In this document: positions 1 to 64,000 of the stretch, in pieces
How the letters are laid out: the number at the start of each line of letters is the position of its first letter
Numbering within the stretch: position 1 is the stretch's first letter
Assembly: GCA_029260715.1 (NCBI GenBank)
Contig: JAJDCS010000009.1
Coordinates: forward strand, 1-64,000
DNA: 64,000 nucleotides
DNA from: Phycisphaeraceae bacterium
GTDB taxonomy: Bacteria > Planctomycetota > Phycisphaerae > Phycisphaerales > Phycisphaeraceae
Direction of reading: 5' to 3'
Notes under the pieces: model-generated
Seen by the model: only the letters and a program-made list of their open reading frames with translations
What the model was told of the DNA's origin: nothing
The model's database searches: none
Program-made: the position numbers and the translations under genes

Positions 1-62
1 TGCACCTCGATCGCCCGAAGTTTGCTGATGATCTGTTCTGGTGTGTATCGCTTCCTAGCCAT
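1..62 (-). CDS. IS3-family transposase OrfA, N-terminal fragment (cut by window edge)
   Basis: The first 20 codons read M-A-R-K-R-Y-T-P-E-Q-I-I-S-K-L-R-A-I-E-V. This is the typical opening of the IS3 OrfA helix-turn-helix protein, which binds the element's terminal repeats and is joined to OrfB by programmed frameshifting. The ATG is at 62-60. The gene continues beyond the window start, so completeness and activity cannot be judged. Confidence 0.8.
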   Translation of the reverse strand, partial: MARKRYTPEQIISKLRAIEV

Positions 63-140
63 CGTCTGACCTTTCCTGAATGTGTCCATGATCGTGAGTT
101 TATCTCACAAATCTTGGGCTGGTTTTCAGGGGGCAGGTCA
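1..140 (-). mobile_element. IS3-family insertion sequence, left end (runs off the window)
   Basis: On the minus strand the element begins at position 140 with TGACCTGCCCCCTGAAAACC, an IS3-type terminus (5'-TGA, C-rich). It is followed about 75 bp later by the start of a transposase OrfA. The rest of the element lies outside the window, so neither the right end nor the target duplication can be seen. The flanking bases just outside (CTC/CTCT on the + strand from 141) are the candidate duplication. The terminus and the OrfA N-terminus suggest the IS407-like part of the family, which is an inference. The insertion lies inside a small phage-type gene (141-224). Confidence 0.8.
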
Positions 141-224
141 CTCTCCCTCGCCCCGAACCTCAGCACCCGAATCAACCCCTGCCCCCACATCACCTACACC
201 CTCACCTTCAATCACTTCCGACAT
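141..224 (-). pseudogene. Phage-type gene downstream of portal, truncated after 28 codons by the IS
   Basis: A perfect Shine-Dalgarno GAGGAGG (231-237) lies 6 nt before an ATG at 224. The reading frame gives 28 codons rich in Gly, Glu, Val and Asp (starts MSEVIEGEG). It then stops at the TGA that is the first codon of the IS terminus (140-138). The gene starts 34 nt after the portal stop codon on the same strand, so the two were probably co-transcribed. An acidic protein directly after the portal fits a scaffold or head-assembly protein, but the fragment is too short to identify. Confidence 0.6.
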
Positions 225-257
225 CGAATACCTCCTCTATAAACTAAACCAACTACC

Positions 258-1742
258 TCAAACCGTGTCTACACAATCCCCATACCCCAACTCAGTCAGC
301 ACCTGCCTCTTCGGCACGCCCAACTCCAATTTCAACTGTGCCTCACGCAGCCTCTCCGATTCGTTCTCCGGCAAAATGCCGGGCCAATCGATTCGAACCC
401 GCCGATCTTCCGGACGGTTCGGCAACACCCCGTACACATCCGCCGCGTGCAAGATCAACTCGCACAACTCCGACACGCCCTTCCCATACGTCACACGCTT
501 ACGCTCTGTCTTGGACAACAACCCCATCAGCGTAATCCGAAGCGCGTTGCCGCTTGTAAGGTTCCCAAGCCGGTCACGGATCAACCCCGCCGCCACCGGT
601 GTCACCGCGCTGGCCTTATCCATCGCCTCACGGATCTCATTGATATGAGCGTCCTCCGAAGGGCTCTGCGAATCCCCCCCGAACTCCTGAATACTCGCGT
701 CCGGATTATCCGTAGACCACATCTGCCCAGGCCCCACCGGACGTTCCGTAAAACCCTCGATACCCTTGCCCAAATACATCTTGAACGACTGGAACGTCAC
801 CCGGTTCGCCCGATCCGACAACCGCGTGTTCAGCTCATCCTGAAGCGGCACCAGTGGCTCAACCTCGCTCAAACCCTCATAAAAAAACGGCTGAGGCAAA
901 TTCTGAATATGCACCAATGGGATACGACCAAGCCGGTTCACCGACTCCTCGACCATCTGCCTCTTGTTTACACCACCATCAAACACCGCAACCACGCGAT
1001 CGGTCCAAACCTCCGTACGCTCAGCAGTCGCGCGATGCGAACCCTGTTTACCCAAGCCCAACACACCACCACTCAAACGGCTCAAAAAACCACGGTCGGC
1101 CAGCTCGTTAAGAACACGACGAAAGTGAACGACGTACGCATCCACACGACGATAATCATCCGGGTTTAATACCGGAATCGATCGCGGCGCCTCAACAATG
1201 TCTAGATTAAAACCCTCCACCGCCCCGGACCCTACACCAACACTGTCTCGCCCGACCCTCCCAACCGACTCACCCACACGCACCAACACGTCAACATAGC
1301 CATGCACCGACCCGAGCAACGCCAGGTTTTGGAAAAATCGAACCCCGCCGTTAAGCTCGAACACACGGTGCAGGAACGACTCTATCCGTTCCCCCAACCC
1401 ACGATCAGAAGCACAACTCTGCAGGATAATCGGCTTGCCGAAAATAAAATCAACCAGCGTGTCGATACGCCACGCAATGTCATTCTCGATCACAACCTCA
1501 CGTCGAGGCTGACCATGCGACTGACCGCCACCGCCCCGCAGCCTTGAGCCCAACCCCTCCTCCTGAGCCAGGCTGTACCGCCTCTCCCCTTCCGCAACGC
1601 CCCAATCAACCATATCATTGCGGTAATACGACCACAGCCGCTCAAGGTGAGGCACCGCCTGTGTCAGATGCTCATCAATGAGAAAATCCAACAAGTCACT
1701 GTCCAAACCAATCGATCTTAATTCCGCTGAATTAAAGTTCAT
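258..1742 (-). CDS. Phage portal protein (SPP1 gp6-like)
   Basis: This 494-aa protein matches the portal family typified by SPP1 gp6. Portal rings form the DNA entry channel of tailed-phage capsids. An N-terminal segment is followed by a conserved stretch near residues 80-130 (ENDIAWRIDTLVDFIFGKP), then a central part with IPLVHIQNLP, the loop PQPFFYEGLSEVEPLV and a helix beginning LQDELNTRLSDRANRV, typical of these proteins. Length is normal for the family. No terminase gene lies upstream (the sigma-54 regulator there is on the opposite strand), and downstream the operon is cut by an IS. It is therefore a prophage remnant or the edge of one. The assignment is from remembered family features, not a search. 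Confidence 0.75.
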   Translation of the reverse strand: MNFNSAELRSIGLDSDLLDFLIDEHLTQAVPHLERLWSYYRNDMVDWGVAEGERRYSLAQEEGLGSRLRGGGGQSHGQPRREVVIENDIAWRIDTLVDFIFGKPIILQSCASDRGLGERIESFLHRVFELNGGVRFFQNLALLGSVHGYVDVLVRVGESVGRVGRDSVGVGSGAVEGFNLDIVEAPRSIPVLNPDDYRRVDAYVVHFRRVLNELADRGFLSRLSGGVLGLGKQGSHRATAERTEVWTDRVVAVFDGGVNKRQMVEESVNRLGRIPLVHIQNLPQPFFYEGLSEVEPLVPLQDELNTRLSDRANRVTFQSFKMYLGKGIEGFTERPVGPGQMWSTDNPDASIQEFGGDSQSPSEDAHINEIREAMDKASAVTPVAAGLIRDRLGNLTSGNALRITLMGLLSKTERKRVTYGKGVSELCELILHAADVYGVLPNRPEDRRVRIDWPGILPENESERLREAQLKLELGVPKRQVLTELGYGDCVDTV

Positions 1743-1987
1743 GAATAGACCAGGCCTTTAAACCCAACACTCCACTCACCCCACACCCAAGCCTGATCAG
1801 ACAAACATGTGCGCACACCACAACTTTCAATCCTTCAAAAATTCCCGCAACCACCTAAATTTACATCGCTTATGGCTTTTGCAAACCCCTCGGCACACAA
1901 CAAAAAAACACACAAGCCGTGCGCGGACCTCCCGCACACAGCTTGTCCCCATCGCCATTGAGCTATTTAATGAAGGACACCTAAGCC

Positions 1988-3580
1988 ATGCAGCGTTCAG
2001 AACAAGAACTCGACACCCTCGAAAGAATCAGCCAAGCCCTCGGCGCGGGGCTCGAATTAGAACAAGCATTCCACAGCGCCATGGCTACCCTTGGCCAACA
2101 ACTCCAAATCTACAGGTCCGATCTGTTGCTCTGGGACCAAACAACCGACAAGCTCAAAACATCCGCCACCATCAACCTTAACAACCAAAGCGCCAACCAC
2201 TCCGACAGCCAAACAACAAACAAAGCGATCACCAAATTAATCGCCACCAGCCAAACGCAGATCATCCCGGACATCTACCAGCCCAATAACGGCTCAGAGG
2301 CGCAGACGAATCAAACCCTCGACAAAGATGGTCAACCCACAACCCCTACCAGTTATATCTGCATCCCCATAAAAGCCGGAGACAGACTCCTAGGCGCCAT
2401 CTGCATCTACAAGCCGTATCAAAACAACACCTCACTCAACACAGACACCCGCCTACTCACCATCGTCACCGGACTGATCAGCCAAACCATCCGTATCCAC
2501 CAACTCATACAAATCGAAAAAGACCAGTGGCTTCAAGAGAACCAACAACTCCGCGACACACTCCTAAGCAAGTACCGCTTTGACAACATCATCGGCTCAA
2601 GCCCCGCCATGCTCGACGTCCTGGCAACCATCGCACAAGTCGCACCCACAAGAGCCACCTGCCTCTTACTCGGCGAAACCGGCTGCGGCAAAGAGCTCAT
2701 CGCCAAAGCCATACACTACAACTCGCCACGAAACCCCAAACCCCTCATCCGCGTCAACTGCGGCGCACTAAGCCCCCAACTGCTCGAATCAGAACTATTT
2801 GGCCACGTACAAGGAGCCTTCACCGGCGCACTCCGCGACAAAATCGGGCGGTTTGAAGCAGCCAACGGCGGAACAATCTTCCTCGACGAAATCGGAACGC
2901 TAGACCCAAAATTACAAGTCAAACTCCTCCGCGTTTTGCAGGAACGTGAGTTCGAACGCGTCGGCGACAACCGCACCGTGCAATCAGACGTCCGCATTAT
3001 CGCCGCCACCAACCTCAACCTCGAAGAAGAAGTGCAAAGAGGCACCTTCCGCGAAGACCTCTACTACAGACTCAACGTCGTCACAATCAACCTACCACCC
3101 CTCAGAAGCCGACGGGAAGACATCCCGCTCCTTATCGATCACTTCCTAGACCGCTACAACCGCGAAAACCAACGCAACCTCTGCAAGATCAACCGAAAAC
3201 TGATCGACACACTCATCCGATACCCGTGGCCGGGAAACGTACGAGAACTGGAAAACACCATCGAACGCGCCGTCGTCCTCTCCTCAGGCGAAGAATTCAC
3301 CGAAGACGCCCTTCCCCTGCACATCCGCCTCTTCGCGCAACAAATCCGAGGCGACCACAACCAAGAATCCATCAGCGACCTGGCGATAAGGCTAGCCGCA
3401 CAGGCCGTGAAATCCTGCCAAAGCAACCAAAACATGTTCAACACCGTCGTGAGCGAAGTAGAGCGGCAACTGATCAAAGAAGCCCTTAACCAAAACAACA
3501 GCGTCAAGGTCCGCGCCGCCGAGTTCCTAGGCATCAACCGCAACACACTCAACAAAAAAGTAAAGGAGTACAACCTCTAG
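1988..3580 (+). CDS. Sigma-54-dependent transcriptional activator with GAF domain and Fis-type HTH
   Basis: This 530-aa enhancer-binding protein has three parts. Residues about 20-165 look like a GAF sensor domain, which is where an unknown signal would act. Residues about 200-430 are an AAA+ domain with Walker A GETGCGKE (about 229-236), the sigma-54-contacting loop GAFTGA (about 276-281) and Walker B TIFLDEIG (about 295-302). The last 40 residues form a Fis-like helix-turn-helix (RAAEFLGINRNTLNKKVKEY). There is no receiver domain, so it resembles NifA/FhlA-type activators more than NtrC. It stands alone, transcribed away from the portal gene, and no -24/-12 promoter was recognised nearby, so its targets are unknown. 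Start ATG at 1988. Confidence 0.93.
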   Translation: MQRSEQELDTLERISQALGAGLELEQAFHSAMATLGQQLQIYRSDLLLWDQTTDKLKTSATINLNNQSANHSDSQTTNKAITKLIATSQTQIIPDIYQPNNGSEAQTNQTLDKDGQPTTPTSYICIPIKAGDRLLGAICIYKPYQNNTSLNTDTRLLTIVTGLISQTIRIHQLIQIEKDQWLQENQQLRDTLLSKYRFDNIIGSSPAMLDVLATIAQVAPTRATCLLLGETGCGKELIAKAIHYNSPRNPKPLIRVNCGALSPQLLESELFGHVQGAFTGALRDKIGRFEAANGGTIFLDEIGTLDPKLQVKLLRVLQEREFERVGDNRTVQSDVRIIAATNLNLEEEVQRGTFREDLYYRLNVVTINLPPLRSRREDIPLLIDHFLDRYNRENQRNLCKINRKLIDTLIRYPWPGNVRELENTIERAVVLSSGEEFTEDALPLHIRLFAQQIRGDHNQESISDLAIRLAAQAVKSCQSNQNMFNTVVSEVERQLIKEALNQNNSVKVRAAEFLGINRNTLNKKVKEYNL

Positions 3581-3620
3581 CTTGCCAAAATCTGCACACA
3601 CGTACAGGTTAGTCACTCGC

Positions 3621-3668
3621 CGCCCACAACGAGCCGTCCGCCTTAGGCGGATACGCGAGCGGTCTCTT
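3621..3668 (+). repeat. Dispersed palindromic repeat, copy 1
   Basis: This is a long-form copy. CGAGCCG is followed by the near-perfect palindrome TCCGCCTTAGGCGGA and ends in GAGCGGTCTCTTC. It lies between the convergent ends of the sigma-54 activator and the glycosyltransferase, where it could also act as a terminator. Confidence 0.75.
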
Positions 3669-3708
3669 CAAGATTGTATGAACGGCTCAAAGCTACTCCC
3701 GCTCCGTA

Positions 3709-4908
3709 CTAACCAACCTCAGCGGCCGCGCCCCGAAACAACAACTCAAGCTCTCTCGCGTGACGCTCGATCGAAAGCGATTCACTCAACCCGTTCATCG
3801 CGGCAATACACCGCCGACGAACCTCAGGGTCAGCCATCTCCCCCATCGCCTCAGCCAAAGCATCAACATCGGCGGGGTCTTCAATCACCCAGCCACGCGG
3901 CGAGCCCCCATCCGAAGCGATCAAATCGCTAGCCCCGTTGAACGATGTGCTAATCGCCGGCGTGCCCATCATCAGCGATTCGATCACCACCTTGCTCGCC
4001 GGATCGTAAAAAGTGGGCAACACGGTCACATCTGCCGCTGCGTACAGAGGAAACATCTGGTCAGTGGGACCCACGACACGAACACTCGCCCGTATCCCCA
4101 AACGTGCTATCTGCGCCACGTGCCCGTAGCCAACGTGCCCAACCAATAGCAATGCAAACACTTGGCCGCGATCAGCCAAACGCTTCGCCGCCAACAGCAG
4201 CGGGGCAATCCCCTTAAGCCTGGGATTCAAAGCGGGAAAAAGATACACAGGCCGATCGTCGGTTACACCAAACCCCTCCCGGACATGCCGCCGCCACTGC
4301 CGCCTCTGCTCCTCGCTCACCGCCGGAATCACCGCGGCATTGGGAATCAAGCTGATCCGCTCAGCCTCCACACCGTAATGGCTCTGAAGCTGCCGGCTAA
4401 CATAACCGCTCACCGCGGCGAACCGCTTAACCATCGGATCACCAAGCGTGCGCCGCTCCAAACGCAGCAAAACCTGTTGCTTGATCGATGTTTTCAATAA
4501 CACCCGTTTGGCCAAACGCCCAACGAGCCCCACGCGTATCGCGATATTACGCTCATGCGTCTCACGGACCGTCCCCCCGCGTGGCTGCACCACCAGCGCC
4601 GGCACCGAGGTCGCTACCGACAGGCTCGCATCGAACCCGCCATCGACTAGCCGCCGCCTCGCCCAATTTGAGAACCGCCACAACCACCACGGCATCCTCG
4701 GACGGCGATCCCACAGACACTCCAACCCCACACCCGCCGCCACCGCCGCGTGCTCCGGGCAATACCCCGTGATCACCGTAACACGGTGGCCCAACGCTGC
4801 GAGTTGCTCAACGATCTGCGCGGTAGATCGCTCCGCCCCACCACCACTCGGGTCGTAAACCCCAATCACCACCGCAACATTCATAGGCGAAGCGTTCACA
4901 ACGCTCAC
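3709..4908 (-). CDS. Glycosyltransferase family 4 (LPS/cell-surface sugar transferase)
   Basis: This 399-aa GT-B fold retaining glycosyltransferase transfers a sugar from an activated donor, presumably onto LPS core or another surface glycan. The N-terminal half has the GT4 opening VAVVIGVYDPSGGGAER. The C-terminal half has the donor-binding part with LFPALNPRLKG and the E-x7-E region near VVIESLMMGTPAISTSFNG. The GTG start at 4908 overlaps the stop of waaF (GTGA), implying translational coupling. An internal ATG at 4884 is the alternative start. The pairing with a heptosyltransferase and the nearby GmhB supports a role in LPS core assembly, but the exact sugar is unknown. Confidence 0.88.
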   Translation of the reverse strand: MSVVNASPMNVAVVIGVYDPSGGGAERSTAQIVEQLAALGHRVTVITGYCPEHAAVAAGVGLECLWDRRPRMPWWLWRFSNWARRRLVDGGFDASLSVATSVPALVVQPRGGTVRETHERNIAIRVGLVGRLAKRVLLKTSIKQQVLLRLERRTLGDPMVKRFAAVSGYVSRQLQSHYGVEAERISLIPNAAVIPAVSEEQRRQWRRHVREGFGVTDDRPVYLFPALNPRLKGIAPLLLAAKRLADRGQVFALLLVGHVGYGHVAQIARLGIRASVRVVGPTDQMFPLYAAADVTVLPTFYDPASKVVIESLMMGTPAISTSFNGASDLIASDGGSPRGWVIEDPADVDALAEAMGEMADPEVRRRCIAAMNGLSESLSIERHARELELLFRGAAAEVG

Positions 4909-6008
4909 GCCGACTTCTCCACACAGCCGCGACCGGCTTCAGACAACAACTCAACGCCCTGCTGATGCACCATCGCAGGCGTGATCTGTGTCATGCAACG
5001 GTGATCCAACGGACACGTTTTCTTCTGGCAAGGCCCACAGAACACGTCCACCCTCACCTGGCGTTCACCCGAAAAACCGATATCTGTCCAGGCGGGATCC
5101 GTCGGGCCGAACACCGTGATCACCGGCACACCAAACGCCGCCGCCACATGACGCGGGCCCGTGTCGTTCGTCACCACCAAACTGCTCCGCCGTACCACGC
5201 TCTTAAGATGTCGCAAACCTACCCCCAACCTAGGCAGATCGAGAATGGGCACCTCCGCCACATCCAACACCCGATCGAGGATCCCCCGCTCATTGGGCGA
5301 CCCCATCAGCGCCACCACAGCGTCTTGCTCATTGACAAAACGCTTAGCGACTTCAGCGAAACGATCCGGGTACCACATCTTCGCGTCACCGTAGTTCGCA
5401 CCCGGACACAGCAATACCAAACGCCTCGAATCATCAGGCCCATACCCCGCCCGTGAAAGAATCGATTGGGTCTCTTCCTCGTGGTCTGGCCTTGTAAACA
5501 ATTCCAAAGTGGGGTCCGGATCGGCCGCCCCCAAATAGCGTGCGATGCCCAGGTAGTAATCCCGCGTCGGCACCGGGATGAACCGCCCTTTGTCGCGTCG
5601 CGGCAAGAGCCTATCCGTCAACAAAAACCCCCGCGCGTCCCGGTCATACCCCACCCGACGCGGAATCCCCGCCATACGAGCCAGCAACGCCACACGAAAG
5701 CTGTTCGGTAGCAAGACACTCATGTCAAAACGCCCCGCCGCCACCCGCCTGGCTAGCGGCACCGGCCCAACCCGCCGACCGTCGGGCATCCCCTTCCGAC
5801 GAGAACGCACCGTCACCACCCGGTCAACCCAAGGGCATCCGTCCAAGATCGGCTTAATACCACCCCGGATCAACGCTGTGATACGAGCATCGCCGTACAA
5901 CGACCGAAGCGCGCGCAACGTCGGGGTCGCCATCACCGTATCGCCCAACCAAGACGGCATGACCACCAGCAAACGCCTAACCAACGCTGGCTGAAGCTCT
6001 TTGTTCAC
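4905..6008 (-). CDS. waaF: Lipopolysaccharide heptosyltransferase II (GT9)
   Basis: This 367-aa GT9 family protein transfers ADP-heptose to the LPS inner core at the cytoplasmic face of the inner membrane. The N-terminus LLVVMPSWLGDTVMATPTLR is the acceptor-side signature. The C-terminal donor-binding region has VVTNDTGPRHVAAAFGVPVI followed by FGPTDPAWT, the classic ADP-heptose motif. The length is as usual for WaaF. It is the first gene of a two-gene operon with the overlapping GT4, and gmhB lies just upstream on the same strand. WaaC or a WaaQ-like transferase is the alternative. Confidence 0.9.
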   Translation of the reverse strand: MNKELQPALVRRLLVVMPSWLGDTVMATPTLRALRSLYGDARITALIRGGIKPILDGCPWVDRVVTVRSRRKGMPDGRRVGPVPLARRVAAGRFDMSVLLPNSFRVALLARMAGIPRRVGYDRDARGFLLTDRLLPRRDKGRFIPVPTRDYYLGIARYLGAADPDPTLELFTRPDHEEETQSILSRAGYGPDDSRRLVLLCPGANYGDAKMWYPDRFAEVAKRFVNEQDAVVALMGSPNERGILDRVLDVAEVPILDLPRLGVGLRHLKSVVRRSSLVVTNDTGPRHVAAAFGVPVITVFGPTDPAWTDIGFSGERQVRVDVFCGPCQKKTCPLDHRCMTQITPAMVHQQGVELLSEAGRGCVEKSA

Positions 6009-6119
6009 TTGTCTGATTATACCGCCATACGCGCCCGTTAACCCCTCCGCGACCAGACCACGACTGCCCGCCTCACCATAATGCGTGACATTTATTTGAT
6101 TAGCACACTCATCCCATCC

Positions 6120-7403
6120 CTACAACCGGCGAAACAGCAGCATCGCGATCGTCGCGATTTCCATCAACACCCCTACGCTGATCCACCGGAGAAACAACTC
6201 CATATTCGCCCCACCCATCCACAGCCCCGCAAGCAAACACACCGCAGCCACCATCTGAAACACAATCGCCAGCATGTTCTGAAACGAAAAATCGCTCTCC
6301 ACTGCACGCTGGTTGCGAAGCTCTTGGAGAATCTGCCGAAGAACCTGATCGATCGGCCGAGCGGACCCACTACGCAGCGGAATCTGCTGAGGCACTTCAC
6401 CGTCCACCTCGGCTTGCTGCTGCGACGCCCCCTCAAACAACTGCTCCCCTTCATCCCCTTCAAAAGCCGTGTCCGCTGCTAGCCCTTGCACCCCTTCAAC
6501 AGCCTCATCTTCTCCATGCGCCGCGCACACCCCGTGATCCGAATCAGCGGCAGGCTCTTCCTCACCGACCAATGAATCATCCGCCGGCTGTGTAAGCCAA
6601 GGCCGAAACGGCCGGCTGTGTGCCGGTGCGGCATGATGGACCGATGCCTGCGGCGACGCCGGCTCCTCAACGGGCTCAACTCGACGGGGGCTCGGTGAGG
6701 CCGGTGTCGCGGTTTTCTCCACTGCCTCTTTACGATCGCGTTTGTGGATCGTGATCGTGGGCGTAGCCGGTTCTGCCGAAGGATCGCCCTTGCCCTGCTG
6801 AGCGATAATCCGAACCGCCTCAATCAAAGTCGGAGCCACCCAGCAATGCGGTGAGCTTGGTGCATCATTTGACTCATCGCCACCATCTTTGGGGGTTTGC
6901 TTGGGTGGCGACAACAGCGCCCCCGATGGATGTTCGTCGCTCAACAGCACCGCCCGCACACCCGCCGCAGCCGCAGCCTCGGTATCACGCAATTGATCGC
7001 CGATCAACCAACTGTGTCTCAGATCCAGCTTAAGATCCTGCGCCGCCTGGAGCAGCATCCCCGGCTTGGGCTTGCGCCACGGGTGCTCCTGCTTGTATTT
7101 TTTAATCCGCCCCTTTGGGTGGTACGGGCAGTAGTAAAAACGATCGATCGGGGCACCCGTCGTGGCTTTGACCAATTCCTCAATCCGGTTATTCACTGCC
7201 TTAACATCTTCTTCCTTAAACTTACCCCGCGCCACACCCCCCTGATTCGTCACCACAACAATCTTGTACCCAAGCCCACGCAACGACGCGATCGCCGACG
7301 CAGCCCCCTTGATCAACCGCACTTGATCCGGGTCGCCCAGGTCACCGTCGTTGTGGATCAGCGTGTTGTCGCGGTCGAGAAATACTGCTGCTGTGGGTGC
7401 CAT
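6120..7403 (-). CDS. gmhB: Heptose-1,7-bisphosphate 7-phosphatase (GmhB-like HAD) fused to a C-terminal membrane tail
   Basis: The first ~190 residues are a histidinol-phosphatase-type HAD enzyme. They carry FLDRDNTLI (catalytic DxD), VVTNQGG, the Cys/His metal site region CPYHPKG, KPKPGML and LIGDQLRDTEAAAAAG. This enzyme removes the 7-phosphate in ADP-heptose synthesis and fits the neighbouring heptosyltransferase. After it comes ~150 residues of Pro/Ala/Glu-rich, low-complexity linker. The final ~60 residues hold two hydrophobic helices (around FQMVAAVCLLAGLWMGG and GVLMEIATIAMLLF). Soluble GmhB proteins normally end near residue 190, so the tail is unusual. I prefer the ATG at 7403; an in-frame GTG at 7451 lies in repeat copy 2. 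Confidence 0.8.
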   Translation of the reverse strand: MAPTAAVFLDRDNTLIHNDGDLGDPDQVRLIKGAASAIASLRGLGYKIVVVTNQGGVARGKFKEEDVKAVNNRIEELVKATTGAPIDRFYYCPYHPKGRIKKYKQEHPWRKPKPGMLLQAAQDLKLDLRHSWLIGDQLRDTEAAAAAGVRAVLLSDEHPSGALLSPPKQTPKDGGDESNDAPSSPHCWVAPTLIEAVRIIAQQGKGDPSAEPATPTITIHKRDRKEAVEKTATPASPSPRRVEPVEEPASPQASVHHAAPAHSRPFRPWLTQPADDSLVGEEEPAADSDHGVCAAHGEDEAVEGVQGLAADTAFEGDEGEQLFEGASQQQAEVDGEVPQQIPLRSGSARPIDQVLRQILQELRNQRAVESDFSFQNMLAIVFQMVAAVCLLAGLWMGGANMELFLRWISVGVLMEIATIAMLLFRRL

Positions 7404-7445
7404 GGGTGGTGTCGGGTTCTTAGAAAGCGTACGAAAATAATCTTC

Positions 7446-7495
7446 CGCCACGAGCCGTCCGCCTCAGGCGGATCAGGAAGCGGTCCGGATGGTAA
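7446..7495 (+). repeat. Dispersed palindromic repeat, copy 2
   Basis: This is a long-form copy: CCACGAGCCG, then the palindrome TCCGCCTCAGGCGGA, then GGAAGCGGTCCGGATGG. It lies immediately upstream of gmhB. Its 3' flank (CCGGATGG) matches that of copy 5. Confidence 0.75.
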
Positions 7496-7653
7496 AGGCG
7501 TCCATTCAGGAACAAGTGTATCTCCCAAGAGTTCGTTTTCATACACGCTCTTAGGCATGCCTTATATCGGCTGCCGGTTGACGCGTCAGATCAGTTTATT
7601 CTATGAGAGATGGGGTGGTGCGTCATAGTGCGTCGTGGCGGACGCCGACCGTG

Positions 7654-8688
7654 TTATTCGATCCCCCGCTCCGCCAGCCACCGCTCCGCGTCGATCGCCG
7701 CCTTGCAGCCCATGCCCGCCGCGGTGACCGCCTGGCGATACACAGAGTCCGCCACGTCCCCCGCAGCGAACACACCCTCCACGTTCGTCGTCGATCGGTA
7801 AGGGTCTTTAAGTTTGATATACCCCTTGTCATCCAGATTGAGCTGGCCATCAAGAAATCCGGTGATCGGCGTGTGGCCGATCGCCATGAACAGCCCGCTC
7901 AGCGGCAGCTCGCTTTCTTCGCCGCTCTGCGTGTCTTTTAGCTTCACCCCGGTAATCTTGTCTTGCCCCAGCACGTCGACGGGAACCTTGTTCCAAAGGA
8001 TCTCGATCTTCTTATTGTTGATCGCCCGGTCCTGCATGATCTTGCTGGCACGCAGCTTGTCGCGGCGGTGGATCATGTACACCTTGCTAGCAAACTTGCT
8101 CAGGTAAGTCGCCTCCTCCACCGCTGAATCGCCCCCGCCCACCACAGCCAACTCTTTATCGCGGAACATAGGCAGCGCCCCGTCGCACACCGCGCACGCG
8201 CTAACCCCGCCGCCCGACTGAGCCAACCGCTGCTCGTTCTCCAAGCCCAGCCAATTCGCCTTCGCGCCCGTGGAAATGATCACCGCGTGCGACCGACACT
8301 CAAAACCATTGTCGCCTTTAATGACAAACGGACGCTGCGACATATCCACCGACGCAACGCTCTGAAACGACGTAAACAACCCGCCGGTGACCTCACTGCC
8401 GACCTTCGCTCCGTCGTCTGTCACCACCCGTGTGTCGAACCGCATCGCCTGCTCAAAAAACAACTGCATCATCTCCGGACCCATAACACCCTTGGGAAAA
8501 CCGGGATAATTCTCCACGTCGGTGGTCAGCATCAACTGCCCACCCGGCAGAAGGTCCTTGCCCGTCGCCCGCCCGGGGAACACCAGCGGGCTTAAGTTCG
8601 CCCTCGCCGCGTAAATCGCAGCCGTCCAACCCGCAGGCCCCGACCCAATAATCGTTACACGCTCAACGCTGTTGCTTGTATCACTCAT
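7654..8688 (-). CDS. trxB: Thioredoxin-disulfide reductase
   Basis: This is an FAD/NADPH flavoenzyme that reduces thioredoxin in the cytoplasm. It is about 344 aa from the ATG at 8688 (a further ATG at 8706 is less likely). The N-terminal FAD-binding site is [18 protein letters not shown]. The substrate loop is [18 protein letters not shown], and the redox-active CAVC (residues about 165-168) is followed by DGALP. The NADPH-binding motif is [12 protein letters not shown]. The C-terminal FAD contact is [20 protein letters not shown]. All expected residues are present. It is transcribed alone, with the prepilin gene 26 nt upstream on the same strand. Confidence 0.97.
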
Positions 8689-8713
8689 AGTCACGCATTG
8701 TAGCAAAGCAGCG

Positions 8714-9487
8714 CTACCGCAGGTCGTACACGCTGTTGTCTTCCGACAAAAAGCCCGTGCCAGGCGCGATTAAAGCCTGGCTGGCAGCGTCGGTGCTGGT
8801 GTAAGGGTCGCCGTGTGCGCACACATGACCGTCGCAATACGCCACACTCGTCGCCCCGCCAAGGTGGCGGTACCCCTGCGTGCCCGCGTTCCGCGTGGCA
8901 ATCTGAGGCTCACCCACGTTCGGGAACGGCGAACGCATAAATTTATTCGCGCCCGCGCTGTACTGGCCATCTCCAAATATCGCCGTGCCCGCGGGATCGC
9001 CCACCTGATCAGACCGAGCCGAAGACACAATCGCCGTCTGGCCGATCTCGCGGTACCCACCGATGTAACTAACGTTGTAGTTGTAACCCGTATAAGGGTC
9101 GCCCGATGAGTTCGCCGAGCCGTGGTACGACGGGCACTGATGCACCGCAACGCTTGTGGAACCCTGCCACAAAAAACCGGGAGTCACCTTTGTCGGGTTG
9201 ATGAATTTGTCTTTAAAAAAATCCCACTCCTTCGCCCCGTCCGCCGGGTTGCCGTAGTCGTAAGCCAGGGGGTAATACCCCCGCCGGTCCACCGCGTGAA
9301 TCTCCGCCGCCACCGCCAATTGACGCAAGTTGCTCATGCACACCGCGCTGCGCGCCCCCTCCTTCGCGTGTCCCAACACCGGCAGCATCACCCCGATCAG
9401 CACACCCGTGATCGCCACCGTCACCAGCAACTCAATCAGTGTAAAAGCTCGGTGTCGTGATTGATGTGTATGACGCATTTCAATCAT
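8714..9487 (-). CDS. Prepilin-type N-terminal methylation protein with C-terminal DG-H signature
   Basis: This 257-aa secreted or membrane protein belongs to the large planctomycete pseudopilin family. The N-terminus [20 protein letters not shown] is a type IV prepilin signal cleaved before Phe, followed by the hydrophobic stalk. The C-terminal part has the family's DG-type motif ([15 protein letters not shown]). Such proteins are processed by a prepilin peptidase and may form type II secretion-like or pilus-like fibres. Their individual roles are unknown. No other secretion genes are adjacent. Confidence 0.88.
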
Positions 9488-9532
9488 AAACAGAACGCAT
9501 CAAACGTGTCTGGATTAATACACAGCCGACCG

Positions 9533-9570
9533 CTACGAGCCGCGCCCGTAAGGAAGCGGTCTCTTCTCGC
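9533..9570 (+). repeat. Dispersed palindromic repeat, copy 3 (short form)
   Basis: The sequence is CTACGAGCCG, a reduced centre CGCCCGTAAGG, then AAGCGGTCTCTTC. It is shorter than copies 1, 2 and 6 but shares both borders. The 3' flank TCTCTTC is shared with copy 1. It lies between the prepilin start and the end of the PEP-CTERM gene. Confidence 0.65.
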
Positions 9571-9622
9571 ACTTGCATCGACCCCGAAAAACCCAGACCC
9601 GCCTCAGCCATGAACACCCAAC

Positions 9623-10567
9623 CTACACACCCCGCCGCCCCCGCCACCTCAATAGCGCACACGCCCCCAGCCCAAGCAGCACCGCCCCCGACGGCTCGGG
9701 CACCACGTCCGCGAACGCGTCCACCTCCGTGCTGTGCGCGTCGCCCGCGTCTTGGTACACCCTCACGTATTGAATCCACCCCAGCCCCGTCACGGAGATG
9801 TCCACGCCCGTGCCGCCGCCGCTGCCGTTGTACCCAGCCAGCACCTGCTGATACGTCTTGTCGACCGGGTCAAAAGCTGGATCGACCGGCACCGTAAAAT
9901 CGCTGCCCGCCGTCCCGTCAAAAGCGAACGCGTCGCTGGCGTCGGTGTAGCCCTCCGTGGGGAAAGCGTCATCGGCAAACACACCCACCACCTCTCGCCA
10001 ACTGCCCGGCTCGCCCGTTTGGCTAACCTGCACCCGCCCCCGCTCATGATGCACCTCACTAACCACGCCCCCCTGGTCAACCAGCAACGCGTTGCCGAAG
10101 ATCAACAAGTCAATCCCGAAGTGTACGCCAAGCGGGTTGTCTAAAACGGGCTGGTCAAACCGAACGACCAACTCCCCGCCCGCACCAATCGACACCAACT
10201 GGTCGGGCATCCACGCCGGGTTGAACGACGTCACCTGCTCCGGGGCCCCCGCAAACCCCGTGTCATGCGAAGGCTCGCCCAGCGCCGCCGCCGGGTCGGC
10301 ATACCCCCCCAACCCGTTGCTGCCCTGTGTGTACGCGATCACCTCATCCGCCCACGAGTCGAACACCTCAGCCTTCGCCACCACCGCCCCGCCCGTCAAC
10401 CCCACCACCGACACACCGCAAACCAGCCAACGTCGTAGAGCATTTTTAAACTTGGTGTATGGCCCCACGACGAGCCGCGACCGTAAGGGAGCGGTCACGC
10501 ATGAGGCAAAGGACCGATCTCGCAACCCAACCGCCGTGCACGAAATAGCAAAACGTTCCGATGCCAT
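9623..10567 (-). CDS. Secreted PEP-CTERM protein under cobalamin-riboswitch control
   Basis: The protein is about 314 aa from the ATG at 10567, chosen because GGAAGGAG lies just upstream. It has a long basic leader, a hydrophobic signal segment (LVCGVSVVGLTGGAVVAKA), a beta-rich body and a C-terminal sorting signal. The sorting signal is VPEPSG, a hydrophobic helix and a final RWRGRRG, recognised by exosortase-type systems. The body contains FGIDLLIFGNALL, RVQVSQTGEPGSWREVVG and GLGWIQYVRVYQDAG. This pattern recalls surface proteins with FGN and YVR motifs found near cobalamin riboswitches, which is a family memory, not a search. A cobalamin riboswitch lies directly upstream on the same strand, so the protein may bind or scavenge corrinoids; that function is inference. 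Repeat copy 4 is embedded in the leader-coding sequence. Confidence 0.8.
   Translation of the reverse strand: MASERFAISCTAVGLRDRSFASCVTAPLRSRLVVGPYTKFKNALRRWLVCGVSVVGLTGGAVVAKAEVFDSWADEVIAYTQGSNGLGGYADPAAALGEPSHDTGFAGAPEQVTSFNPAWMPDQLVSIGAGGELVVRFDQPVLDNPLGVHFGIDLLIFGNALLVDQGGVVSEVHHERGRVQVSQTGEPGSWREVVGVFADDAFPTEGYTDASDAFAFDGTAGSDFTVPVDPAFDPVDKTYQQVLAGYNGSGGGTGVDISVTGLGWIQYVRVYQDAGDAHSTEVDAFADVVPEPSGAVLLGLGACALLRWRGRRGV
10466..10505 (+). repeat. Dispersed palindromic repeat, copy 4 (short form), inside a coding leader
   Basis: The sequence is CACGACGAGCCG, centre CGACCGTAAGG, then GAGCGGTCACGCATG. The 3' flank CACGCATG is shared with copy 6. Read on the minus strand it is open and encodes part of the N-terminal leader of the PEP-CTERM protein, about residues 22-35 after the ATG at 10567. 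Confidence 0.7.
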
Positions 10568-10582
10568 AAAAACTCCTTCCGC
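10567..10582 (-). promoter_or_regulatory. Ribosome binding site deciding the PEP-CTERM start
   Basis: On the minus strand GGAAGGAGTTTTT immediately precedes the ATG at 10567. This is the only strong Shine-Dalgarno in the leader and is the reason for rejecting the longer frame starting at 10621. Confidence 0.7.
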
Positions 10583-10625
10583 CCCGATGCGCGCGGAGCG
10601 ATAACCCCTATGTAAAAACACCCGC

Positions 10626-10716
10626 CCTCGCGATTGAGTTCACAGTGAAGCTACGGAAAAGAAAACTGCCCAGGGGCAATGAACAGTCGAAATCCGCAGC
10701 GTCCCATCTCGCGAGG
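10626..10716 (-). promoter_or_regulatory. Possible riboswitch expression platform
   Basis: Between the aptamer and the start codon two 8-nt segments are perfectly complementary: positions 10709-10716 and 10626-10633 (CCTCGCGA pairing with TCGCGAGG). The downstream arm is followed in the transcript by GGCGGGTGTTTTTAC, a U-rich tract. This could be a terminator or antiterminator helix linking cobalamin binding to expression. The fold was not computed. Confidence 0.4.
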
Positions 10717-10724
10717 ACACGGAA

Positions 10725-10960
10725 TCCGACAGGCAGGTCTTCCGGCTTAGGGCACACCCGGTTGGCCTTCCCATCAAGCCCGTTGCAGGCCTGACAGTGG
10801 CGTGGTCAACCAGGCGCCGGCCCCGATTCATGCATCGGGGCCACCCATCACGGCGGCGCGTCCGCGGGGGACTGCCCAGCCTTAACCCCGGCACACGCCG
10901 AGGCAATCTCCGTTAGGAGGCTGGGGACACCCCACTTCCCTATTCACCCTTAGCACCGGC
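10725..10960 (-). ncRNA. Cobalamin riboswitch (AdoCbl/B12 aptamer)
   Basis: On the minus strand, in order, are: GGTGC near 10953, AATAGGGAAGTGGGGTG, a long variable arm, GCCACTG (about 10798-10804), GGGAAGGC (about 10765-10772), and the B12 box AAGCCGGAAGACCTGCCTG (about 10730-10748). This order and spacing match the cobalamin aptamer core. It lies ~160 nt upstream of the PEP-CTERM start codon on the same strand and downstream of ispH, so the PEP-CTERM gene is its only plausible target in cis. The known behaviour of the class is repression when cobalamin is bound. Confidence 0.93.
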
Positions 10961-11090
10961 ATCAATCAGTAGCCGGCGCCTCGGGAACCTGTCGCTTGCC
11001 TTATACCCCTCCCGCCACACCCTTGCAACCGTGTGGAAAACCAGCCCCCCGGAAGGCGGTTTCAGAGTGATGGACGCAACGCCGTATGCC

Positions 11091-12041
11091 TCACACCCTC
11101 GCCGTCTCACTGTTGTGTAACACACGTAGCGAAAGCGGCAACTCGAAGTGCATGTCCTCCTCCACCCCATCGGTGGACTGCACCTTCCCGCCGTAGCGGC
11201 CGACAAGATCACCCACGATCTCTTGCACCAGGTACTCCGGCGCCGAAGCACCAGCCGTCACCAGCACGGTGCCAACGCCTTCAAACCACGTATGGTCGAT
11301 CTCCGTCTTGTCGTCAACCAAGTACGCCCGCGTCCCCACGTTTTCGGAAATCTCCGTCAGCCGCACCGAGTTCGAGCTGTTCTTCGACCCCACGACCAAC
11401 ACCAAGTCACAACTCGGCGCCATATGACGCACCACGTGTTGGCGGTTGGTCGTGGCGTAACAAATATCATCGCTAGGCGGAGCCTTCACACGCGGGTACT
11501 TCTTCTTAATCGCGTCGATAATCACGTTCGCGTCGTCCATGCTCAGCGTCGTCTGCGTCAGGTAGACCAAGCGGTCGTCCTGGGTGAATGCCAGTTTCTC
11601 GACATCTTCAGCCGACTCGACGATCGTAATCGCGTCGGGCGCTTCGCCGAACGTACCCACCACCTCGTCGTGACCAGCGTGGCCCACCAGCAAAATCTTG
11701 TAACCCTGCTTCGCGTACCGGATCGCCTCCATGTGTACCTTCGTCACCAGCGGACAAGTCGCGTCGATCATCGCACACCCACGCTCCTTGGCGTTCCGCC
11801 TCACCTCCGGGCTCACACCGTGAGCGCTGAACACCACCGTCTGCTTCGCGGGTACCTCGTCGATCGAGTCCACAAACACCACCCCCTGCTCCACGAACCG
11901 CTCCACCACGTACCGATTGTGGACAATCTCGTGGTACACGTACAGCGGCGAGCCGACGATCTTCAACATCTGCTCCACGCACTCGATCGCCATGTTCACG
12001 CCCGCACAAAACCCACGCGGGTTAGCCAAAATAATCTTCAT
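11091..12041 (-). CDS. ispH: 4-hydroxy-3-methylbut-2-enyl diphosphate reductase
   Basis: This is the last enzyme of the MEP isoprenoid pathway, converting HMBPP to IPP and DMAPP with an iron-sulfur cluster. The 316-aa protein has the three cluster cysteines, in NPRGFCAGV, DATCPLVTK and DDICYATTNRQ. It also has the substrate histidines HEIVHN and FSAHGVS, the TQTTLS motif and the C-terminal VTAGASAPE. The length is normal. It starts at ATG 12041 and is divergent from bioA, with repeat copy 5 in between. It indicates that this organism makes isoprenoids by the non-mevalonate route. Confidence 0.97.
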   Translation of the reverse strand: MKIILANPRGFCAGVNMAIECVEQMLKIVGSPLYVYHEIVHNRYVVERFVEQGVVFVDSIDEVPAKQTVVFSAHGVSPEVRRNAKERGCAMIDATCPLVTKVHMEAIRYAKQGYKILLVGHAGHDEVVGTFGEAPDAITIVESAEDVEKLAFTQDDRLVYLTQTTLSMDDANVIIDAIKKKYPRVKAPPSDDICYATTNRQHVVRHMAPSCDLVLVVGSKNSSNSVRLTEISENVGTRAYLVDDKTEIDHTWFEGVGTVLVTAGASAPEYLVQEIVGDLVGRYGGKVQSTDGVEEDMHFELPLSLRVLHNSETARV

Positions 12042-12080
12042 CGCCGGTTGCTCCGTTTCACACGCTCAGATGAATCGTCC

Positions 12081-12120
12081 GCCACGAGCCGCGACCGTTA
12101 GGGAGCGGTCCGGGTGGCAT
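12081..12120 (+). repeat. Dispersed palindromic repeat, copy 5 (short form)
   Basis: The sequence is CCACGAGCCG, centre CGACCGTTAGG, then GAGCGGTCCGGGTGG. It lies in the divergent intergenic region between ispH and bioA. Its centre is nearly identical to copy 4 and its 3' flank resembles copy 2. Confidence 0.7.
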
Positions 12121-12261
12121 CACCGCTTGATCTTGCACGAGAGATGCCAATGCCACATCGCTTCTTACACAAACTCTTACCACCCAAACACTATACACCG
12201 CCTACTACTCCCAGCCAATGGATCGACGCACACCCCCTACCCAGCTATCCTAAAACCCGAT

Positions 12262-13734
12262 ATGACACCCACCCAAGCCCCAGCACAAACCCTCACCCAG
12301 CTAGACCACCAGCACCTCTGGCACCCATTCACCCCCATGCGCCAGTGGCGGCAATCCCCCCCACTGATCATCGAGCAAGCCCAAGGCGAATACCTCATCG
12401 ACACCGACGGCCGACGCTACATTGACGGCGTATCAAGCCTCTGGTGCAACGTACACGGCCACCGCGTCCCACAGATCGACCAAGCCATCCGTGACCAACT
12501 CGACAAAGTAGCCCACACCACACTGCTAGGCCTGGCGTCACCGCCGAGTATCCAGCTAGCCCAACAGCTAGCCGAAATCACGCCAGGCCAACTCAACAAA
12601 GTCTTCTACACCGACGCAGGCGCCACCGCCGTCGAAGTCGCACTCAAAATGGCCGTCGGATACTGGCACCACAACGGCCAACCCGCAAAAAACACATTCA
12701 TCGCCTTCAGCGGCGCCTACCACGGCGATACCACAGGCTCCATGTCCATCGGCTACAGCGAGCAATTCCATCACGCCTTCCGATCCATGGTCTTCCCGGT
12801 GCAGTTTGTGCCCGCGCCAAACACCTGCCACCCCCCACCAGGGTTCGCCCCAGCCAACACACCGCTACCCACACGCCCAAACACCGCCGCCCCCAATCAC
12901 CCCTGGCCAAGCGAAGACCCCTCACTCACACACGCCCTCAAAGAACACTCCCTAGCCGAGTTAGACCGCCACCTACAGCAACACGCCCACCACACCGCCG
13001 GCATCGTCATTGAGCCCGTCATGCAAGGCGCCGCCGGCATGGTCTGCCAACCGCCCGGCTTCGTGCGCGGCGTCGCGGACCTAGCCCGCAAGCACAGCGT
13101 CCTGCTCATCGCCGACGAAGTCGCTACCGGCTTCGGACGCACCGGAAAAATGTTCGCCTGTGAACACGAACTAGACGACAGCTTCGACGGGCCCGACATC
13201 ATGTGCCTCGCCAAAGGCATCACAGGCGGGTACCTCCCCCTCGCCGCCACACTCGCCACCGATGACATCGAGCAAGCCTTCTGCGGCCAACTCTCCGACC
13301 GCCGCACCCTCTACCACGGCCACACCTACACCGGCAACCCGCTCGCCTGCGCCGCCGCCTTAGCCTCACTGGACCTATTCAAAACCAACCGCCTGCTCGA
13401 CCACATCAACCAAAGCGCCGCCATCATCGCCGAACGCCTAAACACTCTGCGCGACCCAGATCAATTCCCCCACGTCGTGGACATCCGCCAGCGCGGCCTC
13501 ATGGTCGGCATCGAGCTAGCCAAAGACCGCCAAAACCGCCAACCCTTCGACCCCACCCAACAGATCGCCGCCAAAATCTGCCTATCCATGCGCCACAAAG
13601 GCCTAATCATCCGCCCGCTGGGCAACGTAATCATCCTCATGCCCATACCCGCCATGCCCCACGACACACTGACACGCATGCTCGATATCGTGACCGAATC
13701 AATCCGCGACTGGCAAGATTGGCCAACCACCTAG
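12262..13734 (+). CDS. bioA: Adenosylmethionine-8-amino-7-oxononanoate aminotransferase
   Basis: This class-III PLP aminotransferase makes 7,8-diaminopelargonate, a late step in biotin synthesis, using SAM as amino donor. From the ATG at 12262 it is 490 aa. LWHPFTPM at the N-terminus is the BioA hallmark. Further motifs are YIDGVSSLWCNVHGH, SGAYHGDTTGSMSIG, LIADEVATGFGRTGKMFACE and the PLP lysine in CLAKGITGGYLPLAATL. The open frame extends upstream to 11917 but that part is antisense to ispH and not coding. About 35 Pro-rich residues around 175-210 are an insertion compared with the usual ~430 aa. No other bio genes are in the window. Confidence 0.94.
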   Translation: MTPTQAPAQTLTQLDHQHLWHPFTPMRQWRQSPPLIIEQAQGEYLIDTDGRRYIDGVSSLWCNVHGHRVPQIDQAIRDQLDKVAHTTLLGLASPPSIQLAQQLAEITPGQLNKVFYTDAGATAVEVALKMAVGYWHHNGQPAKNTFIAFSGAYHGDTTGSMSIGYSEQFHHAFRSMVFPVQFVPAPNTCHPPPGFAPANTPLPTRPNTAAPNHPWPSEDPSLTHALKEHSLAELDRHLQQHAHHTAGIVIEPVMQGAAGMVCQPPGFVRGVADLARKHSVLLIADEVATGFGRTGKMFACEHELDDSFDGPDIMCLAKGITGGYLPLAATLATDDIEQAFCGQLSDRRTLYHGHTYTGNPLACAAALASLDLFKTNRLLDHINQSAAIIAERLNTLRDPDQFPHVVDIRQRGLMVGIELAKDRQNRQPFDPTQQIAAKICLSMRHKGLIIRPLGNVIILMPIPAMPHDTLTRMLDIVTESIRDWQDWPTT

Positions 13735-13956
13735 CCCACCCACCCGCTGGCCTCACAGACGCCCCCCTCTGCCAGATCGGCACCCCCAATCAACCACTAG
13801 CCCACCGCCTGGCAGCCACCACCCCGCCACAAAACTATTTACAAATAAACCCGCCGATTTCAATGCCTTTCCGTAAAGCCCTTTACATCAAAACACCCCC
13901 AAACGCTCCCCCGCATCCCCTGGTACTAACTTTGCCTTTGATCAACAGAAAGCAAC

Positions 13957-14427
13957 ATGGTCAGCGTACACCCACAATCCCAAGCCCGACTTAACGTCCT
14001 ACTCACCGAGGACCGCCCCCACGCCCCAGAGCACTGGACCGTCCAACTCTCGCGCCTGCTCCAGCCCCAGGGTGTGGCCGCCTACATGGCCCGATCCGGA
14101 CGCGAAGCCATCGACCTCGCAGAGCAAGTCACCATCCACGCCGCCGTCATCGACCTAAGCACCCCACTCGACGGCAACGGCTTCGCACCCGCGTCCTCCA
14201 CCGGCATCTGGCTCCTCGAACTCATGCGCCGACTGCCATACCGCCCGCCCGTCGTCGTCGTCCGAGGCCCAGCTATCAGCCAAAACGATTTCGACCGCAT
14301 GATGCGCGAGGCACTACGCCTCGGCGCTTTCAGCGTCATGAACAAACCAATAGACGTCGAGCAAGTCCTAGCCGTCTTCCGAAGACTGCTCGACCGGCGA
14401 TACAGAGGGATGTGGCCAAGCTCATAA
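13957..14427 (+). CDS. Single-domain response-regulator (receiver) protein
   Basis: This 156-aa CheY-like protein has no output domain. The N-terminal LNVLLTEDR supplies the acidic pocket. AAVIDLSTPLD carries the presumed phospho-accepting Asp, and FSVMNKPID holds the conserved Lys. A short insertion after the Asp (about 10 residues) is atypical. No histidine kinase is nearby. Located about 100 bp before groES on the same strand, it might share transcription with it, but there is no evidence for a functional link. Confidence 0.75.
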   Translation: MVSVHPQSQARLNVLLTEDRPHAPEHWTVQLSRLLQPQGVAAYMARSGREAIDLAEQVTIHAAVIDLSTPLDGNGFAPASSTGIWLLELMRRLPYRPPVVVVRGPAISQNDFDRMMREALRLGAFSVMNKPIDVEQVLAVFRRLLDRRYRGMWPSS

Positions 14428-14532
14428 ACACACCAACAAACGGACAAACATTCGCGCAGCCCAAAAAAGTCCAGGCTGTCTTTCACAAACCCGCCGCAAA
14501 AACGCGGCCCACTCAATGAAGGAGACTCTCAC

Positions 14533-14823
14533 ATGAAACTAAGACCACTAGGCGACAAGGTCCTCGTCAAGCGCAGCGAACCCGAGACAAAGACAAAGTC
14601 CGGCATCTACCTGCCCGAGACCGCCAAGGAAAAACCACAGCAAGCCACCGTCATCGCCGTCGGCGACGGCAAGCTGCTCGACAACGGCAAACGCTCGCCC
14701 TTCCAAGTCAAGAAAGGCGACAAGGTCCTCATCGGCAAGTGGGGCGGGACAGAACTCAAAATCGAAGGCGAAGAAATGCTCGTCATGGGCGAAGAAGAAA
14801 TTCTCGCCGTATTCGAAAAATAG
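14533..14823 (+). CDS. groES: Co-chaperonin GroES
   Basis: This 96-aa protein is the 10-kDa lid of the GroEL chaperonin. The start MKLRPLGDKVLVKRS and the mobile loop TKSGIYLPETAKEKP are typical, as is the C-terminal EEILAVFEK. A clear Shine-Dalgarno (GAAGGAGACTCTCAC) precedes the ATG. It forms an operon with groEL 128 bp downstream, and repeat copy 6 lies in the gap. No CIRCE element was found upstream. Confidence 0.97.
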   Translation: MKLRPLGDKVLVKRSEPETKTKSGIYLPETAKEKPQQATVIAVGDGKLLDNGKRSPFQVKKGDKVLIGKWGGTELKIEGEEMLVMGEEEILAVFEK

Positions 14824-14832
14824 ACACAAAAT

Positions 14833-14890
14833 CGCCCACAACGAGCCGTCCGCTTCAGGCGGATAAAGAAGCGGTCACGCATGGCTAAAA
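14833..14890 (+). repeat. Dispersed palindromic repeat, copy 6, between groES and groEL
   Basis: This is a long-form copy: CCCACAACGAGCCG, the near-palindrome TCCGCTTCAGGCGGA, then GAAGCGGTCACGCATGGC. Placed inside a two-gene operon, its hairpin would sit in the groES-groEL mRNA. It could attenuate transcription or stabilise the upstream message. Confidence 0.75.
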
Positions 14891-14951
14891 CCACCGCTTA
14901 AACACTAAACATCTAGCGCAACACAAAAACAGCAACCAAGGAGATAAACAC

Positions 14952-16589
14952 ATGGCTGCCAAAACAATCAAGTTCGACTCAGAAGCACGCGAGGCCATCC
15001 GCCGCGGCGTCGCCAAGCTCGCCAGAGCCGTCAAAGGCACGCTCGGACCATCAGGACGCGTCGTCATACTCGAAAAATCCTACGGCTCACCCACCGTCAC
15101 CAAAGACGGCGTAACCGTCGCCAAGGAAATCGAAATCGACGACCCGCTGGAGAACATCGGCGCTCAGATGGTCAAGGAAGTCGCCTCAAAAAGCTCCAAA
15201 GACGCCGGCGACGGAACCACCACCGCCACCGTCTACGCCGAGGCCATCTTCACCGAAGGCCTAAAGAACATCACCGCCGGCGCAAACGCCAACCAGGTCA
15301 AGCGCGGCATCGACAAAGCCATCGAGGCCATCGTCGATCACCTAAACAAGCAGTCCAAGAAAATCTCATCCTCTAAAGAGATCGCACAGGTCGGCACCTG
15401 CGCCGCCAACCAAGACACCGAGATCGGCAAGATCATCGCCGAAGCCATGGACAAAGTCGGCAAAGACGGCGTCATCACCGTCGAAGAAGGCAAGAGCCTC
15501 GACACCAACGTCGACCTCGTCGAGGGCATGCAGTTCGACAAGGGCTACCTCTCGCCACACTTCGTCACCAACCCCGCCAGGATGGAAGCCGTCCTCGAAG
15601 ACGCATACGTCCTCATCCACGAAAAGAAAATCTCCAGCGCCAAAGACCTCGTCCCCGTGCTCGGCAAAATCGCCGAAGCCGGAAAGAGCCTGCTCATCGT
15701 CGCTGAAGACATCGACGGCGAAGCGCTAGCCACACTCGTGGTCAACCGCCTACGCGGCGTGCTAAAGGTCGTCGCCGTCAAAGCCCCAGGCTTCGGCGAC
15801 CGACGCAAAGCCATGCTCGAAGACCTCGCCGCCCTCACCGGCGGACGCGCCATCATGGAAGAACTCGGCATCGAGCTTGAAAAAGTCGAGCTCACCGACC
15901 TGGGCCGCGCCAAAAAAGTCATCATCGACAAAGAGAACACCACCATCATCGAAGGCGCCGGCAAGACCTCCGACATCAAGGGCCGCATCGAAGCCATCAA
16001 GAACGAGATCGAACGCACCACCAGCGACTACGACAGCGAGAAGCTACAAGAGCGCCTCGCCAAGCTCGCCGGCGGCGTGGCTCAGATCAACGTCGGCGCT
16101 GCCACCGAGTCTGAGATGAAAGAGAAGAAAGCACGCGTCGAAGACGCCATGCACGCCTGCCGTGCAGCCGTCGAAGAGGGCATCCTCCCAGGCGGCGGCA
16201 CAGCCGTCCTCCGCGCACGCAAAGCACTCGACAAGCTCGCCAAGGAAGTCGATGGCGACGAAAAGGTCGGCGTCGATATCGTCCGCAGAGCCGTCTCCGC
16301 CCCCATCAAGCAGATCGCCACAAACGCGGGCCTAGACGGCTCCGTCGTCTGCCAAAACGTCGAGATGAATAGCGATGTCAGCTACGGCTTCAACGCACTA
16401 ACCCACAAGTACGGCGACCTGATCAAGATGGGCGTCATCGTCCCGACGAAGGTCGAACGCATCGCCCTACAAAACGCCGCCTCCATCGCAGGCCTACTCC
16501 TGACCACCGACGCCGTCGTCAGTGAGATCAAAGAAAAGAAGAAAGACTCCAGCGGCGGACACGGCGGCATGGACGACATGGACTATTAA
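14952..16589 (+). CDS. groEL: Chaperonin GroEL
   Basis: This 545-aa 60-kDa chaperonin forms tetradecameric rings that fold proteins with GroES and [22 protein letters not shown] and [15 protein letters not shown] are the ATP-binding signatures, and the apical and C-terminal equatorial domains follow in order, with [13 protein letters not shown]. The C-terminus is [14 protein letters not shown] rather than the GGM repeats common elsewhere. A strong Shine-Dalgarno AAGGAG precedes the ATG. This is the only groEL in the window; such bacteria often carry more than one copy. Confidence 0.97.
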
Positions 16590-16636
16590 TGATGACTACA
16601 ACGATTCTGGGGGGCGAGACAACTTGAAGTATTCAC

Positions 16637-16666
16637 ACAGCCGGACTGCGGAAGCGGTCCGGCTGT
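16637..16666 (+). terminator. Terminator hairpin after groEL
   Basis: A perfect 10-bp inverted repeat (ACAGCCGGAC, 10-nt loop, GTCCGGCTGT) lies ~50 nt after the groEL stop and is followed by ATTCATATT. It contains GAAGCGGTCCGG, identical to the right border of repeat copy 2, so it may derive from that repeat family. Confidence 0.7.
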
Positions 16667-16764
16667 ATTCATATTGGAGAGGCCCTTGACATCAAAATGG
16701 CACTCAGAACAAATCAGCTCTTCACTGGACTTAAATAACGCTACAGCCAATAGAAAGTATCGCT

Positions 16765-17604
16765 ATGAGTAGAAGATTTACCCCAATGGCCATTGCATAT
16801 GATTTTGATGGAACACTTTCACCAGGGAATATGCAGGAGCACAATTTTATACCTGACCTCGGCATTCAACCCAAGCAGTTCTGGAAAGAGGTACAAGCAA
16901 ACGCCAAAAAGAATGACATGGACGAAATCCTGTCCTATATGGAATTAATGCTTGGAAAAGCCCGCACAAAACAAATACGGATCAACAGAAAACAGTTCAG
17001 GGATTACGGCAAAAAGATCCATTTTTTTGAAGGCGTTGAAAGTTGGTTTGGCCGGATTAATAAATACGCAAGACAACGCCATATCGACCTTCATCATTAC
17101 ATTATTTCGTCAGGCTTACGCGAGATGATCGATGGGACGTCAATAAAAAAATACTTTAAATATATCTTTGCCTCTGGCTTTCGGTATGACCAACACGACG
17201 TAGCAATTTGGCCTGCGCTAGCAGTAAATTACACAAACAAAACGCAGTATCTTTTTCGTATCAACAAAGGCATAATTAACTCCTATAGCAATAAGGAAAT
17301 CAATAAGTTTACTCCCGAAGAAGATCGCCCTATCCCATTTTCAAATATGATCTATATTGGCGACGGAGAAACAGATATTCCCGCCATGAAGATGATTAAA
17401 TACCAGGGAGGCTATGCGATTGCGGTTTACAAACCCCGCAAACCGGGCGCCAAAGTGAACGCCAAAGCACTTCTGAAACAAGGCCGTGCCGATTATGCGA
17501 TCCCAGCCAATTACTGTGAAAACTCAGCATTAGACGAGGTAGTCAAGAAAATTATTGACATCGCAGCGATTGAATCAAGTCTTAAAGCATCTGGATGGGC
17601 ATAA
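16765..17604 (+). CDS. HAD-superfamily phosphatase, AT-rich (probably acquired)
   Basis: This 279-aa protein has HAD motif I AYDFDGTLSPGNMQ near the N-terminus, the motif II region YIISSGLREM, and the acidic motif IV IYIGDGETDIPAM. This predicts a Mg-dependent phosphohydrolase of unknown substrate, with a sizeable cap between motifs I and II. Codon use is strikingly AT-rich (many AAA, AAT, ATA, TTT codons) compared with groEL before it and thrC after it, suggesting horizontal transfer. No partner gene is adjacent. Homologues occur as a conserved stand-alone family, as far as I recall. Confidence 0.75.
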   Translation: MSRRFTPMAIAYDFDGTLSPGNMQEHNFIPDLGIQPKQFWKEVQANAKKNDMDEILSYMELMLGKARTKQIRINRKQFRDYGKKIHFFEGVESWFGRINKYARQRHIDLHHYIISSGLREMIDGTSIKKYFKYIFASGFRYDQHDVAIWPALAVNYTNKTQYLFRINKGIINSYSNKEINKFTPEEDRPIPFSNMIYIGDGETDIPAMKMIKYQGGYAIAVYKPRKPGAKVNAKALLKQGRADYAIPANYCENSALDEVVKKIIDIAAIESSLKASGWA

Positions 17605-17645
17605 AACTATACTTAAAAAGGTCAACGGTCGGGGTGCCGGGGTGC

Positions 17646-17673
17646 CACACTTTGACCCGCAGGGCAAAGTGTG
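17646..17673. terminator. Bidirectional hairpin between HAD gene and thrC
   Basis: A perfect 9-bp inverted repeat CACACTTTG ... CAAAGTGTG with a 10-nt loop lies in the gap between two convergent genes. It could terminate transcription from both sides. Confidence 0.5.
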
Positions 17674-17763
17674 CTCTCCCATGCTGGTTAAACCGCTGGA
17701 GTGCCTGACCTTCCCCACGTTTGGCCAACACACGGACAGACTCAAACAAACCTTATCACAACC

Positions 17764-19287
17764 TCAATACTCACTCACCGGCAGGTGCCTTAGCGGGTCT
17801 TTACCTGCAGCAGGGTCGGCGGGTGTGGGGGCGGGCTTGGCGGTCGGGGCGATGGCTTCGATGATCGCTTCTAAATCATCGGGGACCGGGACGGGACGGT
17901 TGGCGCGGGCGCCTTGCGGTTCGTGGCGGGGGGCTTGGTCCTGAATGGCTTTAACATTGATACCGGTGTGGTAGAGCACCGTGGCGTCGGGGTCTTTAAG
18001 AACGTGGCCGGTGAGGATGCACACAACACGCTCGCCCTTCCCGATCACGCCCCGCTCGATTAACTGGTGAGCGCCCGCAACCGACGCGGCACTGGCTGGC
18101 TCACAACCAAAACCGTACACGCCGACCATAGCCTTGTGCTCAAGGATCGTGTCGTCATCAACTTCACACACCACCCCGTCCATGGTCTCCAAAGCGCGCA
18201 GGGCTTTGGGCAGGTTGACGGGGCGGCCGATCTCAATGGCGCTGGCGATCGTGTGGGCGTGGGCGTTGTCCCGGTCCATCTTGCGGTAATACGCCTTGAT
18301 CTTCTCCAGGTCGTACCGCCCGTTGTCCCAGCGGAGCCCTTGCTTCTCGTAAAGGTCGTAAAGGGTATTCGCGCCCGCGGCGTTAACAACGGCTAACCGC
18401 GGGATGCGGCTGATCAGGCCCATCTCCTTTAACTCGGCAAAAGCCTTTCCAAAGGCCGAACAGTTGCCAAGGTTGCCCCCGGGAACCACGACCCAGTCGG
18501 GCACCTCCCAGTCGAGCGCTTCGAGCACGCGGTACATAATGGTCTTCTGGCCTTCCAGGCGGAACGGGTTGACACTGTTCATCAAGTAGATGCCCAGTTG
18601 CGGCTGGTCCACAACAACCTGGCGCACACGGCGGAGACAGGCATCAAAATCGCCCTGGATCTGCAGCGTGCGTGCGCCGTAATCGAGCGCTTGGCTCAGC
18701 TTGCCGTAGGCGATCTTCCCCGAACCGATAAACACAATACCCGTCATGCCGGTTTCACCGCTGTCGGCGCTTCGCGCCAGCGAGGCGAACATGGCCAAAC
18801 TCGCGGACGTGTTGCCCGTGGAGGCGCAGGCCACGCGCTTGGCGCCCACCATCTTGGCGTGTGTGAACGCCGCGGCCATGCCGTTGTCCTTGAAAGAGCC
18901 CGACGGGTTGAGCCCTTCGTATTGCAAGAAAAGATGGCCGGGTTTGAGGCCAATCTGTGGGGCCAGCAGGCGCGCGTCTTGCAGGTTGGTACGGCCCTCG
19001 CCAATCGTGACGATGTCCGACTCGTTTCGGTAAAAGGCCAGCAGCTCGCGGAACCGCCAAACACCTGAGAAGTCCAACGCCCCGGTGCCGTGCTCGCCCT
19101 TGGTCATCCAGCGGTGCTCGAATGCGCTGAAAGACTTGGGCACAACCGTGCGGGACCAGTCGTAGCAGACGTCCAGCAACGAGTGCTTGCCCTTGTCGGA
19201 GCAAGCCGGACACGACACATGCACCTCGTCCACACCGAATGTAGCCGCGCAGTCAGGGTCGATACACCGTTGATAAGCCCGATCCAT
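17764..19287 (-). CDS. thrC: Threonine synthase
   Basis: This PLP enzyme converts O-phosphohomoserine to threonine. From the ATG at 19287 it is ~507 aa. An N-terminal zinc-ribbon-like segment (CIDPDC ... CPAC) is followed by the fold-type II core. The PLP lysine sits in [18 protein letters not shown]. The phosphate-binding loop is [13 protein letters not shown], and there is a [17 protein letters not shown] motif. The C-terminal ~60 residues are Ala/Pro-rich and probably disordered. The in-frame start at 19335 adds 16 residues without a better ribosome site. It is transcribed divergently from the amidotransferase gene. Confidence 0.93.
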
Positions 19288-19433
19288 GGTGACTCCATCA
19301 AATTCAAGAACAATGATTGTATCAACGCATCGCACCCAGTGTCCGCGTCAAGCAGTGTTTAACACAATTCTGCTGATCGGCACAAACCGCCGGTCTCTTT
19401 CGGGCTGTCGCGGCAATTGCTTAGAATAAAGCC

Positions 19434-20213
19434 ATGGCCAAACCCGTCATCGGCATCACCGTGGATAACCAGGGCAACACCGCGGCCTCCGGTAGATACG
19501 AGTGCGCCACCGCGTACACCCGCTGCATCGCTGAGGCGGGCGGAGCGCCGGTGCTGCTGCCACACGAGACGGGGTTGGTGGAACAATTCGTGCAAACTTG
19601 TGACGGGCTGATCTTGACCGGCGGGGTGGACCCTCGCACAGAGCCGTTCGGCCAGCCAACCCACCCACAAGCACGGCCGATGGACCCACAGCGACAGGCG
19701 TTCGAGTTGGCGCTATTGGAAGCGGCTGACCGCTACCCGGACAAGCCCGTGCTGGGGGTCTGCCTGGGCATGCAACTCATGGCGCTGCGGGCCGGCGCAC
19801 TGCTGGACCAGTACTTGCCCGACACTTTGGAAAACGCCGAGCTTCACCAAAAAGACAACCGCCACGGCATCGCGGTTTGTGTGGAAAAGACGGCCTTACG
19901 AGAGCCGGTATCACCTTTAATCGCATATGTACCGTGTGAGATTGTCTCTGCCCACCGCCAGGCGGTATTGGCCGACGCGGGGTCGCGCAGTGTCAATGCG
20001 CCCCAAGGCACGGCGGGCGGCCTGCGTGTCGTGGCGACGGCGACGGACGGCGTGGTGGAGGCGATCGACGATCCCAGCCGACGGTTTTATCTGGGCGTGC
20101 AGTGGCACCCCGAGCGAGGCGGCGGCGGCGTGTTTAATCAGGGGCTGTTTGACCGCTTGGTGTCTGCTTGTCGTTACGCCACATCACCACCAGCATCAGC
20201 CCCACACCGATGA
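19434..20213 (+). CDS. Class-I glutamine amidotransferase-like (gamma-glutamyl-gamma-aminobutyrate hydrolase family, C26)
   Basis: This 259-aa protein resembles PuuD-type hydrolases that cleave gamma-glutamyl amide bonds. GLILTGGVDPRTEPFG and the nucleophile elbow VLGVCLGMQLMAL (Cys) are present, and the catalytic His/Glu lie in GVQWHPERG. The last ~80 bp overlap the 3' end of the convergent lspA gene, so its C-terminal ~26 residues lie antisense to lspA. The substrate is not predictable from context. Confidence 0.87.
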   Translation: MAKPVIGITVDNQGNTAASGRYECATAYTRCIAEAGGAPVLLPHETGLVEQFVQTCDGLILTGGVDPRTEPFGQPTHPQARPMDPQRQAFELALLEAADRYPDKPVLGVCLGMQLMALRAGALLDQYLPDTLENAELHQKDNRHGIAVCVEKTALREPVSPLIAYVPCEIVSAHRQAVLADAGSRSVNAPQGTAGGLRVVATATDGVVEAIDDPSRRFYLGVQWHPERGGGGVFNQGLFDRLVSACRYATSPPASAPHR

Positions 20214-20832
20214 GTAACGCCGCGTCAGCGACATTAAAAATCCAAGGCCAAAGGTCGGTTGTCGGGAACAGCCACAGCAAGTCCCGCACCGCGTTGAAGC
20301 GGATGCGGTCGTAGAGATTCCCGATCGCTCCCGCGAGGATCAGCCCAAGCGACACGTGCAACACCCACGCTCTCGCGTTGCTCTGCCAGAACACACGGAA
20401 GATCACCCCAACCGCTAAAACGCTGACCGCGATGAATACCATCTGCGCCCCCTTACCCAAGCCAAACACCGCGCCGGTGTTGGTCGTAAGCCGCAGGCTC
20501 AAGACATGGGGGATCAGCACAACGGCTTCGTGGTACGGGATAACCGCCGCATCGTGGTTGTCCTGCCAGGAAAGAATGACGGGGTGAGCGGCCACGCGCT
20601 CGAACGCCAGCTTTTTGGATAAAAGATCGGCGCCGAGCATAACCAGCGTCGTGCAGGCAAAGAGAATTACCGAAGGGGCGTGGCGGCCCGCACGGCTGTG
20701 TTGGAGGCGCGGGCGTTGCGCGGACGCATGCTCCGCGGATTCGTGCTCCGCGGTGTTTCCAACAGCGGTGTCGCGGTGAGGGCTGACTTTTACCGGGGGT
20801 GACGGTTCCCCGCTCTGAGGGGTTGATGCCAT
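20134..20832 (-). CDS. lspA: Lipoprotein signal peptidase (signal peptidase II)
   Basis: This inner-membrane aspartyl protease cuts prolipoprotein signal peptides. From the ATG at 20832 it is ~232 aa, with ~55 extra hydrophilic N-terminal residues beyond the family's usual length. Four membrane helices are visible. Family motifs are ADLLSKKLAFER, NTGAVFG, GAIGNLYDRIRFNAVRD with one catalytic Asp, and FNVADAALLIGVG with the other. The 3' end overlaps the convergent C26 gene by 80 bp. The two lipobox-bearing proteins in this window would be its substrates. Confidence 0.93.
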   Translation of the reverse strand: MASTPQSGEPSPPVKVSPHRDTAVGNTAEHESAEHASAQRPRLQHSRAGRHAPSVILFACTTLVMLGADLLSKKLAFERVAAHPVILSWQDNHDAAVIPYHEAVVLIPHVLSLRLTTNTGAVFGLGKGAQMVFIAVSVLAVGVIFRVFWQSNARAWVLHVSLGLILAGAIGNLYDRIRFNAVRDLLWLFPTTDLWPWIFNVADAALLIGVGLMLVVMWRNDKQTPSGQTAPD

Positions 20833-20928
20833 AGCCAGGAGGATACCAGAGCTTGTTGGAGGATTGTATAAGCCGATACTTCGCCGGCCAATCAAGCCGG
20901 GCCGCCGCTTATTGCCGCGATGCTTGCT

Positions 20929-21687
20929 TTAGTACTGCCTGCGTCGTTCGCGTTCGCGGGCGACTTCGATGCAGTACTTGGCCCAGGGCTTGGCTTCGAG
21001 ACGCGCAAGGTTGATGGGCGTGCCCGTTTCCATGCAGACACCGTAAATACCGTCGAACATCCGTTGCAGCGCTTCGTCGATCTCACGCAGGAGCTTTCGC
21101 TCAGACTCGACTAAGCCGAGCGTGAACTCCTGTTCATAGTTGTCAGAGCCGATGTCCGCCATGTGGACCGGCATGTTTGAGAGGTTGCCGCCTTCGTTTT
21201 TGCCCCGGGCGTCGGTCTCCATCGCCTCAACGTCACCGAGGATCTCCGCCCTTTTCTGAAGCAATAATTGGCGGAAGCTCAGCAGGTCTTTCTTGGTGAG
21301 AGAAGTCTTTACCTTCTTAAGTTGCTCGATCGAGAGCGGCTGTTGCTCCGCGGCTTCCGCGGTTTGGTCCGCAGCGCCCCGGACTCGCTTGGTGGTTTTT
21401 TTAACCGTCACAACCCGTTTGAGTTTGATCGCGGTCGCGCCTTCTGGGATACGAGGCTTAGGCTTCGTTGGCGGCGGCGCCGCTTTTACCGCCGCCGGCT
21501 TCACCGGGGATTTTTTAGTCGTCTTGGTCTTTTTCTTCCCCGTCTTTTTTGCGGTGGTCTTTTTTTTGACCTTGACCTTGGGTTTACGCTTGGTCTTGGT
21601 CGACTTCTTTTTTACCGCGGCAGAGGGCTTTTTCTTTTTGCTCTTCTTTGCTACGGATTTGACCTTGGTGGTCTTTTTTTTGGCCAC
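20929..21687 (-). CDS. DksA/TraR-like protein with histone H1-like lysine-rich N-terminal tail
   Basis: The protein is about 252 aa. The first ~110 residues are almost entirely Lys, Thr, Ala, Pro and Val, with KKK and KKT runs like H1/Hc1-type DNA-binding tails. The C-terminal ~120 residues are DksA-like, with a coiled-coil pair (FRQLLLQKRAEILGDVEAME, then MADIGSDNYEQEFTLGL) and a zinc-finger region. In that finger the usual four Cys are reduced to C-T-C-V (VCMETG ... YCIEVA). This resembles zinc-independent DksA2-type proteins. DksA acts in the RNA-polymerase secondary channel with ppGpp; whether this one does is unproven. GTG at 21687, with GGAG upstream, is the preferred start. Confidence 0.78.
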   Translation of the reverse strand: MAKKKTTKVKSVAKKSKKKKPSAAVKKKSTKTKRKPKVKVKKKTTAKKTGKKKTKTTKKSPVKPAAVKAAPPPTKPKPRIPEGATAIKLKRVVTVKKTTKRVRGAADQTAEAAEQQPLSIEQLKKVKTSLTKKDLLSFRQLLLQKRAEILGDVEAMETDARGKNEGGNLSNMPVHMADIGSDNYEQEFTLGLVESERKLLREIDEALQRMFDGIYGVCMETGTPINLARLEAKPWAKYCIEVARERERRRQY

Positions 21688-21714
21688 TTGAGCACTCCAT
21701 CTGCGCTTTAACAA

Positions 21715-22317
21715 ATGCAGGAATGTAATGTTTATCCGTAAAAATGGATAAGATTGACTATGATAATCTTAGATTTAACCGGCTTCAAGCAGGTAAAGCT
21801 CTCAGCGAGGCTTTTGAGGCTGTGACATATCTTGGAAAGCTTTTAGAACCCGTTATGCCCCGCCTCCAAAAGACTCACGCAAGCCATTTAAAATTAACGT
21901 CTTACAAAAATTTTCCAGCATCAAACAGCAGCGGCGACCGACAATTATTTTCTTAACTCAATAAAACAAACCATCTTACGTCAAAATACGCCGCGGTTTG
22001 CTGCACAAATTTGACCAGATTTTATTTCAGTGCTGGGGTTTTGCGGGATTATCTGTTATACTAAATAGGTAAGAGTTGTGACGAGTGTGTGGCTTTTGTG
22101 CCGCGGTAACAACGCTGAGATGAAAAGGCTTTGTTAAATAACTTCAGCCGGATTTTAATCACGGCGTTAGTAATAGTAGGGAAGACTTGTTTTTCAGTGT
22201 TTGAAGGGTAGAATGGTAAGGCATATCGTGTTTATCTCTAGTGTTTTATTTGACCTAGTGGGTAAACTGGCCGATAACAACCAATGAGCTGATTAGCGAG
22301 CGTTCGAGGAACGACTC
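21715..22317. other. Intergenic region, ~600 bp
   Basis: This AT-richer stretch lies before the second prepilin gene. It contains one doubtful 70-codon open frame (21744-21956, no ribosome site seen) and a possible extended -10 element TGTTATACT (22054-22062) that could drive the prepilin gene with a long leader. AGGA about 8 nt before the ATG at 22318 is the ribosome site. No tRNA or riboswitch was recognised. Confidence 0.5.
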
Positions 22318-23235
22318 ATGACCCGTCAACGGGGCAACCAGCATTGTCAGGGATTCACGATCACCGAAATCTTGGTGGGCGTAGCGATCACTACATTAAT
22401 GGTCGCGCTCATGCTCCCGGCCGTGAACCGGTCTCGCAGCGAGACACGCACGCTTCAAGGCCTGAACAACCTTCAACAAATCGGCCAAGCCGTTCATCTC
22501 TACGCCGTGGATAATTACAACACGCTGCCGATTGGCTACTGGGACGGGAACACCCCCAGCGGTGTCATCGGAGTACCGGCAAAAGAAGGCGTCGAGACGG
22601 ACTGGCTTCTAACGATCAACGCCTACCTCACCGGCGCCCCTAACAATTACAAAGAGATCGCCGACCTTGGTGACGAATCTGCCATGCTGTCGATCTTCAG
22701 AGACCCCAACGCCGACGTCCCCGATCAGGGCCTGTACCACTACTTGGGGCACCCCCTGCTGATGCCTGATCAATCGATCGTGGAACGCAAAGACCCAACG
22801 GAAACCATATACGACAGTGTCTTTAAGCACGTCCTTCCATACAAGCTTTCAAGATTCCGCCGGCCCCACGAGGTGGTCCTTGTGATGGACGGGATCCAAG
22901 ACGCTGGGCATCAAGTAAATTTTACTTGTTACCGCGCGCTTGCTGAGAACATTGAGAACGAAATGTTCCTTCCGCCGAAAAATGACGCCATGGGAGACTT
23001 TAACGGCTACTACGACCCGGCGGCCAACGACAATAACTCGGTGATTAACCCAGGGCCGAATAATATAAGTGCTACAGCCAATATACGCTGGCGGCAGCGC
23101 AACGACACCGAGGCGAACTTCTTGTTCTCTGACGGACACACGGAAACACTGCGGCAAGCAGACAGACATCCAAATGGCGCCCCCGTATCTGGCACCGGCG
23201 AAGTCTTTAGGCGCCACTTCAGGGTCGATAAGTGA
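22318..23235 (+). CDS. Prepilin-type N-terminal methylation protein with C-terminal DG-H signature
   Basis: This 305-aa pseudopilin-like protein has the N-terminus CQGFTITEILVGVAITTLMV. It fits the prepilin signal G/F-T-x-x-E followed by a hydrophobic helix. The C-terminal signature is ANFLFSDGHTETLRQADRHP. It is the same family as the protein at 8714-9487 but clearly diverged. It may be assembled or secreted by a type II/IV-pilus-like machine not encoded in this window. Confidence 0.87.
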   Translation: MTRQRGNQHCQGFTITEILVGVAITTLMVALMLPAVNRSRSETRTLQGLNNLQQIGQAVHLYAVDNYNTLPIGYWDGNTPSGVIGVPAKEGVETDWLLTINAYLTGAPNNYKEIADLGDESAMLSIFRDPNADVPDQGLYHYLGHPLLMPDQSIVERKDPTETIYDSVFKHVLPYKLSRFRRPHEVVLVMDGIQDAGHQVNFTCYRALAENIENEMFLPPKNDAMGDFNGYYDPAANDNNSVINPGPNNISATANIRWRQRNDTEANFLFSDGHTETLRQADRHPNGAPVSGTGEVFRRHFRVDK

Positions 23236-23366
23236 TAGAGTTGGTGCTCTGGGGTTAGTAGCCACCCGCTTCCCGCTACTTATTACACTTTAAAACATGA
23301 ACGCGTGTCTTGAGGCGGTTTTACCCGTCCGTGGGCTGCCGTGTGGTTGGTGGTTACAATGCCCCC

Positions 23367-23903
23367 ATGATCTCCCTATTCCTCGGGCTTGGCACCGCGA
23401 ACCTTTTGTTGCTCTCGATGACGTTTGGGTTGGGGCTGTTTGCCACGGACGGCGGCCACGAGCCCACGGGTATCTTTGCTTACCACATCACGATCGGCAT
23501 CGCTTCCGGGTTGATGACCGCATTGACGCACACGGCTGTCTACACTTACTTGATGGCTACCAGCAAGTGGCTGCACGCCGCGGCGGACAAAGCGGCTCTG
23601 CCGCCGGAACAATACGTAGCGCCCGCTTACGCGCGCAAGCGCCGGGCGATGGTGGTTTGCATGGGCGCGATCGGTGTAACGGTAATGGCCATGTTCGCCG
23701 GCGCGGCTTCAGACCCCGCGGCCCCGATCGCCTGGTGGCCCAAGGGAGGACACCTGATTTTGGCGGTGCTGGCCCTGGCGGTTAACGCGATAGCCATGGC
23801 TAAGCAGTTCACGCTGATCCGTGAGCAAGGCACGCTGATGGATCGGGCGTTGGCCATCCTGAACGCCTTTACAACCCCACCCACACAGGCCAAACACGCA
23901 TGA
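23367..23903 (+). CDS. Integral membrane protein of unknown function
   Basis: The protein is about 178 aa from the ATG at 23367. It has four hydrophobic stretches: the N-terminal MISLFLGLGTANLLLLSMTF, ITIGIASGLMTALTHTAVY, MVVCMGAIGVTVMAMFAGAA and LILAVLALAVNAIAMA. These suggest a four-helix inner-membrane protein. I do not recognise the family. It overlaps the next gene by 4 nt (ATGA), so the two are translationally coupled; a partnership with the LolA-like lipoprotein is likely but untested. Confidence 0.7.
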   Translation: MISLFLGLGTANLLLLSMTFGLGLFATDGGHEPTGIFAYHITIGIASGLMTALTHTAVYTYLMATSKWLHAAADKAALPPEQYVAPAYARKRRAMVVCMGAIGVTVMAMFAGAASDPAAPIAWWPKGGHLILAVLALAVNAIAMAKQFTLIREQGTLMDRALAILNAFTTPPTQAKHA

Positions 23904-24763
23904 CCAGCCGAACCGCTACCAGTAAATCCCGCCGGTTTAAGTTGTGGCTGGCGTGTGTGCTGTTGTGGTCCACAGTCGCGTGCCGCGTGGTGGACCATCC
24001 CTCCAAAGTGTTCGCGGGCCAAGACACGCCCGACTCCGGTGATATTACCCACCAAGATGTGAGCGACACCGTAACCGCCCAGACGCTCCTTGGCCGCATC
24101 GAGCAACGAGCGAACACGGTACGGACACTTAGCGCCGACCTGGTCTATGACCGTATCCAGCGACTTGTCGGCGATCGGCAGCGTCGGTTCGGCAGTCTGG
24201 TCTATGAAGCGGGGCCGCCGGCGCGGTTCGCGGTGCGTTTTGATCGGCTGATGGTGGACAGGCGGCTGGAGCACGACGAACGGTGGTACATCTTCGACGG
24301 TCAGTGGCTGGTCGAGCGATACGACGAGCAGAAACTGTTCATCAAGCGACAGGTTGTGCCGCCGGACGATGACAATCCGCCCGAACGGCAAGCCGACCCG
24401 CTGGCATTGGGAGCGGGGCCCTTTGCACTGCCTGTATCGCTTAAGAAGCAGCAGGTGCTAAAGCGGTACGAAGCGGCATTGATTAACCCCGTTGAGGGGG
24501 AGCTACCGCAGCCAGCCTATCAATTGCGTCTGATCCCCAAGAAAGAATACCCGTGTGATTTCACACAGATCGATCTGTGGTACGACCGCCAGACGCTGCT
24601 GCCTGTTCGGGCGCGCACGGTGGACGATTCAGACAACGAATCGGTGATCACGCTGCGTCGGCTTCGAGAAAACGACGCGGTGGATGCCGCCTCGCTTGAC
24701 ACCACACCGCCGGAAAGCCCCGCCTGGCGTGTCGAGATCAAGCCTTGGCAATCGCAACGGTAA
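23900..24763 (+). CDS. LolA-like outer-membrane lipoprotein carrier-type protein
   Basis: This 287-aa exported protein has a basic N-terminus, the hydrophobic segment LWLACVLLWSTVAC (possible lipobox) and a body resembling the LolA/LolB half-barrel. The opening helix has IEQRANTVRTLSADLVYDR, followed by repeated strand patterns (RFGSLVYEAGPPARFAVRFD, DERWYIFDGQWLVERYD) and an IDLWYDRQTLLPVRART segment. Such proteins shuttle or bind lipids in the periplasm. Coupled start with the membrane protein upstream. Confidence 0.65.
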   Translation: MTSRTATSKSRRFKLWLACVLLWSTVACRVVDHPSKVFAGQDTPDSGDITHQDVSDTVTAQTLLGRIEQRANTVRTLSADLVYDRIQRLVGDRQRRFGSLVYEAGPPARFAVRFDRLMVDRRLEHDERWYIFDGQWLVERYDEQKLFIKRQVVPPDDDNPPERQADPLALGAGPFALPVSLKKQQVLKRYEAALINPVEGELPQPAYQLRLIPKKEYPCDFTQIDLWYDRQTLLPVRARTVDDSDNESVITLRRLRENDAVDAASLDTTPPESPAWRVEIKPWQSQR

Positions 24764-24809
24764 GATCGCAAGGTTTGTCAATGCAACGCCTATCACTCAA
24801 GCACTGATT

Positions 24810-24913
24810 AGAGCATTTTGCGTGATTTTTCTCTATGCCATCCGGAAGAAGGCAGGTCAATGACCTGCCCTACAGGAGAGCCGACATGGAGATTATTCAT
24901 GCAAGCTGCTCTA
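24810..24913 (+). repeat. MITE-like element, copy 1
   Basis: This 104-bp element is bounded by imperfect ~18-bp terminal inverted repeats: TAGAGCATTTTGCGTGAT at the left, and TAGAGCAGCTTGCATGAA when the right end is read on the minus strand. In the middle is a perfect palindrome GGCAGGTCAATGACCTGCC. There is no open frame. A second copy in opposite orientation lies at 43552-43655. The structure is that of a non-autonomous mobile element. Confidence 0.75.
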
Positions 24914-24966
24914 GAGCTTTTTGCCGCGGCTTGTGCTGTTCGAAGATCGAACCGCCCGAATCTGTA

Positions 24967-26283
24967 TCAGTCGCTATGGTTTGAGAAATACCTCCGTGTA
25001 CCCGAGGCTTCGATGGCTTGGCCAATGCGGCGCAGGGCGTGGGCATAAGCAGCGGTGCGCATATCAATCTTCTTTTCTTCCATGAGATCAAAAATAGCGT
25101 GGAACTCGCGGGACATAATCTCCTGGAGGCGTTGATGAACCTGCTCAAGCTGCCAGTAATACCCCTGGCGGTTTTGAACCCACTCGAAGTAGCTGACGGT
25201 AACACCGCCCGCGTTGGCGAGGATGTCGGGCACCACGAGCGTGCCTTTTTTGTTTAAGACCGCATCGCCGTCACTGGTGATCGGGCCGTTGGCCACTTCG
25301 ATGACCACCGGGGCTTTAATACGGGGCGCGTTGTCAGCGGTGATCTGATTCTCCAGGGCCGCGGGGATCAGTATGTCCACGTCGAGTTCGAGCAGTTGCT
25401 CGTTGGTGACGTTTTCAGACTCGACAGCCTCGCAGACCGAGCCGTCACAATAAACGGCTTTGACCAGGCGGGTCTCATTTTTAATCTGGATGAGGCTGGG
25501 GATATCGAATCCTTGAGTCCGGTGGATGCCGCCTCGCGAATCACTGACGGCCACAATCCGGTAGCCGTCGCTGTGCAGCAGGTGTGCGACGTGCTGACCC
25601 GCGTTGCCGAAGCCCTGAACAGCCACGCGGATGTCCTTGGGCTTCCAGCGTCGGCGCTTTTCGAGTTCTTTAATGCAGTAGTAAGCGCCGCGTCCCGTGG
25701 CGTCGTCTCGCCCGAGGCTGCCACCCAGCGACAAGGGCTTGCCCGTGATGACAGCAGGCGTGTAGGCACGGCGGATCTTGGAGTATTCGTCCATCATCCA
25801 GCCCATGATGCGGGCGTTGGTGTAGACGTCGGGGGCGGGGATGTCCGTGTCCGGCCCGATGAAGTCGGCGATCAGGCCGATAAACCCGCGGCTGAGACGC
25901 TCAAGCTCCATGGGCGACAGCTCTTTGGGGTTGACGATGATGCCCCCCTTTCCGCCCCCATAAGGGATGCCCACGACGGCGCATTTACAGGTCATCCACA
26001 GGGCCAAGGCTTTCACTTCATTGAGGGAGACGTCGGGGTGATAGCGAATGCCGCCTTTGGTGGGGCCTCGCGTGTCGTCATGGCGCACGCGGTAGCCGGT
26101 GAAGATCCGCAGGCTCCCGTCGTCCATGCGCACGGGGATTGAGACCTGGATAAAAGCTTTGGGGTGCTTGAGACGCTCGATGGCTTCGAGTTCTATCTGC
26201 GCGTATTCGGCGGCACTATCTAATCGCTTGATGGCGTCTGTGAAGATGTTTTTTTCTGTGTGTTCGGGTTCGGCTGCCGGCAT
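24967..26283 (-). CDS. gdhA: Glutamate dehydrogenase (Glu/Leu/Phe/Val family)
   Basis: This 438-aa cytosolic enzyme reversibly aminates 2-oxoglutarate. [20 protein letters not shown] and the active-site stretch [15 protein letters not shown] (catalytic Lys) are intact. The Rossmann motif is [17 protein letters not shown] and is followed by [25 protein letters not shown] near the C-terminus is characteristic. The glycine pattern GFGNAG and the Asp-like residue after it fit an NAD-type or dual enzyme. Shine-Dalgarno AAAAGGAAA precedes the ATG. It is a single gene. Confidence 0.95.
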
Positions 26284-26426
26284 GTAGGTTTCCTTTTCTG
26301 CGAGAGGATGCGGGAGCTTATTGTTGTGTACGGCTTAATGCGATCGCGCGTAGCGATGATCCATGCTGTGCTTTCGTACTGGTAGAAGCCATTGTAGCGG
26401 TTTCGCATTTTTCGAGCTAAGAAGGA

Positions 26427-27191
26427 TTAACCCGAAACGCCTATTTGAGGGCAAAGTTTAGCTAATGAGCAGCCGTCACACTGAGGCTTGCGAGCGTTAC
26501 AGATTGCCCGGCCGTGATGGATCAGCAGGTGGGCCAGCATGGTCCACTGGTCGCGGGGGATCAGGGTCATAAGGTCTTGTTCGATTTTTTTCGGGTCGGT
26601 GTGTTTGGTTAGCCCCAAGCGGCGGCTTAGCCGGGAGACATGGGTATCGACCACCACACCGACGTTGGTGTCGAACGCGTTGCCTAGGACGACGTTGGCT
26701 GTTTTACGGGCTACGCCGGGCAACCGGGTGAGTTCTTCCATGGTCCGCGGGACTTGGCCGCGGTGCTGATCCTCGATTATCCGGGAAGCGCCTTGGATAT
26801 TTTTCGCCTTATTGCGGTAGAAGCCGGTCGTTCGCACGGCTTCCTCAACATCGCTAAGCCGGGCGTCTGCCATGGCGGCGGGCGTGGGGTATTGCCTGAA
26901 CAGGCCGGGCGTGACCATGTTGACGCGCACGTCGGTGCACTGGGCGGAGAGGATCGTAGCGATTAACAATTCGTATGGGTTTTTGTGGTCAAGGGCGCAG
27001 TGGGCCTGGGCGTATTGCTTGAGCAGTTCGCGGTAGATTTTTTTGGCGTGCCGGGGAGTGGCGTTAGGGGGCGACCCCGCGTTTGCTTTGGTGACGCGGG
27101 TTTTGGATACCGCGGCGCGCTTGGCGGGCTTGGCAGGCTTTTTTCGTGAGGTTTTGGATTTGGCTGATTTAACCACGGGCGTGCAATCCAT
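26427..27191 (-). CDS. nth: Endonuclease III with lysine-rich N-terminal extension
   Basis: This base-excision-repair DNA glycosylase/AP lyase acts on oxidised pyrimidines. The core has LLIATILSAQCTDVRVN, the helix-hairpin-helix LPGVARKTANVVLGNAF with the catalytic Lys, and VVDTHVSRLSRRLGL with the catalytic Asp. The C-terminal iron-sulfur motif CNARKPQCDGCSLAKLC has the spacing C-x6-C-x2-C-x5-C. About 45 Lys/Ala/Pro-rich residues precede the core, which normally starts near the N-terminus. The tail may aid DNA binding. Confidence 0.94.
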   Translation of the reverse strand: MDCTPVVKSAKSKTSRKKPAKPAKRAAVSKTRVTKANAGSPPNATPRHAKKIYRELLKQYAQAHCALDHKNPYELLIATILSAQCTDVRVNMVTPGLFRQYPTPAAMADARLSDVEEAVRTTGFYRNKAKNIQGASRIIEDQHRGQVPRTMEELTRLPGVARKTANVVLGNAFDTNVGVVVDTHVSRLSRRLGLTKHTDPKKIEQDLMTLIPRDQWTMLAHLLIHHGRAICNARKPQCDGCSLAKLCPQIGVSG

Positions 27192-27230
27192 CGTAGTGCC
27201 GGGCGGGCGGCGGTGTGGTTCCTTGACGTG

Positions 27231-27845
27231 TTACGGGAGCGGCATTGCGGTTTGCTGTGATTGAGCATTTTTATTCGAGCCGTCACCGTGAAACACAAAA
27301 GCTGAGACAAAGACCGCCGCCACAATGCTCAGCCCCGCTAAAGCGACCATGCGCTCATTGAGCTTGTGTAAACGGTCGAAGTGTTCTTTCGCGTCTTGGC
27401 GCGCGGTCGGGGGTTGGCTTGGGTCGTGCATTGCATCGCGGTGCTGCCAGATGCGTGGGCCGACCACGGTGGTATCAATGACAAGAATAATCGCTGGTAA
27501 AGCGATCAAAGCCACACGCGCCAAGTTACCCCAACCGGTCACACCGCCGTGGACCCGGTCGGCAAATAAAGTGCATTGCAGCAAGACGCAGGCAGCCAAG
27601 GCGGCGGCAAAAATAGCTTGCACGACCGCCAACCCTTTAATCGTACGCCCGACGATGGCCCCCGCGAGGATCGGTGCCGCTCGGTCTGATAGCTCTGGGT
27701 GGTTATACGGCTCAAGCGCGAGCGCCGGCTGGTATTCTCGTACGGTTCGGAACGTTGTGGCCGCCGCAACCACAAGCATGAGGATCGCGCCGAACCAGGC
27801 GCCTAAGCAAAGCCAATAGAATCCTTGTGTTAGCCCGTATAGCAT
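27231..27845 (-). CDS. Membrane protein, DUF4149/TMEM205-like (tentative)
   Basis: This 204-aa protein has four predicted membrane helices: WLCLGAWFGAILMLVVAA near the start, two central ones (GLAVVQAIFAAALAACVLL and ALIALPAIILVIDTTVVG), and LSIVAAVFVSAFVF near the end. A polar stretch with DAKEHFDRLHKLNERM sits before the last helix, as in the DUF4149 family. Function unknown. It precedes nth on the same strand by 40 nt, which suggests co-transcription. Confidence 0.6.
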   Translation of the reverse strand: MLYGLTQGFYWLCLGAWFGAILMLVVAAATTFRTVREYQPALALEPYNHPELSDRAAPILAGAIVGRTIKGLAVVQAIFAAALAACVLLQCTLFADRVHGGVTGWGNLARVALIALPAIILVIDTTVVGPRIWQHRDAMHDPSQPPTARQDAKEHFDRLHKLNERMVALAGLSIVAAVFVSAFVFHGDGSNKNAQSQQTAMPLP

Positions 27846-28046
27846 TAGTCAGCCTCGTCTATGGGTTGGGGTCTTTCTAGCCGCCGCGCCTGAGCGCGGC
27901 ATTGTACCAGCAGGCTGTGTCGTCATGGGCAGTGAGGTAAGGGTCCCGCGCTTGGTGTATTGATAATGAGATATCATATATACACGCAGGGGTAAGCGTG
28001 GTAAGCGAATAGGTTCTAGCGTTTGGTGTGTGTTTAAGAAAGCGCG

Positions 28047-29876
28047 ATGGGTATCCAAAACTCCCGGCTTGTAACGCGGATTATCCTGCCGGCTGCGATG
28101 GGGCTGTTGGTTGTTGTTTTTTACGTATCTTCCCTAGATAACTCATTTATCCTTGGCGACCTGGACGCGATCGTCAATAACCGTGATGTCATCGATCCCG
28201 GCGGATGGCAGAGGTTGTGGTGGAGCGATTTCTGGTCAAGCTATCGCGATGATGAAAAAGCGTATCGGCCGATCACGATCCTGAGCTTCTGGGCCAACGC
28301 GCAGTTAACGGGCCTATCGCCGATCGCGTTCCGCTTGGTCAATATGGCGTTGCTTGGGCTGCTGGGGTGGTTGATTGCCGCGTGGCTGATGTGTTACGTG
28401 CCATACCAGACAGTGGCGTGGCTGTGCGCGGCGCTGTTTGTAGCCCACCCCACGAATGCCGAAGCGGTCAATCACATCGTAGGGCGTGCTGACCTTTTGG
28501 CCATGGTCGGCATCGTCGGCTTTTTACTCTCGCAACGGCTGATGCTAAAGGGCGCCATGGCTCGCCGCCCGGATCAAACGGCACATCAGCGTGCGCAGGT
28601 ACACCCAATGTTTTTTTCTGCGGTGGGCTTGCTGTGTGCCGTGGTGGCCATGCTCAGCAAAGACACAGGCCTTTTGCTGATCCCGATGGCTGTCATGCAA
28701 GGCTACGTGGCTCACGGCAAGCCGCGGAAAGGCCCAAGGCCGTCGTTAGGCTTGTTGTGGCGTGTACACGTGGTCACGACGATTTGTCTGGCGATCCCAT
28801 TGACTTGGTTTATTTGGGGTTGCAGGCTTGTCGATGGGTTAGCCCCCAAGATAGGCGGCACGTCTGTCTTATCCGAAATGCTTGATATCAACGCGAACCC
28901 TTTGTTGGGCGAGGGCTTTATCGAACGGTTGCCTTCGGCTTTCTCGCTGGCGTGGTTTTACGCCTGGCAATTGGTGAAGCCGGTGATGACGTACAGCCAC
29001 ACGCCGAATCAGTTGCCGACAATGGCAAACGCTTCGGCGATTCTGGGGGTGTTCGTGGTGGTTGCACTGGTTGCCGTGTTGGCGCGTACGGCCTACCGGC
29101 GTCATTGGCTTTGCCTAGCGGCGGTGATGGCGTTGGGGCAGTGGGTGATGGTGTGCCACCTCTGGAAGCCACAGAGTGTCTACGCTTCTAACTTGATGGT
29201 GATGCCGTTTACCCTGGCTGCGGTGATGGCGGTGAGCGGCGCGATGGTGCGTATGACCAAAGGATCGATGCGCAAACGTACGGTAACGGTGATCCCCGCT
29301 GTAGCGGTGATCCTCCTGATGTTTTGGTCGGTTTTATACGTCAATAGCCGGTGGTTTAGCACGGCAAGATTGATGGCGACGGACCTGAGTCTAAGGCCGG
29401 GCAATGCGGTTTCGATGTACAACTACGGCGCGGCTTTGGTCCGCGCCGGCGCCTACGATTCAGCGGTTTACTGGCTGGACGAGGCGGTCGATCGTCGGCC
29501 CCAGTGGGTCCAAGCCAGGCGCCTGCTTGCATTAGTGTGGTACACACGGGGGCAATTTACCGAGGCAACTCATCAATACCAGCGGGTTGTAGAGTTGAAC
29601 CCGGATGACCTGCACGCACACCTTCAGCTAGCCATGCTCGCTCTGCAAGACCACAACCTCGACACTGCGGGGAAACACCTTGAAATAGCGAAAGGGCTTT
29701 CGCCTCAAAATGCTAAGGTGGTGCTGGCCGAAGCCAGGGTGGCTGGCGCGCAAAGGAACTGGGCGTTAGCCCGTGAGAAATACGAAGCGGTGCTGTCGGT
29801 GAACCCAGCACACGAAGCGGCGCGGCGAGAGCGCGACGAGCTGCTGGACAAGCTTGATCAGCGGCAATCATATTGA
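28047..29876 (+). CDS. TMTC-like multispanning membrane protein with C-terminal TPR repeats (putative protein O-glycosyltransferase)
   Basis: This 609-aa protein has about ten membrane helices in the first ~430 residues and then about four TPR units. The region LGDLDAIVNNRDVI (acidic motif) followed by YRPITILSFWANAQLTGLSP, and especially AHPTNAEAVNHIVGRADLLA, are hallmarks of the TMTC/DUF1736 family. These are GT-C fold proteins linked to lipid-phosphate-sugar-dependent O-mannosylation in eukaryotes. The TPRs begin near MYNYGAALVRAGAYDSA. Bacterial members are mostly uncharacterised, so the reaction is inferred. It is a single gene, convergent with argC. Confidence 0.82.
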   Translation: MGIQNSRLVTRIILPAAMGLLVVVFYVSSLDNSFILGDLDAIVNNRDVIDPGGWQRLWWSDFWSSYRDDEKAYRPITILSFWANAQLTGLSPIAFRLVNMALLGLLGWLIAAWLMCYVPYQTVAWLCAALFVAHPTNAEAVNHIVGRADLLAMVGIVGFLLSQRLMLKGAMARRPDQTAHQRAQVHPMFFSAVGLLCAVVAMLSKDTGLLLIPMAVMQGYVAHGKPRKGPRPSLGLLWRVHVVTTICLAIPLTWFIWGCRLVDGLAPKIGGTSVLSEMLDINANPLLGEGFIERLPSAFSLAWFYAWQLVKPVMTYSHTPNQLPTMANASAILGVFVVVALVAVLARTAYRRHWLCLAAVMALGQWVMVCHLWKPQSVYASNLMVMPFTLAAVMAVSGAMVRMTKGSMRKRTVTVIPAVAVILLMFWSVLYVNSRWFSTARLMATDLSLRPGNAVSMYNYGAALVRAGAYDSAVYWLDEAVDRRPQWVQARRLLALVWYTRGQFTEATHQYQRVVELNPDDLHAHLQLAMLALQDHNLDTAGKHLEIAKGLSPQNAKVVLAEARVAGAQRNWALAREKYEAVLSVNPAHEAARRERDELLDKLDQRQSY

Positions 29877-29912
29877 CCGTATCGCCGAGCGTAAGACAGC
29901 GCCCGGCTTGCC

Positions 29913-30953
29913 CTAAAACAGGCCGGCCGCTTCGTCTTGCCCAAACAAGATGTTCATGTTCTGGATCGCCTGGCCGCTGGCGCCTTTGATCATATTGTCC
30001 AAGGCGCTGAACGCCACCACGTGACACGCGTTGCGGTTCCGCACAAGGCGTACCGTGATGTCACAAAAATTGGTGTCGACCACGGATTTGATATTCGGCA
30101 GGTCGTTACGCACACGGACGAAGGGTTCGCCGTCGTAGGCTTCTTCCAGAGCATCGAACAGGTCGTCTTCGGCGATCTCCGGGTCACAAGGCTCCATGTA
30201 GATGGTTTCCAAGATGCCCCGGTCAACCGGCAGCAGGTGCGGAACGAACAGCGTCTGCACGTCTTGATCGGCAATGACGGACAGCGTCTGCTCGATCTCC
30301 GGCTGGTGGCGGTGGCCGCCGATCTGCCCGTAAGGGCTGAACGACTGGTTGAGCTCGGCAAAATGCATGTGCGGCGATAGGCTTCGCCCCGCGCCGCTGG
30401 CGCCGGAAGCGGCGTTGATCACGATCCGCTGCGGGACCACCAAGCCGTGCTTAAGAAGCGGCGAAACCGCTAGCGCCGCCGTGGTGGGGTAGCACCCCGG
30501 GTTGGCCACAAGTTTCGCGCCGGCGATATCGTCACGGAACAACTCCGGCAGCCCGTAGACCGCTTTGGGTAGGTTGGCCGTATCGGTGTGCGGCTGGCCG
30601 TAGGTCGCTTCATACAACGCCGCGTCGTCGAGCCGGTAATCAGCAGACAGGTCGATCACCCGTAGCCCCGCGTCAAGCAGGCGCGGGGCGTACGCCATCG
30701 CCACGCGGTGCGGCAGGGCCAAGAAAGCGACGTCGGCTTCGCGGGCAATGGCTTGGGCGTCGATGGGGCGGCACGTCGCCACTTCGTCCGGCACGCAACC
30801 TAACAGCCGTGGGAATTCTTGAACGATATTCGGCAACTCCTGGCGGTGGCTAGCCAGGTACGTCAGCTTGGCCACGGGGTGACGCAGCAACAGCCGGATG
30901 AGGAACAGCCCGGTATAGCCCGTTGGGCCGACTATGGCGACGCGAATACTCAT
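29913..30953 (-). CDS. argC: N-acetyl-gamma-glutamyl-phosphate reductase
   Basis: This 346-aa NADPH enzyme is the third step of arginine biosynthesis. The N-terminal VAIVGPTGYTGLFLIRLL binds the cofactor. The catalytic cysteine is in KLVANPGCYPTTAALAVSPL, and GGHRHQPEIEQ supplies the active-site His. LPVDRGILETIYM and FSALDNMIKGASGQAIQNMN are family signatures. The length and all catalytic positions are normal. It is transcribed as a single gene upstream of the convergent TMTC-like gene. Confidence 0.97.
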   Translation of the reverse strand: MSIRVAIVGPTGYTGLFLIRLLLRHPVAKLTYLASHRQELPNIVQEFPRLLGCVPDEVATCRPIDAQAIAREADVAFLALPHRVAMAYAPRLLDAGLRVIDLSADYRLDDAALYEATYGQPHTDTANLPKAVYGLPELFRDDIAGAKLVANPGCYPTTAALAVSPLLKHGLVVPQRIVINAASGASGAGRSLSPHMHFAELNQSFSPYGQIGGHRHQPEIEQTLSVIADQDVQTLFVPHLLPVDRGILETIYMEPCDPEIAEDDLFDALEEAYDGEPFVRVRNDLPNIKSVVDTNFCDITVRLVRNRNACHVVAFSALDNMIKGASGQAIQNMNILFGQDEAAGLF

Positions 30954-31012
30954 GGGGTTATTGTTGCGTGAGTTGGGGGCGGGATCAAAGGGTGGGTGTG
31001 AATTTTTTATGG

Positions 31013-31849
31013 TTACCGCCGCAAGACGTACCGCTCCAGTGCCTCCGCCACGCCGTCTTGGTCGTTGGACGCGACGGTCGCGTTGGCAGCCTCCAGTGCC
31101 TCAGGCCAGGCGTTTTCAACCGCCACGCCCAGACCCGCCCAGCGGAGCATGCCCGCGTCGTTGGGCGCGTCGCCGATGGCCATGACCTGCTGGGCGCTGA
31201 AACCTCTAGTTCCGGCAATCATGCCCAAGGCGTGCCCTTTATCCACTGTGTGGTGGACCACCTGGATCAGGTGCGGGTCGCTCACCGCGATAGTGACCTG
31301 CTGGGTAAAAGCGTGGGCGATGGCTTGGCGGACGGCGTCGATACGCCCCGGCGGAGCGAGAAACATTACCTTCGTGACAGGGTCATTGAGGTGGTTGTCA
31401 AGCGGGCCGACCCAGTCGGGCTCGAAAGTTTTGGATACTTCCATACTCAAATCCGGATCGACGCGGTCGGTGTACCAGCGGTCGAGCGCTTCGATATTGA
31501 CGACAACGCTGGGGTCAACCCTGCGGGCAAGCTCGAAAACACGCCTGGCCAATTCAGGGGCCAACGACTGGTGGTAGATATGCTGGTCGCGGATGGCGTC
31601 GTGAATCACCGCCCCGTTGTAATTGATTTGCAGGCTGGAAAGCCTCAACGCGTCGTAAATCTGGCGCACCGCTCTGGGCGGGCGGGCCGAGGCGAGCACG
31701 ACCTCAACGCCTTGCTCAATACTGGACTGAATCGCTCGGGCGGTGCGTGGGCTGATCGACTTGTCCGATCGCAGCAGCGTACCGTCGATGTCAATGGCGA
31801 CCATGGCAAAAGGGCCGGGTGCATGCGTGTCTAGTGGACGATGATTCAT
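31013..31849 (-). CDS. Cof-type HAD phosphatase
   Basis: The protein is about 278 aa from the ATG at 31849, which avoids overlap with the upstream dehydrogenase. HAD motif I is MVAIDIDGTLLRSDK, motif II VVLASARPPRAV, and motifs III/IV are DKGHALGMIAG and VMAIGDAPNDAGMLRWAG. The C2-type cap lies between. These enzymes dephosphorylate small metabolites, often sugar phosphates or cofactors, with loose specificity. The neighbouring gene is a SerA-like dehydrogenase on the same strand, so the two probably form an operon, but no shared pathway is evident. Confidence 0.9.
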   Translation of the reverse strand: MNHRPLDTHAPGPFAMVAIDIDGTLLRSDKSISPRTARAIQSSIEQGVEVVLASARPPRAVRQIYDALRLSSLQINYNGAVIHDAIRDQHIYHQSLAPELARRVFELARRVDPSVVVNIEALDRWYTDRVDPDLSMEVSKTFEPDWVGPLDNHLNDPVTKVMFLAPPGRIDAVRQAIAHAFTQQVTIAVSDPHLIQVVHHTVDKGHALGMIAGTRGFSAQQVMAIGDAPNDAGMLRWAGLGVAVENAWPEALEAANATVASNDQDGVAEALERYVLRR

Positions 31850-31911
31850 TCGGTGCGTCTGGCTTGCGAGGGGTGCCCGCGTTGTGACGGGGAGCGGCTC
31901 GTTGCCGCTGT

Positions 31912-32886
31912 TCATTGTGTCGCGGGGTGGCTTGGTGGCTGGCCGTTCAACACAGCCACCACGTCCCGCACCACCCAACTCATGTTTAGCATCGCCTGGT
32001 GCGTGCGGGAGGCCAGGTGCGGCAGCAGCCGTACATTCGGCGTCCCCAGCAGCGGGTAATCCTCCGGGGGTGGCTCGGGGTCATGGACATCGAGCACCGC
32101 CCGCCCGCCGGCTTGCCGGACGCTCTTAGCCCACTGAGCCAAAGCGGTGTTATCAATGATTAAGCCTCGCGAGGTATTGATCAGCAAACACGTGGGTTTG
32201 AGCTTTGCCAACGCCGCGGCGTTGATCAGGTGGCGGTTTTCCACTCGGCCGTCGGCGTGGATGCTTACGACATCGCTTTGGCTATAGAAGCGGTCCTTAT
32301 CGACATAATCGAACGGGTAGCCAACCCCGTCGCGGAGTTCGGCTTCGGGCAAAATATCGTTGACGAGCAGTTTCATGCCCATGGCGTGGGCCATGGCCCC
32401 TAACCGCCTGCCTATGGAGCCAAAGCCGAGTAGGCCCAGCGTTAGGGAATCCATCTGTTGGCCAACAAGGTCTTTTCGCATTTTGTGGAACCGGTCGGGG
32501 CTGATGTGCTGGTTGAAGCCCGCACGGGGGCGCAACTCGTCGAGCATGAGGGCAAGGGTGTACTCGGCGACGGCTTGGGTGTTGGCGTCGGGGGTATAGA
32601 CGACTTCGACGCCACGCTGGCGGCACGCAGCCAAATCGATGTTGTCCAGCCCCACGCCCGCGCGCCCCACGACCTTTAACCGTGGGGCTTGATCGAGCAG
32701 GCGTTGATCAACTTGCGTGTAGGTGCGCACGACCAGTGCGTCGGCATCGGCTAAGTAGGTGGCGAGTTGGGCGGTGTCTTCGTGGCTACACCAGTCGACC
32801 TGCGCGTGCGTGCTTAACCAATCGGCACAGGCGGGGTCGAGTGTTTCAGTGATGAGAGCCTTGAATGGTCCTGAAGGCGGGGGCAT
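31912..32886 (-). CDS. D-isomer-specific 2-hydroxyacid dehydrogenase (SerA-like, no regulatory domain)
   Basis: This 324-aa NAD enzyme reduces or oxidises a 2-hydroxyacid. The core motifs are LKVVGRAGVGLDNIDLAACR, the Rossmann LGLLGFGSIGRRLGA, INTSRGLIIDN with the catalytic Arg, a DVHDPEPPP segment with the Glu, and LLPHLASRT with the His. It lacks the ACT domain of full-length phosphoglycerate dehydrogenase. It could be a short 3-phosphoglycerate dehydrogenase or a glyoxylate/hydroxypyruvate-type reductase; the sequence does not decide. Confidence 0.88.
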   Translation of the reverse strand: MPPPSGPFKALITETLDPACADWLSTHAQVDWCSHEDTAQLATYLADADALVVRTYTQVDQRLLDQAPRLKVVGRAGVGLDNIDLAACRQRGVEVVYTPDANTQAVAEYTLALMLDELRPRAGFNQHISPDRFHKMRKDLVGQQMDSLTLGLLGFGSIGRRLGAMAHAMGMKLLVNDILPEAELRDGVGYPFDYVDKDRFYSQSDVVSIHADGRVENRHLINAAALAKLKPTCLLINTSRGLIIDNTALAQWAKSVRQAGGRAVLDVHDPEPPPEDYPLLGTPNVRLLPHLASRTHQAMLNMSWVVRDVVAVLNGQPPSHPATQ

Positions 32887-32958
32887 GTAACAGACTCACA
32901 GGCACGGTGACGCGTCAAGCCTCAACCGCTGCGTTGCAAAGACAGCCTGTCCGGCCTG

Positions 32959-33216
32959 TTACTTGTAGTATTCCGCGTTCTTTTCGATGAATGACGACCA
33001 CTCACTAGGCAGGTCTTCCTCTGGGAAGATCGCCTTAACGGGGCATTCGTCCACGCACAAGCCACAGTCGATGCACGTGTCCGGGTCGATGTAGAGCATC
33101 TCGGCCGCCTCGTATTCGGGCTCGTCCTTGGTGGGGTGGATGCAGTCCACGGGGCACACGTCCACACAGGCGGTATCCTTGGTCCCGATGCACGGCTCTG
33201 CGATAATGTGAGGCAT
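32959..33216 (-). CDS. Bacterial-type 7Fe ferredoxin
   Basis: This 85-aa soluble electron carrier has two iron-sulfur binding regions. The first is CVDVCPVDC preceded by an extra Cys in EPCIGTKDT, typical of a [3Fe-4S]/[4Fe-4S] arrangement. The second is CIDCGLCVDECPVKAI. The acidic C-terminus (SEWSSFIEKNAEYYK) also matches the FdxA group. It is a single gene, divergent from the methyltransferase. The redox partner is not indicated. Confidence 0.93.
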   Translation of the reverse strand: MPHIIAEPCIGTKDTACVDVCPVDCIHPTKDEPEYEAAEMLYIDPDTCIDCGLCVDECPVKAIFPEEDLPSEWSSFIEKNAEYYK

Positions 33217-33418
33217 TGTTAAACCCTTGTCTTTAAAACGCGTGGCGTGTCATTCCGTTCGTAACGCAGCCACACTGGGTTGGCTTTTTGTAAGTATAGG
33301 TCAAGCGTGGGCAATGGCAAGACCGTTTTGGGGGTTTTCCGGTGCGTTATCCCGTCTATCGGCGTTTTGGGGTAACACATGCCTGCGACGGGGCTGGGAG
33401 GCGGTACAATCTCCCAAT

Positions 33419-34357
33419 ATGGCTAAGGCGAGGCAGACCATCCCGCGTGACCGGATCGTCGTTGGCGACTGTATCAAGACCATGGGCGCGTGGCCCGAGG
33501 GGTCGGTTGACCTGGTCTTCGCAGACCCGCCTTACAACATCGGCTACAGCTACGACCACTACGACGACAACCTAGCCCACGACGACTACGTGCGGTGGAC
33601 GTGTCAATGGATCGACGGGGCGGCCCGCTTGCTCAAGCCATCGGGCAGCTTGTACATCTTGATCGGGGACGAGTTCGCCGCGGAGGTCCGCCTGCACCTG
33701 CGCCAACACGAGCAGTCGCAACACCTGATGTTCCGCAACTGGATCATCTGGCACTACACATTTGGGCAGAATTGCAAGATGAAGTTCAACCGCTCACACG
33801 CCCATCTGTTTTACGCGGTAGGCAGCGCGGCCCACGGGTGTGCCAACCTGATCAAGGATCAGCCGTTCACGTTTAACCGTGACGCGATCGCCGTGCCCAG
33901 CGCCCGGCAGACGACCTACGGCGATCGGCGTGCGAACCCCAAAGGCAAGCTGCCCGACGACACGTGGTATCTGCGTCCACAAGAAACCGACGAGGCCTGC
34001 TTCGGGCCCGACAGCGACACGTGGTATCAATCCCGCTTGTGCGGCACGTTCAACGAGCGCGTGCAGTGGCACCCCTGCCAACTGCCCGAGGCGCTGCTCG
34101 AGCGGGTCGTTAAGGTGTCGAGCAACGCCGGGGACTTGGTGTTCGATCCGTTCGCGGGCAGCGGCACCACGCTGGCGGTGGCGAGGCGCATGGGCAGACA
34201 ATGGCTGGGCTGCGAATTGAGCAAAGACTACGCCGCTAAAGCGACGAAGCGGATCAACGCGACGGGCATCAAACCAAAGACCGACTCGGCGCCAACGACC
34301 CCTAGAATGCACGTCCAAGCCGGGGAAACTCTCTTTTCTGAAAGGGTAACAAAGTGA
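33419..34357 (+). CDS. DNA methyltransferase, beta-class, orphan (adenine- or cytosine-N4)
   Basis: The protein is about 312 aa from the ATG at 33419. The catalytic motif IV VFADPPYNIGYSYDHYDD comes first and the SAM-binding motif FDPFAGSGTTLAVARRMG comes late. That order (IV before I) defines a beta-class N6-adenine or N4-cytosine methyltransferase. Family: DNA methylases of the N-4/N-6 type. No restriction endonuclease or specificity gene lies nearby, so it is an orphan that may mark the genome for regulation or replication timing. The recognition sequence cannot be read. The open frame extends upstream to 33227 but is unlikely to be coding. Confidence 0.88.
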   Translation: MAKARQTIPRDRIVVGDCIKTMGAWPEGSVDLVFADPPYNIGYSYDHYDDNLAHDDYVRWTCQWIDGAARLLKPSGSLYILIGDEFAAEVRLHLRQHEQSQHLMFRNWIIWHYTFGQNCKMKFNRSHAHLFYAVGSAAHGCANLIKDQPFTFNRDAIAVPSARQTTYGDRRANPKGKLPDDTWYLRPQETDEACFGPDSDTWYQSRLCGTFNERVQWHPCQLPEALLERVVKVSSNAGDLVFDPFAGSGTTLAVARRMGRQWLGCELSKDYAAKATKRINATGIKPKTDSAPTTPRMHVQAGETLFSERVTK

Positions 34358-35208
34358 ATCACAAAGCAGCGACCATCGCGGCTGTTACCGTGGCCGTGTT
34401 CGCTTATTTATTCTTCATGCAAAATGCTGCTTATACAGCAGACCAACCCGACACCACGCCTGCGCGGCAAGAGCAGACGGATGGCGATCCGGCAGCGGGC
34501 GGTGAAGCCTGTTCCACTTGTTGCGATATGTCCGGGAAAGACGCACAAGACCCAGCCGCGATAAAGGCAGCCGCGTCATCCGCCGTCGAATCCCCGTCAG
34601 AACCACCCAAAAGCGATGACACCGTCGACGCCAGCGGCGAGCAAAACTCGGCTGCCCGTGCTAGCGCATGGATAGAGCCAGCCGACCGTGTTGAATTCGA
34701 CCTGGATTTCGAGATGACCAACCAAGACGGCACCACAGTCAGCTTGAAAAACTGGCTGGGGTCGCCCGCGGCGGTTTCGTTTATTTACACGCGGTGCCCC
34801 GACCCGAAGATGTGCCCGCTTATTACCGCCAGGATGGCTGGCTTGCAGCAAGATTTGGCCACGGCGGGGTTGAGCGATCAAGTCAAGCTGGCGTTGATCA
34901 GCTACGACCCGGTGTTTGATACGCCCGGCCGCCTAAAGCAATACGGCGAAGACCGCGGCATGAAATTTTCCGCGAATGCGATGGCGCTTCAGCCGAACCC
35001 CGACCGTTTCCGTGAGTTGCTACACGAATTTCAGATCGGCGTGAACTACCAGGCGGACGGCTCAATCGGTCACTTTATCGAGTTGCTCTTAATCGACCAT
35101 CAGGGCCGGTTTGTGCGGGATTACCAGGGGCAGGTATGGGACAACGCCACGGTGATGGCTGATATACAAAAGCTCGTTGAGGAACAGGCCGCTACGCTGG
35201 CCCAATGA
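34354..35208 (+). CDS. SCO1/SenC family protein, membrane-anchored
   Basis: This 284-aa protein has an N-terminal membrane anchor (AAVTVAVFAYLFFMQNAAY) and a ~60-residue acidic/Ala-rich linker. It ends in a thioredoxin-like domain facing the periplasm. The Cys motif is TRCPDPKMCPL, a C-x5-C variant of the SCO CxxxC. The conserved His is in SIGHFIELLLID. SCO proteins carry copper to cytochrome oxidase CuA or reduce it. GTG start overlaps the methyltransferase stop (GTGA), so translation is coupled. An extra Cys pair (CSTCC) lies in the linker. Confidence 0.85.
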   Translation: MNHKAATIAAVTVAVFAYLFFMQNAAYTADQPDTTPARQEQTDGDPAAGGEACSTCCDMSGKDAQDPAAIKAAASSAVESPSEPPKSDDTVDASGEQNSAARASAWIEPADRVEFDLDFEMTNQDGTTVSLKNWLGSPAAVSFIYTRCPDPKMCPLITARMAGLQQDLATAGLSDQVKLALISYDPVFDTPGRLKQYGEDRGMKFSANAMALQPNPDRFRELLHEFQIGVNYQADGSIGHFIELLLIDHQGRFVRDYQGQVWDNATVMADIQKLVEEQAATLAQ

Positions 35209-35244
35209 ATCGGCACGGCTGCTTATACTGTAAGTAGGTTATTT

Positions 35245-36276
35245 ATGGCGCCAAGCATTACGATTGTCGGTAACGGCTCAATGGCGACGGTTTGCGCGTT
35301 GCTGCTGGAGAGCCGTGGGTGTCGTGTCACGATCTGGGGCGCGTCGTCCGGCCATGTGGACGAATTGATCCAGACGCGAGAGAACCGCAAGTATCTGCCG
35401 GGGTACCGGATCCCCGAGTCGATCCGGCTGACCGCCGACGCCACGCAAGCGTTTCAAGAAGACCCCCAACTGATTGTCTCTGCGGTGCCCACGCAGTTTA
35501 TGCGCAGCGTGTGGGAGCGGCTGGTGGATCGCGTGCCCAAGGGCGTGGCGATCGCGTCGGTGGCGAAGGGGATCGAAAATGAGACGCTGCTACGCCCCAC
35601 GCAAATTATCGCTGACGTTCTGAACAGGAACAGTGACAACCCCGACGGCCCGGCGCGGCCGTTGGCAACAATCTCAGGCCCGTCGGTCGCGGATGAACTG
35701 GCTCGCTGTTTGCCCGCCACCGTCTGCGCCGCCAGCGACGACGAAGACTTAGCCAAGATGATCCAGCAAGTCTTCACGACCCACTGGTTCCGCGTTTATA
35801 CGAATACAGATTTATTAGGCGTGGAACTGGCTGCGGCGACGAAGAACGTGATCGCGTTGGCAGCCGGTATCCTCGACGGGCTTCAGGCGGGCAACAACGC
35901 TAAGAGCGCGCTGCTATCGCGTGGTTTGGCGGAGATCACACGCCTGGGCGTGGCCATGGGCGCTCGTCAGGAAACGTTTTTCGGTATCGCGGGTGTCGGC
36001 GATTTAGCCACCACGTGCTTCTCCCCCACCGGCCGCAACCGCACGTGCGGAGAGCTATTGGGCAAAGGCAGAAAGCTCGAAGATGTCCTCAAAGCGGTGC
36101 CGGGCATTGTCGAGGGTGTGCCCACAACCAAGTCGGTGGTGACATTGGCTGAAAAGTACCGCGTGGAAATGCCCATTAACCAGGCGGTGTACCAGGTCTT
36201 GTTCAAGGGCTTGGACCCGATCGAGGGGATTAGCCAACTGATGAGCCGCAGCCTCAAGCCCGAGCGTGTGTGCTAG
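35245..36276 (+). CDS. gpsA: NAD(P)-dependent glycerol-3-phosphate dehydrogenase
   Basis: This 343-aa cytosolic enzyme makes sn-glycerol-3-phosphate from DHAP for phospholipid synthesis. The N-terminal ITIVGNGSMATVCALLL binds the nucleotide. SVAKGIEN, ATISGPSVADELA, LGVELAAATKNVIALAAGI (catalytic Lys) and GIAGVGDLATTC are all present in order. The length is normal. It stands 36 nt after the SCO gene on the same strand, with TATACT about 20 nt upstream as a possible separate promoter. Confidence 0.96.
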   Translation: MAPSITIVGNGSMATVCALLLESRGCRVTIWGASSGHVDELIQTRENRKYLPGYRIPESIRLTADATQAFQEDPQLIVSAVPTQFMRSVWERLVDRVPKGVAIASVAKGIENETLLRPTQIIADVLNRNSDNPDGPARPLATISGPSVADELARCLPATVCAASDDEDLAKMIQQVFTTHWFRVYTNTDLLGVELAAATKNVIALAAGILDGLQAGNNAKSALLSRGLAEITRLGVAMGARQETFFGIAGVGDLATTCFSPTGRNRTCGELLGKGRKLEDVLKAVPGIVEGVPTTKSVVTLAEKYRVEMPINQAVYQVLFKGLDPIEGISQLMSRSLKPERVC

Positions 36277-36298
36277 GTTGTGTGTGACTAGCCCTGGG

Positions 36299-37222
36299 TC
36301 AAACCGCCGCGACGATGTCCAAAATACCCGTCGCCGCCAGCACCAAGCTGACCACCCCGTTGAGCGTTAAAAAAGCCACGCTAATGTGGCGGGTGCCCGA
36401 CCGCCAGACCAAGACGTGTTCCACAACCAGCAGCACGGCGACAACCCCGACGCCCAACGCGAAGCTGGTTCCCAGCACGTCGCTAGCCCGGCACAGCAAG
36501 ACCAGCATGCCCACCGCCGCGGCGTGCAAAATTCTGCTGACCCAAAGCGCGGGCTCCACGTTCAGCCAAGCCGGCAGCGACAGCACCCCCGTCTTTTTAT
36601 CGCTGTGCAGGTCTTGAAGCGCGTACAGAATGTCAAACCCCGCCACCCAACAGGTCACCATCCCCGCCAGCCAGTACACACCGGGCTTGGCGAGGTAGGC
36701 CGGATCTATGGCGATCGCGGCGGCGATCGGGCTTATCGCCAAGGCGCTACCCAAAAAGAAGTGGCACAGCCAGGTAAAACGCTTGGTGAAGCTGTAAACC
36801 CCCAGCCACGCCAAGACAAACGGCGAAAGGATCAGCGGGTATGCGTTACCGTCAAGCACCCAAAACCCAGCGGTCGCCGCGATAAAGGCTGCGGCGCAAC
36901 ACATCGCGGTGGCTAGCACAAACCCACTGCTGAGTTGTCCCGAGGGTATGGCACGGCCCGCGGTCCGTGGGTTGAGCCGGTCCAGGGAGGCGTCGGCCCA
37001 CCGGTTGATCGCCATGGCCACCGTCCGCCCCAGCACCATGCACAACACGATTAGCCCCAGCGTCGCCGGTCCGGGCAGGCGGTGGGTTTCCCCAGCGGCC
37101 AGGAACGCCCCAAGCAGAGCGAACGGCAGCGCGAAGACCGAATGGCTTAACTTAATATCGCGGCCGAGAACGAACAGCCGAGCTAACAGGCTTGATGGGG
37201 TGGCGTGCAGTGTCACGGTCAT
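36299..37222 (-). CDS. UbiA-family prenyltransferase
   Basis: This 307-aa integral membrane prenyltransferase has eight or nine helices. The first aspartate motif is INRWADASLDRLNPRTAGR and the second is YALQDLHSDKKTGVLSLP. Both bind the Mg-prenyl diphosphate. It attaches a polyprenyl chain to an aromatic acid for quinone synthesis, in the inner membrane. A UbiX gene lies immediately upstream on the same strand (88 nt). That pairing is common in ubiquinone and in futalosine-type menaquinone pathways. Since planctomycetes generally use menaquinone, a MqnP role is more likely than UbiA; this is inference. Confidence 0.88.
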   Translation of the reverse strand: MTVTLHATPSSLLARLFVLGRDIKLSHSVFALPFALLGAFLAAGETHRLPGPATLGLIVLCMVLGRTVAMAINRWADASLDRLNPRTAGRAIPSGQLSSGFVLATAMCCAAAFIAATAGFWVLDGNAYPLILSPFVLAWLGVYSFTKRFTWLCHFFLGSALAISPIAAAIAIDPAYLAKPGVYWLAGMVTCWVAGFDILYALQDLHSDKKTGVLSLPAWLNVEPALWVSRILHAAAVGMLVLLCRASDVLGTSFALGVGVVAVLLVVEHVLVWRSGTRHISVAFLTLNGVVSLVLAATGILDIVAAV

Positions 37223-37309
37223 GGCTAAATCAGTTTACCGGCAAGCGTGGGTTAAGACAGGTGGCCGCCTCGTGTGGCCGAAAAGGTAGATCGGAACGAT
37301 CGCCCTATG

Positions 37310-37981
37310 TCAGTATGTCGTAGCGGGGGGCTTGGCCGCGGATTTGGCGGGGTCTTGACCCCACCGCACCTTCAACGTGTGCTCAACGCCCACGAGGTCC
37401 AGCACGCGTCCAGCGACAAAGTCCACAAGATCATCGATACCGCCGGGCAACATGTAGAACCCGGGGCTTGCCGGACAGACCACCGCCCCCGCCTCGATCG
37501 CGAGCTGCATGTTACGCGCGTCGGCTAGGCTGATCGGCATCTCCCGGTGCAGCAGAACCAGCCGGCGACGTTCTTTTAGCGTTACCGCCGCGGCGCGGTG
37601 CAGCAGGTTCCCCGCCGAGCCGTGTGCCACGGCGGACAGCGTGTTGGAAGAGCAAGGCACGATGACCATCCCGTCATGCAAAAACGAGCCGCTGGCGATG
37701 ACCGAGCCGACGTCACGGTAGCTGTGCAGACGCAGCAGCCCATTCGCGGCCGTCAGGCGGTGATGATCATCTTTTTCATCAGGCTGCGGGTCGGTGCCCG
37801 CCAGGGCGTCGAGGTTCAACCCTTCCATGCCCAACTCGTCGTGGAGCATGCGCTGCCCCGTGGGCGAGGCCACCAAGTGCGTCTCAATCCCTGCGGATAC
37901 CAACAGCCGGATCAGACGCTGGGCGTAGATCGCTCCGCTGGCGCCGCTGATGCCTATCACAATACGGTTGTTTCGTGCCAT
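37310..37981 (-). CDS. ubiX: Flavin prenyltransferase UbiX
   Basis: This 223-aa enzyme makes prenylated FMN, the cofactor of UbiD-type decarboxylases. VIGISGASGAIYAQRLIRLL binds the phosphate of FMN. SGSFLHDGMVIVPCSSNTL and SAVAHGSAGNLLHRAA form the active site, and VLLHREMPISLADARNMQL is the distal signature. It has a Pro/Asp/Lys-rich insertion around residue 65-75. It forms an operon with the UbiA-family gene downstream. No ubiD is in the window. A CoaC-type or Pad1 decarboxylase role is less likely. Confidence 0.93.
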   Translation of the reverse strand: MARNNRIVIGISGASGAIYAQRLIRLLVSAGIETHLVASPTGQRMLHDELGMEGLNLDALAGTDPQPDEKDDHHRLTAANGLLRLHSYRDVGSVIASGSFLHDGMVIVPCSSNTLSAVAHGSAGNLLHRAAAVTLKERRRLVLLHREMPISLADARNMQLAIEAGAVVCPASPGFYMLPGGIDDLVDFVAGRVLDLVGVEHTLKVRWGQDPAKSAAKPPATTY

Positions 37982-38071
37982 GCCGCCGCACCCTCAAAGC
38001 ACACGGGTTCACGCAACGGTGCCGCCGTGTTACATGAATTATATAGGGTGTGGCGCGGAGCGGTGGTGGGC

Positions 38072-38860
38072 TTATTTTTTCTTCGTCTGAGGCTTAACGG
38101 TCAGCATCGCTCCGTCCTTCTTAAGCTTGAACGCAACAAGCTGTATTTTCTGATTGCTGAGTTTGAGAACGGGATCGAACGACTTGCCGTCGAACGCTTC
38201 TTTGATTTTCGCGGCGGTCTGGGCAAATTTCGACTCGCTCTGGCTGTTCTGCAAGACCGAACTAGCCGCCTGAACGCCGGGCAGCTTCAGCCGCCCGCCC
38301 CGGACCGACATGACCCGTGTTGTGGCCTGGCCGCTATCAATGACCACCTCGCACACGATACTCATAATTTGGCGGATCGGTGGTTTTACGACTTTGAACG
38401 CGATGACAAGGTTTTCCCCTTCGACCGCAAGCATCGGGCTTTCCACAAAGGGTGGAATCCGAATGCCCTGGTTGCCTGCCCAGTCCGTCAGCCGTTGATC
38501 CATCCAAGCGTTCATCTCGTCCGTGGTTAGGAATATGTCCTGTTCAGTGGCTTGAGGATCGCCTGCTCGTTGGACGCCGGGAGGCGAATCTCCTGCGGTC
38601 ATGATCTGCATACCGCCGCCGGTGCCTTGGGCCTGGTGAGCCGAGCCGCTGGCGAGATTGAGCTTATTCAGGAGTCGTTGCTCGATGGATTCAGCGATTG
38701 CCATCCGTTGAGCGGGAGTTGTTTGTTGGAGGTATTCACGACGCTCTTGCCAATAAACCGGCTCAGATTTCCACATCCAGTAGGCCCACAACCCACACAG
38801 ACCGGTAACAACTGTCAACAGCAGAAAAATCTTGCCGAAAGTCATTTTTGGCTTTTGCAT
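38072..38860 (-). CDS. Membrane-anchored protein of unknown function
   Basis: This 262-aa protein has one N-terminal membrane helix (IFLLLTVVTGLCGLWAYWMW), then a polar helix with QERREYLQQTTPAQRM. The rest is predicted to face the periplasm, with a C-terminal basic tail (PQTKKK). The C-terminal ~150 residues have alternating strand patterns such as NLVIAFKVVKPPIRQIM and TTRVMSVRGGRLKLPGV. I do not recognise a family. It is a single gene. Confidence 0.7.
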   Translation of the reverse strand: MQKPKMTFGKIFLLLTVVTGLCGLWAYWMWKSEPVYWQERREYLQQTTPAQRMAIAESIEQRLLNKLNLASGSAHQAQGTGGGMQIMTAGDSPPGVQRAGDPQATEQDIFLTTDEMNAWMDQRLTDWAGNQGIRIPPFVESPMLAVEGENLVIAFKVVKPPIRQIMSIVCEVVIDSGQATTRVMSVRGGRLKLPGVQAASSVLQNSQSESKFAQTAAKIKEAFDGKSFDPVLKLSNQKIQLVAFKLKKDGAMLTVKPQTKKK

Positions 38861-39181
38861 CGGCGAATCGCTCCTGGGCTAATCTGCTTTAAAGATAGAT
38901 CAAGACAGGTGTTTGCGACACGAAACTATTCACGGATTCGTCGTTTGTGTCATCGGCTACCCGTAGCGATGACGTGAGCGTCAGTAAGCGTTACCCTCAG
39001 GCAGTGTTTACACGGACCGGTTTATCTTCGGCGAAACGATTCGGACGATGAAACCAACAAAGCGGGTCGGCAAATTCCAGGATAATAACTTCTACCGCGT
39101 TCCGGGCTGAGGCTGACGCGTTTTCGTCATTACGTGCAAGTTAGCCCGTCTTGACGCGACAGCGAAAGATTACTCCTCGGC
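38861..39181. other. Intergenic region, ~320 bp
   Basis: No gene, tRNA or riboswitch motif was recognised. The short minus-strand open frame entering from cysC (39130-39336) is antisense shadow. The stretch presumably holds the cysC terminator and the promoter of the gene at 38072-38860. Confidence 0.4.
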
Positions 39182-39799
39182 TCACGCCTTGAGTAGGTTT
39201 TTCTTCTCCAGAACATCCAGCACCGCCTGGACTGACTGAGCGATTGAGTACTCGTGGGTGGGCAGGTGTAGCTCCGGGTTTGTCGGGGCTTCGTATGGAT
39301 CGTCGATGCCTGTGAAACCCTTGATTTCCCCGGCACGGGCTTTCTTGTAGAGGCCTTTGGGGTCGCGCTTCTCGGCTTCTTCTAGCGGGCAGTCCACGAA
39401 TACCTCGATAAAAGGCAGTTTTGCGTCGTCGTGTAGCTTGCGCACCTTGTCGCGGTCGGCGGTGTAGGGGCTAATGAAACTGGCGATGGTGATGATCCCC
39501 GCGTCGGCGAACAGCTTGGCCACTTCACCGATACGACGGATGTTTTCGGCCCGGTCGTCGGCGCTGAAGCCTAGGTTGTTATTCAGGCCGTGGCGGATGT
39601 TGTCCCCGTCGAGGCGGTAGGCGTGCTTGCCTTGTTTGAGCAGAACCTGCTCAAGGGCGACGGCGACGGTGCTCTTGCCGCTGGCGGACAAGCCCGTCAT
39701 CCAAACGGTGACGCCTTTCTGCCCGAGGTTCTTGTGCCGCTCCTGGGGGTCGACGGCACCGTCGTGCCAGGTAATGTTAGTAGCTTTCTGCTGATTCAT
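39182..39799 (-). CDS. cysC: Adenylyl-sulfate (APS) kinase
   Basis: This 205-aa kinase phosphorylates APS to PAPS in sulfate activation. [18 protein letters not shown] is the P-loop. [22 protein letters not shown] binds APS, and [38 protein letters not shown] and GIDDPYEAP are all in place. The strong Shine-Dalgarno GGAGAAGGA precedes the ATG. It is a single gene; no ATP sulfurylase is nearby. PAPS may serve sulfate assimilation or sulfation of surface polysaccharides. Confidence 0.96.
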
Positions 39800-40073
39800 G
39801 GGTTGGTTCCTTCTCCAAAGCGGGTTTGGGGATGATGGGTATTTTTACAGGCCGTTTACACGTAAACTCATATCGTAGCTAAATCTTCCGTCGTCGAAAA
39901 GTGCCGGGTGAAAGGCTGCGGTATAGCGCGATTGAGTGAGGGCTGACGGGGCTTGGGGGAGTAATTTTTCACGGAGTCATGGCCATCGGCCCGGCTCTGG
40001 TATTCCTGTCGGCTGTGATAGCCGATAACCCTTATTGACGCGTGCTTAGGGCCGCGTCGGGAAGGGGTTTGCG

Positions 40074-40274
40074 GTGGAAACGAACCTGTTAATGCTGTCG
40101 GTGCTGCTGGGGTCGGTCGGGATGGGCATGTTTATCTACGGCAAGAAGCAGCAACGGTACGTACACCTGGGGGCCGGTATCGCGTTGATGGTATGCCCCT
40201 ATTTTATCCCCAGTGTGTTGGGGCTGTGCGTGGTGGGCGTGCTCCTGATTGTCGTGCCATTTTTATTGGGGTGA
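40074..40274 (+). CDS. Small membrane protein, two helices
   Basis: This 66-aa protein has a GTG start at 40074. Two hydrophobic segments (LLMLSVLLGSVGMGMFIYG and VLGLCVVGVLLIVVPFLLG) are separated by KKQQRYVHLGAGIALMVCPY. Short proteins with a YGKKQ...HL..GI pattern are common in Gram-negative bacteria, and I believe this is one, but the function is unknown. An AAGGGG ribosome site is visible 11 nt upstream. Confidence 0.6.
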   Translation: METNLLMLSVLLGSVGMGMFIYGKKQQRYVHLGAGIALMVCPYFIPSVLGLCVVGVLLIVVPFLLG

Positions 40275-40405
40275 AGGCGTCTGTATGATGGTGGCAGGAA
40301 CTCGCAGGCTCGCCTGCCTGACATGTTAAAAAGCACTGCATACAGTCTTAAGCTGTGTAGTGGCGCCCGGCAATGTTTCATCGTTTACAGCGGCTATAAT
40401 CACTA

Positions 40406-40819
40406 ATGACTTCTATCACACCATCAACGGCGGATTTACTTGCGGCTATCGTCGAACGCGACCTTCACGGCATCAAGAAGCGGCTAAAGGCCGGTGCGGA
40501 CGTCAACGCTGAAACCGCCTCTGGCCACACAATGCTCCACGCCGCCGCGACCGGGGACGCGGCGGAAATCGCCGGGTTCCTGATCGAGCAAGGGGCCGAG
40601 GTCGATCGGAGGGACAGATTCGGCAAGACCGCGTTGCACTGCGCAGCCAGAAAAGGACACGTCGGGGTCGCCAGCCTGCTCATCGACAAAGGGGCGTGCG
40701 TCAACGCCATGGCTAAGAACGGCTCTTTCCCACTGGATTGGGCGATCAAGTTTGACCACAACGAAGTGGCGGACCTGCTGCGTAAACGTGGCGGCAAGAC
40801 CGGCAAAGCGTTGAGATAA
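40406..40819 (+). CDS. Ankyrin-repeat protein
   Basis: This 137-aa cytosolic protein has about four ankyrin repeats in a row. The clearest units are GADVNAETASGHTMLHAAAT and RRDRFGKTALHCAARKGHVG, followed by ACVNAMAKNGSFPLDWAIKF. Such proteins mediate protein-protein contacts. No partner is evident. The last helix ends in a basic stretch (RKRGGKTGKALR). Confidence 0.85.
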   Translation: MTSITPSTADLLAAIVERDLHGIKKRLKAGADVNAETASGHTMLHAAATGDAAEIAGFLIEQGAEVDRRDRFGKTALHCAARKGHVGVASLLIDKGACVNAMAKNGSFPLDWAIKFDHNEVADLLRKRGGKTGKALR

Positions 40820-40951
40820 AGACAACCGCCCGGCTCATCCACCAGCACGACACACCAAAAAACACTACGCAGCCTCCGACTGTGTAGAAACGCTCGCCCT
40901 CCGCTGTCGGCACAACCAACATGCGCAAAATACACCTTGCCCAGCGTGAGA

Positions 40952-41560
40952 TTACTGCCGACGTGTGTATTTGATTTCCATCATTTTGAATTCTTTGCCG
41001 TCGGGCGTGGACTCGTAGCTTTCCATCGTCCAGTGGTCGTGGTCGATATAGGTCTCTACGGTTTTGGAGTGTCGCGTTCCGTTCATGATGGGGCAGGAAT
41101 ATTCGGTGGCGTAAGTGATTGTCTTGCCATCGGCGGAGGCGGAACCCTCGGCGTTCATAATCCCGGTGCCCATGCTGTCTAACCAAGTGGCGACGTATTT
41201 TTTCTTGATGTTGTCGTAGCCGGCGATGCCGATGCCCAAAAATTCTTGGCCGTGGAAGTTGCCCGTGACGCTGTCTTTGATGAACCTCCCGCCGAGGATG
41301 AGTGTGGACTCACAAGTGCCTGCGGACTCACTGGGCGGGGCGTCGGGGGCCATCCACATCGTGATCGTGTAGTCCCAAGTGCCAACTCGCTTAGCGAGGA
41401 GTGCATGCTCGGGCCCCAGCGCGGCGTAGGCTTCGAACCGCTGCATCATCTCTTGTTGTTCTGGTGACATGGGCGGGGCGTCTTCGGCAACAACCCGGGA
41501 GGTACAAACGGTCGCGACAAACACGAAGGCGAAAGCGGGAAAAAACATGCGGGGTTTCAT
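40952..41560 (-). CDS. Secreted DUF1579 family protein
   Basis: This 202-aa protein has a signal peptide (MFFPAFAFVFVATVCTSRVVA) and a lipocalin-like beta-barrel body. The family pattern is KRVGTWDYTITMWMAPDAPP, ILGGRFIKDSVTGNFHGQEF and IAGYDNIKKKYVATWLDSMG, consistent with DUF1579. The function of the family is not known. A good Shine-Dalgarno (AAGGAG) precedes the ATG. It is a single gene, convergent with the ankyrin gene. Confidence 0.85.
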   Translation of the reverse strand: MKPRMFFPAFAFVFVATVCTSRVVAEDAPPMSPEQQEMMQRFEAYAALGPEHALLAKRVGTWDYTITMWMAPDAPPSESAGTCESTLILGGRFIKDSVTGNFHGQEFLGIGIAGYDNIKKKYVATWLDSMGTGIMNAEGSASADGKTITYATEYSCPIMNGTRHSKTVETYIDHDHWTMESYESTPDGKEFKMMEIKYTRRQ

Positions 41561-41711
41561 CGGGGTCTCCTTAGTGAAAACGATTCAAGATGTATATTGT
41601 CTGGATGGATAGGCGAATTGTAAAGGGTGAAAAAACAAAAAAGGCACAGTATAGGCTAAGCCCATACCATGCCTTTCTTTGCACTGTTTCGGCGCACTTC
41701 GTTAAGCCGAA

Positions 41712-43292
41712 TTATTCCGGGTCATTGGGGTCGTTAAACAGCGCCCCGAGGTTGATGCTGCCGTGCCCGTTCTGCGGGTAGTTGTCCGCGGTATTGTCTT
41801 TCGGGTTGAGGTTCGACGCGGTATCGTCGGGCGGAAACAGCACCAGCGACCGCAGAAACTCCAGCACCGCGTGCTGACGGTCGTCATCCAGATTTTTGTA
41901 ATTCCGTTTCGACTTCCTCGCCTCACCGCCGTGGCGGCGGATCACCGCGTCCAGGTTGATGCTACGCCCGTCGTGGCCGTACGGCGCGGTAGAACCCACA
42001 CCCCACAACGGCTCGGTGATAAACTCTTTCTGGTACGTCCCGTCAAAGTTACGCTCCCAGAAACCCTCGCCAACGTCGTGACGCTTGAAGTCCGTGTAAA
42101 TCCCCTCGACCATAAACGGCTGTAGCGCCGGCTCCTTGAGCGTGGGGTGTCCCACACCGTCGTCGGTCTCTACATACTTGGCCACCGCGGTCGCGAACAG
42201 GTTGTTGAACGCCACCACCCCGTTTTGACGGTCGTATTGTGTCACCACGTCAGCCACGCGCCGATCCCGCTCGATCTGCAAATCCGGGATGTGGCACTCC
42301 GCGCAACCAATCTCATTGAAAACCCGAGCCCCTTTCCTGGACAGTTCGGTCTGCCGATACGTCCCCGGCCGGAAATAATTCAACAAGTAAAACTCCATGT
42401 GGTCCACGATTGAAACAGGTATTTCGTCCGTCACGCCGTCGCCGTCTGAATCATCAAACGGCTGGCTAACGGGCGGGCCCTCGATGGTGTCCAGCGACCC
42501 GCTAAGCACCATGCCAGATGGCGTGACAACGTCCTGCCCCGACGACGCGGCTAGCAAGTCCGGGTCCGGCGACTCTAGCCCCATCTCCGCATTGAACGCG
42601 CCGACAAGAAACTCGCGGATCGAAATAGTCCCCCCCTCAGCGAAAAACGGCCGGACACGCAGGTCTTCATTCACACCCTCCACCCGCGACAGGTCTAACT
42701 CGCCGTTGGGCAACGCCGTGATCCGCCCGTAGTAGACCCCCTTGCTCTTGAGTCTCCTCGTGATTGCCGTCTGTCTATCATGCGCCAATTGGATCGCGTT
42801 ATCCCTGATCCTGCGCAAGTCTTGCGTAATTTCATCGGCGAGCATCTCCTGCAAGCCCAACCCGAAAAGATGCGGCGCGTCGCGGCTGTCGGGGCGGGTG
42901 AACACGTCGCCGCCGAAGCCCGCCGACCCCCTAGGCCGGCCGTGGCACGCCGCGCAGCTATCGGCCAGACCCGCAACAATCGATTGGTCCACGCCGATGT
43001 CCCCGTGCCCGTCACTCGTGCGAGGCCCCATCCCCTGTTCGAGGGTGAATTTACGCTGGAACACCTGCCTGCCTCGCCGGATCGAGCGGAACGGGTCTCG
43101 CTTGATAATAAACAGCGATGAATCAAACGTATTGATATCACCGCGCCCCGCCCCGATCTGCTCTTGATACGTCTTCTTGATCCCCTCATTTAACGCGTTG
43201 GGCGTTTGCTCAACATCGCTTAGTTGGGCGTTGGCTGACACACAAACAACACTTGCCACAGACACAGCGACACATCCCTTGATGAGTTTCAT
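41712..43292 (-). CDS. Periplasmic dihaem cytochrome c, DUF1111 (thiol-oxidoreductase-like)
   Basis: This 526-aa exported protein has a signal peptide ending in SANA. Two haem c sites are visible: CAACHGRPRG about residue 119 and CAECHIPDLQ about residue 329. The region APYGHDGRSINLDAVIRRHGGEA near the C-terminus is the DUF1111 signature. Proteins of this family resemble di-haem peroxidases and are often co-encoded with imelysin-type iron-uptake proteins. None is in this window, so the substrate is unknown. GAGAGGAG precedes the ATG. Confidence 0.86.
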   Translation of the reverse strand: MKLIKGCVAVSVASVVCVSANAQLSDVEQTPNALNEGIKKTYQEQIGAGRGDINTFDSSLFIIKRDPFRSIRRGRQVFQRKFTLEQGMGPRTSDGHGDIGVDQSIVAGLADSCAACHGRPRGSAGFGGDVFTRPDSRDAPHLFGLGLQEMLADEITQDLRRIRDNAIQLAHDRQTAITRRLKSKGVYYGRITALPNGELDLSRVEGVNEDLRVRPFFAEGGTISIREFLVGAFNAEMGLESPDPDLLAASSGQDVVTPSGMVLSGSLDTIEGPPVSQPFDDSDGDGVTDEIPVSIVDHMEFYLLNYFRPGTYRQTELSRKGARVFNEIGCAECHIPDLQIERDRRVADVVTQYDRQNGVVAFNNLFATAVAKYVETDDGVGHPTLKEPALQPFMVEGIYTDFKRHDVGEGFWERNFDGTYQKEFITEPLWGVGSTAPYGHDGRSINLDAVIRRHGGEARKSKRNYKNLDDDRQHAVLEFLRSLVLFPPDDTASNLNPKDNTADNYPQNGHGSINLGALFNDPNDPE

Positions 43293-43727
43293 CCTGGTCT
43301 CCTCTCAAATTAAATTTTCTAGCGGAACGGTATCGCCGGCGGGGGCTTACCCACAACAAGGTAGGTCTAACGATGTAATTCTACAGGCACTCAAAAATTC
43401 TGTCAACGATTTTTTCGCAGAATAATGACTCTCCGCGCGACACATCAACTAACACTACTATCAAAGACGTAACCAAAGACGGGTACCTCACGCCGTGCTT
43501 CAAAAAAATTCTTGCCCATACACGGATACGTTTGCGGTGAACGAATCCAACTAGAGCATCTTGTGTAAATAATCTCCACGGCATCTCCGCGTAGGGCAGG
43601 TCATTGACCTGCCTTTTTCTTGGCGGCACGGAGTAAAATGACGCCATTTGCTCCAAGATTGAGCCTGATAAATTTCAACCAATCTTGTTAACGTTGACAC
43701 CCACCGCTTAAAAAAATCTTTCAGTCT
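43293..43727. other. Intergenic region, ~435 bp, containing a MITE-like copy
   Basis: Apart from the MITE-like element at 43552-43655 nothing was recognised. It separates two genes on the same strand (dihaem protein and dipeptidase). Confidence 0.6.
43552..43655 (-). repeat. MITE-like element, copy 2
   Basis: This 104-bp element is homologous to 24810-24913 in inverted orientation. On the minus strand the order is GGAGCAAATGGCGTCATTTT, the same palindrome GGCAGGTCAATGACCTGCC, then GGAGATTATTTACACAAGATGCTCTA. It has the same length and the same centre as copy 1, while the arms have diverged. Confidence 0.75.
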
Positions 43728-45110
43728 TTACTTCACCTTCGCCAACTCAGCGAGCACCACCGCGTGCGTCCGGCAGCCCAGCGTGAAATTATCGAGATTG
43801 AATTTCTCGTTGGGTGAGTGGATGCAGTCGTCGTTGAGGCCGAAGCCGATCAGAAGCGTGTCGATGCCCAAAAGCCGCTTGAAATCCGCCACGACCGGGA
43901 TGGTCGCCCCCTCGCGCACCAACACGGGCGCTCGCCCGCTGCTCCGCTCGATCGCCTTAGCCGCCGCCGTCATGTACGGCGATTCGGAATCCACCACCAC
44001 CGGGTAGGCCTGCCCAAATGACGTGATCCGCCAACGGCTGCCGTGCGTGTCTTGTGATTCCAGCCATTGCGTGAACGAATCGGCGATCTTGCCCGGGTCC
44101 TGGTTGGGCGCTAGCCGGAAGCTCACCTTAGCGCCGGCGAAGCTGGGGATGATGGTCTTCGCCCCCGCGCCGCCATACCCGCCATACAAACCGTTGATGT
44201 CACACGACGGGCGTGCCCACTTGCGCTCAAGTGTGGTGTAACTCGCCTCACCGAAAGGCCGTTCAACACCGACCTGCTCAAAAAACTTGCCTTCGTTGAA
44301 GTTCAGCTCCGTCCAGCGTTCGTGCTCGTCTTCGGTTAGGTCCAGCACATCGTCGTAAAAGCCGGGGATGGTCACGCGGTGCTTGTCGTCGAACAGCTTC
44401 CCAAGTACGGCTGTAAGCGTGTTGGCGGGGTTCGCCAGTGTCCCGCCATACATGCCGCTGTGCAGATCGCGGTCGGGGTTGTGCAACTGAACGTCGAAGT
44501 ACAGCAAACCCCGCAGGCCGTACGTAATCGCAACGGTCTTCGCGTCCCACATAGTGGTATCACTGACAATCGCGACGTCGGCCTGCAAGTCATCGCGGTG
44601 GGCTTCAAGGAACGGGGGCAAGTGGACACTGCCGCACTCCTCCTCGCCTTCGATCAGCACGGTCACCGCTAGCGGCAGATCGCCGTGCGCCTGCTTCCAA
44701 GCGCGCAGCGCCTCGAGGAAACAGCAGACCTGGCCTTTGTCATCGCTGGCGCCGCGCGCGTGGATGGCCCCGTCTCGAACAGTCGGCTCAAAAGGCGGCG
44801 TGACCCAAAGCTCCAGCGGGTCGGGCGGCTGCACGTCATAGTGACCATAAAACAAAACGTGCGGCACGCCCTTAGGCGGTGTCTTGCCGTAACTTTTCGC
44901 CAGCACGACCGGGTGGCCTTCGGTCTCGTGCACCTGCGTCTTCAAGCCGATATCCGTCAACGACTGGCCAACCCACTGGGCCGCTTGGTTAATTTCAAAC
45001 GCGTAAGCGGGGTCCGTGCTCACGCTGGGGATGGTCAGGAACCGCTTAAGACGCTTGATCGCCTGCTCCTGATCCTTTTCAAGAAATTTCAAAACATCTT
45101 TGATAGGCAT
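43728..45110 (-). CDS. M20 family dipeptidase
   Basis: The protein is about 460 aa from the ATG at 45110. It is a di-zinc metallopeptidase. Metal ligands are visible in LFYGHYDVQPPDP, ARGASDDKGQVCCFLEAL and LIEGEEECGSVHLPPFL, and the C-terminal part has PVLVREGATIPVVADFKRLLG. The DPLELWVTPPFEP stretch marks the CNDP/dipeptidase subgroup acting on short peptides or acyl-amino acids in the cytoplasm. It lies 10 nt from the Rieske gene on the same strand, which suggests an operon, though the functional link is unclear. Confidence 0.92.
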   Translation of the reverse strand: MPIKDVLKFLEKDQEQAIKRLKRFLTIPSVSTDPAYAFEINQAAQWVGQSLTDIGLKTQVHETEGHPVVLAKSYGKTPPKGVPHVLFYGHYDVQPPDPLELWVTPPFEPTVRDGAIHARGASDDKGQVCCFLEALRAWKQAHGDLPLAVTVLIEGEEECGSVHLPPFLEAHRDDLQADVAIVSDTTMWDAKTVAITYGLRGLLYFDVQLHNPDRDLHSGMYGGTLANPANTLTAVLGKLFDDKHRVTIPGFYDDVLDLTEDEHERWTELNFNEGKFFEQVGVERPFGEASYTTLERKWARPSCDINGLYGGYGGAGAKTIIPSFAGAKVSFRLAPNQDPGKIADSFTQWLESQDTHGSRWRITSFGQAYPVVVDSESPYMTAAAKAIERSSGRAPVLVREGATIPVVADFKRLLGIDTLLIGFGLNDDCIHSPNEKFNLDNFTLGCRTHAVVLAELAKVK

Positions 45111-45120
45111 GACTAAAGGG

Positions 45121-45444
45121 TCACTTTCTTGTGGTCTGAATTTCAACCCGCCCCGCGTCGGTCACACGGATCGGGTAGGTTGGCAGCGGCAACTCCTCGT
45201 AAGGGAAATCGGTGTTGCGTCCACTGAAAACGTCATACGCGTAGGCGTGGTAGGCGCAGGTCAACACTTTGCCTCGCAACTCCCCGTCGATCATGGGCTT
45301 GCCCGCGTGCGGGCAGGCGGGGTCCACCGCGGCAAGCTTCCCGTCGGCGTTGCAGACGATCACCTGCCTGTCCTCGGTGGACACACACCGCATCGTCCCC
45401 GTCGGGAATTGGTCGGTCGGGCCGATGTCGATCCACTTGGCCAT
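45121..45444 (-). CDS. Rieske [2Fe-2S] ferredoxin-type protein
   Basis: This 107-aa soluble electron carrier binds its cluster through CPHAGKP and CAYHAYAYD, the Rieske C-x-H and C-x2-H pair. The N-terminal MAKWIDIGPTDQFPTGTM fits the small NirD/ferredoxin type rather than the bc1 subunit. It probably feeds an oxygenase or reductase not encoded here. It is adjacent to the dipeptidase. Confidence 0.92.
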   Translation of the reverse strand: MAKWIDIGPTDQFPTGTMRCVSTEDRQVIVCNADGKLAAVDPACPHAGKPMIDGELRGKVLTCAYHAYAYDVFSGRNTDFPYEELPLPTYPIRVTDAGRVEIQTTRK

Positions 45445-45476
45445 GACGGGTGAGTACTCTACGATGCGAATGGTGA

Positions 45477-46421
45477 ATGATGACCCCAGAGTTTAGCCAA
45501 TATAAAGACACTCTGTCACGGCTGGCTCTTGAGACGCTCGACGCGTCCAACGCTGGCCAAGCCCCGCCACAGCCACCCCATGCGGAAAATATTAGGCTCA
45601 CGGTGCCTGCGGCGGTGCTGCTGCTAGACAATCAGCCGGAGATGTACCCGGCGTTGTCTCAAGGGGTTAGCAAGCTCGTCCAGGTCGCCGGGGGCACGCC
45701 TGGTCAGCCCAAACAGGCATGGCCCAAACTAGCCGACCCCGCCGGGCATTACCGTGACGAGTACTGGCCGTTGGCCCTGCACCTGCACTTGGCGGCATTC
45801 CGGCTGAGATACGAGCAGTTGCCCACACAAGTCTGGAGCGCCTGTGAAGACGCCCTACCCACCGCCCTCGAACCAACACGATGGATCGAAAACCATACGC
45901 AGGCACCACCACCACCCCATCAAACCGCTCTGCTGCTTTGGTCCGCCCTGTGCTTGTTAGAGTATGCGCTGCTGTCTAGCCGCGACGTGGACCTCGATAT
46001 TGTCGACGCAGCCGTCCACCGCGTGGTTAGCCACCCCGGACCCGGCGGGTCTCTGCACCCACAAGCAACCGCCGCCACCCCCGGCAAACCCCAACAAGAA
46101 GAATCGCTCGACGCATGGACCTACCGCGAGTTATGTGGCCTACACGCCCTGGCAAACCTCGCGGCAACCAGGAAAAACCAAGCATGGGCACAGCGCGTCG
46201 AACAGATCGCCCTGTACCACTTAGAGCACACACAGCCGGACCACACCACCACCCAGCCGTGGGCGTTGTTCGCTTTTCTCTGGTCGCCCAAGACGCGTAC
46301 CTTCGCCCAGCAGCAGCTCCACGACACCACCGCCCACGCCGCCGCCAACAGCGGGGTTGGCGTGGGGGCTGTAGCGGGTATGCTGCTAGCCGACGCCGCC
46401 GCGACGATCGCGGCCTTTTGA
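45477..46421 (+). CDS. Alpha-helical protein of unknown function
   Basis: This 314-aa soluble protein is rich in Ala, Leu, Gln, His and Pro. There is no signal peptide. It is mostly helical (LALHLHLAAFRLRYEQLP, TALLLWSALCLLEYALL, RELCGLHALANLAATRK), with possible alpha/alpha-repeat character, and ends in a glycine/alanine-rich helix. I do not recognise a family. Divergent from the Rieske gene; the next gene follows 40 nt downstream. Confidence 0.65.
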   Translation: MMTPEFSQYKDTLSRLALETLDASNAGQAPPQPPHAENIRLTVPAAVLLLDNQPEMYPALSQGVSKLVQVAGGTPGQPKQAWPKLADPAGHYRDEYWPLALHLHLAAFRLRYEQLPTQVWSACEDALPTALEPTRWIENHTQAPPPPHQTALLLWSALCLLEYALLSSRDVDLDIVDAAVHRVVSHPGPGGSLHPQATAATPGKPQQEESLDAWTYRELCGLHALANLAATRKNQAWAQRVEQIALYHLEHTQPDHTTTQPWALFAFLWSPKTRTFAQQQLHDTTAHAAANSGVGVGAVAGMLLADAAATIAAF

Positions 46422-46461
46422 TTGATCCGCCGTACCGAAAGTGATTGAGGGACCTCCATAA

Positions 46462-47874
46462 ATGGCATTGCACATGAGAAAGCATCTATTTGTATGGTTG
46501 TTTGGTACTGCGATAGGAAGCGCCGCCGCGATCGCCGCCGACAGACCGGAAATCCGCACCGCACCCCCACCACCGCGCGCCGCCCAGACTCAACCCGCCA
46601 CCCAAGACGCGCCCGCACCAACAACCCAGCCCCAGCAACAGCCGACCCAGCCAGCCGACCCGGCGTTACCAAGCACCGCGTCAAAAACCGAGCCCGCCGA
46701 TCCGCCCACCCCCACCGCAACCGACGCCCCGGTCAACCATACAGCCGCCCCCCCACCCGACGCCGCCAAACCGACCGCCACCGTAAAGCCCGACCTCGAA
46801 GCGCTCCGCACGCAAGTAAACGCCCTGCTCGTCGCGCTACAAACCGCCAACGCCCCGGAACACGACCAGATCATCAAGCAACTCGACCAGATCATTGCTC
46901 AGTGCTCCAACACGCCCACGCTCCTGTCCAACCCTGACCTCCAACTCGAAGCCGCCGCCATCGCCTTGCAGGTCCACCACACCCTGTCCTTGCAAGCCAA
47001 AGACCTCCAAACCGCCCACGACCGGATCAGCCGCCTCCAAGCATTGGCGTGGAAGGTCAAAAAAACTAACAGCCCCGCCGCCTCCGTCTTGGGAGACTAT
47101 TGGCTACTTCAAGCAGCCATGTTCGACATCCACCGCGCCGAAACCGAAGCAGACGCCCGCCAGCGCCTGACCATCGAACGCCTGGAAAAATTTATTGAAG
47201 AACACACACCCCCCACTAGCGATCAACACAACCCACAAACCGCCACCCACCAATCAATACTAACCAACATCAAGCTGGCCCTTCTAGGCCTGTACGACCA
47301 CCGCGGCATGAGCGCCCAAGCCCGCCACCTCGTCAACGAATTGCAACAGAGCCTGGACTACGACGACCCCACACAGCAATACCTAAACGACTGGTTCGGC
47401 TACTGCACGGTCATCGGCCAGCACTTCGACGCCAAGCTCATGACAAACCATGGGCAATCATGGGCCAGCCAAGCCCATCGCGGCCGGACCGTCTTGCTCC
47501 ACTTCTGGTCAGACGCCATCGAACCCTCGGTAGAAGCCGTCGAGAGCCTCAAAACCCAATACCCCGACCTACACAGCCGTGGGCTGGACGTGCTGTCCGT
47601 CCGTGTCGGCCCCACCGACGCACCTCAGCCCCAAACCCTCACCACCGATTGGCCCACCTGCGCTGAGCAAAACAGCCGGGCAAGCCTCAGCACGCTGTTC
47701 CACATCCGAAGCCTGCCACGCTTCGTGCTCATCGACCCGCATGGCAAAGTCACCGCCATCGCCGCCAGCCTCAGCATCCTTGAGCAGGCCCAGCCCCTGC
47801 TCGCCGACCCCGCTGATGACAGCGCGGTTCCCATTATCGGCTCGCCCCCAAATACCCCCACGCAAAACGACTAG
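46462..47874 (+). CDS. Secreted protein with C-terminal thioredoxin-like domain lacking redox cysteines
   Basis: The 470-aa protein has a signal peptide (LFVWLFGTAIGSAAAIA), then ~100 Pro/Ala/Thr-rich residues, a helical region, and a TlpA/AhpC-type domain at about residues 330-455. That domain has the thioredoxin-fold order RGRTVLLHFWSDAIEPSVEA, GLDVLSVRVG and SLPRFVLIDPHGKVTAIAAS. The place of the usual WCxxC is taken by SDAIEPS, so it has no active-site disulfide. A role in binding or scaffolding is more likely than thiol exchange. It could be co-transcribed with the helical protein upstream. Confidence 0.7.
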   Translation: MALHMRKHLFVWLFGTAIGSAAAIAADRPEIRTAPPPPRAAQTQPATQDAPAPTTQPQQQPTQPADPALPSTASKTEPADPPTPTATDAPVNHTAAPPPDAAKPTATVKPDLEALRTQVNALLVALQTANAPEHDQIIKQLDQIIAQCSNTPTLLSNPDLQLEAAAIALQVHHTLSLQAKDLQTAHDRISRLQALAWKVKKTNSPAASVLGDYWLLQAAMFDIHRAETEADARQRLTIERLEKFIEEHTPPTSDQHNPQTATHQSILTNIKLALLGLYDHRGMSAQARHLVNELQQSLDYDDPTQQYLNDWFGYCTVIGQHFDAKLMTNHGQSWASQAHRGRTVLLHFWSDAIEPSVEAVESLKTQYPDLHSRGLDVLSVRVGPTDAPQPQTLTTDWPTCAEQNSRASLSTLFHIRSLPRFVLIDPHGKVTAIAASLSILEQAQPLLADPADDSAVPIIGSPPNTPTQND

Positions 47875-47957
47875 AAAAGCGGCGGTATCGCCTTAGAATT
47901 CCGATACATAAGTAGAGAGCGTGATTCAATCTCCAACGATCCGCGTAAGGCTTTACC

Positions 47958-49757
47958 ATGACCGAAAATAAGAAACTGATCGATTGGGTCGACCAGATGG
48001 CGAGCATGTGCAAGCCCGATAGCGTCCACTGGTGTGACGGCTCAGAGTCCGAATACGACGCCATGGCCCAAAAACTCGTCCAGGCCGGCGCGTTCATCAA
48101 GCTTAACGAAGCCAAGCACCCCAACAGCTACCTCTGCTGGTCAGACCCCGCCGACGTCGCTCGCGTCGAAGACAGAACCTTCATCTGCTCCCAAAAACAA
48201 GAAGACGCAGGCCCAACCAACAACTGGTGCGACCCCAGCGAAATGAAAACCCGCCTCACCGGCCTCTTCACCGGCGCCATGCGTGGCCGAACCATGTACA
48301 TCATCCCATTCAGCATGGGCCCCGTCGGCAGCCCCATCGCGCGCATCGGTGTCCAACTCACCGACTCGCCCTACGTCGTCTGCAACATGCGCATCATGAC
48401 CCGCATCGGCCAACCCGTGCTCGACACCCTTGGCAACGAAGACTTCGTCCCCTGCCTCCACTCCGTGGGCTACCCACTGACCGACGGCAAGAAAGACGTG
48501 CGCTGGCCATGCGACGCCAAAAACAAATACATCTGCCACTTCCCCGAGACCCGCGAGATCTGGTCCTACGGCTCGGGCTACGGCGGAAACGCACTGCTAG
48601 GCAAAAAGTGCTTCGCACTGCGCATCGCCTCAGCCATGGCTCGCGACCAGGGATGGCTCGCCGAGCACATGCTCATACTCAAGCTCACCTCCCCACAAGG
48701 CGAAGTGAAGTACATCGCCGGCGCCTTCCCAAGCGCCTGCGGCAAGACCAACCTCGCCATGCTCACCCCCACCATCCCCGGCTGGAAGGTCGAAACCGTC
48801 GGCGACGACATCGCCTGGATGCGCTTCGGACCCGACAACCGCCTCTACGCCATCAACCCAGAAGCAGGCTTCTTCGGCGTAGCGCCCGGCACGAGCATGT
48901 CGACTAACGCCAACGCCATGGCCGCCTTAGCCAAAAACTCCATCTTCACCAACTGCGCCCTGACCGACGACAACGGCGTCTGGTGGGAGCAGATGACACC
49001 CGAGCCGCCCGCCCACCTCAAAGACTGGCACGGCCGCGACTGGGCGCCCAACACCGGCGTCAAAGCCGCCCACCCCAACGCCCGCTTCACCGCACCAGCC
49101 GCACAGTGCCCCGTCATTGCACCCGAGTGGGAAGACCCCCAGGGCGTGCCCATCAGCGCCATCCTCTTCGGCGGCCGCCGCGCCGGCGTCGTGCCCCTCG
49201 TCAACGAAGCACCCACCTGGCAATACGGCACCTTCCTAGGCTCGATCATGTCCAGCGAGAAAACCGCCGCCGCCGCCGGCAAAGTCGGCGAGCTGCGCCG
49301 CGACCCCATGGCCATGCTCCCATTCTGCGGGTACCACATGGCCGACTACTGGGCACACTGGCTAGAAATGGGCAACAAAGGCGGCGACCACATGCCACGC
49401 ATCTACTACGTCAACTGGTTCCGCAAGGACATCACCGGCCGCCTAATCTGGCCCGGGTACGGCGAAAACAGCCGCGTCCTCAAGTGGGTCTTCGAACGCT
49501 GCGCCGGAAAAGCCGACGCCGTCCAAACCCCCATCGGCAACCTCCCCGCACCAGGCTCACTCGACATGACAGGCTTAAACATCTCCAGCAACGACCTCAA
49601 ACAACTGCTCACCGCCGACACCCAAGGCTGGCTAGCCGAAATCCCCGACATCAAAAAACACTACGCCAAATTCGGCGACAAACTCCCCCAAGGCCTACGC
49701 CAAGAACTAACCAACCTCGAACAACGCCTAACAGCGGCGAAGCGGATGTCGGCGTAA
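47958..49757 (+). CDS. pckG: Phosphoenolpyruvate carboxykinase (GTP)
   Basis: This 599-aa enzyme makes PEP from oxaloacetate for gluconeogenesis, using GTP. Kinase-1a loop [18 protein letters not shown] (with the reactive Cys) identifies the GTP-type enzyme. Others in order are the oxaloacetate-binding [40 protein letters not shown] and [20 protein letters not shown]. The length (~600) is normal. It is not paired with any other gene. Confidence 0.97.
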
Positions 49758-49762
49758 AAAAA

Positions 49763-49785
49763 GTAGGGTGTGCTTCAGCACACCA
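49763..49785 (+). repeat. REP element 1 (GTAG + palindrome)
   Basis: GTAG is followed by GGTGTGCT-TC-AGCACACC, an 8-bp perfect stem. It is just upstream of the RAYT gene. GTAG next to a palindrome is the known target style of RAYT transposases. Confidence 0.8.
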
Positions 49786-49845
49786 CTCCGAAATTCTTTG
49801 ATCCACCACTGCTAAAACACGCCCGACTGGCCATATCATTGAGCG

Positions 49846-50421
49846 ATGCCTGATTACCGCCGCCGACACGTCCCGGGCGGAACTTTTTTCTTCACGCTCG
49901 TAACCGCCCAAAGAGCCGCTTTCTTGTGTCACCCCAAGGCCCGCCGAATTCTCCGACTCGCCCTGCGTGCTTGCCAAGCCGAATACCCATTTGAAATGAT
50001 CGCTACCGTACTGCTCCCGGATCACCTGCACACGATTTGGGCTTTACCTCAGGACGACAGCGATTACGCCATACGATGGAAACGGATCAAATCTTCTTTC
50101 ACACGACAATGGCTAGCCTCGCACGGACAGGAACAAACCGTAAGTGCCTCAAAACAGCGTCACCGCAACCGCGGCGTTTGGCAGCGGCGGTACTGGGAAC
50201 ACGCCATACGCGATGAGGCTGACCTAGCCAAACACTTCGACTACATCCATTACAACCCTGTGAAACACCGTCTGGTGGAATGCCCCAGCCAGTGGCCCCA
50301 CTCCAGCTTCCATCAATGGGTCAAACGCGGCTGCTACGATGAACACTGGTGCTGCCCACAAGCAGGCGAGACGTATACTCCGCCCGACTTTAGAGACATC
50401 GTCAACAGCGTCCGGGAATAA
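49846..50421 (+). CDS. REP-associated tyrosine transposase (RAYT)
   Basis: This 191-aa protein belongs to the Y1/HUH nuclease superfamily, related to IS200 transposases. It has the HUH motif LLPDHLHTIWALP (His-x-His) and the catalytic Tyr region HFDYIHYNPVKHRLV. The N-terminal YRRRHVPGGTFFFTLVT and the WPHSSFHQWV end are typical. It is bracketed by REP hairpins: REP1 61 bp before the start and REP2 inverted right after the stop. It is presumed to cut or spread these REPs. Genes of this family are usually single-copy and chromosomally fixed. Confidence 0.93.
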   Translation: MPDYRRRHVPGGTFFFTLVTAQRAAFLCHPKARRILRLALRACQAEYPFEMIATVLLPDHLHTIWALPQDDSDYAIRWKRIKSSFTRQWLASHGQEQTVSASKQRHRNRGVWQRRYWEHAIRDEADLAKHFDYIHYNPVKHRLVECPSQWPHSSFHQWVKRGCYDEHWCCPQAGETYTPPDFRDIVNSVRE

Positions 50422-50424
50422 AGA

Positions 50425-50446
50425 GGTGTGCTAAAGCACACCCTAC
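50425..50446 (-). repeat. REP element 2 (inverted)
   Basis: On the minus strand it reads GTAG, then GGTGTGCT-TT-AGCACACC. It lies four bases after the RAYT stop codon and is in opposite orientation to REP1, so REP1 and REP2 bracket the RAYT gene as an inverted pair. Confidence 0.8.
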
Positions 50447-50463
50447 TAACCTATAATGCCTTT

Positions 50464-51099
50464 ATGTCTAAACTGAATGATCCTATCGCCGTAGCTAACT
50501 TTAATCTCAGAGCCAACACTCCAGAGTTTTGGACCTGCGATGCCGATGCATTACATCGAGCAGTCGATCGTCTTAAACCTTACGAGCCGATACGTCGAAG
50601 CATGGATGAATCGATTCCATCAGACGACGCATTTGAAAATTGTGACCTCGCAGACCATGGACTTAACAAAGTAATTTTGATGCTTCAGGGGATGTGCTTA
50701 GAAACATTAATGAAAGCCATCATTGTTAACGCAGGACTAGCGGTAAGCACTGGCGGCAAACTTAATTTTCCGAACGTCGCAATGAGCCATGAACTCAAAA
50801 ACTTTGCTGAATATTTGAGTACTAAAAATCTTGCTACATTCGATACCCAGGAACTTCGATTCCTAGAGGAGTTGTCTGTTTTTATTGAAATGGGACGTTA
50901 CCCAACGGGAAAGGATGTCAACCGCAAAGATTTAGGAATATATACAGCCCCAAGCGGCAAAATAGGCATTCCAGTATACCCCGCGATTCCCGGTGCAGAT
51001 AAGATATTTGAAAGAATATTCTCGCGCTTAAGAACGACTCTACGGAGCTTTAATTGGGTAGGGTGTGCTTCAGCACACCACGATCCGAGCGGGGGCTGA
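50464..51099 (+). CDS. AT-rich gene of unknown function (possible HEPN-like helical protein)
   Basis: The protein is about 211 aa from the ATG at 50464. It is AT-rich compared with its neighbours. The helical pattern LNKVILMLQGMCLETLMKAIIV followed by SHELKNFAEYLS resembles the E..LK...(G)HdL..L arrangement of HEPN-type proteins. There is no clear R-x4-6-H, so a nuclease role is not supported. The last codons are the REP3 element (WVGCASAHH...), so the original C-terminus has probably been replaced. It may be cargo of the REP/RAYT island or simply an acquired gene. Confidence 0.55.
   Translation: MSKLNDPIAVANFNLRANTPEFWTCDADALHRAVDRLKPYEPIRRSMDESIPSDDAFENCDLADHGLNKVILMLQGMCLETLMKAIIVNAGLAVSTGGKLNFPNVAMSHELKNFAEYLSTKNLATFDTQELRFLEELSVFIEMGRYPTGKDVNRKDLGIYTAPSGKIGIPVYPAIPGADKIFERIFSRLRTTLRSFNWVGCASAHHDPSGG
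51058..51080 (+). repeat. REP element 3, inside the 3' end of a gene
   Basis: GTAG plus GGTGTGCT-TC-AGCACACC, identical to REP1. In frame it encodes VGCASAHH, the end of the AT-rich protein. The same residues would arise if REP1 were read through in one frame. Confidence 0.8.
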
Positions 51100-51123
51100 G
51101 ACTGCGCTTGGTAACCCGCCCCC

Positions 51124-52119
51124 TCACGCCGCGTACGTCACCGCCCTTACCGCCTCGCAGATCTTCCGCACGTTCGGCAGCATCTCCTGCTCCATCGCCC
51201 GGTTGTACGGCGCCGGCACGTCTTCGTTGTTCACGCGGACGATCTTGTTGTCCAGGTCATCCATGGCCCGCTCGTACACCTGCATCGCGATCTCCGCCGC
51301 CACCGACGCGAACGGCCAAGTCTGGTCAACGATCACCAAATAATTCGTCTTTCGCACACTCGCCACGATCGTGTCGATGTCCAGCGGGCGCACCGTGCGA
51401 GGATCGATCACCTCACAGAAAATGCCCTCCTTGGCTAGCTCAACAGCCGCCTGCAGCGCGAAGTGTACCGGCCGACCCAGCGCCACCACCGTGCAGTCGC
51501 TGCCCGGCAGCTTCACGTCGGCTTGGCCGAAGGGGATGGTGAAGTCCTCCTCCGGCGGCGGCACCGGCCCGCGAAAACCCAGCAACCGCTCAGACTCCAA
51601 AAAGAACACCGGGTCGTCGTCCCGGATAGCCGTCTTCAACAACCCCTTCGCGTCGTAAGGCGTAGAAGGGATCGCCATCTTCAACCCCGGCACCGACGCG
51701 AACATCGACTCGACCGACCAAGAGTGCGTCGAGCCCAACTGCCCGCCGGCCCCGTTGTTGCCACGGAACACGATCGGCACCGGGAACTGTCCGCCGGACA
51801 TGTACAACATCTTCGGCGCGTTGTTGATGATCTGATCCGCCGCCACCAAGCAAAACGACCAACTCATAAACTCGATGATCGGCCGAAGCCCGTACATCGC
51901 CGCGCCGATGCCAAGCCCCGAAAACCCCGTCTCGCTGATCGGCGAATCCACGACCCGCCGTGCGCCGAATTGATCGAGCATGCCCTGGCTTACTTTGTAC
52001 GCGCCGTTGTACTCAGCCACCTCCTCACCCATGAGGAACACGCGCTCGTCGCGCACCATCTCCTCACACATCGCCTCGTTCAAAGCCTCGCGGTATTGGA
52101 TCTGTCGCATGGCGGTCAT
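51124..52119 (-). CDS. pdhB: Pyruvate (2-oxoacid) dehydrogenase E1 component, beta subunit
   Basis: The protein is about 331 aa from the ATG at 52119 (another ATG at 52110). This TPP-dependent subunit pairs with the alpha subunit encoded upstream. MRQIQYREALNEAMCEEM, VFLMGEEVAEYNGAYKVS, ISETGFSGLGIGAAMYGLRP and VDQTWPFASVAAEIAMQVY match the E1-beta family. Together they convert pyruvate to acetyl-CoA with E2 and E3 elsewhere. The gene for alpha lies directly upstream on the same strand, 72 nt away. Confidence 0.93.
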   Translation of the reverse strand: MTAMRQIQYREALNEAMCEEMVRDERVFLMGEEVAEYNGAYKVSQGMLDQFGARRVVDSPISETGFSGLGIGAAMYGLRPIIEFMSWSFCLVAADQIINNAPKMLYMSGGQFPVPIVFRGNNGAGGQLGSTHSWSVESMFASVPGLKMAIPSTPYDAKGLLKTAIRDDDPVFFLESERLLGFRGPVPPPEEDFTIPFGQADVKLPGSDCTVVALGRPVHFALQAAVELAKEGIFCEVIDPRTVRPLDIDTIVASVRKTNYLVIVDQTWPFASVAAEIAMQVYERAMDDLDNKIVRVNNEDVPAPYNRAMEQEMLPNVRKICEAVRAVTYAA

Positions 52120-52191
52120 GGTTCTATTCTGACTATTAACAGTTAAGTAGCCCAACAGCGAGCACGCAAAACGATCCGCCTGCATTCGCCA

Positions 52192-53274
52192 TTAAGTCGA
52201 TTGACCCTCTTCGGAATCGGTGAGCATAATCGGCAACTGACCCAGCTTGTACGGGCCGTACGGCTGCGAATAAACGTCGGTGAACATCTCTTCCTGGACA
52301 TCCGGCTCGGGCGATTCGTTGGCGTATTTCACCGCGTCCAGCGCCTGCCGCTTGGCCTGGTTGTCCAGCTCGTCAACCTGCTCTTGCGTGGCACGCCCGG
52401 ATTCGACCAAGCTATTGACCAGACGGTTGATCGGGTCACGCTCTTCGAACGTGGTCACCTCATCCTTCGTCCGGTACTTCTGTGGGTCGGACATCGAGTG
52501 GCCCTTGTACCGGTACGTCTGGCAATCCACAAACACAGGCCCGGACTGCCCCGACCGGATCGCGTCGCCCAGCCCCTTGAAGCAGTCGTACACCGCCAAC
52601 ACGTCCATCCCGTCACACCGGGCGAACCGCATGCCGTACGCCGTCGCCTTGACCGACAAATCTTCTGCGCCAGCCGTGCCGCGCGCGATGTGCGTGCCCA
52701 TTGAATAGCTGTTGTTCTCCACCACAAAAATGATGGGCAGGTTCCAGATCGCCGCCAGGTTCATCGACTCGTGAAACGCCCCCTGGTTCAACGCCCCGTC
52801 GCCCAGGAAGCAGGCACACACCTTCGGCTCTTTCAGGTATTGAATCGCGAACGCCAGCCCCACCCCCAGCGGGCACTGCCCGCCCACGATCGCGTGCCCG
52901 CCGTACATGTGCCGCGGCTTATCGAAAAAGTGCATCGACCCGCCCTTGCCCTTGCTGCAACCGGTCACCTTGCCGAACAGCTCAGCCATGGCGTAGTTCG
53001 GATGCATGCCCCGCGCCAGGGCGTGCCCATGGTCGCGGTAGCTGGTGATAATCGGGTCTCCCGGTTGCAACCCCGCCACAGAGCCCACCGCCACCGCCTC
53101 CTGCCCAATGTACAGGTGGCAGAATCCGCCGATCTTGGCCTGCTGGTAGCTCTGGGCGCACCGCTCTTCGAAACGCCGGATGGCCATCATCTGCGACAGC
53201 ATCCCCAGCAACGCCTGGGCGTCGAGTGAGTCAGACAAGCGAGCGGCTTTGTTCTGGCTGGTCACGGTGGTCAT
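52192..53274 (-). CDS. pdhA: Pyruvate dehydrogenase E1 component, alpha subunit
   Basis: The protein is about 360 aa from the ATG at 53274. TPP binding is seen in CACFLGDGALNQGAFHESMNLAAIWNLPIIFVVENN (shown in parts: GDGALNQGAFHE, then VVENNSYSMGT). FCHLYIGQEAVAVG, GHALARGMHPN, KGKGGSMHFFD and YRYKGHSMSDPQKYR are alpha signatures. The phospho-loop region is present. It is the first gene of the pdhA-pdhB operon. The branched-chain 2-oxoacid enzyme is the alternative, but the H-S-M-S-D-P loop favours pyruvate. Confidence 0.93.
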   Translation of the reverse strand: MTTVTSQNKAARLSDSLDAQALLGMLSQMMAIRRFEERCAQSYQQAKIGGFCHLYIGQEAVAVGSVAGLQPGDPIITSYRDHGHALARGMHPNYAMAELFGKVTGCSKGKGGSMHFFDKPRHMYGGHAIVGGQCPLGVGLAFAIQYLKEPKVCACFLGDGALNQGAFHESMNLAAIWNLPIIFVVENNSYSMGTHIARGTAGAEDLSVKATAYGMRFARCDGMDVLAVYDCFKGLGDAIRSGQSGPVFVDCQTYRYKGHSMSDPQKYRTKDEVTTFEERDPINRLVNSLVESGRATQEQVDELDNQAKRQALDAVKYANESPEPDVQEEMFTDVYSQPYGPYKLGQLPIMLTDSEEGQST

Positions 53275-53693
53275 GGAAACACGAGGCCCCGGTTGGCCCA
53301 AGACGGTCTAAGACACCGCGCCTGACAGCATGCAGGCGCGCGGCGATCCCGATCAAGTCCTATATCTCGAATCGTCATACACGCTACAAAAGTTTAGAAC
53401 CACCGCCGGATCGCGACAAGTTCACACCGCCTCCCAGCACGCCCGGATAACGGCACAAGATGCGGACAACCACAGGCCACCACACCCGATAGCGTCCGAA
53501 TCGCTCACATCAAACCCGGTGCCGCCTTGGCCACACGTCCCATTGCGATTAAACTCGCCGACCAATCGGGTGTGGCCGTCACCACCGATGCTCCCGTGGG
53601 CTTTGTAGCGTACTTGATCACCCACGCATACTCTGGACAGCTCATGGCAGCAATAAAAACGCCCCTCCAAGCCCTTGGCCGGAGTGTGAACGG
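53275..53693. other. Intergenic region, ~420 bp, between pdhA and bamA
   Basis: Promoters for both divergent genes must lie here. A minus-strand frame (53422-53670, 82 codons) contains Cys and Gly repeats with a GDGHTRLVGEFNRNG stretch that looks unlike random antisense. I cannot assign a family, and it has no ribosome site, so it is not called as a gene. No RNA gene was recognised. Confidence 0.4.
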
Positions 53694-56057
53694 TTGAACA
53701 GGGTCCTCACGAACGCACCGGCGGCTTTCAGGCTGATCTTGCTGGGCTTGACGATCCTAGGCCTGGCAACGTCGCCTTCGCCGGGCCAAGGGATCGACCT
53801 GCTCGGCCGGCCTGTGGGGGAGATCCAGGTCCAGGGGCTCATCAGCGTCCCCGAGCAGCTTGTTCATAATCAGGTCAGGCTCAGGCCGGGTTCGCCCTAC
53901 GACGCACGCGTGGTCCAGGAAGACATCGTCCGCATCACCCACCTGGGCCGGTTTAAAAATGTCCAAGCCCAGGTCCAGCCCCAACCCGACGGGTCGGTCG
54001 TGGTCATCTACGTGCTCACCGAACAGCCGCTGCTCACCGCGGTAACCGTCCAGGGCAACAAAGCCATCCCCACCGAAGACCTCCTGGGCATGGTGGGGCT
54101 GTTGCCCGGCGACCCGGCCTTCGGACACCTGATCGACCGCGGCATCCACCAGATCCAATCCGCCTACGAAAAAGCGGGGTTCTTCTCCACCAGCGTGACC
54201 TACGACCAGCAACTGCTCGATGAAAAAGGCGAACTGGTCTTCAAGGTCAGGGAAGGCCCCAAAATCCGCATACGGCAGATGACCTTCCAAGGCATCGCCG
54301 CCTTCACCACAAAGCAGTTACGCAGCAAAATTAAATCGACGACATACATACCCATCCTGCGCCCCGGCGTGCTCAACCGCCAAGAGCTCGACAACGACGC
54401 CGCCAGGATACGCGAGTTCTACAACCAGCGGGGCTACCTCGACGCCCAGGTCGGCAGAAAGATCGACCTGTCACCCGACCAAAAAGACGCAGCCGTCACC
54501 TTCCTCGTCGACGAAGGCAGGCTCTACACCGTCAGCGCCATACGCGTCGAGGGCAACACCATTTTCAACACCACCCAGGTCATCGAGGCCATGCCCCTGA
54601 AAGTCGGCGACGTATTCACCACCCACCTGCTCGACAGCAGCCAACGGGCCCTGCGAGACCTTTACGGCACACTGGGGTACATTCAAGCTGGCGTCCAGAT
54701 CGACCGCCTGTTCCACGACAAACTCCCGCAGGTCGAGTTGCTAGTCCGCGTCCGCGAAGGCAGGCCCTACCTCGTCGGCACGGTCTCCGTCCGTGGCAAC
54801 CAATTAACCCAAGACAAGGTCATCATGCGTTCGATCCGCGGGCTGGGCCAAGGGCGCCGGTTCGACAGCGCGGGCATGCGAGCCACGGAACAAATGCTCA
54901 AACAGTCCAGCCTGTTCAGCGACGCCAAAATCACCATCCTCGGTGACCCCGAAGACGCATACCGAGACGTGCTGATCGAGGTGAAAGAAGCCAACACCGG
55001 CTCGCTGAGCTTCGGCGCCGGCATCAGCTCCGACGCCGGCATCGTCGGCGCCATCGACCTAATCCAGCGCAACTTCGACGTCGCCGACCCACCCGAGAGC
55101 CCCGGCGAATTCTTCACGGGCAAATCATTCCGAGGCGCCGGGCAATACTTCTCGCTAAGCCTGCAGCCAGGCGACGAGCTGAGCCGCTACGCCGTAAGCT
55201 TCCGCGAGCCGTATCTCCTCGATATGGACGTCTCACTCGACACCAGCCTGTTCTTCTTTGAACGGCAACGCGAAGACTGGGACGAGCAACGCTCCGGCGG
55301 CAGCTTCGGCCTGGGCAGACGGTTCGGGGACGTATGGTCAGCCAGTATCCGCTTCCGAGCAGAGGAAATCGAGATCAGCAACATCAACACCGACGCACCG
55401 ATCGACGCCTTCCAAGTCCAAGGCGACAGCCTGATCACCTCCATCGGAGTCGTGGTCGGCCGCAACACCACCGACAACCGCATCTTCCCCACACGCGGCA
55501 ACCGCATCCAACTTGAGCTGACACGAACAGGCGCGTTAGGCGGAGACTTCGACTTCACCCGCGTCAACCTCGAATTTAATCAGTTCTGGACGCTCGACGA
55601 AGACTTCTTCGGCCGAAGGACCGTCCTCAGCGCCCGCGTGGAAGTGGGCCATATCGTTGAGCAAGACGAAGCCCCGCTGTTTGAGCGGCTCTACGCGGGC
55701 GGCCACCGCGACTTCCGCGGCTTCCGCTTCCGCGGCGTAGGCCCACGCGGCATCCGCAACGACACCCGCACCGTAGGCGACGACCCGGTCGGCGGGGATT
55801 GGCTGTTGCTGTTTGGATTGCAGTACGACTTCCCCGTCTTCCAAGACGTCGTGCGAGGCGTGCTCTTCCTAGACACCGGCACGGTGCAGGACGACCTGGG
55901 CTTCGAGGAGTACCGCGTCTCAGCCGGAGCGGGCATCAGGCTCAAAATCCCGTTCCTCGGACAAGCACCGTTCGCCCTGGACTTCGCCGTGCCCATCGTC
56001 AAAGAACCCAACGACGAAACTCAAGTCGTCAGCTTCGACCTCGCCCTACCGTTCTAA
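53694..56057 (+). CDS. bamA: Outer-membrane protein assembly factor BamA (Omp85)
   Basis: This 787-aa protein has a signal peptide and five POTRA domains (about residues 30-420), then a 16-stranded beta-barrel. The barrel's conserved motif is DFRGFRFRGVGPRG, and it ends in the phenylalanine LALPF typical of outer-membrane proteins. BamA inserts beta-barrel proteins in the outer membrane. Its presence supports a diderm envelope. The start at 53694 is TTG; no better ATG exists before the signal helix. It is divergent from pdhA. Confidence 0.94.
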   Translation: MNRVLTNAPAAFRLILLGLTILGLATSPSPGQGIDLLGRPVGEIQVQGLISVPEQLVHNQVRLRPGSPYDARVVQEDIVRITHLGRFKNVQAQVQPQPDGSVVVIYVLTEQPLLTAVTVQGNKAIPTEDLLGMVGLLPGDPAFGHLIDRGIHQIQSAYEKAGFFSTSVTYDQQLLDEKGELVFKVREGPKIRIRQMTFQGIAAFTTKQLRSKIKSTTYIPILRPGVLNRQELDNDAARIREFYNQRGYLDAQVGRKIDLSPDQKDAAVTFLVDEGRLYTVSAIRVEGNTIFNTTQVIEAMPLKVGDVFTTHLLDSSQRALRDLYGTLGYIQAGVQIDRLFHDKLPQVELLVRVREGRPYLVGTVSVRGNQLTQDKVIMRSIRGLGQGRRFDSAGMRATEQMLKQSSLFSDAKITILGDPEDAYRDVLIEVKEANTGSLSFGAGISSDAGIVGAIDLIQRNFDVADPPESPGEFFTGKSFRGAGQYFSLSLQPGDELSRYAVSFREPYLLDMDVSLDTSLFFFERQREDWDEQRSGGSFGLGRRFGDVWSASIRFRAEEIEISNINTDAPIDAFQVQGDSLITSIGVVVGRNTTDNRIFPTRGNRIQLELTRTGALGGDFDFTRVNLEFNQFWTLDEDFFGRRTVLSARVEVGHIVEQDEAPLFERLYAGGHRDFRGFRFRGVGPRGIRNDTRTVGDDPVGGDWLLLFGLQYDFPVFQDVVRGVLFLDTGTVQDDLGFEEYRVSAGAGIRLKIPFLGQAPFALDFAVPIVKEPNDETQVVSFDLALPF

Positions 56058-56134
56058 ATACGTCAAAACAATCCACAACCGTGTGCAAATCCCCACACGG
56101 GCAACGACACACCAGGTCGCTACAATGCCTGACC

Positions 56135-57361
56135 ATGGATCAGATACACCGTCACCAATTAAGCAACGGCCTGTGGCTGGTGGCCGAGCCCATCGCCGGC
56201 GCCCAGTCACTGGCGATGTCGTTCTTGACACCCGCGGGCGTGGCGTGCGAGCCCGCCGACAGCCAAGGCGTAGCCACGCTGCTGGCGGAAATGGTCTGCC
56301 GAGGCGCGGGCGAACTAGACGCCAAAGCACACAGCGACGCCCTGGACCAACTGGGCGTGCAACGCGGCACCAGTGTCGAAACCATCCACACCCACCTGGG
56401 CGCGACCATGATCGGGCGAAACCTCGATCAAGCGCTGCCCTTGCTGGTAGACATGGTGCGCCGACCCAAGCTCAGTGAAGCGTCGCTGGCCCCCAGCAAA
56501 GACCTCGCCCTACAAGCGCTCGACGCACTGGAAGACGAGCCCCAACAAAAAGTGTTTTACGAACTCAAGCAGCGCCACCTGCCCCAGCCGTTTGGACGAT
56601 CCGCCATGGGCAAGCGAGAGCACCTCGAATCGCTGACCCTCGACGGCCTACGCCAATACTGGCAACAAGCGTTTGTGCCGGGCGGCTCGGTGCTGGGCTT
56701 CGCCGGGCGGTTCGATTGGCCCAAGCTCAAAGACCAAGTCCAGTCACTCCTGGGCGATTGGCAAGGGGCCATGCCCGACCCCGCCGGGCAGGGCGGGTCA
56801 CCGCGCGGGTATCAACACGTCATCGCCCAAAGCACGCAGGTACACATCGGCCTAGCGTACGAAGCCGTACCCGAAACCAACGAGCAAAGCATCCTCCAAC
56901 GCGCAGCCGTCGCCGTGCTCAGCGGCGGCATGAGCGGACGCCTGTTCACCGAGGTGCGAGAGAAACGCGGGCTGTGCTACTCCGTGTTCGCCACCTACGG
57001 CGGGCAGAAGCAGTACGGCATGGTCCTGGGCTACGCCGGCACGTCCACACCCCGCGCACAAGAAACGCTCGACGTCCTCGTCGCCGAATTAAAACGCCTC
57101 AGCGACGGCATCGAACCCGACGAATTCCAACGCGCCATCGTCGGCATGAAGTCCCGCCTGGTCATGCAAGGCGAGTCGACCGGCGCCCGCGCCCACGCCA
57201 TCGCGGCGGACCAATACATGTACGGCCGACCACGCAGCCTCGACGAACTGGCCGCCAAGGTCGACGCCATCACCCTCGACCAACTCAACCAGTACATCAA
57301 ACAGCACCGGCCAGGCGACATGACCATCGTCACCATCGGCCCCGAAAAGCTAAACGTGTAA
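56135..57361 (+). CDS. M16-family peptidase-like protein without the zinc motif
   Basis: The protein is 408 aa from the ATG at 56135. It is two homologous M16 domains. The second carries GGGMSGRLFTEVREKRGLCY, the R/Y pair that binds substrate. The first domain should contain HxxEH, but in its place is TLLAEMVCRG, so it is not catalytic on its own. In M16 B-type enzymes an active and an inactive subunit pair up; the active partner is not in this window. The upstream open part of the frame (55799-56134) is antisense/overlapping bamA and not used. Confidence 0.85.
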   Translation: MDQIHRHQLSNGLWLVAEPIAGAQSLAMSFLTPAGVACEPADSQGVATLLAEMVCRGAGELDAKAHSDALDQLGVQRGTSVETIHTHLGATMIGRNLDQALPLLVDMVRRPKLSEASLAPSKDLALQALDALEDEPQQKVFYELKQRHLPQPFGRSAMGKREHLESLTLDGLRQYWQQAFVPGGSVLGFAGRFDWPKLKDQVQSLLGDWQGAMPDPAGQGGSPRGYQHVIAQSTQVHIGLAYEAVPETNEQSILQRAAVAVLSGGMSGRLFTEVREKRGLCYSVFATYGGQKQYGMVLGYAGTSTPRAQETLDVLVAELKRLSDGIEPDEFQRAIVGMKSRLVMQGESTGARAHAIAADQYMYGRPRSLDELAAKVDAITLDQLNQYIKQHRPGDMTIVTIGPEKLNV

Positions 57362-57400
57362 GCGTGGCGGCGTGTTAACTCGACCCTATCGACCCTAGCC

Positions 57401-58033
57401 ATGAAAGTCTTAATCACAGGCGGCCCCACGCGCGAGCCCATCGACGCCGTGCGATTCATCAGCAACCGCTCCAGCGGGCGCATGAGCGTGGCGATTGCTC
57501 AGGCCGCCGCTGACGCCGGGCACGAAACAACACTGCTGCTCGGCCCCGTCGAGCCGCTGACTCTGCAAGAGTTGCCCCAAAACCGTGTCGCTGTACACCG
57601 GTTTGAAACCGCCGCGCAGCTCCAGAAACTGCTCGAAACCCACTGGCCAAACCACGACACGCTGATCATGGCCGCCGCCGTGGCGGACTACCGCCCCACA
57701 ACGCCACAGCAAGGCAAACTCCCGCGGCAGGCCAACCAAAACCTCACGCTACACCTCGAACCGACACCGGACATCGTCGCGAGCATGGCGACAAACAAAC
57801 GCCCCGGCCAGCGTATTATCGCTTTCGCACTAGAAGAAAATAAGCGGTTAGAAGAACGCGCCACCGAAAAACGCCGCCGCAAGGGCGTTGACGCAATTAT
57901 CGCCAACCCACTCGAAACAATGGACGCCGACACAATCTCACCGGTCTGGCTGACCGCGACGGGCCAACGAGAAGCGCCAGGCACGCTCGCAAAAACCGAC
58001 TTCGCCCGATGGCTGATCGCCAAATTCACATGA
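57401..58033 (+). CDS. coaB: Phosphopantothenate-cysteine ligase (CoaB), stand-alone
   Basis: This 210-aa protein corresponds to the C-terminal ligase half of the usual CoaBC fusion. KVLITGGPTREPIDAVRFIS and SNRSSGRMSVAIAQAAADAG at the N-terminus, then LIMAAAVADYRP, ending in VDAIIANPLE, are signatures. It joins cysteine to 4'-phosphopantothenate in coenzyme A synthesis. The decarboxylase half is missing here, so it must be encoded elsewhere. PanC of the same pathway lies ~3.4 kb further on. Confidence 0.9.
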   Translation: MKVLITGGPTREPIDAVRFISNRSSGRMSVAIAQAAADAGHETTLLLGPVEPLTLQELPQNRVAVHRFETAAQLQKLLETHWPNHDTLIMAAAVADYRPTTPQQGKLPRQANQNLTLHLEPTPDIVASMATNKRPGQRIIAFALEENKRLEERATEKRRRKGVDAIIANPLETMDADTISPVWLTATGQREAPGTLAKTDFARWLIAKFT

Positions 58034-58055
58034 CCCCGACCGCCGACACTAAAAA

Positions 58056-59447
58056 CTATCGGCCCGCCGGCTCCGCGATGAGCCTTGCGCTCAACGGGAT
58101 CGACTTCTTGCCACGCACCACCAGGTTGATCGGCACCTCGGCAAACGGCAACACCTCACGCAGGCGGTTGATCAGAAAACGCTGATAGCTGGGGTCAAAT
58201 AGCGCCGTGTCGTTGACGAACAACGCGACTGTCGGAGGGTGAACGTCAAGCTGCGTGGCGTAGTAGATCTTCGGCCGTTTGCCCAGCTTCGACGCGGGCG
58301 TGTGCTTGGCGAGGATCGCTTCGAGTGCCTGATTGAGTTGGCTGGTCGTCACGCGGTGCCCGGCTTGCTCGTAGAGGTTCATGGCCATGTCCACGGTCTC
58401 ACGCAGGCCGTCCGCTTCCTTGGCGCTAACAAACGCAACCGGCGCGAAGCTCAAACCCTTCAACGCGCCGTCGAGGTAGGCCATGTACTCGTCCTGTGTG
58501 TACTGCTCACCGACCAAGTCCCACTTGTTGAGCACAATGACGCACGGCTTGTGGTGCTTGAGAACCTCATTGGCCAGTTGCTTGTCAACTTGGCTGATCG
58601 GCACGGAAGCGTCGATCAACAGGAGCACCACGTCGGCCCGCCTGACCGACCGCAGCGTCCGGTGGTAGCTGTAAAACTCAATATCACCGGCCAGGCTCTT
58701 GACCTTGCGCACCCCGGCGGTGTCGATGGCGACAAACGTCTTCCCGTCGAGCTCGAAACGCACATCAATCGAATCGCGCGTGGTGCCCTCGATCGGGCTG
58801 ACGATCACGCGCGGCTCACCAGCCAGCGCGTTGACCAGCGTGCTCTTGCCCGCGTTGCGCTTGCCCGCAATGGCGATCAGCGCGGCTGGCTCTTGATCGT
58901 CGGGCGTCCCCGCAGCCACAAGGCCCGCGTCCAGGTTCGCCAGCACAGCTTCTAAAAGCTCACTTTTGCCGCGACCCGTCGTGGCGGAAACCGCCACCGG
59001 CACGCCGAACCCCAAACCGGCTGCCTCGAACGCGTCGGCCTCGTACCGCGTGTCGTCTACCTTGTTAGCGACCATCACAACCGGCGCCGCGGGGTTGGAC
59101 TGCCGCAACAACCGCGCCACCTTGTGGTCCAGCGACGCCACGCCTGTCTGAGCATCAATCACAAAAAGAATCAAGACGGACTCGGCGATGGCATATGCGA
59201 TCTGCCGCTCGACGTGCGCCGTCAAATCCTGCACGTCCTCAATGCCATACCCGCCCGTATCGATCAACTCGATCTGGCGAAACTGATCGGTCGTCAAACC
59301 AGCAGGCAGATCGACCACCGACGACACGCGGTCACGCGTCACCCCAGCGGTCGGATCGACGATGCTGATCCGCCGGTTGGCCAGCAGATTCATCAAGCTG
59401 GACTTGCCAACATTTGGTCTGCCCACGATGGAAATTTTGGGGATCAT
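58056..59447 (-). CDS. der: Ribosome-associated GTPase Der (EngA)
   Basis: This 463-aa GTPase has two tandem G domains and a KH-like C-terminus, and acts in 50S ribosome assembly. G1 of domain 1 is GRPNVGKSSLMN, and domain 2 has AGKRNAGKSTLVNAL. The G3 motifs are DTGGYG and DTAGVRK, and G4 appears as NKVD and NKWD. The C-terminal segment KIYYATQLDVHPPTVALFVN is diagnostic. The ATG overlaps the tsaB stop by 4 nt, so the two genes are translationally coupled. Confidence 0.97.
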   Translation of the reverse strand: MIPKISIVGRPNVGKSSLMNLLANRRISIVDPTAGVTRDRVSSVVDLPAGLTTDQFRQIELIDTGGYGIEDVQDLTAHVERQIAYAIAESVLILFVIDAQTGVASLDHKVARLLRQSNPAAPVVMVANKVDDTRYEADAFEAAGLGFGVPVAVSATTGRGKSELLEAVLANLDAGLVAAGTPDDQEPAALIAIAGKRNAGKSTLVNALAGEPRVIVSPIEGTTRDSIDVRFELDGKTFVAIDTAGVRKVKSLAGDIEFYSYHRTLRSVRRADVVLLLIDASVPISQVDKQLANEVLKHHKPCVIVLNKWDLVGEQYTQDEYMAYLDGALKGLSFAPVAFVSAKEADGLRETVDMAMNLYEQAGHRVTTSQLNQALEAILAKHTPASKLGKRPKIYYATQLDVHPPTVALFVNDTALFDPSYQRFLINRLREVLPFAEVPINLVVRGKKSIPLSARLIAEPAGR

Positions 59448-60247
59448 ACGGTGGTCTGTCCTATGGCGATCGGCTCAATGCGGACCCGGTTATCTGAAGC
59501 AGTCTCAGCGCTGTGCCGTTTGTCCCACAGCACCTGCGCCTCGGGCGGGCGCGCGTACAGCGGTGCCAGCGCCAAGGGATCGGTGAATCGGTTGGATTTT
59601 GCCATCGCCCTGCCGACCGCCCACACAGCGGTGCTACAAGCAACGGCCTGCTGAGGCGGCAGCACAACGACGCCCGGCATTAATTCCGGGGCGATCTCAG
59701 GCAGCGGGTCGCCCACAATCCCAAGCGGACGCCCCGCCCGCTCTAGCAACTCGGCGATCGGCCCCACACCCGCAACCCCGGCAGCCTCCCACTGACCGTC
59801 GCCCTGCTCAAATAGCTGGGCATAGACGCTTTGCCGTTTCTTGTTGAGGCACACCAGCAGTTGGCGGATTTCCGGGTTGCCCAACACCGACGGCGGTGGG
59901 ACGTGCTTAGCGATCACCTCGGCAGTCGGCACCGCGACCAGCCGAACCCCGCGCGTCCAAGCCAGGGCCTTGGCTGTGGCTACAGCAATGCGCAACCCGG
60001 TGAATGACCCCGGACCGATCGAAAGATAAACCTCCACAATGTCCCCCGGCCCAATACCGTGGTCACGGGTCAGCCGGTCGATTGCGGGCATCAGGTCCAG
60101 CCGGTTCCATGCCGGGGGCGTAATACCCAACGGCTTCTGAGGGTCGGACGGGCTATGGGTAGCCAATAACCGATCGCCCCGGCCCAGGCTGACTGACCCC
60201 GCCCGGCCCGAGGTCTCGATCGCAAGGTTGTAAGTATCGCCGGGCAT
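59444..60247 (-). CDS. tsaB: tRNA threonylcarbamoyladenosine biosynthesis protein TsaB
   Basis: This 267-aa protein is a partner of TsaD in making t6A37 in ANN-reading tRNAs. The ASKHA-fold N-terminus YNLAIETSGRAGSVSLG is typical, as is the loop SIGPGSFTGLRIAVATAKAL. The middle stretch KKRQSVYAQLFEQG matches the family, and the C-terminal part is variable. It is in a two-gene operon with der. Confidence 0.93.
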   Translation of the reverse strand: MPGDTYNLAIETSGRAGSVSLGRGDRLLATHSPSDPQKPLGITPPAWNRLDLMPAIDRLTRDHGIGPGDIVEVYLSIGPGSFTGLRIAVATAKALAWTRGVRLVAVPTAEVIAKHVPPPSVLGNPEIRQLLVCLNKKRQSVYAQLFEQGDGQWEAAGVAGVGPIAELLERAGRPLGIVGDPLPEIAPELMPGVVVLPPQQAVACSTAVWAVGRAMAKSNRFTDPLALAPLYARPPEAQVLWDKRHSAETASDNRVRIEPIAIGQTTV

Positions 60248-60343
60248 CGCATCATTGTAGCGGCCCTATGTGGCGGTCACCCTGATGGCAACGCCCCATG
60301 GGTTTACGTGATCCCGAGGCCCGTTCGTGCTAGCATCGGAAAA

Positions 60344-61432
60344 ATGCGCGTGGCTTTGGTTGCCAATACGGCCTGGCTGGACGAAAACCTATCGAGGCTC
60401 CGCCGCCTTGTCGTGGGCCTGATCGACGAGCAGGTCTCCGTCGTGCAGGTGCTGCCACAAGGCCTAGCCAAAGAGGACAGCAGTGGGTTTTGCGAAAACG
60501 TGCTGTGGCGCGACTCACGCTGGTCCCTGATCCGTCGCTACAACCTTGGGCGAACTCTCCAGCACCTGCGCTCGTCGCAGGTGGATTTGATCCACGCCTT
60601 GGACGGCCGAACTTGGCTGGGTTCGGCGAACCTCGCCAAACAGTTGGGGGTCCCACTGGTGCTAGAAGCGTCATCGGACCTGGACGTGCCACTGGCAGAC
60701 CGGGTCAAACGGGTGAAAGGCATTACCGCCGCGGCGTTCGTGGCTAGCACAGCCCCGCTGGCGGAGGCGATTGAGAAAAAAAATACAGAGAACACCCCGG
60801 TTCAAGTCATCCGACCGGGTGTGCACGTGTCCAAAGAACGCGGCACCGCCGCCGACGAATCAGCCGAAGCCCTGTGCGTGATCGTCAGCGGCAACGGTAT
60901 CTACGACCAGGCCTATGACGCGGTCCTACAGGCAATCCAATTGATTTCGCAAAACCATCAACAGACCCAGTTTTTTTTCGACGGCCAAGACAGCGATCAA
61001 TACGCGATCTGGCAAGCGGCCAAAAAATACGACCTGCTGTCGAACGTCAGCCTCGTGCCCCGGCGGCTGGGACACCGGGAGTTGCTCCTACGCGCCGACG
61101 TGCTGATCCACCCCCAATCGCTTGGGCGGTCGCGCATGCTCACACTCGGAGCCATGGCCCAGAGCGTGCCCGTGATCGCCCTAAAAGACCCCTGGCTGGA
61201 TTACTTGATCGACCGGGAATCCGCGTGGATCATCGACCGCCCTGACCCGGAACTTTGGATAGAGCGGATCACGCAAATGATACAAACACCCTCGCAAGGC
61301 CGTGACTTAGCCGAACGCGCCCGTAAGTGGGTAGGCGAAAACCATCAAGCAACCAAAGAGATCGACCAGACGTTGACCCTGTACCGCCAACTGACAGGCG
61401 AATCGATCAAATTTCCACAAGGCCAACCGTAA
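60344..61432 (+). CDS. Glycosyltransferase family 4
   Basis: The protein is about 362 aa from the ATG at 60344 (a GTG at 60308 is possible). This GT-B type transferase starts MRVALVANTAWLDENLSRLR. The donor half has the segment VSLVPRRLGHRELLLRADVLIHPQSLGRSRMLTLGAMAQSVPVI (motifs RRLGHRELLLRADV and HPQSLGRSRMLTLGAM). The sugar and acceptor are unknown. It is followed 6 nt later by panC on the same strand. Confidence 0.75.
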   Translation: MRVALVANTAWLDENLSRLRRLVVGLIDEQVSVVQVLPQGLAKEDSSGFCENVLWRDSRWSLIRRYNLGRTLQHLRSSQVDLIHALDGRTWLGSANLAKQLGVPLVLEASSDLDVPLADRVKRVKGITAAAFVASTAPLAEAIEKKNTENTPVQVIRPGVHVSKERGTAADESAEALCVIVSGNGIYDQAYDAVLQAIQLISQNHQQTQFFFDGQDSDQYAIWQAAKKYDLLSNVSLVPRRLGHRELLLRADVLIHPQSLGRSRMLTLGAMAQSVPVIALKDPWLDYLIDRESAWIIDRPDPELWIERITQMIQTPSQGRDLAERARKWVGENHQATKEIDQTLTLYRQLTGESIKFPQGQP

Positions 61433-61438
61433 GCGACC

Positions 61439-62308
61439 ATGCACACCGTCAAGACCATCGGCGAAGCCCGCGCCCTACGAGGGCACAGCAACACCCCAAT
61501 CGCCTTTGTGCCCACCATGGGCGCGTTGCACAAAGGGCACGCCGCGCTGATCCAAGCCGCCAAGCAGACGGGCCACCCCGTGTGGGTAAGCATCTTCGTG
61601 AACCCCACGCAGTTCAACGACCCCGCGGACTACGACCGCTACCCGCGTCAGATGGATAAGGACATAGCCCTGTGCCGAGAGGCCGGGGCGGCGGCCGTCT
61701 TCTGCCCGCCCGCGTCGCAGGTATACCCCGCGGGCCTCCCCGCGTGCGAGGTCACGATCCCAACCCTAGCGAGCCAACTGGAAGGCGAGCACCGACCGGG
61801 GCATTTCGAGGGCGTCTGCCGCGTCGTGGCCAAGCTGTTTAACATCGTCCAGCCTACCGTCGCGGTGTTCGGCGAAAAAGACTACCAACAGTTGAGGGTG
61901 ATCCAGGTCATGGCCGCAGACCTAGCCATGCCCGTGCGCGTGACGGGCCTACCCACCGTGCGAGAAAAAGATGGCCTAGCGATGTCCAGCCGCAACGCGC
62001 TACTCGACGCCGAACAACGCAAACATGCCACCGCCCTATACAAAGCGCTGTCCGCAGCCAAAGTCCAGGTCGAGCAAAACGACGAGCCCAACCCCGCCGT
62101 GGTCGAGGCATCGATGAAACAGGTCATGGAAACCCACCATGTGCAGGTTGATTACGCCGCCGTGCGACACCCCGAAACGCTCACCGCTCTGGATTGCATA
62201 GAGCCCCAATTAACCGGCGGCGTCGTGGCGCTGGTCGCCGGTCGGCTAGGATCCGTGCGCCTGATCGACAACATGTGGCTGGGGCGGCCGTCGTCAAGCC
62301 CAACCTAG
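61439..62308 (+). CDS. panC: Pantothenate synthetase
   Basis: This 289-aa enzyme joins pantoate and beta-alanine with ATP. FVPTMGALHKGHAALIQAAK, SIFVNPTQFNDPADYDRYPR and AVFGEKDYQQLRVIQVM are the conserved blocks, as are REKDGLAMSSRNALL and the C-terminal VRLIDN. The length is normal. Start ATG at 61439 follows the GT4 stop closely. Confidence 0.97.
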   Translation: MHTVKTIGEARALRGHSNTPIAFVPTMGALHKGHAALIQAAKQTGHPVWVSIFVNPTQFNDPADYDRYPRQMDKDIALCREAGAAAVFCPPASQVYPAGLPACEVTIPTLASQLEGEHRPGHFEGVCRVVAKLFNIVQPTVAVFGEKDYQQLRVIQVMAADLAMPVRVTGLPTVREKDGLAMSSRNALLDAEQRKHATALYKALSAAKVQVEQNDEPNPAVVEASMKQVMETHHVQVDYAAVRHPETLTALDCIEPQLTGGVVALVAGRLGSVRLIDNMWLGRPSSSPT

Positions 62309-62309
62309 C

Positions 62310-62879
62310 TCACCGCCCCGCTTCAGGCATGCCCGTACTGGTTTCATACGTCGGGTACGGCCCGCCGATGACCTGATGCAATGGCGATGAGAAAGCCGAT
62401 TCGCCACTGACCCGTGCATCCACCCGGCCGTCAATACGCAGATCGATACGGTAATCGGGCAACGGCTCGGCTGCGGGGACCGGCGGCGGCTGACCACGTA
62501 AAGGGTCAAGCTCAAACACCGTATTCGCGGGGATAAGCTCAACAAATTGCCCGTCACTGCCGGATCGCATGTAGTCCATACGCTCCAAACGCGCACGAAA
62601 GCCCGGGGCCAACCGGTAATACGCGGGCGCTGTGGGCAACGCCTCGCCAGGGGCGTAGCCCCCACCGTCGTCGCTATTGGGATTGAACGCCGGCTGATCG
62701 ATCCGGTACAGCGATGTCTGCTCGCCATCGGGGCGCAGCCCCAATTCAACCCGCCTCAAACTCGTAGAGAGCGGGTCAAGATCGCCAACCGCCTGATCGA
62801 CCGGCTCCATGCCCGCTTGAGCAAAGACAACAGCCGGCACCATCACAGCCAACAGCATGTACACTGAACACCGTACCAT
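62310..62879 (-). CDS. Secreted protein of unknown function
   Basis: This 189-aa protein has a signal peptide (MVRCSVYMLLAVMVPAVVFA) and a Pro/Asp/Gly-rich, probably extended body. There are no cysteines after the signal. No family recognised. It begins next to a small lipoprotein gene on the same strand. Confidence 0.65.
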   Translation of the reverse strand: MVRCSVYMLLAVMVPAVVFAQAGMEPVDQAVGDLDPLSTSLRRVELGLRPDGEQTSLYRIDQPAFNPNSDDGGGYAPGEALPTAPAYYRLAPGFRARLERMDYMRSGSDGQFVELIPANTVFELDPLRGQPPPVPAAEPLPDYRIDLRIDGRVDARVSGESAFSSPLHQVIGGPYPTYETSTGMPEAGR

Positions 62880-62952
62880 GCGAAAAACTATAGGTAGCCC
62901 TTCTCCAGCCTCGCTAAACCGCTGGCTAACGACACAGCTTCAAGCACACCCG

Positions 62953-63348
62953 CTACCGCTGATACCCCGACGGGTACTCCGGGCTGGGTCGGTAGGTCAC
63001 TTTCATGATCACCGGAATCTCCGGCAAGGCCAGCCTGTCGGACGCCACCGGCTTCGTGTTGCCGTCCTTGAACAGTTTCCAACTGAACTCCGTCGCCGGC
63101 TTGAGCGATACTTTCTGCCACTCACGCTCATTGCGGCGATCAAAATTCAACTCAAGCGTCTGGCCCACGGGGATCTGCTTTTCCCAAAGCGGCTTGTCGG
63201 TCATGGGGTCGTACAGGGCCACGTTCGTCGGCCGATCAATACTGCTGTAAAAACGATGCACGTCCTGGCTGCAAGCCGTCAGGGCCGACACCAACACGAG
63301 TGTGGCTAAGGATTTCGCGATTAAAGCTTTGGCTGAGTGCGTGAGCAT
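62953..63348 (-). CDS. Small lipoprotein of unknown function
   Basis: This 131-aa protein has a signal and a lipobox (LVSALTAC) with the Cys at about residue 26, so it should be processed by LspA. The mature part (LYDPMTDKPLWEKQIPVGQTL) looks beta-rich. It is next to the secreted protein at 62310-62879 on the same strand, 73 nt apart, which suggests an operon. No family recognised. Confidence 0.7.
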   Translation of the reverse strand: MLTHSAKALIAKSLATLVLVSALTACSQDVHRFYSSIDRPTNVALYDPMTDKPLWEKQIPVGQTLELNFDRRNEREWQKVSLKPATEFSWKLFKDGNTKPVASDRLALPEIPVIMKVTYRPSPEYPSGYQR

Positions 63349-63427
63349 GATTTTTCTGGTCCCTACGGGTTATGATCCTGTAAACGGTGCTTTATCATAG
63401 ACCGGAACAGGCAGCGGAGCCACAGCC

Positions 63428-64000
63428 GTGTCAGACAAAAAACAACCAGCCGATCCAGACCCCGTCGGGCGACGCGATTTCTTCAGACACGTCCTGCTAG
63501 CGGGGCTGGACCGGGTCGAGCGTGCGGGCCAAGCACTGGAACGACGACTCACAGCCGTATCCAGCCCAGAACCCCCGCCAAGTGAGCAGCCCCGCCATAC
63601 CATCGACCGCTACCTACGCCCGCCCGGCGCGATCCCAGAGCAGGCGTTCGAGCAGACGTGTTCACGTTGCGGAGACTGCGTGCGCGCCTGCCCCGCCCAG
63701 TGCATCACGATACGCCCCGACACCGCCGGCTCCATGCCCTACATCGCACCGAGGGTCTCGCCGTGTGTGGTCTGCGAAGACCTTAGCTGCATGAAAGCAT
63801 GCCCCACCGGCGCGCTGTTATTGGTCGAAGAGCCGTCGCATATCAACATGGGCTTAGCCGTGGTGGACCACGACCGCTGTCTCAGATCACCCCCCGACAA
63901 CGACCAATCCGAACCGCAAGACTGCCGGCTGTGTGTCAAAGACTGCCCCATGGGCGAAGAGGCGATCAAGATCAATGACGATAGCCAAGTGGCGGTTCTT
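63428..64000 (+). CDS. NapG/MauM-type polyferredoxin, truncated by window end
   Basis: The frame opens with a GTG at 63428 and continues for 191 codons to the window end, so the true C-terminus is not seen. The start reads MSDKKQPADPDPVGRRDFFR, where the RRDFFR is a twin-arginine-like motif. It is followed by CSRCGDCVRACPAQC, then CVVCEDLSCMKACPTGALL, then CLRSPPDNDQSEPQDCRLC and VKDCPMGEEAI. These are iron-sulfur sites like those of NapG/MauM. Such proteins move electrons in nitrate or methylamine systems in the periplasm. A GTG start was needed because no ATG opens this frame. Confidence 0.78.
   Translation, partial: MSDKKQPADPDPVGRRDFFRHVLLAGLDRVERAGQALERRLTAVSSPEPPPSEQPRHTIDRYLRPPGAIPEQAFEQTCSRCGDCVRACPAQCITIRPDTAGSMPYIAPRVSPCVVCEDLSCMKACPTGALLLVEEPSHINMGLAVVDHDRCLRSPPDNDQSEPQDCRLCVKDCPMGEEAIKINDDSQVAVL

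Follow-up and report, generated by a model that had tools for sequence, protein, structure and literature searches.

The window, a 64,000-nucleotide stretch of a Phycisphaeraceae genome, very probably carries a B12-repressed corrinoid-capture operon on its minus strand, in which a cobalamin riboswitch precedes the genes for a PEP-CTERM version of BtuH and a dedicated pseudopilin. The first-pass annotation had judged the riboswitch target to be unlike a B12-transport gene, a view that is not supported: the protein is a homologue of BtuH, which is a B12-transport accessory of riboswitch-controlled Bacteroides operons (PMC8941943). The target is thus of a known kind and makes no exception to the rules for B12 riboswitches. 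The novelty lies in the protein's PEP-CTERM form, in its being paired across the order with a dedicated pseudopilin, and in the presence of this system in genomes where no TonB receptor was detected. In the non-subscription literature searched we found no paper that connects B12 uptake with the cobalamin riboswitches, PEP-CTERM proteins or pseudopilins of planctomycetes.

The riboswitch aptamer occupies positions 10715-11007 (minus strand), where cmscan matches the full RF00174 model (1-189) at 55.8 bits, above the curated gathering cut-off of 31.5 (E 3.6e-11; Rfam 15, 64 kb window); no other Rfam match reaches the gathering threshold in the 64 kb window. A cobalamin aptamer upstream of a protein with a signal peptide and a PEP-CTERM signal had been noted in the first-pass annotation, with an Infernal search proposed as the check, and the significant covariance-model score bears this out. 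Its placement at 10567-10960 was off: the aptamer lies somewhat further upstream, and 10567 is the ATG of the gene. Compared with the RF00174 consensus, the match covers the full aptamer and differs by large peripheral insertions; the best aptamer in the order scores 104 bits.

Between aptamer and start codon lies a leader (10568-10714, minus strand) with a Shine-Dalgarno sequence, GGAAGGAG, at 10573-10580. The leader fold is not unusual (z -1.1), and it includes a weak terminator-like hairpin at 10664-10688. An intrinsic terminator was considered as the expression platform and rejected, there being just this one weak hairpin here and, by stricter criteria, none in 65 homologous leaders against 0.4 expected. 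Because those 65 leaders have no such terminator, translational control of the BtuH-like gene is more likely than transcriptional control. Regulation of the leader by cobalamin is predicted from the riboswitch family, and its sign would be repression.

Matches to the mature part of the protein were found in 179 of 251 genomes of the order, its own included and nearly always in single copy, and RF00174 in 235 of the 251, mostly once. Among the matches listed, 82 genomes have entries for both gene and riboswitch, and in 80 of these, the window included, a cobalamin riboswitch precedes the gene on the same strand at a distance of 112-368 nt (median 228); 68 further gene-bearing genomes stand outside this count, their riboswitch either not being among the matches listed or having no match. 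A second set, with overlapping organisms but drawn and tested differently, comprised 80 named loci, 74 of them testable: a cobalamin core and B12 box occur 123-464 nt upstream in 65 of the 74, and on the opposite strand in none. Just three other matches to core plus B12 box were found in 1.4 Mb, all at Pirellulales loci where the riboswitch precedes further genes belonging to this operon. By both counts the homologues' genes do follow cobalamin riboswitches, an association that the first-pass annotation had put forward for checking; its description of the arrangement as unusual for a planctomycete has to be reversed, as by the first count it is the rule in the order. Lacipirellula limnantheis, a cultured relative, carries the operon as well (L163). 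Five loci whose titles name Caulobacteraceae, Deltaproteobacteria, Leptolyngbya, Bacteroidia and Limnohabitans (L099, L105, L107, L127 and L128) contain a gene for the planctomycete BtuH-type protein and seem to be mislabelled.

The first gene (9623-10567, minus strand) encodes a secreted protein of 314 amino acids whose identity as a BtuH homologue is well supported by sequence comparison and by the predicted structure. A profile of 33 relatives found one meaningful PDB chain, 8blw_B (Bacteroides thetaiotaomicron BtuG1), at residues 435-525 (E 9.5e-5), which fall in the fused BtuH domain of that protein (PMC10404256). This link by sequence needed the wider A1 profile and an intermediate, L089: direct phmmer of the 314-aa protein against the PDB found nothing, and BtuH was missed when the narrower A2 profile was used by itself. 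L089 is a distant relative in a riboswitch operon of the same order; plain phmmer connects it with BtuG1 (4.5e-21) and BtuH2 (7biz; 9.3e-14), and hhalign gives a probability of 99.3% for its alignment to the family profile, which spans 203 columns. The AF2 model of the window protein (pLDDT 92.8) has the same two structures as its best PDB matches, 8blw (Z 13.5, 24% identity over 151 residues) and 7biz (Z 13.3, 27% over 147); the next structural match has Z 9.8, with PAPP-A and CBM32-type domains at 9.8 and below.

BtuH2 is a very tight B12 binder, required for efficient B12 transport, and its reported B12 contacts are Gln333, Asn399, Phe401, His476, Tyr510, Trp511 and Trp577 (PMC8941943). These were placed by counting along the L089-BtuH2 alignment with the published residue numbers. 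Only Asn399, which touches the B12 phosphate (PMC8941943), is clearly kept, as a family-invariant asparagine (residue 159 here). At the position of Phe401 the window protein has leucine, whereas most relatives have phenylalanine; neither Gln333 nor Trp577 is conserved in the main clade of the family, and the shorter proteins either lack the loops that carry His476, Tyr510 and Trp511 or cannot be aligned there. The 314-aa protein therefore does not carry the BtuH2 set of contact residues, and because most are not kept, it may hold a corrinoid differently or not at all; for the same reason we call it a BtuH homologue with a probably BtuH-like function rather than a proven functional member of the family, and B12 binding is what we infer from that kinship.

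The fold is a CBM32/discoidin-like jelly roll, and a B12-repressed surface protein built on it could have a different function, for instance in adhesion or in the binding of polysaccharides. We consider this unlikely: CBM32 and F5/8-type domains do match the model (Z 8 to 9.6), and the poor conservation of the BtuH2 ligand contacts would agree with such a role, but the H domain of BtuG1 and BtuH2 are clearly the best matches by structure and by sequence, and the linkage to cobalamin riboswitches is nearly universal.

Taking the protein as a BtuH homologue, the closest known counterparts are BtuH2 (7BIZ) and the H domain of BtuG1 (BtuGH, 8BLW) of B. thetaiotaomicron, to which it is tied by profile, intermediate sequence and fold. 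BtuH there is also encoded in a cobalamin-riboswitch operon and secreted towards the cell surface. The planctomycete protein differs in having a PEP-CTERM tail in place of the lipoprotein signal of BtuH, in lacking a PKD or propeller domain within its own chain, and in having shorter ligand loops with most of the reported contacts not conserved; its operon, unlike that of B. thetaiotaomicron, has no btuB and has a pseudopilin gene adjacent. BtuJ (DUF4465; IPR027828, PF14717) is also a secreted B12-binding jelly-roll protein from B12 operons, but the 314-aa protein has no match to PF14717 and groups with BtuH. ZepA, a PEP-CTERM exoprotein of zinc acquisition that occurs in Planctomycetota too, is likewise nutrient-regulated and scavenges a scarce nutrient (PMC10957091); it concerns zinc and Zur regulation, and no kinship with the 314-aa protein was found or is claimed.

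The N-terminus of the protein is signal-peptide-like, and its C-terminus consists of PEP, a hydrophobic helix—modelled by AF2 at residues 229-245 of the mature part—and arginines. The scores for PEP-CTERM are sub-threshold (Pfam 17.7 versus 20.7 bits, NCBIfam 14.5 versus 16). Exosortases are present in all 61 genomes of the order that were searched, with two in the window's genome. The predicted location of the protein is the cell surface.

A dispersed genomic repeat, recognised in a DNA search of the window's own genome, is contained in frame in the 5' portion of the gene's coding sequence (10436-10558, minus strand), within its first codons. It recurs at 48 other genomic places, the longest copies being 113-123 bp at 79-88% identity; its core is ACGAGCCGCGACCGTAAGGGAGCGGTC, and it lengthens the BtuH-like protein ahead of the signal peptide. 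Further copies flank the operon at 9535-9561 and 12084-12110. The repeat, taken with an aptamer that scores below the best in the order, could be read as a sign that the riboswitch is degenerate, or its linkage to the gene accidental, a repeat having been inserted into the gene start. We regard this as highly improbable: the full-model score is well over the gathering cut-off, Shine-Dalgarno sequence, start codon and open frame are all intact, and the linkage is kept in 80 genomes.

The second gene of the operon, missed by the first-pass annotation, encodes a pseudopilin (8714-9487, minus strand) 135 nt beyond the BtuH-like gene and on the same strand. It carries a prepilin methylation motif (N_methyl, 30.3 bits versus a cut-off of 21.2) and a weak DUF1559 match, and its AF2 model has a pilin-like N-terminal helix at residues 4-54; against the PDB the pilin helix alone is matched, the globular part having no clear match. 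A gene for a pyridine nucleotide-disulphide oxidoreductase of thioredoxin-reductase (TrxR) type follows close behind (7654-8706). Prepilin-motif genes lie within 3.5 kb downstream of the BtuH-like gene in 45 of 66 named loci, whereas the same loci have none on the opposite strand and two upstream. The window pseudopilin matches the operon pseudopilins of relatives at up to 153 bits over its length, whereas another pseudopilin in the window (22318-23235) matches them at the N-terminal helix only; by these sequence comparisons the operon pseudopilins are an orthologous set distinct from the latter. Co-transcription with the BtuH-like gene, and a role in the same process, are what this arrangement would imply.

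Twenty regions were read in detail, and in these a PQQ-like propeller protein, a pseudopilin or both typically come after the BtuH-like gene. In three loci (L085, L088 and L089) the first gene after the riboswitch encodes another secreted, probably propeller-type protein. The first-gene PEP-CTERM/dockerin-tailed proteins of these three and of L049, L055 and L056 look propeller-like by eye and are possibly BtuG-like; none of the six matches a Pfam propeller family. One genome of the same family (G039) has, in one run, a riboswitch, a dockerin-tailed PEP-CTERM protein (probably propeller-type), a DUF4465 protein (E 5.8e-32) with a PEP-CTERM-type tail, and a pseudopilin. DUF4465 proteins bind B12, among them one from the planctomycete Mucisphaera calidilacus (PMC13398666).

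The window's genome has a second cobalamin riboswitch (L001 1501-1776; G000:C10:15839-16114), followed at about L001 1781-2671 by a secreted protein with a PEP-type C-terminus. This protein belongs to a family, here called family B, with no match in Pfam or the PDB. Assembly genes (PilM and PilB-like) follow about 3 kb beyond the locus. In Pirellulales a pseudopilin, family B and a BtuH homologue stand together behind one riboswitch, which ties the two riboswitch targets of the window's genome into one system.

The protein might capture corrinoids while the pseudopilin is a mere type II secretion or pilus subunit serving export or display, with no part in uptake; we think this quite possible, at somewhat below even chances. 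DUF1559-type pseudopilins are abundant in planctomycetes—the one at 22318-23235 is a second in the window—and a PEP-CTERM protein must have some way of crossing the outer membrane. Type II/IV assembly genes, moreover, lie near the operon in one relative (G134) and near the second riboswitch of the window's genome. Against this, the operon pseudopilins form an orthologous set apart from the other window pseudopilin, and pseudopilins stand behind a cobalamin riboswitch in distant orders too, which would be needless for a generic subunit.

Members of the order appear to depend on imported corrinoid. The MetH activation domain and a FecCD (BtuC-type) permease are each found in 80 of 81 genomes, and CbiC, used as the single marker of corrin synthesis, in none of the 81; we accordingly read the sampled members as apparent corrinoid auxotrophs that need import. 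In the window's own genome a Peripla_BP_2 gene directly precedes the FecCD gene, both being families that also serve haem and siderophores. Cobalamin is too large for ordinary porins. TonB plug domains are present in 34 of the 81 genomes but in none of the 22 sampled from sister family f2 and not in the window's genome, from which the TonB barrel family is absent even at E 1. A strong Plug match occurs in 4 of 40 genomes with the BtuH-like gene versus 20 of 41 without it (p 0.0002), an association that follows phylogeny, so that a negative relationship between the gene and TonB receptors is only suggestive.

Corrinoid capture, the role offered in the first-pass annotation, is the best reading of the operon, drawn from BtuH homology and riboswitch linkage. 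By this mechanism, high intracellular cobalamin would bind the aptamer and lower downstream expression, as expected from the riboswitch family; at low cobalamin the BtuH-type protein would be made and exported, its PEP-CTERM tail would be processed by an exosortase, and the protein would stay at the cell surface or outside it and bind corrinoids there. The dedicated partner pseudopilin would display the binder or help the corrinoid through the outer layers, and the corrinoid would then pass by a BtuF/BtuC-type transporter to methionine synthase. A bolder proposal, which we rate as rather improbable, is that planctomycetes lacking TonB receptors use PEP-CTERM binders (BtuH-like proteins, propellers, DUF4465 and family B) to pass corrinoid on to a B12-regulated pseudopilus dedicated to this task, which would transport it inward much as competence pseudopili transport DNA. 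The capture reading extends the Bacteroides idea of surface B12 binding to an apparently auxotrophic environmental order with a different anchoring, and makes testable how cobalamin enters Gram-negative cells without a detectable TonB receptor.

In another genome of the same family (G031), genes for a TonB receptor and ExbB come after the riboswitch, and downstream of them there is, as in the window, a TrxR-type gene. This arrangement suggests that the locus may hold either a TonB receptor or the BtuH/pseudopilin pair. Three genomes of this family (L090, L091 and the window) have a TrxR-type gene downstream of their B12 locus, and the first genes of these loci differ: a TonB receptor in one, a propeller-like protein with DUF4465 in another, and the BtuH-like protein in the third.
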